From a virus, in the IMG/VR virus record IMGVR_UViG_3300025598_000169, positions 1 to 24,691 of that record: a DNA stretch of 24,691 nt, one strand, 5' to 3'. Of this stretch, positions 1-24,691 are shown in pieces. Both the position numbers and the translations under genes were made by a program. Numbering within the stretch: the first letter of the stretch is position 1; every line of letters starts with the position of its first letter. The notes beneath the pieces were generated by a model that saw only the letters and a list, made by a program, of their open reading frames with translations, had not been told where the DNA came from and searched no databases.

Positions 1-2154
1 GTTTCCCCTAGTCGGTGTAAACTCTTGAACAGGTATTCCCATTCGTCTAAGCTCAAATATAAGGGGAGCACCAGACGCTTTCGCTTCAACAATAAAGCTG
101 TCAGGTTGCCAATCCTTGTACATCTCGTAGGCTCTCTCCTTAAGAGTGGGGAACTCCATACGTTCTTTAAGTGCATCCAATAAAATAATATGTGGATCTT
201 GTTCGTTTTCATTTAAATAAAATACTCCCCAAGTTGTACAGGCTGAATAGTCGGCTCGCTCACTCTTCGTAAATGCCGTATCCCATGACTGGATTATATA
301 GTGACATGGAGGTGGTGTCTCCTTTTCCCACACTTGCCACCATTCTCTTTTAACAATCGCACCTTCTTCACTTGTTGGATCTTGCTGATACTGGGCTTGC
401 CATTTGGATAAAGGTAATTCAATGCGAAGCTTACACAGTTCATCATAACTCCAGAACTCTGGCCATAATGGTTTTTCATTTCGCTTAATCGCTGGAAGGC
501 TGATAATCTCCCATTCATCACCATCTCGGTCAATCATCGCCTGACAAATTTTGCCAGTCAAATCTCTCTTTGACCAGCGAGTATTGTGGGAAACAAAACC
601 ATTGGCTATAAAATTTTCAGTGCGGTCTATTTCAACATCAAATACCTCTGCTTTTCCTGAAAAAGTAATATTAACTATTGGGTCTACTGTGAAGTCGGAG
701 ATACGATGCAGCTCGTTCAAGTATGTTTGCTGTTTTTCCGTATCCAACTGCAAGGTTGCAGTCGTTGCACAATAATCCCCTAATTTTTCCTGTTTCATGG
801 CAGTGGTCAATACATAATTTTCCATTCCAATGGGCACGAGTATTTTTTGTTGTTGGTGGTTGACCGCATACATCACATCTATTATTGCGTTCTTGAACCA
901 TTTTTTCATATTGTTCAACAGTAATTCCATATCGATATTTAAGGCGATGTTTGCGAGCCTCTTCTGTTGATTTTTTTGGCGTATATTTTTTCCCATAATG
1001 TGTGGAACATAAGCCACGACTTGCAATTTTTTTATTACATCCTTCCATTTTGCAAATAATACCTTTCCACTTTCCATGATGCCCCAATGGTTTAAATGGT
1101 GCGTTGGGGTTTTTTCGGTGATAACTTGCTTTTGCTTGACATGGTCCGCATTTACCAGCTTTTGTTTTTGCTCTTGCAAGTCTGTTGCACCCTTCAACGA
1201 TACAAGTAAATCTCCCACTTGAAGATGTTTTAATCTGGTCCATTCTAATACTCCTTCATTCATTACAAGAAACGGATGTCTCTCATTTGCTTGTAGTATT
1301 TTACCAGATTGTGTTTGTATCGTATATATGAAATCAAAACCATTTGACTGCCAGTTATTTACTTTGCTGGTTGATAATTTTCCATGATCAAAAGTGGCAA
1401 CTATATCACCTTGTTTTATATTTTTTAATAAAGTGTTTGTTCCGTCAGCCATTAATACATTTGTATCGCCAACCATACACATCACTACAACAATCGAACC
1501 ACCAGGTTGTAAACGCTGACGTGGACCTGACGTATACCACTCGTAAACCTTATCAAAAACCGAAGGATCTCCTGCTGCCAACGCAGCTTCCTGTTCTGAA
1601 TGAGGATCATCGATAATGAGTAAATCAGCTCCCTTACCAGTAACAGTACCACCAACACCAATAGCAAAATACTCACCATTAGCATTGGTGGACCAACGAC
1701 CAGCAGCTTTGCTATCCGACCGAAGAGATACATTGGGAAATACTTTTCCATAATTTTCTCCATCAACTAAGTTCCTCACCTTCCTACCAAAACCAACCGC
1801 TAGTTCTGCCGTGTTCGAGCATTGAATAATTTTTTTATTGGGGAATTTACCCAAATACCAAGCAGGTAACAGGTAAGAAGCAAATTCAGACTTAGTATGC
1901 CGAGGAGGCATATTGATAATAAGTCGTTTAATTTTTCCACTAGCAATCTCCTCAAATTTAGCTGCCATTAACGCATGATGTTCGCCATGTATAAATCCTG
2001 GCCACATCGTCTGTACAAAACTCATAAAGTCAATCTCGCCCTCTTCCCTGATCACAGATCCAAGGTACGCACTTACAATCGGCATCAATGGCTTCTTCTC
2101 CTCATCAGGCAGAAGCTCAATAATCTCTAACAGCCTTTTTAATTCTTCATCCAT
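1..2154 (-). CDS. terL: Large terminase subunit interrupted by an intein (3' end off window)
   Basis: ATPase/nuclease that drives DNA packaging into the prohead. The frame is open from ATG 2154 to the left edge. The N-extein (225 aa) shows the ATPase core: PPRHTKSE (P-loop equivalent, near nt 1900) and LIIDDPHSEQEA (Walker B, near nt 1610), then LQPGGSIVVVM. After the intein, TRWSKRDLTGK resumes, so the spliced product restores the IVVVM-TRW motif usual in this family. Further on, QSWDTAFTKSERADYSA is the start of the RNase H-like nuclease domain. The start overlaps the upstream gene by 8 nt and has AAGG 7 nt ahead. The intein adds 299 residues, so function requires protein splicing. Family assignment is firm; the C-terminus lies outside the window. 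Confidence 0.95.
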   Translation of the reverse strand, partial: MDEELKRLLEIIELLPDEEKKPLMPIVSAYLGSVIREEGEIDFMSFVQTMWPGFIHGEHHALMAAKFEEIASGKIKRLIINMPPRHTKSEFASYLLPAWYLGKFPNKKIIQCSNTAELAVGFGRKVRNLVDGENYGKVFPNVSLRSDSKAAGRWSTNANGEYFAIGVGGTVTGKGADLLIIDDPHSEQEAALAAGDPSVFDKVYEWYTSGPRQRLQPGGSIVVVMCMVGDTNVLMADGTNTLLKNIKQGDIVATFDHGKLSTSKVNNWQSNGFDFIYTIQTQSGKILQANERHPFLVMNEGVLEWTRLKHLQVGDLLVSLKGATDLQEQKQKLVNADHVKQKQVITEKTPTHHLNHWGIMESGKVLFAKWKDVIKKLQVVAYVPHIMGKNIRQKNQQKRLANIALNIDMELLLNNMKKWFKNAIIDVMYAVNHQQQKILVPIGMENYVLTTAMKQEKLGDYCATTATLQLDTEKQQTYLNELHRISDFTVDPIVNITFSGKAEVFDVEIDRTENFIANGFVSHNTRWSKRDLTGKICQAMIDRDGDEWEIISLPAIKRNEKPLWPEFWSYDELCKLRIELPLSKWQAQYQQDPTSEEGAIVKREWWQVWEKETPPPCHYIIQSWDTAFTKSERADYSACTTWGVFYLNENEQDPHIILLDALKERMEFPTLKERAYEMYKDWQPDSFIVEAKASGAPLIFELRRMGIPVQEFTPTRGN
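583..1479 (-). mobile_element. Class 1 intein, 299 aa, in the terminase ATPase domain
   Basis: Protein-splicing element read in frame with terminase. Block A begins with Cys (codon 1479-1477): CMVGDTNVLMADG. Block B is KILQANERHPFLV, with Asn where Thr is usual three residues before the His. A VGDLL block follows at about nt 1210. The C-terminal blocks are VFDVEIDRTENFIANG and FVSHN, ending His-Asn before Thr +1 of the C-extein. Splicing parts total about 130 aa, the size of a mini-intein. The roughly 170 codons between them, where an endonuclease domain normally sits in frame, contain no stop but resemble no protein I know; they are Lys/Gln-rich and overprinted by the HNH gene in the -1 frame. 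I read all 299 codons and found no stop. Confidence 0.93.
671..1243 (-). CDS. Endonuclease VII-like HNH endonuclease nested out of frame in the intein
   Basis: 190-aa protein of the recombination endonuclease VII family. The catalytic region is CDVCGQPP (first zinc pair), KLCIDHCHETGKIRG (HNH core) and LLCNDCNLAVGYG (second zinc pair). The N-terminal half has two more Cys motifs (CIVEGCNR..CGPC and CKMEGCNK..CSTHY), common in free-standing phage HNH enzymes. The ATG at 1243 follows AAGGAG with 7 nt spacing, so it can be translated on its own. It uses the -1 frame relative to intein and terminase and ends at TAA 673-671, 88 nt before the intein end. Likely role, by analogy, is homing of the intein or a neighbouring site. 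An alternative is expression by frameshifting from the intein frame; no good slippery heptamer is seen at the entry point. Confidence 0.92.
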   Translation of the reverse strand: MDQIKTSSSGRFTCIVEGCNRLARAKTKAGKCGPCQAKASYHRKNPNAPFKPLGHHGKWKGIICKMEGCNKKIASRGLCSTHYGKKYTPKKSTEEARKHRLKYRYGITVEQYEKMVQERNNRCDVCGQPPTTKNTRAHWNGKLCIDHCHETGKIRGLLCNDCNLAVGYGKTANILERAASYLRLHSRPNS

Positions 2155-2374
2155 TAATATGCCTTAGTTTTAAATACGCAGGTCGAATGCTACGAGTGTA
2201 CTTTAAGTCCCCTTTGCAAACCCCTATTTTAATTAGTATTTTCATTTTTCTATATGTATTGCCACGACCTTTCTCGCCAGTCATAAACATCACATCATCT
2301 ACAGTAGGACCAAAGCCAAAGTTATTCCAATAAGCTTCAATCACATGGAAGATTTCCTTTTGTGCCTTCGTCAC
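2147..2374 (-). CDS. Small LexA-type winged-helix DNA-binding protein
   Basis: 75 aa. The whole length aligns by eye with the N-terminal DNA-binding domain of LexA: a helix starting KAQKEIFHVIEAYWNN, then FGFGPTVDDVMFMTGEKG (recognition region), RKMKILIKIG and a basic wing. The LexA dimerisation/protease domain is absent, so it cannot self-cleave. GTG start at 2374 preceded by AGGAGAG at 4-5 nt; it overlaps the previous stop (GTGA) and the terminase start (8 nt), so translation is probably coupled through the packaging operon. A role as repressor or packaging-associated DNA binder is inference. Confidence 0.6.
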   Translation of the reverse strand: MTKAQKEIFHVIEAYWNNFGFGPTVDDVMFMTGEKGRGNTYRKMKILIKIGVCKGDLKYTRSIRPAYLKLRHING

Positions 2375-2520
2375 TTTACTCTCCTAATTAATTCTTGTGC
2401 CGCCTCCCAAGCAGCATCATGCATCAGCGTATGCTTTAACCTATCCATTAGAATCATTAACCTTCTCCTATCATGAATAGCTAAATACTGTAGATACTGT
2501 TCAACATCATCAAAAGTCAT
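2371..2520 (-). CDS. Hypothetical 49-aa protein
   Basis: Short basic helical protein beginning MTFDDVEQYLQYL and ending AQELIRRVK. ATG at 2520 has GAGG 6 nt upstream. It overlaps the end of the gene before (11 nt) and its TGA overlaps the GTG of the LexA-like gene. No family recognised. The tight overlaps on both sides and good ribosome binding site support it as real. Confidence 0.65.
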   Translation of the reverse strand: MTFDDVEQYLQYLAIHDRRRLMILMDRLKHTLMHDAAWEAAQELIRRVK

Positions 2521-2689
2521 TCTTATCCTCATTCGGTTGTTTTCTAGCAATCCTAAATCTATTTATACTGCTACATGGAAAAGAACTTAAAGCAGTAGCA
2601 TCTCTTAATGTTTTTAATATCGCAATTGTTTGATCTAATACCGCTACCTCTATATCAATTCTTTTCTTCCATTCTTCGTAATTTTCCAA
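2510..2689 (-). CDS. Hypothetical 59-aa protein between the terminase genes
   Basis: Reads MENYEEWKKRIDIEVAVLDQ from a TTG at 2689, with a run of six G (AGGGGGG) about 6 nt upstream, just after the stop of the small terminase. A longer reading from TTG 2719 inside the small terminase gene is possible but has no ribosome binding site. Helical first half, basic tail (RFRIARKQPNEDKNDF). No family recognised. It overlaps the next gene by 11 nt. Confidence 0.5.
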   Translation of the reverse strand: MENYEEWKKRIDIEVAVLDQTIAILKTLRDATALSSFPCSSINRFRIARKQPNEDKNDF

Positions 2690-2700
2690 AATATACCCCC

Positions 2701-3630
2701 CTACCCTTTTTCTACCCAATTTGTCATGGGGGGTGTTTCTATACTCATTTTCTTTTCAATCCAGCCAGGATTTTGCACCCCTACCCCATCCTTTTCACTT
2801 TTTTCTTCTTTAATATCAACAACTTGTTGTAACCTTTTCATCTGCAAAGGTGACAATTCTTCGCTTTGGGATGGTGATTGATTGTGGGGAATAGTATGCA
2901 ATTCCGAACCTATGGTCAAACTCGGATTTGGGTGGGTGGGGGTGGGTGGGGTGTCGTGTTCTGCGTTTTCGTTGGGGGTGGGGATTAGATGGGGAATTTC
3001 TAGAGTTGGCGTGTATGTTTCTTCTTCCTCCTGTTGAATCTCCCTTAATAAATCTTGAGCCGTTCTCTTTGTCTTGGCGTGGAGTGTGCGACTGTTTCCT
3101 ATTGCCGTTGTAATGGCTGTAAGTAACTGAGCCTTCAGCGTGTTGCTATCTACTGAGTGGATGTGTTCGACTCTCTGCGAGAACAAAGAGACCTCCGACA
3201 TCTTGCCAACCAACTCGAGAGCCTTCAACTGCTGGGCTGGTGGTAACTCGTCATTGAGAGCCATTGAGGAGAGTTTCTGAATTGCTATTGTCCTCAACTG
3301 AGTGGGTAAAAGATATTCCTCCACTTCTTTAGCCGTCTCAAGGGCTGTAATGTATGTCTGCACTTTGCTATTTTTTGCAACTGTGTTTGCATTGCGTGAT
3401 GCTGTGGTGTTCTTCCCATTGGATGTGTAAGCCCTTCTGTATGCTTCTGTCTTATTACCAGTCTTTACTACTTGCTCTGCGAATTCCTTTTGTCTCTTGG
3501 TGAGTTTGATTCCTTTAGGACTATTAGCACCCATTAGTATTCTTTCGATTGGGATTGACTGTATGCCTTCGGCAATTTCTTTTTTTGTTAGTTTTCTCAT
3601 AGGTATATTCTCGGAATGTTCATTACCCAA
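2701..3630 (-). CDS. terS: Small terminase subunit
   Basis: Recognises phage DNA and hands it to the large subunit. 309 aa from TTG 3630, or 299 aa from ATG 3600 (MRKLTKKEIAEG); neither has a strong ribosome binding site. Diagnostic segment at about residues 43-70: KLTKRQKEFAEQVV, then TGNKTEAYRRAY, the helix-turn-helix of the Terminase_2-like family, followed by ASRNANTVAKNSKVQTYI. The middle is helical (oligomerisation region). The last 110 residues are Pro/Thr/Glu-rich and low in complexity (around THPNPSLTIG), an unusually long tail. The frame stays open for some 140 nt upstream of the TTG; see the entry at 3597-3782 for a possible frameshifted N-terminal extension. Confidence 0.88.
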   Translation of the reverse strand: MGNEHSENIPMRKLTKKEIAEGIQSIPIERILMGANSPKGIKLTKRQKEFAEQVVKTGNKTEAYRRAYTSNGKNTTASRNANTVAKNSKVQTYITALETAKEVEEYLLPTQLRTIAIQKLSSMALNDELPPAQQLKALELVGKMSEVSLFSQRVEHIHSVDSNTLKAQLLTAITTAIGNSRTLHAKTKRTAQDLLREIQQEEEETYTPTLEIPHLIPTPNENAEHDTPPTPTHPNPSLTIGSELHTIPHNQSPSQSEELSPLQMKRLQQVVDIKEEKSEKDGVGVQNPGWIEKKMSIETPPMTNWVEKG

Positions 3631-3782
3631 GTATAGGGCAACTGGGGAAAGATTATCAACTTCCCTGTGTATTCTCTCTCTTGTCTCTTTGTGACCTTTG
3701 GACTGTTCGCCTTCGGCTTTTTGGTGGTTTTTGGCGTGTTCTCGTGCCCTGCTTTGTTTTTTTGTGAGCCTCTACCCTGCAA
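3597..3782 (-). CDS. Short basic ORF upstream of the small terminase, possible -1 frameshift leader
   Basis: 61 aa from TTG 3782, with AGGGGG close upstream (3 nt gap, tight). Basic and Lys/Pro/Thr-rich (around TTKKPKANSPKVTKRQ). Codons 7-9 read CAA AAA AAC, which contains the classical slippery heptamer A AAA AAC at 3762-3756 in the correct phase. A -1 slip there enters the small-terminase frame, which is open from that point and would add about 50 basic residues to that protein. Whether this is a separate peptide, a frameshift leader or a shadow cannot be settled here. Confidence 0.35.
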   Translation of the reverse strand: MQGRGSQKNKAGHENTPKTTKKPKANSPKVTKRQEREYTGKLIIFPQLPYTWVMNIPRIYL

Positions 3783-3808
3783 TATCCCCCTAGAATCCGT
3801 CTCAAACC

Positions 3809-3839
3809 CTTATAAATACTGGGTGAAAAATATTTTCAA
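3809..3839 (-). promoter_or_regulatory. Weak candidate promoter for the packaging operon
   Basis: On the minus strand TTGAAA (3839-3834) and TATAAG (3814-3809) are separated by 19 bp, longer than ideal. It sits just upstream of the leftward packaging genes and back to back with the rightward promoter. Confidence 0.3.
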
Positions 3840-3857
3840 TTATTTTGCAAAAGGGTA

Positions 3858-3887
3858 TTGACAAGCAATATTGAATCATGCTGAAAT
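3858..3887 (+). promoter_or_regulatory. Sigma70-like promoter for the plus-strand small-gene operon
   Basis: Perfect -35 TTGACA at 3858-3863, 18-bp spacer, -10 TGAAAT at 3882-3887 (4 of 6 match). It is the only promoter-like signal at the head of the rightward gene run. Transcription would start near 3894. Confidence 0.5.
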
Positions 3888-3894
3888 ACTACTT

Positions 3895-3910
3895 ATCGTC
3901 ATTAGATGAT
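3895..3910 (+). promoter_or_regulatory. Leader hairpin before the first box
   Basis: ATCGTC and GATGAT pair around the loop ATTA (six pairs, one G-U). It occupies the place that hammerhead ribozymes occupy before later boxes, but has no hammerhead core. Confidence 0.35.
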
Positions 3911-3923
3911 ATTTAATTTAATC

Positions 3924-3935
3924 AACTGCTAGGAG
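3924..3935 (+). repeat. AACTGCTAGGAG box, copy 1 (ribosome binding site)
   Basis: First of the repeated 12-mers. Its AGGAG half is a Shine-Dalgarno sequence 8 nt before ATG 3944. The same word precedes genes at 4505, 4853, 5634 and 7525 on this strand, and on the minus strand the genes at 12322 and, ending in AA, 21907. Confidence 0.85.
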
Positions 3936-3943
3936 TTTTTATC

Positions 3944-4042
3944 ATGGTTTTATACAATGTCGCCGTAATGTTTTCTCTAGTCTTATTCTTTATTGGTCTT
4001 GGACTGGGCGTGTATTTATCTTCAATCTTTGAGAGGGCTTAA
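3944..4042 (+). CDS. Single-span membrane peptide, 32 aa
   Basis: One hydrophobic helix, MFSLVLFFIGLGLGVYL, with a short charged C-terminus (FERA). First gene of the operon, directly after box copy 1, and 2 nt before the next start. Function unknown. A second peptide of similar design follows the third hammerhead (5634). Confidence 0.65.
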   Translation: MVLYNVAVMFSLVLFFIGLGLGVYLSSIFERA

Positions 4043-4044
4043 TC

Positions 4045-4440
4045 ATGGGAAATCGTGCCGTCATTAGTTTTAAGGGTGTTTCTACTGGTGTTTATCTTCA
4101 TTGGAATGGTGGGACAGAATCTATCAAAGCCTTCCTAGATTGTGCAAAAGAATTGGGTATCCGTTCGCCTGTTCGTGATTCTTACGGAATTGCTAGATTT
4201 TCTCAACTGGTGGGTAATTTCTTTGGTGGGAATCTCTCTCTCGGTGTTGGTCCTGTTGATTCTCTCGACTGCGACAATGGAGACAATGGGCTGTATATCG
4301 TAGGCGAGGACTGGGACATTATAGGGAGAAAATACCGACCTATTCATTCATACAACAATTTTAAACAAGAATTTTACGAGGGCGTTTTTAATGAGTGCAT
4401 GGAAATCAACAAGCCAATTTTTGAAAGAAAGAATAACTGA
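4045..4440 (+). CDS. Conserved phage protein of unknown function (MGNRAVI family)
   Basis: 131 aa. The start MGNRAVISFKG followed by VYLHWNGGTESIKAFLD, and later RFSQLVGNFFGG, matches a protein type I recognise from many phages and plasmids, without known function. Near full length for that type. The stop TGA (4438-4440) is part of the CUGAUGA core of the first hammerhead, so self-cleavage would cut 36 nt downstream of the stop and leave the coding part whole. Confidence 0.8.
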   Translation: MGNRAVISFKGVSTGVYLHWNGGTESIKAFLDCAKELGIRSPVRDSYGIARFSQLVGNFFGGNLSLGVGPVDSLDCDNGDNGLYIVGEDWDIIGRKYRPIHSYNNFKQEFYEGVFNECMEINKPIFERKNN

Positions 4441-4482
4441 TGAGCCTTGATGAGGCGAAATATCCGAGAGGGTATATTATTC
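4431..4482 (+). ncRNA. Type I hammerhead ribozyme 1
   Basis: All parts are present. Stem I GAATAA (4431-4436) pairs with TTATTC (4477-4482). Core CTGATGA is at 4437-4443. Stem II is GCCT/AGGC with loop TGATG. GAAA is at 4457-4460. Stem III is TATCC/GGGTA capped by GAGA. The cleavage triplet ends T-A at 4475-4476, so the predicted cut is after 4476. The released downstream RNA would start UUAUUCAA followed by the box. The core overlaps the stop codon of the preceding gene. Confidence 0.93.
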
Positions 4483-4483
4483 A

Positions 4484-4495
4484 AACTGCTAGGAG
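4484..4495 (+). repeat. AACTGCTAGGAG box, copy 2
   Basis: Ribosome binding site for the gene at 4505 (9 nt spacing). It starts two bases after hammerhead 1 ends and would lie 8 nt from the 5' end made by cleavage. Confidence 0.87.
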
Positions 4496-4504
4496 AATTC
4501 CAAA

Positions 4505-4786
4505 ATGACAAACTTAGACTATGCAATACATGACGCAAAATTCAAGGAGGGTGCACCAACACACCTCAACGATTATCAAATAAGAGATATCCTCGACCTA
4601 GTGGGGAAAGGATGCCGACAGAGCACTAAAGAGAAACTAGAAAGACGGCTAAATATGCCCTTGACCCTTTTTCAATCTTACGGCATTTATAACAGAATGA
4701 AATTAACCCCTATTGGTGCTGACTATGTGCCTTGCCAGTCTTGGACTGAGGAAATGCGAACATTAAGAGAATGTATTTTAGGGTAA
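4505..4786 (+). CDS. Hypothetical 93-aa protein
   Basis: Begins MTNLDYAIHDAKFKEGAP. The middle DYQIRDILDLVGKG and STKEKLERRLNM look helical. No family recognised. It lies alone between hammerheads 1 and 2: box copy 2 gives its ribosome binding site, and its TAA (4784-4786) is inside stem I of hammerhead 2. After both cuts it would be a monocistronic RNA of about 350 nt. Confidence 0.75.
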   Translation: MTNLDYAIHDAKFKEGAPTHLNDYQIRDILDLVGKGCRQSTKEKLERRLNMPLTLFQSYGIYNRMKLTPIGADYVPCQSWTEEMRTLRECILG

Positions 4787-4832
4787 CTGACGAGGATTTT
4801 TTATCCGAAATTGGCGTGAGCCAATCTTACTC
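4781..4832 (+). ncRNA. Type I hammerhead ribozyme 2
   Basis: Stem I GGGTAA (4781-4786) pairs with TTACTC (4827-4832), one G-U. Core CTGACGA is at 4787-4793 (CUGANGA consensus). Stem II is GGAT/ATCC with a T-only loop. GAAA is at 4807-4810. Stem III is TTGGC/GCCAA capped by GTGA. TC at 4825-4826 is the cleavage dinucleotide. Stem and loop sequences differ from the other two copies while pairing is kept, which argues for selection on structure. Confidence 0.93.
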
Positions 4833-4844
4833 AACTGCTAGGAG
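4833..4844 (+). repeat. AACTGCTAGGAG box, copy 3
   Basis: Directly abuts hammerhead 2 and supplies the ribosome binding site of the gene at 4853 (8 nt spacing). Confidence 0.87.
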
Positions 4845-4852
4845 AATGAAAC

Positions 4853-5086
4853 ATGAAAGAACAAATTAGCAATTATCACAATGCAACAGCCGAACAAGTG
4901 GCGTGGGCTTTGGTGAGCCGTTTAACTGATTCTTACGACTGGGAAACAGTAGATGATGCCGACAGAATCACTTTAGAGGAGTTAATTAGTAAAGCAATTT
5001 CAGAATCAAAGTATTTCAACATGATAGAAGAAGTTTGTATGAATAATGGGGTTATCGAATCCGACTATTTCAACGAGGTGGCATGA
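4853..5086 (+). CDS. Hypothetical 77-aa acidic protein
   Basis: Begins MKEQISNYHNATAEQVAWAL. Acidic and helical (DWETVDDADRITLEELISKA). No family recognised. It heads a two-gene cassette between hammerheads 2 and 3, and overlaps the next start (ATGATG), so the two are translationally coupled. Confidence 0.75.
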   Translation: MKEQISNYHNATAEQVAWALVSRLTDSYDWETVDDADRITLEELISKAISESKYFNMIEEVCMNNGVIESDYFNEVA

Positions 5087-5562
5087 TGGAAATTATTGAA
5101 ACTAAAGTTTATAACTTTGAGGAATTAGACGATTCGGCAAAGGACAGAGCAAGAGACTGGTATAAGCAAGGACTGGATTATTACTGGTGGAATGATGCAA
5201 AAACATCAATAGACGCATTTTGTAAAGAATTTGGGGTAAAGGTAAAGGACTATTCTGTCGGTGCGTTTGCACCATCTTTTATTGATACAACTGCCGAAAC
5301 TCACCATTTTAGAGGACTGAAACTGAAACAGTATGATGCCACACAGATGCCGACTGGTTATTACCTAGATTGCACATTGTGGACAACATTTGTAGATGTT
5401 TGGCAAAAGACTGGTAGTGCTCTCAAGGCATTTAATGAGGCAATAGACGAGGCATTGAAGGATATTGTGAGGGACTGGGAATATCAATATTCAGATGAAT
5501 CCGTTGATGAAGTGCTGATTATCAATGGATACACTTTTACGGAGGATGGGAAAAGATTTTAA
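5083..5562 (+). CDS. Conserved phage protein of unknown function, 159 aa
   Basis: Contains VYNFEELDDSAKDRARDWY near the N-terminus, a signature I recognise from small phage and plasmid proteins of unknown role, and later QKTGSALKAFNEAIDEALK. Start at ATG 5083 or 5086 (tandem ATGATG overlapping the previous stop). TAA at 5560-5562 is immediately followed by stem I of hammerhead 3. Confidence 0.78.
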   Translation: MMEIIETKVYNFEELDDSAKDRARDWYKQGLDYYWWNDAKTSIDAFCKEFGVKVKDYSVGAFAPSFIDTTAETHHFRGLKLKQYDATQMPTGYYLDCTLWTTFVDVWQKTGSALKAFNEAIDEALKDIVRDWEYQYSDESVDEVLIINGYTFTEDGKRF

Positions 5563-5614
5563 GACAAACTGATGAGGATTCAATATCCGAAACTGTCGAG
5601 AGACAGTCTTTGTC
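5563..5614 (+). ncRNA. Type I hammerhead ribozyme 3
   Basis: Stem I GACAAA (5563-5568) pairs perfectly with TTTGTC (5609-5614). Core CTGATGA is at 5569-5575. Stem II is GGAT/ATCC with loop TCAAT. GAAA is at 5589-5592. Stem III is CTGTC/GACAG capped by GAGA. TC at 5607-5608 marks the cleavage site. It begins one base after the stop codon of the preceding gene, as in the other two cassettes. Confidence 0.94.
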
Positions 5615-5615
5615 A

Positions 5616-5627
5616 AACTGCTAGGAG
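5616..5627 (+). repeat. AACTGCTAGGAG box, copy 4
   Basis: One base after hammerhead 3; ribosome binding site for the peptide gene at 5634 (6 nt spacing). Confidence 0.87.
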
Positions 5628-5633
5628 AACAAA

Positions 5634-5723
5634 ATGAAGGATTATTTTTTAGGCACAATCTTTGCCCTTGTTGTTGGTGGTGGTCTTGCCCTTGTTTGGA
5701 TTTTTAGGACTGGGGGGTTTTAA
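5634..5723 (+). CDS. Single-span membrane peptide, 29 aa
   Basis: MKDYFLGTIFALVVGGGLAL, then VWIFRTGGF: one glycine-rich hydrophobic helix. Strong box ribosome binding site. The stop overlaps the next start (TAATG). Similar in size and plan to the 32-aa peptide at 3944; function unknown. Confidence 0.68.
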   Translation: MKDYFLGTIFALVVGGGLALVWIFRTGGF

Positions 5724-5893
5724 TGCAAGCACTTATTTACAACATCAAACTAGAGGTTATTGCTTCCCACACCTTGCCGTCTTTTATTGAGGCATGTGAG
5801 TGGGTTGAGCAATATTTGGGGTGGAATAGTCTTAAAAGAATCGAGACTAAATCCAATGGAAAACTAATCAAAGTATTAACGGAGGAAACATGA
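5723..5893 (+). CDS. Hypothetical 56-aa protein
   Basis: Begins MQALIYNIKLEVIASHTLPS; ends GKLIKVLTEET. Coupled to both neighbours (TAATG before, ATGA after). No family recognised. The N-terminal strand pattern resembles the next small proteins of this run, which also begin with a short beta-rich stretch. Confidence 0.65.
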   Translation: MQALIYNIKLEVIASHTLPSFIEACEWVEQYLGWNSLKRIETKSNGKLIKVLTEET

Positions 5894-6180
5894 GACGGAT
5901 GTTTATTGTTACTGCCTATGAAGTTTTAGTCACAGTAGATGACTGGAATGAACCACAGTATGTAAAGATTGGCATTTTAGAGGATGGTATTCCTCCTCAA
6001 GTTTTATGGGATTCTTGGATTGATTCACACTTGTATTATGAAATGACGAAAGAAGAATTTGCCCAGTTAAAGATTGGAGATGACCTAGACGAAGGCACAA
6101 TAGTTTTAGAGATTATCAAAGAGCCTATTTTTTATACAGATGTTTACCCAATGGAGGAATTAGAAAATGCCAATATTTAA
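5890..6180 (+). CDS. Hypothetical 96-aa protein
   Basis: Begins MRRMFIVTAYEVLVTVDDW, with later YYEMTKEEFAQLKIGDDLDE. Acidic, beta-rich start. Good ribosome binding site (GGAGGAA) inside the end of the previous gene, whose TGA it overlaps. No family recognised. Confidence 0.7.
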   Translation: MRRMFIVTAYEVLVTVDDWNEPQYVKIGILEDGIPPQVLWDSWIDSHLYYEMTKEEFAQLKIGDDLDEGTIVLEIIKEPIFYTDVYPMEELENANI

Positions 6181-6340
6181 TATGGTAGTGACTACGACCT
6201 TTACTAAAGATGTGCAGATTGAGGCACAAACTTTAGCAGAGGCAGAGGAAAAAACATGGGACTGGATTGAAGAGAATGATGTTCTTCATAATGCAGACCT
6301 TGATACAACGATTGAAACTTTGGAGGAATACTATGCCTAA
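6167..6340 (+). CDS. Hypothetical 57-aa acidic protein
   Basis: Begins MPIFNMVVTTTFTKDVQIEA and continues QTLAEAEEKTWDWIEEND, a pattern (beta strand, then an alanine-rich helix) seen in small phage proteins with no assigned role. Preceded by GGAGG about 11 nt upstream. Overlaps both neighbours. Confidence 0.65.
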   Translation: MPIFNMVVTTTFTKDVQIEAQTLAEAEEKTWDWIEENDVLHNADLDTTIETLEEYYA

Positions 6341-7019
6341 TTGGTGCGATAACGCTGTGACTATCAGTCACAAAAATAAACGGAAGATAAAAAAACTGGT
6401 AACTGCCTATAAACGAGGAAGGTTTTTTGCGACTATTTACCCTGAGCCTGATTATTCTGTAACACCAGTCAAAAAGACATACCCTGAGATATCAGCCCAG
6501 TATGCCAAGACTGAAGAAGAAAAGGCACAAGCATATATGCCTACTATCAGTCCTAGTAATTGGTGGGATTGGAGGGTGCAACATTGGGGGACAAAATGGG
6601 AGATTGAAACTAAAGGTTATGACATCAATATCAGCGACCATGAAATCTCTTTTAGTTTTTCTAGTGCTTGGAGTCCTCCAGTAGGAATCTATCAAAAACT
6701 TGTTGAACAAGGTTATGAAGTAGAGGCAACTTACTACGAAAGTGGTTGTGCGTTCTGTGGTTACTGGACAAATGACCTAGAAGATTGCTATGACATTGAA
6801 AATGATTATGAATGGGTGCGTAAAAACATACCTCGAAACATAGACGAGGAATATGGAATCTCGGAGAGCATTAAGGAATATAAACTTGATGACCTACTGG
6901 ATACCATCCACAATATTGAAGAACAATTAAAGACTGCGACTGATACAGAAAAAGCCGAGTTAGAAGCAGAATTGATCAAAACTAAACAGGAATACGAAGA
7001 ATTGGAGGAATCATTTTGA
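6333..7019 (+). CDS. Api92-like / DUF1281-type protein
   Basis: 228 aa, starting MPNWCDNAVTIS, the hallmark opening of the Api92-like (DUF1281) family of phage and plasmid proteins. WWDWRVQHWGTKWEIETKGY in the middle and SAWSPPVGIYQKL are also typical. The C-terminal 50 residues are a charged coiled-coil (NIEEQLKTATDTEKAELEAE). Start chosen at MPNWC (ATG 6333, GGAGG upstream) rather than the longer reading from 6267, which lies inside the previous gene. Function unknown. Confidence 0.8.
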   Translation: MPNWCDNAVTISHKNKRKIKKLVTAYKRGRFFATIYPEPDYSVTPVKKTYPEISAQYAKTEEEKAQAYMPTISPSNWWDWRVQHWGTKWEIETKGYDINISDHEISFSFSSAWSPPVGIYQKLVEQGYEVEATYYESGCAFCGYWTNDLEDCYDIENDYEWVRKNIPRNIDEEYGISESIKEYKLDDLLDTIHNIEEQLKTATDTEKAELEAELIKTKQEYEELEESF

Positions 7020-7258
7020 AAGATTTGAACAAGATTTGGAATGAAAAAGCCGAGAGTTTATTACTTGGCAAACGAATTATTCAGGTGCGTTATTTAGACC
7101 ATGATGAAGCGTGGGAAATGGGTTGGTATGAAAGACCAATAGCATTTCAGGTAGATGATGGGACATGGTTTTATCCCAGTCGTGATGATGAAGGAAATGG
7201 TGGAGGTGCACTTTTCACTTCGCATGAAACTGATTTTTGTTTGCCAGTATTGAGGTAA
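7016..7258 (+). CDS. Hypothetical 80-aa protein
   Basis: TTG start at 7016 overlapping the previous TGA (TTGA) with GGAGG 7 nt upstream. Sequence includes GKRIIQVRYLDHDEAWEMGW, ERPIAFQVDDGTWFYPSRDD and GNGGGALF, beta-rich, of a kind I recall from phage proteins without known role. Soluble. Confidence 0.7.
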   Translation: MKDLNKIWNEKAESLLLGKRIIQVRYLDHDEAWEMGWYERPIAFQVDDGTWFYPSRDDEGNGGGALFTSHETDFCLPVLR

Positions 7259-7261
7259 GCC

Positions 7262-7450
7262 ATGAAACTAGAAATAAAAATGTATTTTTATGATTATGAA
7301 TCTTTAGAAACTGCATTACTTGATGTTGTTGAATCTCTAAAGAATAGTGATATGGGAACAGTAGATAGTTACCCTTTTTACATAGGTTCTTTTAGAAGGG
7401 CAGAGGACTTTGTTGATGTGAAAGATTTAGACAGTCAAGTGCATTGGTAA
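7262..7450 (+). CDS. Hypothetical 62-aa protein
   Basis: Begins MKLEIKMYFYDYESLETALL and ends DFVDVKDLDSQVHW. No family recognised. It follows 3 nt after the previous stop; its stop opens the structured leader at 7451-7507. Confidence 0.65.
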   Translation: MKLEIKMYFYDYESLETALLDVVESLKNSDMGTVDSYPFYIGSFRRAEDFVDVKDLDSQVHW

Positions 7451-7464
7451 GTGCTGTAATCCTG

Positions 7465-7503
7465 ATGCCCTTAATTGGGCATTGGGATTGCCATTTTGCA
7501 ATC
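7465..7503 (+). promoter_or_regulatory. Tandem hairpins before box copy 5
   Basis: ATGCCC (7465-7470) pairs with GGGCAT (7477-7482), and GATTGC (7486-7491) with GCAATC (7498-7503). CTGATG at 7462-7467 recalls a hammerhead core, but the GAAA box and stem I are missing. It holds the same position (stop codon, structure, box, ATG) as the three hammerheads, so it may be a decayed or replaced copy. Confidence 0.4.
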
Positions 7504-7507
7504 GTTT

Positions 7508-7519
7508 AACTGCTAGGAG
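7508..7519 (+). repeat. AACTGCTAGGAG box, copy 5
   Basis: Ribosome binding site of the zinc protein at 7525 (5 nt spacing). Confidence 0.87.
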
Positions 7520-7524
7520 AAATT

Positions 7525-7689
7525 ATGACTAATGTATTTATTAAATTAAATGTTTACGCTATTGATGATGAAGAATGCCCTATGTGTGGCGAAAAAGAAT
7601 TGACATTCATTACAAGTTGTAAAGCATGCCATTGTGGTGAATGTGGCACATGGGTAAGTCTTGATGGTCAAATTTTGGAGGGCGAATGA
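7525..7689 (+). CDS. Small zinc-ribbon-like protein, 54 aa
   Basis: Seven cysteines: CPMC in the first half, then CKACHCGECG. Two Cys pairs suit one zinc ion. Too short for any enzyme; perhaps a nucleic-acid or protein binder. Its stop overlaps the next ATG (ATGATG). First gene of the last cassette of the run. Confidence 0.7.
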   Translation: MTNVFIKLNVYAIDDEECPMCGEKELTFITSCKACHCGECGTWVSLDGQILEGE

Positions 7690-7898
7690 TGCCGTTTATA
7701 GTTGAGCAAGAGTTTATCTATGGTTGGGAGAATGTTTGGCACAATGGTGAAACAGGAGAGCCGACTGTATATGAAACGAAAGAACAAGCACAGGCAGAAC
7801 TGGATGAGTTTATCTCTGATACCGAACAGGATTACAGAGAAGGCAATTTGGAAGAGCCGTATTTACATGATGAATTTAGAATTGTGGAGGTTTTATGA
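7686..7898 (+). CDS. Hypothetical 70-aa acidic protein
   Basis: Begins MMPFIVEQEFIYGWENVW; TVYETKEQAQAELDEFISD is a common phage small-protein pattern (strand, then acidic helix) of unknown role. Overlaps both neighbours as ATGA. Confidence 0.68.
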   Translation: MMPFIVEQEFIYGWENVWHNGETGEPTVYETKEQAQAELDEFISDTEQDYREGNLEEPYLHDEFRIVEVL

Positions 7899-8080
7899 AT
7901 CAAATTAAGCGTTATATGATTGAGTATTTTGAGAGTGACGATCCATCATACGATTGTTATTTGGGTGAAGATGCTTACGAGGCGATTCAAGCATTTAAAG
8001 AAGAAAATCCTCAAGCAAAAATAGAAAATGTTTGTTTAATTCTTGATTTGGAGGATGAGATTTATGAAAGTAATGATTGA
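7895..8080 (+). CDS. Hypothetical 61-aa acidic protein
   Basis: Begins MNQIKRYMIEYFESDDPSYD; DAYEAIQAFKEENPQAKIEN resembles the helix of small phage proteins that also have a Tyr/Glu-rich strand. GGAGG 6 nt before the ATG, inside the previous gene. Confidence 0.65.
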   Translation: MNQIKRYMIEYFESDDPSYDCYLGEDAYEAIQAFKEENPQAKIENVCLILDLEDEIYESND

Positions 8081-8336
8081 AATTAACTTGCCTGATGGAC
8101 AAAAGATTCCTACTGCTGAGGATATTATTCGATTAACTGATCCTGACTGGTTAGCCGAATGGTGGCACATTGATGATGTCAAAGGAGTTGATGGTGCTGA
8201 AGATTTATCTGATGAAGATTGCAGAGAAGTCTTGCGACTTGTTGGCAAAGAGCACAAAGCAGATATCGGTATTAACTGGGAAGAAATTGAGTATTGGGTA
8301 AACCATGTCAAAGAGGAGATTGAAAATGCCTACTAG
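8064..8336 (+). CDS. Hypothetical 90-aa acidic protein
   Basis: Reads MKVMIEINLPDGQKIPTAED, then WLAEWWHIDDVKGVD. Start placed at ATG 8064 (GGAGG 9 nt upstream) rather than at 8043. Overlaps the previous gene by 17 nt and the next by 11. No family recognised. Confidence 0.65.
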   Translation: MKVMIEINLPDGQKIPTAEDIIRLTDPDWLAEWWHIDDVKGVDGAEDLSDEDCREVLRLVGKEHKADIGINWEEIEYWVNHVKEEIENAY

Positions 8337-8463
8337 GGAAATTGTTAGTTATGCTTTAGAAGTAACTTGGAATGATGGAACAAAAGAAATCAAGACAGAT
8401 TTTCCTGAGATTGAATACATCAACGAATATTTAGACGAGTTAGAAAGGGAAGAGAATGACTGA
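8326..8463 (+). CDS. Hypothetical 45-aa protein
   Basis: MPTREIVSYALEVTWNDGTK followed by an acidic helix (YINEYLDELEREEND). GAGGAG about 8 nt upstream in the end of the previous gene. No family recognised. Confidence 0.6.
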   Translation: MPTREIVSYALEVTWNDGTKEIKTDFPEIEYINEYLDELEREEND

Positions 8464-8662
8464 GACTATAAAAATTGATAGAGATACCATGATTAAACAG
8501 TTGATTGATTCAACATTTGATCACATAGAACAATGTCCTGAAACTTTAGACGAATATTTAAAGTATGGATTTAAGGGTTTTGAAAATTATAGTGATTCAG
8601 AATTATTGCGAGAGTATCGAGATTACATCAGTGAAATTATTATGGAGGTGGAAAATGAATAG
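8456..8662 (+). CDS. Hypothetical 68-aa protein
   Basis: MTETIKIDRDTMIKQLIDST and later SDSELLREYRDYISEIIMEV, an all-helical acidic protein. Overlaps both neighbours by 8 nt. No family recognised. Confidence 0.65.
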   Translation: MTETIKIDRDTMIKQLIDSTFDHIEQCPETLDEYLKYGFKGFENYSDSELLREYRDYISEIIMEVENE

Positions 8663-8810
8663 TGATTTATTAGACGAATATTGCGAAGAAGAGTTTGGTC
8701 ATAAGGACTGGTCAATGGATTGGGATGTATATGGTAATTTAAAAGTTACTTTTTATAAAGATCCAAGACCTGAATACTATCAAGATGAAGAAGAAGGGGA
8801 AGAAGAATGA
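8655..8810 (+). CDS. Hypothetical 51-aa acidic protein
   Basis: Start at ATG 8655 (GGAGGTGG upstream): MNSDLLDEYCEEEFGHKDW, ending in a run of acidic residues (YYQDEEEGEEE). A longer reading from 8565 runs inside the previous gene and was not used. No family recognised. Confidence 0.6.
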   Translation: MNSDLLDEYCEEEFGHKDWSMDWDVYGNLKVTFYKDPRPEYYQDEEEGEEE

Positions 8811-8974
8811 AACGCTATGATGTAACTTATTACCTTAAACGAGAGGTCACCATTACTGTGGATGTGCCCAATGGTGAAGATCCTGAAGAGTATGCTTGGG
8901 ATGAACTTGAATTAAACAAGGGAGAAGAAATTATTGATTCTGATTACTATGAGGTTGATCCCCATGAATTTTAG
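8807..8974 (+). CDS. Hypothetical 55-aa protein
   Basis: MKRYDVTYYLKREVTITVDV then EYAWDELELNKGEE: strand-strand-helix plan like the other small proteins of this run. ATGA overlap with the gene before and 11-nt overlap with the sigma-like gene after. Confidence 0.62.
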   Translation: MKRYDVTYYLKREVTITVDVPNGEDPEEYAWDELELNKGEEIIDSDYYEVDPHEF

Positions 8975-9245
8975 CCAATGTGGTGGTAAAGTTCCTGTGT
9001 TTGTAGGGGGAGATTCCCCTTACAAACTGGTGGACTTCCCAAGTAAACCCCAGTTTAAGCGACTCTATGAATCGTTTAAACCAGAGTTGATTGAAAAGTA
9101 TTGGGTAATGATGAACATGAGAGCCGAAGGTAAAACTTTGGCTGAGGTCGGAACACGATACAATGTTTCACGAGAAAGAGTTAGGCAAATTGAGGCAAAG
9201 TTTTTAAAGAGATTAGCAGTTTCTTTAATGCCTGAGACGCTTTAA
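8964..9245 (+). CDS. Sigma70 region 4-like DNA-binding protein
   Basis: 93 aa from ATG 8964 (MNFSQCGGKVPVFVG). The C-terminal half, GKTLAEVGTRYNVSRERVRQ followed by IEAKFLKRLA, is the helix-turn-helix of sigma70 region 4, the part that reads the -35 element, with the usual RERVRQIE signature. Regions 2 and 3 are absent, so it is not a full sigma factor; it could act as an anti-sigma-like or -35-binding regulator, or a small transcription activator. Last gene of the plus-strand run; its end overlaps the convergent primase gene by 65 nt. Confidence 0.72.
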   Translation: MNFSQCGGKVPVFVGGDSPYKLVDFPSKPQFKRLYESFKPELIEKYWVMMNMRAEGKTLAEVGTRYNVSRERVRQIEAKFLKRLAVSLMPETL

Positions 9246-10017
9246 AGTTACCGACACGCATATGGTAATCATTAAAATCTTCCCCAACTGTTTCCGAGAT
9301 CCAATAAGGCTTGCCTGTGTCTTTGGCGAATCGTTCTCCGACACCGTTGGTATCGTTATCAGCAATGATGATCCCACCCCTGATGTTCCTTGCTACGAAC
9401 TGCATATTGCTTGCACTAAAGCAAATGTAAATACAATAAGGAAGATTCATCGACTTCATTACATTTCGAATCGAAAGACCAGTCGCAAAACCCTCGCAGA
9501 ATATCGGAGTTCCTTCTGCGTTGATAGTGAAAGTTGCACCTTTAGAGGTTTGACCATAGAGGAACTTCTTTTCCCCCTCGTGATTGATGAGTTGGCAACC
9601 CACTATTCTCTCTTGATTCCTCATGGGGATAACTAAGATTTGCTGACCATCTTTATCCCATACATTCCCCATTTCGGTGGGGAATCCTTTTTTCTCAAAA
9701 TAAGGATGTAAATTGAGACTGCATTGGCTTAAAATCCATTCGGCTTTTTCACTTGCCTTCCTTGCTTCTATGTCTCGTTTGTCCGAGGACTGCTTAATAA
9801 CTTTGCGAACTGTCTCCTTATTCTGCCCTTGTGCAAACCATGTGACTGGCTTTTCCATTGTTGCCCAGTTCTGCACCCATCCAACATCACCAAGAAACTT
9901 GTATCTGCCGTTTCGTTTATGTGGATGATCGTCTGTCGGTGTTGCAATCCATTTGTCGTATTCGATATTACTTAAAATGAGACCATAGTCTCTAGCAAAA
10001 TTGATAAACTCAATCAT
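9181..10017 (-). CDS. Toprim-domain DNA primase
   Basis: 278 aa. Makes RNA primers for phage replication. Toprim motifs: the Glu of PIFCEGFATGLSIRNVM (about residue 175) and the DxD of GIIIADNDTNGVGERFA (about residue 218), followed by KPYWISETVGEDFNDYH. The N-terminal half has no clear zinc-binding Cys set, so it differs from DnaG/T7-type primases and is closer to the plasmid/phage Toprim_3 primase-like proteins. It overlaps the helicase gene by 4 nt (ATGA), which fits a primase-helicase pair. Confidence 0.82.
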   Translation of the reverse strand: MIEFINFARDYGLILSNIEYDKWIATPTDDHPHKRNGRYKFLGDVGWVQNWATMEKPVTWFAQGQNKETVRKVIKQSSDKRDIEARKASEKAEWILSQCSLNLHPYFEKKGFPTEMGNVWDKDGQQILVIPMRNQERIVGCQLINHEGEKKFLYGQTSKGATFTINAEGTPIFCEGFATGLSIRNVMKSMNLPYCIYICFSASNMQFVARNIRGGIIIADNDTNGVGERFAKDTGKPYWISETVGEDFNDYHMRVGNFKASQALKKLLISLKTLPQFA

Positions 10018-11495
10018 AATCCCATCTTCTCCCTGCGTTTATGGTAAATAATATTGCGATGCTTAATCCATTTCATTGTAGTAACACTTGGTATTCTTGG
10101 ATGTTGGAGTAAACCCTTTGGCCAAGCACCAAACTTTTCTTTAAACTTATTACTTGCCCAGCCAATGTCATAGTTTCTATCTTTGGCGATATAAATTAAC
10201 TCTGAATAAAAGTTTTGTTGCTCTGTTCTGTTATTAGATATCAAGCCGTTGAGTTCAAACATCTCACCATCAACTGCCTGTATCAATGACCGATGCTTCA
10301 CATGACCACACGAAGGACACGACAAACTATTTGGTGGCCAGAGAGCCGAGCACATAGGACATTTGGCTTCTTTCTTTACCTTTTCATCAGGTTCTTTCTT
10401 AGTTTTCTCAACTCGTTCATCAAGAATCTCAACTCCTTTTGTATAAACATCTTCCCAATCATCTTGGAATCGAAGGTAATTGCCTGAATGGTCTAACCAA
10501 ACAGCAAATTCTTTGCTTTGATGGCTACGCATGACTCTGCCGAGTTGTTGTATATGTGAAGATAAACTCTTTGAAAAAGGTCGAGCTGATACCCCAATCA
10601 TAACGTCAGGAACATCGAAACCACGAGTAAGTATGTCAGTAGCAATGAGACCATGTATTTCAGTATCAGGTTTTGAGAAATCATCAATCACCTCTTGTTT
10701 GTATTCGTTGTTGTCTAAATAACTAATGCTTACAAAGTTATAACCTTTGGCAGCGAACTGCGTTACCAAGTCCTGACCATGCTTAACTCCAGCACAAAAC
10801 ACAATCGTCTTTCTTGGTTTGCCAAATATTTCTATTGTTTTCTTTTCCCATTCGCTAACAATGTCACCAGTAATTTTCATACCTCGTTCTGTAACATCAT
10901 CAGGACTCCATTCTCCTGCAAGTTTTTTTGCACCAGTCATGTCAATCTCTTTACATATAAAGACACGCAAAGGTGCAAGCCATCCTTTCTTTACTAAGTC
11001 CTCAGTCGTTGCACCACAAACAACATTTGAATATAACGATCCAAGACCTTTGGTAAACGGAGTTGCTGTTAAGCCAATGACTTTTAACTTAGGATGGTTT
11101 TTTATTAAATCAGAAATAAGTTTACGAGTGATATGACATTCATCCACAATCAATAAATCCATTTCAGGAAACTTATTACGCTTCTCAATGGTTTGTGATG
11201 AACAGATTTGAATCTTCTTTGTGATGTCACGCTTGTAATGGTCTGCCTGTAATACGCCATGATCAAGCTTGTATTTGGTAAGACGAAGACTGGTTTGTTC
11301 TATCAAAACAATACGGTCTAATATCATGGCAGAACGATTGTATTTGTCTGCCGTAGCCTTCATCAGATAGATAGCCACTTCGGTCTTACCAAAGCCTGTT
11401 GGTGCGTATAAAAGCTGTGTTCGATGTCCTTCTTTAAAGCCCTGACGGAGTTTATCGACAACTCCCAGTTGGTGTTCTCTTAATGCTAATTCCAT
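10014..11495 (-). CDS. SF2 DEAD/DEAH-type helicase with zinc finger
   Basis: 493 aa. Motif Q/I: LREHQLGVVDKL and APTGFGKTEVA; Ia: LDRIVLIEQT; II: LLIVDECH; III: GLTATPF; IV: KTIVFCAG; V: GLIATDILTRGFDVPDV; VI: QQLGRVMRS. A four-Cys zinc finger (CPMCSALWPPNSLSCPSCG) follows the second RecA-like domain at about residues 384-402. The pattern resembles phage and bacterial DEAD-box-like helicases of the XPB/RadD group. It likely unwinds replication or recombination intermediates. Start ATG 11495 overlaps the ParB-like stop by one base. Confidence 0.9.
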   Translation of the reverse strand: MELALREHQLGVVDKLRQGFKEGHRTQLLYAPTGFGKTEVAIYLMKATADKYNRSAMILDRIVLIEQTSLRLTKYKLDHGVLQADHYKRDITKKIQICSSQTIEKRNKFPEMDLLIVDECHITRKLISDLIKNHPKLKVIGLTATPFTKGLGSLYSNVVCGATTEDLVKKGWLAPLRVFICKEIDMTGAKKLAGEWSPDDVTERGMKITGDIVSEWEKKTIEIFGKPRKTIVFCAGVKHGQDLVTQFAAKGYNFVSISYLDNNEYKQEVIDDFSKPDTEIHGLIATDILTRGFDVPDVMIGVSARPFSKSLSSHIQQLGRVMRSHQSKEFAVWLDHSGNYLRFQDDWEDVYTKGVEILDERVEKTKKEPDEKVKKEAKCPMCSALWPPNSLSCPSCGHVKHRSLIQAVDGEMFELNGLISNNRTEQQNFYSELIYIAKDRNYDIGWASNKFKEKFGAWPKGLLQHPRIPSVTTMKWIKHRNIIYHKRREKMGL

Positions 11496-12322
11496 TATTT
11501 TCTCTTTTTCATAGCATTGATTTGACGAATCAACTCATTAGTCCTTTCCATATACATATCTCTGCTCTCTCGCAAAGATTGAATTTCAAAGTCTTTCATC
11601 TTTATCTCTTCTCTTAATTCTTGAATCGTTACAAGAGCATCTTCTTGCTCAATCTCAGTTGCGTTATATCTTTTAGAAGCAAGGATATCTCTAAGTTTGG
11701 TAGCCTCTTCTTCTTGCTGAAGAATGGTGCGACCTGCCTCATCTAACTTCTGTTCTAGTTCTTGAATGTCAGGTGCTTTATCTAATTCTTTTTTAGCCTT
11801 ATTCTTCTTTGGTTCTTTTTTGGGTTTCTTTGCTGCCACTTTCATGGTAGATTCGTTGCCATGTTTATCTGTGTAAACAACTTCTTTTTGTTTCTCACCA
11901 AGTGATGCTCTGTATCGACTAATCGTTGCATGACTTACGCCAATGTGTTTACCAATTTGGACATTGGAATATTTTGAATACTCAGGATCTTTCAAAATCT
12001 CAAGAGCAATGAGTTTCTTCTCTTCTTGAGTATGTGGTAAGCCATGAACATTTGATCCCCAGCTATGCCATTTAGCTTGTCTGACTGTGCCTTCAATAAC
12101 TTCACAATCAATCGCTACATTACCTAATTCTTTATTAGCAAAGAAACGATGAAAGCCAGCTGATAGCCAGTAATCTGAACCATCGAAGAAGACTGTAATG
12201 GGAGGAAAGACAACTCCATCTCTCATTAAATCTGCATATTCTAAAACTTTGTGTTGGTTTAATTCTTTTCGTGATTGAGTCCCACCATCAATACGGATGG
12301 CGAGTATATTTACTTTCTTCAT
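11495..12322 (-). CDS. ParB/Spo0J-like DNA-binding protein
   Basis: 275 aa. ParB N-terminal (CTP-binding/nuclease-like) domain: IDGGTQSRKELNQHKVLEYA, PPITVFFDGSDYWLSAGFHR (the GxHR box), then a helix-turn-helix YSNVQIGKHIGVSHATISRY at about residues 120-140. The rest is Lys-rich and then a long coiled coil (IQELEQKLDEAGRTILQQEE onward). Phage ParB-like proteins without a ParA partner usually act in gene regulation or as nucleases; no parA is present here. Translated from box copy at 12328-12339 (AGGAG 5 nt before ATG). Confidence 0.85.
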   Translation of the reverse strand: MKKVNILAIRIDGGTQSRKELNQHKVLEYADLMRDGVVFPPITVFFDGSDYWLSAGFHRFFANKELGNVAIDCEVIEGTVRQAKWHSWGSNVHGLPHTQEEKKLIALEILKDPEYSKYSNVQIGKHIGVSHATISRYRASLGEKQKEVVYTDKHGNESTMKVAAKKPKKEPKKNKAKKELDKAPDIQELEQKLDEAGRTILQQEEEATKLRDILASKRYNATEIEQEDALVTIQELREEIKMKDFEIQSLRESRDMYMERTNELIRQINAMKKRK

Positions 12323-12327
12323 TTATT

Positions 12328-12339
12328 CTCCTAGCAGTT
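12328..12339 (-). repeat. AACTGCTAGGAG box on the minus strand (ParB-like gene)
   Basis: Exact 12-mer, 5 nt before ATG 12322. No hammerhead precedes it; TATACT lies 9 bp upstream (12354-12349) but no convincing -35 accompanies it. Confidence 0.87.
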
Positions 12340-12354
12340 GGAAATTTCAGTATA

Positions 12355-12570
12355 TCAAACTTCATCTTGTGCATCTACAATTTTCTTTATCTTGTCTTGC
12401 ATCTTCTCCCATTGAGACAATATAAACTTGTATTCAGATACCAAGATATCAGGCACATCGATAACCCAAACAGAACATATATTACTGTTCTCATAATATT
12501 TAATCTGTTCTTCATCATCATCAATTGTTAATACTGGATACCATTCTTCTTCTTCAATTAACACTTTCAT
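12355..12570 (-). CDS. Hypothetical 71-aa acidic protein
   Basis: MKVLIEEEEWYPVLTIDDDE, then ICSVWVIDVPDILVSEYKFI and a helical tail QWEKMQDKIKKIVD. ATGA overlap with the gene upstream. The mix of short strands and a final charged helix resembles many phage small proteins; no family recognised. Confidence 0.68.
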   Translation of the reverse strand: MKVLIEEEEWYPVLTIDDDEEQIKYYENSNICSVWVIDVPDILVSEYKFILSQWEKMQDKIKKIVDAQDEV

Positions 12571-12884
12571 TTGTCGCTCACTTTCTTTATAAGGTCTTTA
12601 ACCTCACCCATTGATTTTTTAATATGGGCATCATAGGCTTGTTCCATCATTTCAATCTTTTCTTTATATGGTTTCAACACTTCTATTTCTTCTTTCAACA
12701 AACTAATTTCTTCTCGTAATACACCAATCATATGTCCTGCTTCAGTCAATTCTGCTTCTTGTTGGCGTAACATAATCGCTGATTCTCTGTACAAAATAAT
12801 AGCTCTACCTGCTTGCTCAGTTTCTTTACCCAATAATCTAATACTTACACTTTCTAACTTATCTACAAGTTCATTTGCTGTCAT
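12567..12884 (-). CDS. Coiled-coil protein, 105 aa (MTANEL paralogue)
   Basis: Starts MTANELVDKLESVSIRLL and runs as an almost continuous coiled coil (VLREEISLLKEEIEVLKPY). The opening MTANEL and the MLRQQEAELTEAG segment match an internal part of the 196-aa protein at 15620-16210 (MTANELADEL, MLRQQAQEIA), so the two share a module. Function unknown. Overlaps the previous gene by 14 nt. Confidence 0.72.
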   Translation of the reverse strand: MTANELVDKLESVSIRLLGKETEQAGRAIILYRESAIMLRQQEAELTEAGHMIGVLREEISLLKEEIEVLKPYKEKIEMMEQAYDAHIKKSMGEVKDLIKKVSDK

Positions 12885-13035
12885 TTTCTTTTTCCCTGAT
12901 TAACTTAAATCTTAATTTTCCGTTTTCATCTATGTATAAAGGATATGGTAAATCTTTTATATCCTTAATTTCAGTAACACATGAATGACCAATTTCTACA
13001 TCTTGTTTACAAAAACTGCATATCATCTTAAACAT
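12871..13035 (-). CDS. Small Cys/His protein, 54 aa
   Basis: From ATG 13035 (AAAGGTG 6 nt upstream): MFKMICSFCKQDVEIGHSCV, with CxxC and HxC that could bind zinc, then YPLYIDENGKLRFKLIREKE. A longer reading from 13116 runs into the structured non-coding region and was rejected. First protein gene downstream of that region. Confidence 0.65.
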   Translation of the reverse strand: MFKMICSFCKQDVEIGHSCVTEIKDIKDLPYPLYIDENGKLRFKLIREKENDSK

Positions 13036-13084
13036 TTCTTTCACCTTTCCATATAAATATATCCTTGAGGGAGCGAAACGAAAT

Positions 13085-13568
13085 TGAAAGTGAGGTTTCC
13101 CCCAACCCCACAGCATGGGATTGAAGGAAAACTCAACTCGATATCCTGTCGGTCGCTTACTTCATATCAAGTTAATGAACCATTGGTAGTCTAGTTCACA
13201 CATCGGTGCTTTCTACTCTGTACTACGAGTTCGTTTAAGTGTCACCGAATGATCTCTATTGTTCTCAATCGTTCTCAGACAGAGTAAAGACCACGCTTCC
13301 ACACCTTGAGCCTAAACAATCTTCTTTGCTCACTATCACGCTAATTTAGGAAGAACGTAAACGTATGTCTTTTTGCCGTTCTACTCAACTTCAAGGGCAA
13401 CTTTCACACATACTCAGACCGATAGACCTAAATCATCGTGCTAGGTGCGAATAAGAACATAACAAAATGGCATAAATCTATACACGTTAAATTAACGTAT
13501 ATAAAAAACTCAATTTGTTAACAAGAAATTGTTTCAGTTCTTGTTGTTCTTAGTCACACCTAGCAGTT
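13085..13568 (-). ncRNA. Candidate large structured RNA (about 480 nt)
   Basis: No ORF of note on either strand, but many helices pair. P1 joins 13545-13565 with 13439-13459 (about 20 of 21 pairs) and encloses two hairpins (13520-13527/13538-13545 and 13480-13490/13492-13502). Others are 13427-13440/13337-13350, 13408-13413/13363-13368 extended by GGCAA/TTGCC, 13243-13251/13201-13208, 13164-13173/13135-13144 and 13126-13134/13092-13100 with an inner 7-bp stem. At least four helices hold a G-U pair only when read on the minus strand (A-C on plus), which sets the strand. Loops are purine-rich. The 5' end starts with a box-like AACTGCTAGGTG. Ornate phage RNAs such as GOLLD and ROOL are the obvious comparison; I cannot assign it to either. 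Confidence 0.6.
13557..13568 (-). repeat. Variant box AACTGCTAGGTG inside the structured RNA
   Basis: Same first ten bases as the box. Here it is not followed by a protein gene but forms the 5' arm of helix P1 with CACCTAGCA at 13447-13439. Confidence 0.75.
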
Positions 13569-13578
13569 GAAACTATAG

Positions 13579-13605
13579 ATTAAACTATTTCAAAATATTT
13601 GGCAA
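13579..13605 (-). promoter_or_regulatory. Possible weak promoter for the structured RNA
   Basis: TTGCCA (13605-13600) and TTTAAT (13584-13579) on the minus strand, each 5 of 6 to consensus but with a short 15-bp spacer. It sits just upstream of the box-like 5' end. Confidence 0.3.
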
Positions 13606-13607
13606 GA

Positions 13608-13648
13608 GAAAAAAGAAAGAACCCCAAACTTTTTAGGAGTGGGGTTCT
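13608..13648 (-). terminator. Intrinsic terminator, minus strand
   Basis: AGAACCCC (13648-13641) and GGGGTTCT (13625-13618) form an 8-bp stem, followed on the minus strand by TTCTTTTTT. There is no T-run after the stem on the plus strand, so direction is clear. It ends the small RNA and probably most read-through from the 13.8-21.9 kb genes. Confidence 0.8.
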
Positions 13649-13691
13649 GGGGAGGGATCAGGGTGGATCCAAGTCTGCGTTGCACAAACGG

Positions 13692-13703
13692 AACTGCTAG
13701 GAA
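13692..13703 (+). repeat. Box copy AACTGCTAGGAA, inverted relative to the local RNAs
   Basis: On the plus strand it has no gene after it; read on the minus strand it is the antisense segment of the small RNA. Together with 13541-13568 it makes an imperfect inverted repeat of about 25 bp around the terminator. Confidence 0.75.
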
Positions 13704-13746
13704 CCTAGAACAACAATTTAGACTTGTACATGGGGTGTACCCACTA

Positions 13747-13776
13747 AGTATAGACGAAATTTTAAGAAAGTGTCAA
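13747..13776 (-). promoter_or_regulatory. Strong sigma70-like promoter of the small RNA
   Basis: Minus-strand TTGACA (13776-13771) and TATACT (13752-13747) with an 18-bp spacer. The -35 lies in the 3' end of the HNH gene. Predicted start near 13740. Confidence 0.7.
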
Positions 13777-14049
13777 CATATCGTGTTCAAATAACCAGCC
13801 AATGGTATTTCTGTGGGCTTCTTCCCACATTTCTACTCGTTCTTCTTTAGAAAGTCTATTACCTTGATCTAATTCACTATGGCATCGGTAACATAAAGCT
13901 GCTACCCTATAATCATGAGCTTTGATTCCACGACCTTTACCATCTCGAAGTTGATTAGAATGAGCAGCAACCACCGTTCCATCCTGTAGGCCACAGTTTT
14001 GACAAGGAATAACACGAACCAGTTCAAGAAGTTGTTTGTTTCGGTACAT
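13762..14049 (-). CDS. DUF1364-like HNH nuclease, 95 aa
   Basis: IPCQNCGLQDGTVVAAHSNQ, then GIKAHDYRVAALCYRCHSEL: paired Cys motifs around an AAH core, as in DUF1364 (small phage nuclease-like proteins of the lambdoid nin-region type). Near full length. It overlaps the PD-(D/E)XK gene upstream by 26 nt. A role in resolving recombination intermediates is possible but inferred. Confidence 0.75.
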   Translation of the reverse strand: MYRNKQLLELVRVIPCQNCGLQDGTVVAAHSNQLRDGKGRGIKAHDYRVAALCYRCHSELDQGNRLSKEERVEMWEEAHRNTIGWLFEHDMLTLS

Positions 14050-14512
14050 ATAGTAATTCTATAGGTAAAAGATTTTCTTGATTTAATTTATAAGATGGAT
14101 GAGATCCAGATATATATTCAGCTTTGGAAAATAAATCATATTTATCAATCCAGCCAGTTATATGACCAACATTACCATTAATTACAACTTGTATATAGTA
14201 ATCACATGGCGATTTACGATGATATTCTGTGACGTAAACTGCACCTTTTGGATTACGAGTAGTCTTTACATCTACTGAATAAGCATTGAAATATAAATCT
14301 GTTGGATTCTTTTTTTCATTGATTGAAGTATCTACCATAATATTTAAATATTTGGCTACTACAAACTCTCCCATAAAACCATCAATGTCCATGTCATATG
14401 GATCTTGTTTGCTGACCTGGCGATCATAATTAAATTGCATAGCGTTTTTTCTGCGAATAGAACCAAATAATTCGCACATTAACATTTCATGACGATTTAA
14501 TTCTATTTTCAT
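14024..14512 (-). CDS. Predicted PD-(D/E)XK nuclease-like protein, 162 aa
   Basis: GFMGEFVVAKYLN supplies the helix Glu; NPTDLYFNAYSVDVKTTRN gives the Asp and the DxK of the catalytic core; DYYIQVVINGNVGHITGWID follows as the next strands. This order fits the restriction-endonuclease-like fold seen in small phage nucleases. The ATG overlaps the previous TGA. Beside the DUF1364-like gene, it may form a nuclease pair. Substrate unknown. Confidence 0.65.
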   Translation of the reverse strand: MKIELNRHEMLMCELFGSIRRKNAMQFNYDRQVSKQDPYDMDIDGFMGEFVVAKYLNIMVDTSINEKKNPTDLYFNAYSVDVKTTRNPKGAVYVTEYHRKSPCDYYIQVVINGNVGHITGWIDKYDLFSKAEYISGSHPSYKLNQENLLPIELLYVPKQTTS

Positions 14513-14754
14513 TTCAATTTTTTTTCAATGGCACGAGCAAACTCTACAACTCCTAATACGGCATGGCTTGATCCAAGAGGAACTACCTGTAAATATTGAC
14601 CAGCCAATTGATTAATCTCATCGTAAGAAAGAGTAGATACTTTCAATCCACCAAAAGTCGGATCGCCTTTCCACCATTCTGGACCAAAAGGTTTTCGATC
14701 TTGATTAGCAATAATACTTAAAAGCTCAATTACTTTGTCTTCAAATTCAGTCAT
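14509..14754 (-). CDS. Small protein with a REL(S/T)D-like C-terminal module, 81 aa
   Basis: From ATG 14754 (MTEFEDKVIELLSII), overlapping the previous stop as ATGA; the GTG at 14763 is less likely. The end, STLSYDEINQLAG and VVEFARAIEKKLK, matches the C-terminal module of the proteins at 15189, 15620, 16207 and 16566. Function unknown. Confidence 0.65.
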   Translation of the reverse strand: MTEFEDKVIELLSIIANQDRKPFGPEWWKGDPTFGGLKVSTLSYDEINQLAGQYLQVVPLGSSHAVLGVVEFARAIEKKLK

Positions 14755-14825
14755 TTCCACCACCCAAAAGGAAAAGATCTGTTTAATAAATCAACCTCTT
14801 TCCACCATTCATCACTATATTTCAT
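14751..14825 (-). CDS. Tiny 24-aa peptide
   Basis: MKYSDEWWKEVDLLNRSFPF then GWWK, rich in Trp. AAGGAG 7 nt before its ATG, and ATGA overlaps on both sides, support translation. Function unknown. Confidence 0.5.
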   Translation of the reverse strand: MKYSDEWWKEVDLLNRSFPFGWWK

Positions 14826-14905
14826 TTCTTTCTCCTTAAAACAACACCAATGGCAATACCAATTAAAAACAAACTTAACCACATAAACTCAATATATTCT
14901 GTCAT
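14822..14905 (-). CDS. Membrane peptide, 27 aa
   Basis: MTEYIEFMWLSLFLIGIAIG then VVLRRKK: one hydrophobic helix with a basic tail, typical topology for a single-span inner-membrane peptide. Overlaps the next gene as ATGA. Confidence 0.55.
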   Translation of the reverse strand: MTEYIEFMWLSLFLIGIAIGVVLRRKK

Positions 14906-14907
14906 TT

Positions 14908-15012
14908 TTATCCTTTACCCACAAAATAACCCAACGTATAAAAAATAACTGCTACAACCATTGGGTGTTTTAAACATCTTCCAGATAAATACCAATCAAA
15001 AAACTTATTCAT
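14908..15012 (-). CDS. Membrane peptide, 34 aa
   Basis: MNKFFDWYLSGRCLKH, then MVVAVIFYTLGYFVG as a hydrophobic segment and a final GKG-type end. GAGAGAGAG lies just upstream of the ATG. Function unknown. Confidence 0.55.
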   Translation of the reverse strand: MNKFFDWYLSGRCLKHPMVVAVIFYTLGYFVGKG

Positions 15013-15024
15013 CTCTCTCTCGCT

Positions 15025-15192
15025 TTAATTGGTTTGTTTTTTAATTACTTCAACACCCATTAGTGTTTCTGTATTCATATTCTTTGCTATATCTACAAGT
15101 TCTTCAGCAATTTCCAAAGCAATACCTTCACCCCAAATTTTTACAAATGTATGTGTTTCATCTACCTGTATTTCTATATTGGCAGTAATCAT
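15025..15192 (-). CDS. Hypothetical 55-aa protein
   Basis: MITANIEIQVDETHTFVKIW then GEGIALEIAEELVDIAKN: strand-turn-strand-helix. ATGA overlap with the gene upstream. No family recognised. Confidence 0.62.
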   Translation of the reverse strand: MITANIEIQVDETHTFVKIWGEGIALEIAEELVDIAKNMNTETLMGVEVIKKQTN

Positions 15193-15440
15193 TTCTCACT
15201 TGCCTTTCTTAGTATTAAATGTGCAAAATCAAGTATGTCTAAATCTTTGTTTCCGTTTGTTTGTTCAAGATAAATATTTAAAATTTCACCATCTGTTAAT
15301 TCACGCATTGGGTGGGTGTAAAGAGGTTCATAAGTAAAATAATCAGGGTCGTTAGGTGCTCCTGTTGCATCATACCCATCGCCATACTGCCAACTCATTT
15401 TCTCTTCCCATTTAAATCTATGGGCTACTGGTTCAGTCAT
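15189..15440 (-). CDS. Modular EPVA / REL(S/T)D protein, 83 aa
   Basis: N-terminal module MTEPVAHRFKWEEKMSWQYG leading to YEPLYTHPM, then RELTDGEILNIYLEQT and FAHLILRKASEK. The EPVA...LYTHP...L(S/T)DEEI plan is widespread in small phage proteins of unknown role. A close relative is the gene at 16207; four neighbours share the C-terminal half. Confidence 0.72.
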   Translation of the reverse strand: MTEPVAHRFKWEEKMSWQYGDGYDATGAPNDPDYFTYEPLYTHPMRELTDGEILNIYLEQTNGNKDLDILDFAHLILRKASEK

Positions 15441-15443
15441 TTC

Positions 15444-15623
15444 TCACCTGCTTTCTTCAATTGTTGGCACATCAATCCAATCAGTCCACCATTTTTGTGG
15501 ATAAGGTGAGTCTGGTGGGTCATATTGATACCTATATTGAAGTTTTTTAGATTCAGAATAAGTAAGAGCAGTATTTCCTGTTGAGGGTATGTAATATTTA
15601 TACCAACGCATTTCCATTTTCAT
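15444..15623 (-). CDS. Hypothetical 59-aa Tyr/Trp-rich protein
   Basis: MKMEMRWYKYYIPSTGNTAL, then YQYDPPDSPYPQKWWTDWID. ATGA overlap with the upstream gene; the AAAGGTG at the end of that gene is the ribosome binding site. No family recognised. Confidence 0.62.
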   Translation of the reverse strand: MKMEMRWYKYYIPSTGNTALTYSESKKLQYRYQYDPPDSPYPQKWWTDWIDVPTIEESR

Positions 15624-16210
15624 TTTTCACCTTTTAAATATGATTCAATTGCTCTTGCAAATTCAATTGTGTATGATTCATTCATCATTTCAGAATGATT
15701 TGGTGGACATAAATCTAATATTTCCTCATCAGTAAGTTCACGCAGCTTATCGTATCTACCAATCAAATAAGACCTTGTATCTAATGTTTCATTCTTTTCT
15801 TTGGTTTTTTGAATACCATTCCAATAGCCAGTTGCGTATATAGCAGATTCCCTATCCTCAATCTCTTGACTAAAATCAGATAGTCTTTGTAGTGCTAGTT
15901 CTTTTTTCAACTGTCCAATATTTAACTGTAAATTGTTTGCATCAATGATTTGTTTAAGCATTGCTATTTCTTGGGCTTGTTGGCGTAGCATATCAGGTAT
16001 TTCGTGAATAAGCCTATCATATTCCTCACCCCTAAACATTTTTGTTAATTCGTCTGCTAGTTCATTTGCTGTCATTTCTTTATCCTCATTAAAACACTCT
16101 ACTAATTCTTGAATAAGTTCTTCCCCAACTTTTGTTAATTTAGGCAAAGGAAAACATTCACGACAACCCCCTAAATAAATGCCATGTTTACATTTGCCGT
16201 AATGACTCAT
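15620..16210 (-). CDS. Modular protein, 196 aa, with Cys-rich start and coiled coil
   Basis: Four parts: a Cys/His cluster (CKHGIYLGGCRECF, possibly zinc-binding); the MTANELADELTKMFRG module shared with the protein at 12567; a coiled-coil region (MLRQQAQEIAMLKQ onward); and the LRELTDEEILDLC ... IEFARAIESYL module shared with its neighbours. It looks assembled from modules that are found separately elsewhere in this window. Function unknown. Confidence 0.7.
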   Translation of the reverse strand: MSHYGKCKHGIYLGGCRECFPLPKLTKVGEELIQELVECFNEDKEMTANELADELTKMFRGEEYDRLIHEIPDMLRQQAQEIAMLKQIIDANNLQLNIGQLKKELALQRLSDFSQEIEDRESAIYATGYWNGIQKTKEKNETLDTRSYLIGRYDKLRELTDEEILDLCPPNHSEMMNESYTIEFARAIESYLKGEK

Positions 16211-16569
16211 TTCTCAGTCGCTTTCTTTAAGATGGCTTGAACCAAATCATAAAATGAATTGAAATCGCCACGATACCATTGACCTTTAAATTCCCCTATT
16301 TCCTCATCGCTTAGTTCACGCATTGGGTGGTCATACAATGCAGTATAGTTAGGATGTTTTAACGCAGCAGAACCACAAAGTGTAGTAAACTCAGGTTTAT
16401 CAAACCCATCCATTTTAACCATCATAGCAACAGGCTTTTGTTGAAAGAATGGTTTAGTGTAAAGAAACTCTCCTTTCTCTCTTGTTTGCCAATCGCTCCC
16501 TGAGTCTGAGTCAATGTATTTGTAACCATAACCATCAAAGTCATAACGCATTGCCACTGGTTCGTTCAT
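16207..16569 (-). CDS. Modular EPVA / REL(S/T)D protein, 120 aa
   Basis: MNEPVAMRYDFDGYGYKY begins like the protein at 15189. The PVA...LY.P segment occurs twice (EFLYTKPFFQQKPVAMMVKM and YTALYDHPMRELSDEEIG), suggesting internal duplication of the N-terminal module. Ends FYDLVQAILKKATEK. Stop and next start overlap as ATGA. Confidence 0.72.
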   Translation of the reverse strand: MNEPVAMRYDFDGYGYKYIDSDSGSDWQTREKGEFLYTKPFFQQKPVAMMVKMDGFDKPEFTTLCGSAALKHPNYTALYDHPMRELSDEEIGEFKGQWYRGDFNSFYDLVQAILKKATEK

Positions 16570-16790
16570 TTCTCACTCGCTTTCTTTAGTAGTAATTTTG
16601 AGTATTCATACACACTTTCAAAAAGTTCATCTTCAGAAGTTCTGCGTAATACCAACATAAAAGCAACTGACAATTCTCGTATTGTTGCATCACTTAGTTC
16701 ACGCAAGTCATGCTTTTGTATCAACTGATACTTTAAATCTTGTATGGCTACACGCAATTCAGCCAACTCTTTCATTTGTTCGTCTGTCAT
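16566..16790 (-). CDS. Small protein with REL(S/T)D module, 74 aa
   Basis: From ATG 16790 (MTDEQMKELAELRVAIQDLK), which overlaps the previous TGA; a longer reading from 16820 lies inside that gene. A helical first half is followed by DLRELSDATIRELSVAFM and YEYSKLLLKKASEK, the shared C-terminal module. Confidence 0.68.
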   Translation of the reverse strand: MTDEQMKELAELRVAIQDLKYQLIQKHDLRELSDATIRELSVAFMLVLRRTSEDELFESVYEYSKLLLKKASEK

Positions 16791-16966
16791 TTCACCACCC
16801 ATATTCCTTTCTGTCTGCATTGTGCAATAACTTCTTTAGGTACATCAATCGCCATAGGATAAGTAGCCATACGGCAGTCATACACTGCTTCCTTACGAGC
16901 AAGTTCGGTAAAGAAAATAATCCAACCACAAAGGCTAACCGATACCAATAAAGCAAATGTTTTCAT
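16787..16966 (-). CDS. Membrane-anchored or secreted small protein, 59 aa
   Basis: Starts MKTFALLVSVSLCGWIIFFT, a hydrophobic N-terminal helix (anchor or uncleaved signal), followed by YDCRMATYPMAIDVPKEVIA and QCRQ. The YDC...P...CR plan occurs in many phage proteins of this size; the two Cys could pair in the periplasm. AGAGGAAA lies 6 nt before the ATG. Confidence 0.65.
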   Translation of the reverse strand: MKTFALLVSVSLCGWIIFFTELARKEAVYDCRMATYPMAIDVPKEVIAQCRQKGIWVVK

Positions 16967-17121
16967 TTTTTTCCTCTTGATTGCAATTTTCGTTCACTTA
17001 ATTTTTTTAAACATGTTGCACACTTCCATCTTCTTACACTTTTGTTTGCCGTATCTACTAACATTCCACCTTCTACTGGCTGATAGGTTACACAGGAAGA
17101 ACAATATCTTCGCTCATTCAT
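16963..17121 (-). CDS. Small zinc-ribbon protein, 52 aa
   Basis: From ATG 17121 (AGGAG 5 nt upstream): MNERRYCSSCVTYQPVEGG, then RRWKCATCLKKLSERK. Two CxxC pairs about 27 residues apart, a treble-clef or ribbon spacing, and a basic tail suggest nucleic-acid binding. The longer reading from 17163 was rejected. Confidence 0.68.
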   Translation of the reverse strand: MNERRYCSSCVTYQPVEGGMLVDTANKSVRRWKCATCLKKLSERKLQSRGKK

Positions 17122-17305
17122 GCTTTCTTCTCCTCTTAATTGGGGGAAGACCAGCAGATACATGATTCTTTGCTTCCATTAATGCATCTGCCAGCTCCCA
17201 GATGTCTACAGGATCAATATCTTTTGGATCTAGCCTAGACAATAATCCATTAGTAATCATTATGGCAAAGAGTATCTTGGTATGCTCTTGATCTTGTTCA
17301 CTCAT
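17114..17305 (-). CDS. Hypothetical 63-aa protein
   Basis: MSEQDQEHTKILFAIMITNG and DPVDIWELADALMEAKN, ending in a basic patch (KRRRKHE). Overlaps both neighbours by 8 nt. Helical; no family recognised. Confidence 0.65.
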   Translation of the reverse strand: MSEQDQEHTKILFAIMITNGLLSRLDPKDIDPVDIWELADALMEAKNHVSAGLPPIKRRRKHE

Positions 17306-17540
17306 TTTGTCTTACTTTCATCATTGCATCTGCAATTACATACGCCATTCTTGATAAAGCAGCTTCATTTGGTTCTTTATTAAATTCTGCAACATCAAAA
17401 ATGGATTGATTTATAGTTGGGTTAATTATCAATGCTGGTGCTATTTGACCAGCAAAGTAATCTCTTAAATCCATGCCTTGTTGACCACCAACAAACAATC
17501 CATCTTTATTTGTAGTAATCCCATTTGGAAACGCTTTCAT
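17298..17540 (-). CDS. Conserved phage protein, 80 aa
   Basis: GMDLRDYFAGQIAPALI followed by LSRMAYVIADAMMKVRQNE. The LRDYFA...AYxxADAMLxxR pattern is one I recognise from many phages of Proteobacteria, without known role. Overlap TAATG with the gene before. Confidence 0.7.
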   Translation of the reverse strand: MKAFPNGITTNKDGLFVGGQQGMDLRDYFAGQIAPALIINPTINQSIFDVAEFNKEPNEAALSRMAYVIADAMMKVRQNE

Positions 17541-17809
17541 TAGTGCACCTGTTTGATTAATTGTTTTAAACGCCTATGAGCATTCGCATAAGACCTTCTA
17601 AACGCATAAACGGCTTTCTCTTCTTCAATTCCCATCTCAACGGCCATCGTAGCCAAGACCATCGATACACCAGCTAGAATCACGCTGGCTTCTTGCTCGG
17701 CTTTGGGTGCTAGTAAGTTGAAGATCTCTAATGCAATAATCCTTGATGGATCAGTTTCTTTCTTTTTATCTTCTTCTAACACCTTATTAATAAATTCTTT
17801 ATTATCCAT
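17540..17809 (-). CDS. Hypothetical 89-aa helical protein
   Basis: MDNKEFINKVLEEDKKKETD, then a less charged helical core (VILAGVSMVLATMAVEMG) that is probably buried rather than membrane, and a basic C-terminus (RRSYANAHRRLKQLIKQVH). No family recognised. Overlaps the gene upstream by 8 nt. Confidence 0.65.
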   Translation of the reverse strand: MDNKEFINKVLEEDKKKETDPSRIIALEIFNLLAPKAEQEASVILAGVSMVLATMAVEMGIEEEKAVYAFRRSYANAHRRLKQLIKQVH

Positions 17810-18221
17810 TTTGAGTTCCTAATCTCATGTTTTCTGCATCAATGATGTCTTGCACTATGGCACTCTTCGTAGATTGTGGATGGTATTGCACACCAAATAC
17901 TCTACGCTGCATAAACTCTTTCTGTTCTTCATCAATATACTCACGATGAACATTTACTTGTTTTTGCAAATTACTAATCAAAGTAATGCCAATATCGTTA
18001 AAGGTATCCTCTTTGCCATGTTCTTTCTTGATTAAATTAAACGCCTGGACAATAGAAAATCCTTCGATGTTTTTGTATTTCTTATCCACATATTTAATAG
18101 ATCGTTCAACATCTTTGACACGCACCATCGTAGGATCAAGCGACACAATCAAATACAATAAACGCAAAATGATCCATTCCTCTTTCTTAATCTTGCTCAT
18201 TGGGTGTGGCTTAATATTCAT
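17802..18221 (-). CDS. Hypothetical 139-aa protein
   Basis: MNIKPHPMSKIKKEEWIILR start, helical throughout (IVQAFNLIKKEHGKEDTFND), with an acidic end. No recognised motif. ATGA overlap with the upstream ribbon-helix-helix-like gene. Confidence 0.65.
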   Translation of the reverse strand: MNIKPHPMSKIKKEEWIILRLLYLIVSLDPTMVRVKDVERSIKYVDKKYKNIEGFSIVQAFNLIKKEHGKEDTFNDIGITLISNLQKQVNVHREYIDEEQKEFMQRRVFGVQYHPQSTKSAIVQDIIDAENMRLGTQNG

Positions 18222-18499
18222 TTGACCTCCAACTCTTTGATACGATCTGATAAAACAACGCCCAAGTCTTTACCTTTGATGGCAATCATCTGAGCTTCCT
18301 CACAGTCATAAATAACTTTGGCTGCATCTCTAATGCCTTTGTTATAGCCTGTCCTAAATACATCCGTTCCATCTACCAACATACCAATTGCATCACGAAT
18401 TAATGCAGAAGCTTGACGATCTTTTGCAAACTCTTTTAACTTAGTATGATGTTCAATCGGCAGGTAAACAGAGTACGGTACTAATTTTTTTGTATCCAT
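18218..18499 (-). CDS. Ribbon-helix-helix-like protein, 93 aa
   Basis: KLVPYSVYLPIEHHTKLKEF then AKDRQASALIRDAIGMLVDG: a short strand followed by two helices, as in Arc/CopG-type DNA-binding proteins. The remainder is a helical extension ending DRIKELEVK. It may repress nearby genes; target unknown. ATG lies inside the end of the previous gene. Confidence 0.55.
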   Translation of the reverse strand: MDTKKLVPYSVYLPIEHHTKLKEFAKDRQASALIRDAIGMLVDGTDVFRTGYNKGIRDAAKVIYDCEEAQMIAIKGKDLGVVLSDRIKELEVK

Positions 18500-18903
18500 G
18501 CTTGGTACTCTCTATAAAGTTTGTCTAACAATATCTGTGCTTCTCGGTTAGTCTTTAACTCTGACCTTGATTCAAGATTCAAATAGTTGCGAATATACTC
18601 AACTGCTTCTTCGCCACTCTCATCAAAAATCTGTTCCTGGTCATACAGATACTTCCAAAAAATAGGATCTCGCCCAAGCAAGCCAGCAATACGAACAGCA
18701 CGATCACCAGCAAACTCTTGCTCTTTATCCATCGGCTGTTCATTGCCATCTAGTCTGACCAAGACACATTGATATCTTGCCCCAACAAAATCCCTAAGTA
18801 AGTCTTCTGGAATCATATCTGGATGGAGAGACAATGTTAAAACGTAGCCAGTCTTATCTTGTTTGAGAGCAACTTTAACGGCTTCGAATTGTAAGGTTTT
18901 CAA
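18481..18903 (-). CDS. Conserved phage protein of unknown function, 140 aa
   Basis: TTG start at 18903 chosen: GGAG lies 7 nt upstream and the protein then opens MKTLQFEAVKVALKQDKTGY, like phage proteins of this type. The longer reading from 19062 has a Lys-rich start that merely shadows the coiled-coil gene. Beta-rich first half (LSLHPDMIPEDLLRDFVGAR, YQCVLVRLDGNEQPMD), helical second half. Its place beside the recombination genes suggests a DNA-metabolism role (inference). Confidence 0.65.
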   Translation of the reverse strand: MKTLQFEAVKVALKQDKTGYVLTLSLHPDMIPEDLLRDFVGARYQCVLVRLDGNEQPMDKEQEFAGDRAVRIAGLLGRDPIFWKYLYDQEQIFDESGEEAVEYIRNYLNLESRSELKTNREAQILLDKLYREYQAWIQKN

Positions 18904-19201
18904 TTCTGCTCTCCAAGTATCTAATAATCTTGTCTTTGTCTTGAATCTTTTCCCAACGATCCACACAAATCTTGGCAAGATCTTCATTTTCATTACGCAA
19001 CACTTGCATTTGATTCTCTTGTTTTTTCGCCAGTTCTTCCCAATCCACTTTTTTTTCTTCAATCATCATTTTTTCTACGGCTTCATTAAATGTTTCTTGA
19101 TTGATTGGAACATGTATAGCCATTTGTTTTAAAAGATCAATAGCCATATTTGCTTTATTATTTTTAATCTTTCTTGGTCTACCTCTGCGTTTTTCAGTCA
19201 T
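18875..19201 (-). CDS. AT-hook coiled-coil protein, 108 aa
   Basis: From ATG 19201 (GGGAG 5 nt upstream): MTEKRRGRPRKIKNN contains the AT-hook core GRPRK, which binds the minor groove of AT-rich DNA. The rest is a coiled coil (VDWEELAKKQENQMQVLRNE onward). Possibly a DNA-organising or regulatory protein. Confidence 0.65.
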   Translation of the reverse strand: MTEKRRGRPRKIKNNKANMAIDLLKQMAIHVPINQETFNEAVEKMMIEEKKVDWEELAKKQENQMQVLRNENEDLAKICVDRWEKIQDKDKIIRYLESRIENLTIRSR

Positions 19202-19203
19202 GA

Positions 19204-19458
19204 TTACTCCCATGGGTTATTGTTAGCAGGTTTTTCATATGGCTCAGATAATGTCATTGACAAATACTTAAGCCCTTTTGAAGATTCTTTTTTCCATGCT
19301 GCTAAAGAAATCTTCACTAAATTTCCTTTTGACTTATCCATCATCTCAATTAGAAATGTTTTATCTAAATACACATCACCCTTCATATCAGGATGACTGT
19401 CTGATTTCTTCGTGTTAGGAAACAGACTGCCTGTCTGTGGTTTATTTTCATATGCCAT
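19204..19458 (-). CDS. DUF736-like small phage protein, 84 aa
   Basis: MAYENKPQTGSLFPNTKKSD then SHPDMKGDVYLD and ISLAAWKKESSKGLKYLSMT. The GSLF-N...DSHPD(Y/M)KG...W.K....G.KY.S plan is widespread in phages next to annealing proteins and resembles DUF736. It may bind single-stranded DNA, but this is not shown. TAATG overlap with the ERF gene. Confidence 0.62.
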   Translation of the reverse strand: MAYENKPQTGSLFPNTKKSDSHPDMKGDVYLDKTFLIEMMDKSKGNLVKISLAAWKKESSKGLKYLSMTLSEPYEKPANNNPWE

Positions 19459-20216
19459 TACTTCTTCTCCTTCAGCTTTTCTCTCATTAACGTAAATTTA
19501 CCCATCATTCCTGCAAAGAATTCAGGATCCTTAGCTTTGACCGTATCAAATAGAACTTTGTTCTTTCTAAATATGGCCATCACATCTGCCTCCTTCTCAC
19601 ATAAATCCAATAACATATGAGAAGCTTGTTGAACCAACCCTAACCAGTCTTTAATATCTCCCTCTGGTGGTGGATCAATAATGATTTGAAACTCACCTTT
19701 ATCGCCCTCAATCTTGCTGACCATCTTAGGTTCTGTTCTAGGAACAGCTTTCAAAGTTACTTTTTCTTCGCCAACTTGGAACTGTAAATGTTTGTTTTCA
19801 GTAGGTTTTTCTGTCACCTTTGCATTGTTAAGGTGAGAATCATTGGGATTCATCGTGGCATCAATTGGATCATGCTCAGAAATAGCCATTGCAGTTACAT
19901 ACAAATAACGTCTTTGATATGTTTCTACTGCTCCAATATTCTGCACTTCATGACAACCCTTTAACTGGGCAGAACCCATCGGTGAAGTAAACAACGCAAA
20001 CGATCCATCTTCTGTATCAAAGATGTTCATATAAGCCATATCTTTGTCAAAGTAAATGACATCACAAAGCCCTACTTCTTCGAATATTGCTTGAACATAT
20101 GGCAAGAAATCGCCAAGCTCAAAGTATTGATATCCAGCAAACTTGTTATGACCTGACTTTTTAAGCTCTAACTTTCTTAACATATTTCTAGCTTTAATCA
20201 GCTTTTGGTAAACCAT
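19458..20216 (-). CDS. erf: ERF-family single-strand annealing protein
   Basis: 252 aa from ATG 20216 (AAGGAG 6 nt upstream; a longer reading from 20258 shadows the gene before). Core ERF signatures: KKSGHNKFAGYQYFELGDFL near residue 20 and EVQNIGAVETYQRRYLYVTA near residue 90. The C-terminal half (residues 125-252) is less conserved and likely contacts partners. Anneals complementary strands during phage recombination, working with the exonuclease encoded two genes upstream. Family assignment is confident. Confidence 0.88.
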   Translation of the reverse strand: MVYQKLIKARNMLRKLELKKSGHNKFAGYQYFELGDFLPYVQAIFEEVGLCDVIYFDKDMAYMNIFDTEDGSFALFTSPMGSAQLKGCHEVQNIGAVETYQRRYLYVTAMAISEHDPIDATMNPNDSHLNNAKVTEKPTENKHLQFQVGEEKVTLKAVPRTEPKMVSKIEGDKGEFQIIIDPPPEGDIKDWLGLVQQASHMLLDLCEKEADVMAIFRKNKVLFDTVKAKDPEFFAGMMGKFTLMREKLKEKK

Positions 20217-20352
20217 TTGCTTCTCCTTTAATAAATTCATAAATGCGTTTTGCTTCATTTAATACAACATATAAATCGCCAGGGCATAAACTTTCAAAGT
20301 TCAGTTCCTTTGCTATTTTCATAGCCTCTAATCTAAGTTGTTCGTCATCCAT
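20194..20352 (-). CDS. Hypothetical 52-aa protein from a partial duplication
   Basis: MDDEQLRLEAMKIAKELNFE then SLCPGDLYVVLNEAKRIYEF. Its first 17 residues match the AlpA-like protein at 20452 (MFDEEFKLEAIQKAKG) and so does the DNA, including the TATAAGGAGCAA ribosome binding site. After that the sequences diverge. Overlaps the ERF start by 23 nt. Confidence 0.62.
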   Translation of the reverse strand: MDDEQLRLEAMKIAKELNFESLCPGDLYVVLNEAKRIYEFIKGEANGLPKAD

Positions 20353-20430
20353 TTAATTGCTCCTTATAAACTTGATATTGATTGCACCATGTAGATACTG
20401 GGCAATATGGTCATTTTCTTCTCTCCAATA
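20345..20430 (-). pseudogene. Duplicated 3' end of the exonuclease gene
   Basis: In one frame the minus strand reads YCPVSTWCNQYQVYKEQLNG then stop, paralogous to the end of the exonuclease (YCAVNQWCNQYQSYKEQQNV, stop). A stop just upstream (TGA in AAATGACC) and a length difference show it is no longer joined to a full gene. It supplies the ribosome binding site of the 52-aa gene. Confidence 0.7.
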
Positions 20431-20451
20431 TGGGTAAATTTGCTTCTGTTG

Positions 20452-20679
20452 TCAAAGTTCAGTTTTCCCTCTTTGCGATTCAAGCCAGTCCAAAACTTCT
20501 TGTAAGAACCAAACTTTTATAGTTGCTGATAAGGCTAAAGGTGCTGGGAATTTCCCTTGTGCAACCCATAAATTTATGCAGCTCTTCGATAAAGTTGTTA
20601 GTTGAGAAAGCTCATTAATTCTTATCAACTGTCCCTTTGCTTTTTGTATAGCCTCTAATTTAAATTCTTCATCAAACAT
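20452..20679 (-). CDS. AlpA-like helix-turn-helix regulator, 75 aa
   Basis: From ATG 20679 (AAGGAG 7 nt upstream). After the short duplicated start comes IRINELSQLTTLSKSCINLW, then VAQGKFPAPLALSATIKVWF and LQEVLDWLESQRG: the winged helix of AlpA/excisionase proteins with its typical FPxP...W...V..WL signature. In other phages and prophages such proteins regulate or help excision. The longer reading from 20742 lies inside the exonuclease gene. Confidence 0.72.
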   Translation of the reverse strand: MFDEEFKLEAIQKAKGQLIRINELSQLTTLSKSCINLWVAQGKFPAPLALSATIKVWFLQEVLDWLESQRGKTEL

Positions 20680-21550
20680 TTTGTTGCTCCTTATAAGATT
20701 GATATTGATTGCACCATTGGTTAACAGCACAATATGATTCACAGCGAGTTCTTTCGCCTTTACGCTCTACGATTTCATACTTATCACCTAACTCAGTACA
20801 TGCAGCAATCGCTTGTTCTGCCGTTTCATATAGGGAATGAGCACGTTTACCACCAATCTTTGTGACTGCCCATACTGCTGGCTTTTCCCACATCTCTTCA
20901 GGTGTGCATTCAGGTAATTCTGTTTCTGTTTCCATCGCAAAGTCACAAGCACTATGTAGTCCAATCCGTGCCCTAATAAACTCTTCACGCTCTTCCATTG
21001 ACCATAGAACCACAGGAATATCTTTAACAGGTGCTTCAGGATAACCAGCCTTCTGTTCAGCCTCTCTTGCTTTCCAGTCACGCAAAATAGCCGTAATACC
21101 AAGATCAACCACAGGAATCTTTTTAACCTTCTCTACTAGCCAGGCATAACAGTTCAATTGATATTCCCATTCAGCTTTTTCATTCATGACCGACCAAACT
21201 CCTGTAGTCTTATAGTCACGAATGCTAATACCTCGATTACTAACAATCTGTAAATCAATTGCTCCTGAGATATTCCATCCTTCAATTTCTGAATGGATAC
21301 GCTGCTCAATAATGTGATTCTCAGCCTTGCCATCCTCAAGAATCGAATGCATCGCCTTACCAAAGAGTGGCCAAATCATCTCAGATACATCTTGCTCAAG
21401 CAAACTATCGTACTTCTTGGTCATGGCAACGACCTTTGGACTGTTAATTAACTGTGTTACTGACAGATGAGCCTTACCTTTGGTGTAAGGATCACGCTTG
21501 AGAACATTAACAAAGGTCTCAGGAAGATTAAATTTATTCGTGATCTTCAT
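20672..21550 (-). CDS. PD-(D/E)XK exonuclease (RecB/Cas4-like)
   Basis: 292 aa from ATG 21550 (GAGG 6 nt upstream). Motifs: FGKAMHSILEDGK (His helix), ISGAIDLQIV (Asp), ISIRDYKTTGVW (DxK) and WEYQLNCYAWLVEKVK (QxxxY). C-terminus RCESYCAVNQWCNQY has three cysteines; Cas4/AddB-type proteins bind an iron-sulfur cluster with four, and no fourth is obvious near the N-terminus. With ERF it forms a two-component recombination system: the exonuclease exposes single strands and ERF anneals them. Confidence 0.85.
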   Translation of the reverse strand: MKITNKFNLPETFVNVLKRDPYTKGKAHLSVTQLINSPKVVAMTKKYDSLLEQDVSEMIWPLFGKAMHSILEDGKAENHIIEQRIHSEIEGWNISGAIDLQIVSNRGISIRDYKTTGVWSVMNEKAEWEYQLNCYAWLVEKVKKIPVVDLGITAILRDWKAREAEQKAGYPEAPVKDIPVVLWSMEEREEFIRARIGLHSACDFAMETETELPECTPEEMWEKPAVWAVTKIGGKRAHSLYETAEQAIAACTELGDKYEIVERKGERTRCESYCAVNQWCNQYQSYKEQQNV

Positions 21551-21680
21551 GAATAACCTCATCAAGCTTTAAGTTAAATGTCTTTATCTGTTCTTCAGTC
21601 AATGGTTTGATACCTAACTCTTCATCCATTGCTTTGAAAACAGCCCTGAGTATTTCATTTTGTACTGGTGTAAATTCCAT
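21534..21680 (-). CDS. Hypothetical 48-aa protein
   Basis: MEFTPVQNEILRAVFKAMDE, ELGIKPLTEEQIKTFNLKLD: acidic, helical. Ribosome binding site AGGAG within GCTAGGAG, a partial copy of the box (upstream half TTTC instead of AACT). Overlaps the exonuclease start by 17 nt. Confidence 0.65.
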   Translation of the reverse strand: MEFTPVQNEILRAVFKAMDEELGIKPLTEEQIKTFNLKLDEVIHEDHE

Positions 21681-21688
21681 ATCTTCTC

Positions 21689-21907
21689 CTAGCGAAAGAT
21701 AAATTTATAAAACACAATGCCAAACAAAATAACAACAGCAAACTTGTAAACTAAATCATCAAGCTTCTCTTGTCTTCTTGCTTTAGGGCAAATGAGCATG
21801 GTTTGTAAAAACAACATATCTGGATCATCGATAGGCATTCTGATACCTTCTTCTTGGTAACGTAAGCCAATCTTTAAACCAGTCTTCGTGGTGTAAGGGA
21901 CATTCAT
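21689..21907 (-). CDS. Membrane-anchored small protein, 72 aa
   Basis: First gene of the long minus-strand run. MNVPYTTKTGLKIGLRYQEE with a hydrophobic C-terminal helix (FAVVILFGIVFYKFIF) suggests a tail-anchored protein facing the cytoplasm. Ribosome binding site is the box variant AACTGCTAGGAA. Function unknown. Confidence 0.68.
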   Translation of the reverse strand: MNVPYTTKTGLKIGLRYQEEGIRMPIDDPDMLFLQTMLICPKARRQEKLDDLVYKFAVVILFGIVFYKFIFR

Positions 21908-21914
21908 TTTGATT

Positions 21915-21926
21915 TTCCTAGCAGTT
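21915..21926 (-). repeat. Box AACTGCTAGGAA at the head of the minus-strand run
   Basis: 7 nt before ATG 21907. Pairs with the small RNA segment over all twelve bases. CTATAG lies 8 nt upstream, as it also does 4 nt upstream of the variant box at 13557; possibly a shared -10-like element, but no matching -35 is seen. Confidence 0.82.
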
Positions 21927-21945
21927 AATCAGTCTATAGTTTGCA

Positions 21946-21954
21946 TGATATAAT
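21946..21954 (+). promoter_or_regulatory. Extended -10 promoter for the RusA gene
   Basis: TGATATAAT: a perfect TATAAT (21949-21954) with the TGn extension. The -35 region is weak. ATGAT and ATCAT flank it as an inverted repeat (21945-21961), possibly an operator shared with the divergent gene. Confidence 0.55.
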
Positions 21955-21995
21955 GAATCATGTCAATAGATTGTACCCATTTAATTACATCTACT

Positions 21996-22337
21996 ATGAA
22001 AATAATTTATCTGCCCTGGCCACCAAAAGAATTATCCCCCAATGCTAACCTTCATTGGGCTAAGAAAGCAAAACATAAGAAAGCGTATAGGCATACTTGC
22101 TGGGTGTTAACGCTGGAATCTAAGGTTAAAGTATCAACCGATGGGAAAATCCCTATTACGGTGACGTTCTATCCACCTGATAAACGCCATAGGGATGCAG
22201 ATAATATGGTAGCCAGCATTAAAGCTGGACTCGATGGTGTTGCTGATGGATTAAAGATTAATGATCGACAGTTCTTGCCTACCTTTGTATTCTCGGAAGA
22301 AGTCAAAGGTATGGTTACAGTCCAGCTTGCTGTCTAA
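21996..22337 (+). CDS. rusA: RusA-type Holliday junction resolvase
   Basis: 113 aa from ATG 21996 (MKIIYLPWPPKELSPNANLH); a start at 21960 would fall on the predicted transcription start. Signatures: PPKELSPNANLHWAKKAKHK, FYPPDKRHRDADNMVASIKA and GLDGVADGLKINDRQF, carrying the acidic residues of the RusA active site. Cuts four-way junctions, completing recombination begun by the exonuclease and ERF. Only plus-strand gene in this part; overlaps the convergent LPD38-like gene by 23 nt. No clear Shine-Dalgarno. Confidence 0.9.
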   Translation: MKIIYLPWPPKELSPNANLHWAKKAKHKKAYRHTCWVLTLESKVKVSTDGKIPITVTFYPPDKRHRDADNMVASIKAGLDGVADGLKINDRQFLPTFVFSEEVKGMVTVQLAV

Positions 22338-24687
22338 AACGAATCGTCTGTTCCAAAACCATTTCTTTTTTCTGCTTAAAGTAATTGATTTGTTTAAGTC
22401 GTTCTTCTGAATCCAATTTCTTATTGTCTGCAATCCTGCGAATTTGAGCATTGATATCTTGTAATTCTCTACCAGCTGCCTCAGTAAATCCATAAGCTTT
22501 AATAAGACCTTCATTGCGTTTAAAGTATTCTCTACCCTCTGTTTGATCAGTCTTAACAAGATTACGATAAGTTCCCATTGCAACATCGCTACGTTGTTGT
22601 AAATCATAGAATAAGTCTTCTCTACCACGAGGTATTTCAGGAGCGATAAACGATCCATACAGAGGATTATTACGTTCTTCTGCACCAACTCTATTACCTG
22701 ACAGTAAATTAGAGCCATACATCGCTATTGCAGCCACAGAGCCACCTAATCCACGCATTAAATGATCAGCTTCCATAGGGTTTAACGCTCTAAAACTCGC
22801 AGCACTAAACCACTTACCCAGCTCTGAAGTATTCATGTTGTATTGTTTAAATGCTTCTAGATTCTTCATCCCTTGTGGAGTAATGCTACCACCTGTAAAG
22901 AAGTCATGGTTAATTGCAATTTCCGCAAATGGCTTAATACCAGTCGGTATTGGACCAGAACCAAGAGGTCCTAATAATGCATCGATAGCCCCTTCTTTAA
23001 GAGCTTTACGCAATCTAGTATTGTCAATCGCATCCTTCGTTCCTTCTTTAGTAATCTTGTTGTAAAGCATCTCAGGAATAGACTTAAAGAAATAACTGGC
23101 AGAAGTATGCATCGGTATTAATAATGTATGGTCATAGCCAATCTGCTTCATGAGAGAACGAGGAATCACAAAGTTACGCATCTTTGTTTGGTCATCCATT
23201 TTCTTATATTCATCATCATCACCAACAGCCATTGAATACATTAAACAAGTAATGGATAGCAAACCAGCAGCCACAGCTAATCTTGACATTGCTGTACCAC
23301 GATCAACTCCTCTGAGACCACCACCAGGATTAAATGCTAACGTTTGGGTAAGGACATCAATCTGCTGGGCATACGCATTCATAAACGCAATCGTACGGTT
23401 TAAGAACTGTGCAGTCCTACCATAACCACGCTTATCAAAGTCAATCACGTTAGTCGCAGCCAAAATCGCAGCTCGTTGATCGCCTTTTGTTTCTTTCATA
23501 ACACGGTTATAAACTGCCCTACGCTGGGCAAAGTCAGAAGCATCTGCAATCTGATCCAGAATCTTAGAAGCTTTTGCTATAGCTGATTGGTTCAATAATC
23601 CAATTTCTTGTTTATATTGATGCTCTGCCGTTCTCGCAGCTGAGTGATAACCACCAATACCATGTGACTTTAATATTTGAACAATCGGATCATTTTGAGT
23701 TAAACCTTTAACGAATGAACCAAACACACCACCATATAAAGCGACTGGATTCTTTACGCCAGTTACAAGGGCAGCCGTAGGAGCATCCATGAATAACTGT
23801 TTAATTTGGAATACACCAGAGAAAGTAATCGATCTACGCAAGCCATTGGCAAAGAATGAAAGAATCTCATTCATTGGAATTTCAATATGTTCGATACCAA
23901 TGACAGATCGTGCAATTAACGGATCAGAAATTTTAATGTTTACCTTTTTACCGTTGACAAGAATCTTGACAATACCTTTGCTAAAGTCTTCAGCTGGATA
24001 AACTTTAAGCTTACCCTTTTCATTACGCTCACCATATTGCTGGGCAATACGATTGGCAGCATAGTTCTTAATTGAGTTACGAGTTGTTGTCATGACATTG
24101 TGAAGCATATTATCCACAATATTATCGATGTCAGCCGTTACTTTACCTTCTTTAAAACGAGCTTCTCTGGCTACGTTTCTTACACCTTTCGAGCCATAAA
24201 TCGGTGTATGTGGATCTGTTTGCTCATCTTGAATACGTTGCCAAGGAACATAATCTTCAATCTTGCGTAATGTTTCAGCACGTTTTTTACTGATAATGTG
24301 CGACTGTTCCATCATGTTAATCATATTTTTATTAACAGAATTCCAGTTCTGCATCATTTCTTTTAGCTCTGGATATTCTTTTTCCAACCCAATGAAATCT
24401 TGGATAGCTTCATCAGTCATATTGACTTTCTGTAAAGCAATCCCAATATTCTTTAACTCAACTCTTGCATCTTCGATATCATTAATCAAATTTAATTGTC
24501 GATCTGGCTTTGTATTCGGATCCATTTGTTCAGTCAATAACTCTTCTAAATGGGCTTCACGGTCTAAGTATTCTTGAACAATACTTTTTGATCGCTTGGC
24601 TTCAAAGTAAGCTTGAATCACATTCGCAGCACGTTGAGCACCAATTTGTTTCTCTAACTGATGTTTAAGTTTAATAATATTTGCCAT
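22315..24687 (-). CDS. LPD38-like large polyvalent or injected virion protein (5' end uncertain)
   Basis: 790 aa visible from ATG 24687, but the frame is still open to the right edge and no ribosome binding site can be seen, so this may be an internal Met of a longer protein. The N-terminal 150 residues are coiled-coil; then VPWQRIQDEQ. The middle, KQLFMDAPTAALVTGVKNPV to AATNVIDFDKRGYGRTAQFL and NRTIAFMNAYAQQIDVLTQT, resembles the LPD38 domain of large polyvalent proteins. A hydrophobic stretch (LAVAAGLLSITCLMYSMAVG) could insert in membrane. Such proteins are often packaged and injected with the DNA. The C-terminus is charged and helical. Confidence 0.7.
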   Translation of the reverse strand: MANIIKLKHQLEKQIGAQRAANVIQAYFEAKRSKSIVQEYLDREAHLEELLTEQMDPNTKPDRQLNLINDIEDARVELKNIGIALQKVNMTDEAIQDFIGLEKEYPELKEMMQNWNSVNKNMINMMEQSHIISKKRAETLRKIEDYVPWQRIQDEQTDPHTPIYGSKGVRNVAREARFKEGKVTADIDNIVDNMLHNVMTTTRNSIKNYAANRIAQQYGERNEKGKLKVYPAEDFSKGIVKILVNGKKVNIKISDPLIARSVIGIEHIEIPMNEILSFFANGLRRSITFSGVFQIKQLFMDAPTAALVTGVKNPVALYGGVFGSFVKGLTQNDPIVQILKSHGIGGYHSAARTAEHQYKQEIGLLNQSAIAKASKILDQIADASDFAQRRAVYNRVMKETKGDQRAAILAATNVIDFDKRGYGRTAQFLNRTIAFMNAYAQQIDVLTQTLAFNPGGGLRGVDRGTAMSRLAVAAGLLSITCLMYSMAVGDDDEYKKMDDQTKMRNFVIPRSLMKQIGYDHTLLIPMHTSASYFFKSIPEMLYNKITKEGTKDAIDNTRLRKALKEGAIDALLGPLGSGPIPTGIKPFAEIAINHDFFTGGSITPQGMKNLEAFKQYNMNTSELGKWFSAASFRALNPMEADHLMRGLGGSVAAIAMYGSNLLSGNRVGAEERNNPLYGSFIAPEIPRGREDLFYDLQQRSDVAMGTYRNLVKTDQTEGREYFKRNEGLIKAYGFTEAAGRELQDINAQIRRIADNKKLDSEERLKQINYFKQKKEMVLEQTIRFRQQAGL

Positions 24688-24691
24688 TGAA

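Follow-up and report, generated by a model that had tools for sequence, protein, structure and literature searches.

Type I hammerhead ribozymes in series in a lake bacteriophage and a recurring stop-ribozyme-start layout in virus contigs

The phage record and its three hammerheads

The window analysed was the whole of the IMG/VR virus record IMGVR_UViG_3300025598_000169, a lake bacteriophage sequence of 24,691 bp. Tailed-phage families were found among its genes: terminase subunits, Erf, exonuclease, RusA, a ParB-like protein, a primase and a helicase. A run of small genes, mostly without a known family, occupied the + strand from about 3,900 to 9,245, with the terminase genes on one side and the primase on the other, all on the - strand. 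When the window was compared by Megablast with 50,697 phage records, no match was obtained. The features of the run considered here were as follows:

3924 to 3935, + strand: ribosome-binding (RBS) box without a hammerhead, preceding the first + strand operon gene; a cassette swap with the relative L042 has its junction here
4045 to 4440, + strand: small gene, 131 aa, no Pfam or PHROG match
4431 to 4482, + strand: hammerhead 1, type I; predicted cleavage after A4476 (H17 = A); 67.5 bits with model R1
4438 to 4440, + strand: stop codon TGA of gene 4045-4440, within the CUGAUGA core of hammerhead 1
4484 to 4495, + strand: RBS box AACTGCTAGGAG after hammerhead 1
4505 to 4786, + strand: small gene, 93 aa, sole gene of the predicted piece 4477-4826
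4781 to 4832, + strand: hammerhead 2, type I; predicted cleavage after C4826; 67.9 bits with model R1
4784 to 4786, + strand: stop codon TAA of gene 4505-4786, within stem I of hammerhead 2
4833 to 4844, + strand: RBS box AACTGCTAGGAG after hammerhead 2
4853 to 5086, + strand: small gene, 77 aa, first of two genes on the predicted piece 4827-5608
5083 to 5562, + strand: small gene, 159 aa, overlapping the preceding stop; PHROG 10310 match
5560 to 5562, + strand: stop codon TAA of gene 5083-5562, directly 5' of hammerhead 3
5563 to 5614, + strand: hammerhead 3, type I; predicted cleavage after C5608; 76.4 bits with model R1
5616 to 5627, + strand: RBS box AACTGCTAGGAG after hammerhead 3
5634 to 5723, + strand: short ORF, 29 aa, 3' of hammerhead 3
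7449 to 7507, + strand: element E, a two-hairpin RNA in the hammerhead's slot, with the box next (7508-7519)

The core, CUGANGA (C3UGANGA) and GAAA (G12AAA), was intact in all three hammerheads. Three helices surrounded it, the A15.1-U16.1 and G10.1-C11.1 pairs were present, and stems II and III were closed with stem I open, which is the type I form. Stem I was exactly 6 bp, stem II 4-5 bp and stem III 6 bp (A15.1-U16.1 counted). The cleavable UH before the 3' strand of stem I was UA in hammerhead 1 and UC in hammerheads 2 and 3. Each hammerhead was folded alone as a single strand, and the minimum free energy (MFE) structure, at -11.5, -12.7 and -13.4 kcal/mol, was exactly the hammerhead. A strict pattern of core and GAAA over the whole 24,691-bp record matched these three and no other copy. 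The initial annotation of the window had described three type I hammerheads with core, three stems and cleavable UH, and sequence and folding confirmed them; its cleavage positions 3' of H17, at 4476, 4826 and 5608, were also correct. Judged from the sequence, the three are genuine-looking and probably functional ribozymes. A is the rarer cleavable base at H17 in this hammerhead family (3 of 77 unique), so slower cutting is predicted for hammerhead 1, which has A. The relatives L042, L059 and L081 had C at this position.

Several other features of the record were observed. The operon leader (window 3858-3935) contained a TTGACA-like promoter element and a small palindrome (TCAYTAGRTGA), followed by the box and the first gene, and palindromes resembling TCAYTAGRTGA were found at the first gene of relatives. 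Window 12900-13760 was long and poorly coding, with diverging near-boxes at 13557(-) and 13692(+). An Rfam Betaproteobacteria-1 RNA was matched in the relative L037 at 13172-13286 (-) with 88.9 bits and an E value of 4.6e-15, which hints at a betaproteobacterial host. TerL of the window (583-1479, -) had an 897-nt intein at aa 226-524; the near relatives L021 and L039 had a clean intein-free site, VVVM|TRWS. Inside the intein, in another frame of the same strand, the ORF 671-1243 (-) had an RBS of its own and encoded an Endonuclease VII/HNH protein of 190 aa (PF02945, 7e-19). This nested out-of-frame endonuclease is probably a homing endonuclease, and among 33 records searched it was present only in the two records of this phage.

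Conservation of the fold and reach of detection

The stem sequences differed among the three window hammerheads, and the initial annotation had taken them to be under structural selection nonetheless. Covariation was investigated with an alignment of 19 gap-free relatives. All 304 of 304 pair cells (100%) held standard pairs, and two-sided compensatory change was found in 13 of the 16 pairs. The covariation score was 0.855, against 0.214 ± 0.026 in shuffled alignments. Sliding the alignment by ±1 to 3 columns reduced the paired cells to 31-41%, and RNAalifold recovered the same hammerhead fold unaided. The core was invariant in alignment A2 except at N7. Because pairing was a condition of the scanner that chose the rows of the 19-relative alignment, only the figures of the box set and the close relatives are unbiased. 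For the box set, 2.9 million viral contigs were scanned for the core, GAAA and the final ten bases of the RBS box, ignoring pairing; this gave 95 stretches, with a full hammerhead in all but about nine (roughly 86 of 95). Loss of pairing in close relatives, named beforehand as a result that would count against the hammerheads, was looked for in six of them, of about 96% identity or more, and was not seen: all 16 pairs were kept in all three hammerheads, and the sole stem change was in hammerhead 2 of L039, L042 and L096, where both bases of a G-C pair had changed to give A-U. The compensatory changes in both sets uphold structural selection, and together with the core invariance they indicate selection on the RNA fold.

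The covariance model R1, built from these sequences, gave 153 matches in 87 sources at E ≤ 1. A strict hammerhead scanner was applied to the real loci and to 1.95 Mb of first-order shuffled loci, and it found 295 hammerheads in the former and 0 in the latter. That the window copies are chance or decayed look-alikes could be argued from Rfam, which makes no hammerhead call, but the shuffled control, the covariation and the retention in relatives make this extremely unlikely.

Rfam scans of the window and its sub-regions called no hammerhead. A covariance search with Rfam Hammerhead_1 (RF00163), proposed earlier as a check, found no match at E ≤ 1 in the record (gathering score 34 bits), a result that bears on the reach of the model and not on the structure. 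The nearest Rfam hammerhead match was RF03152 RAGATH-1-hammerhead at 19.6-20 bits, far under its gathering score of 56.3. The window copies share the hammerhead core and three-way junction with RF00163 and RF03152. Since they are invisible to the Rfam hammerhead models, such junctions have probably been missed in phage genomes annotated in that way. The pattern of hammerhead plus box was also run on 84,980 bacterial and archaeal genomes and gave 14 matches, all by chance and none with a proper hammerhead fold. Isolate or near-isolate phages with related proteins (Manatee Spring ctsTn925; parts of Acidovorax AP1 and Pseudomonas UAntarctica) had no hammerhead. The 196,280-bp record behind L053 was rejected as a chance pattern match.

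Layout at the gene junctions

All three window hammerheads lie between a stop codon and the next start, which supports the intercistronic placement described earlier. A start in or one base after a stop codon, as initially annotated, holds for hammerhead 3, directly after TAA, but not for the other two: hammerhead 1 begins 7 nt and hammerhead 2 3 nt before the stop. Cutting at the predicted sites would give a piece of 350 nt (gene 4505-4786), a piece of 782 nt (overlapping genes 4853-5086 and 5083-5562) and the remainder. The idea of gene-sized pieces is therefore kept as predicted cutting into short mRNAs and given up as single-gene pieces, since the piece between hammerheads 2 and 3 is bicistronic.

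Since the layout had to be judged free of the box, viral contigs were scanned with a box-independent pattern of core, CGAAAC and GUCUU only. At least 168 unique hammerheads in at least 105 loci were obtained. The pattern fixes the innermost stem I bases and bounds the loop lengths, so the figures apply to this subfamily but not to phage hammerheads in general. Among the matches listed, stem I was exactly 6 bp in 157 of 168 unique hammerheads, and loop II had five nt in 147 of them, mostly U-N-A-(A/U/G)-U. An A stood directly 5' of stem I in 150/164 and directly 3' in 149/164 of the matches listed. Again among the matches listed, the end of an upstream ORF lay no more than 45 nt ahead of the ribozyme and no more than 20 nt past C3 in 155 of 164 unique hammerheads, an ATG ORF followed within 45 nt in 151 of 164, and both were found in 144 of 164. 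All multi-hammerhead loci among the matches listed (44/44) kept to one strand. In the box set the predicted cut would leave a leader of 24-28 nt (10-90%); the median leader of the general set, among the matches listed, was 26 nt with a Shine-Dalgarno (SD) and 23 nt without. The striking feature is thus a rigid layout over at least about 190 contigs: stop, ribozyme, start, on one strand, with a predicted 5' leader of about 23-26 nt.

The compact subfamily is characterised by a stem I of 6 bp, a stem II of 4 bp, the loop II UNADU and an unpaired A on both sides of stem I. Watson-Crick pseudoknots from loop II to either flank were not above those of permuted loops. The conserved UNADU, the fixed 6-bp stem I and the flanking As suggest that a non-canonical contact may form between loop II and the stem I side.

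Whole records held up to nine hammerheads each. Nine were found within about 4.3 kb (4448-8718) of the 51,152-bp record behind L126. In L207 there were seven, and where an RBS would stand each had a conserved 3' flank instead (AAAAGTCAGGTGCAGACTATAACAGGCAC or a variant of it); L206 had a five-copy array. In 26 of 144 box-set copies one U was added after A9, before stem II (CUGAUGA-U-GGGG..CCCC-GAAA), and every stem was paired; the loci of this extra-U subfamily were L006, L010, L029, L036, L040, L043, L054, L056, L065, L072, L080 and L094. Stem III carried an added hairpin-rich insert of about 40 nt in the hammerheads at L006 2359-2452 and L068 3495-3585.

The 12-nt box AACTGCTAGGAG is a ribosome-binding site specific to one phage lineage. 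It follows each window hammerhead after 0-1 nt, as had been noted for all three, with a start codon soon after. Within the record the exact box also occurred without a hammerhead, at 3924, 7508 and 12328(-). Across hammerhead-bearing contigs there were 159 distinct box contexts: 77 directly after a hammerhead, 14 after element E (strict rule) and 68 after something else, the last including further E-like double hairpins, operon leaders and a few classifier-missed hammerheads with long inserts. Of the 154 hammerheads that had a downstream ATG among the matches listed in the box-independent scan, 69 had no recognisable SD before the gene. Since hammerheads elsewhere lack the box and any SD, the ribozyme and the box stand side by side but do not form a single device, and the earlier view of the translation signal as part of the hammerhead device was not supported. 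The close spacing in the window, with the box 0-1 nt past stem I, would suit a switch in which uncut RNA masks the SD and cleavage exposes it. The predicted SD accessibility was unchanged, however, with a mean of 0.47 uncut and 0.46 cut (Wilcoxon p 0.78, 73 cases), and the hammerheads without a recognisable SD also count against it. Such a switch is very unlikely, and the proposal that cleavage matters by freeing the SD near the new end was not supported.

At some junctions element E occupied the slot of the hammerhead: a pair of hairpins side by side, joined by a short G-rich linker and followed by (A)UUAA and then the RBS box. Over 24 hand-segmented copies both hairpins showed compensatory changes, and the z of the window copy was -3.8. 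A weak likeness to Rfam osmY RNA was seen (E 0.012 on 111 bases). A pattern of the commonest form matched 39 stretches, and the element also occurred in L011, L012, L015, L026, L030, L031, L067, L078, L091 and others.

Operon processing, rival readings and known systems

The account considered likely is that functional compact type I hammerheads cut the operon co-transcriptionally at its gene junctions, giving short mRNAs with uniform leaders and uncoupled genes. Structure, covariation, position, strand and gene shuffling are its observed basis; cleavage in this phage, the effect on stability and translation, and insulation are inferred. On this account the phage polycistronic RNA would be cut at gene junctions as it is transcribed. 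The downstream message would begin with a 5'-OH, and its leader would be short (about 26 nt in the lineage of this phage); the upstream message would end in the ribozyme hairpins and a 2',3'-cyclic phosphate. In bacterial RNA decay, less attack by 5'-monophosphate-dependent and 3'-OH-dependent nucleases is expected on such ends, and these usual nucleases would enter the cut ends poorly. The likely purpose would be that uniform short leaders and protected ends uncouple every gene, or pair of genes, from those beside it; genes could then be swapped at the junctions with their expression context unchanged.

Gene shuffling was evident at the junctions. About 30 gene families stood upstream and 34 downstream of hammerheads, with partners exchanged, and one downstream protein family was found behind seven upstream families. 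Comparison of the window with L042 showed a swap, beginning at the box, of one segment for another gene and a fourth hammerhead. The bicistronic middle piece, the A at H17 of hammerhead 1 and the absence of a score with Rfam Hammerhead_1 count against the operon-processing account. Uniform leaders could also come from genome compactness, with no selection on the leader itself. The full hammerhead was the MFE structure in 71 of 77 box-set cases folded alone and in 21 of 77 with 30-40 nt flanks; as so few fold fully in context, some RNA may misfold and co-transcriptional folding would matter.

Three further readings were weighed against operon processing. Terminating ribosomes might keep the core unfolded, so that cutting occurs only once upstream translation stops, which would link the fates of neighbouring genes. 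Two of the three window stops lie inside the ribozyme, and among the matches listed the last base of the stop fell at -7/-6, -1, +3 or +13 from C3 in 116 of the 155 hammerheads with an upstream ORF. These positions are, however, those of stop triplets supplied by the core itself (UAA before C3, UGA in CUGA), so compactness alone explains the clustering, and many upstream genes end before the ribozyme; such coupling is considered unlikely. The exchange of gene partners around junctions and the cassette swap at the box would also fit a role of hammerhead and box mainly as seams of mobile gene cassettes, with RNA cutting incidental or tolerated. Box junctions without a hammerhead swap genes too, and the selection on the fold argues against tolerated cutting, which leaves this role rather improbable.

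The serial arrangement also brings to mind ligation of the pieces between successive hammerheads into circular mRNAs, or their re-splicing, and ends with 5'-OH and 2',3'-cyclic phosphate are chemically right for an RtcB-type ligase. Yet RtcB (PF01139) was absent from 40 hammerhead-bearing virus records, which may be fragments and whose host could serve with its own enzyme, and near-identical tandem units, as in a circular-RNA or retroelement-type context, were not found. In the arrays of Perreault et al. (2011), ligated products were sought and none was found (PMC3088659). Ligation or re-splicing is highly improbable.

A broader form of the operon-processing account can be put forward tentatively, and it may well not hold: a standard module common to many environmental phages, made of a stop, a compact hammerhead of fixed geometry, a leader of about 25 nt and a start, would act as a natural insulator for cassette swapping in hosts with and without Shine-Dalgarno. 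In the lineage of the window its slot would alternatively be filled by element E, maybe a processing element or a new self-cleaving RNA. Two known systems are comparable. In RiboJ-type synthetic insulators a hammerhead stands just before the RBS and its cleavage standardises the 5' leader; RiboJ is an engineered, sTRSV-derived ribozyme with a hairpin behind a promoter, whereas the window holds a natural intercistronic array. The RNase III processing hairpins of T7-like phages cut polycistronic RNA between genes, using a host protein enzyme rather than a ribozyme, and element E might be nearer to these than the hammerheads are.

Serial phage hammerheads were reported in 2011, so the window array is not the new kind that the initial annotation had supposed. 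Perreault et al. described multiple hammerheads flanking individual small prophage genes in A. tumefaciens, A. caulinodans and C. scindens (their Fig. 3) and proposed processing into operon- or gene-length mRNAs; three tandem arrangements cleaved in vitro and one in E. coli (PMC3088659). The window array is like these clusters in that several close hammerheads lie in series on one strand around single small genes of phage origin. The clusters of 2011 were mainly in bacterial genomes and of types I, II and III, whereas the window array has a single type I architecture, fixed stem lengths, a stop in or at the ribozyme and a lineage-specific RBS box, and the wider set reaches nine copies on one virus contig. 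The HF1/HF2 halovirus hammerhead, 13 nt upstream of a start codon (PMC3088659), is likewise in a tailed DNA virus near a start codon; unlike those of the window it is single, has a variant core for high salt and belongs to an archaeal host. In the open-licence literature, no later work on serial phage hammerheads was found beyond the 2011 paper and reviews, and no description was found of the fixed geometry, the stop-ribozyme-start layout with and without SD, or the co-occurring element E. The role of prokaryotic hammerheads was called an open question in a 2017 review (PMC6155905). As the layout recurs so rigidly, and the predicted 5' end falls at nearly the same distance from each start codon, the purpose of phage hammerheads becomes testable.

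Other hammerhead types were present in the same virus loci: type III in L118, L145, L164, L203, L215 and L226, and type II in L158 and L164. Several of these type II and III copies sit just 5' of a start codon.
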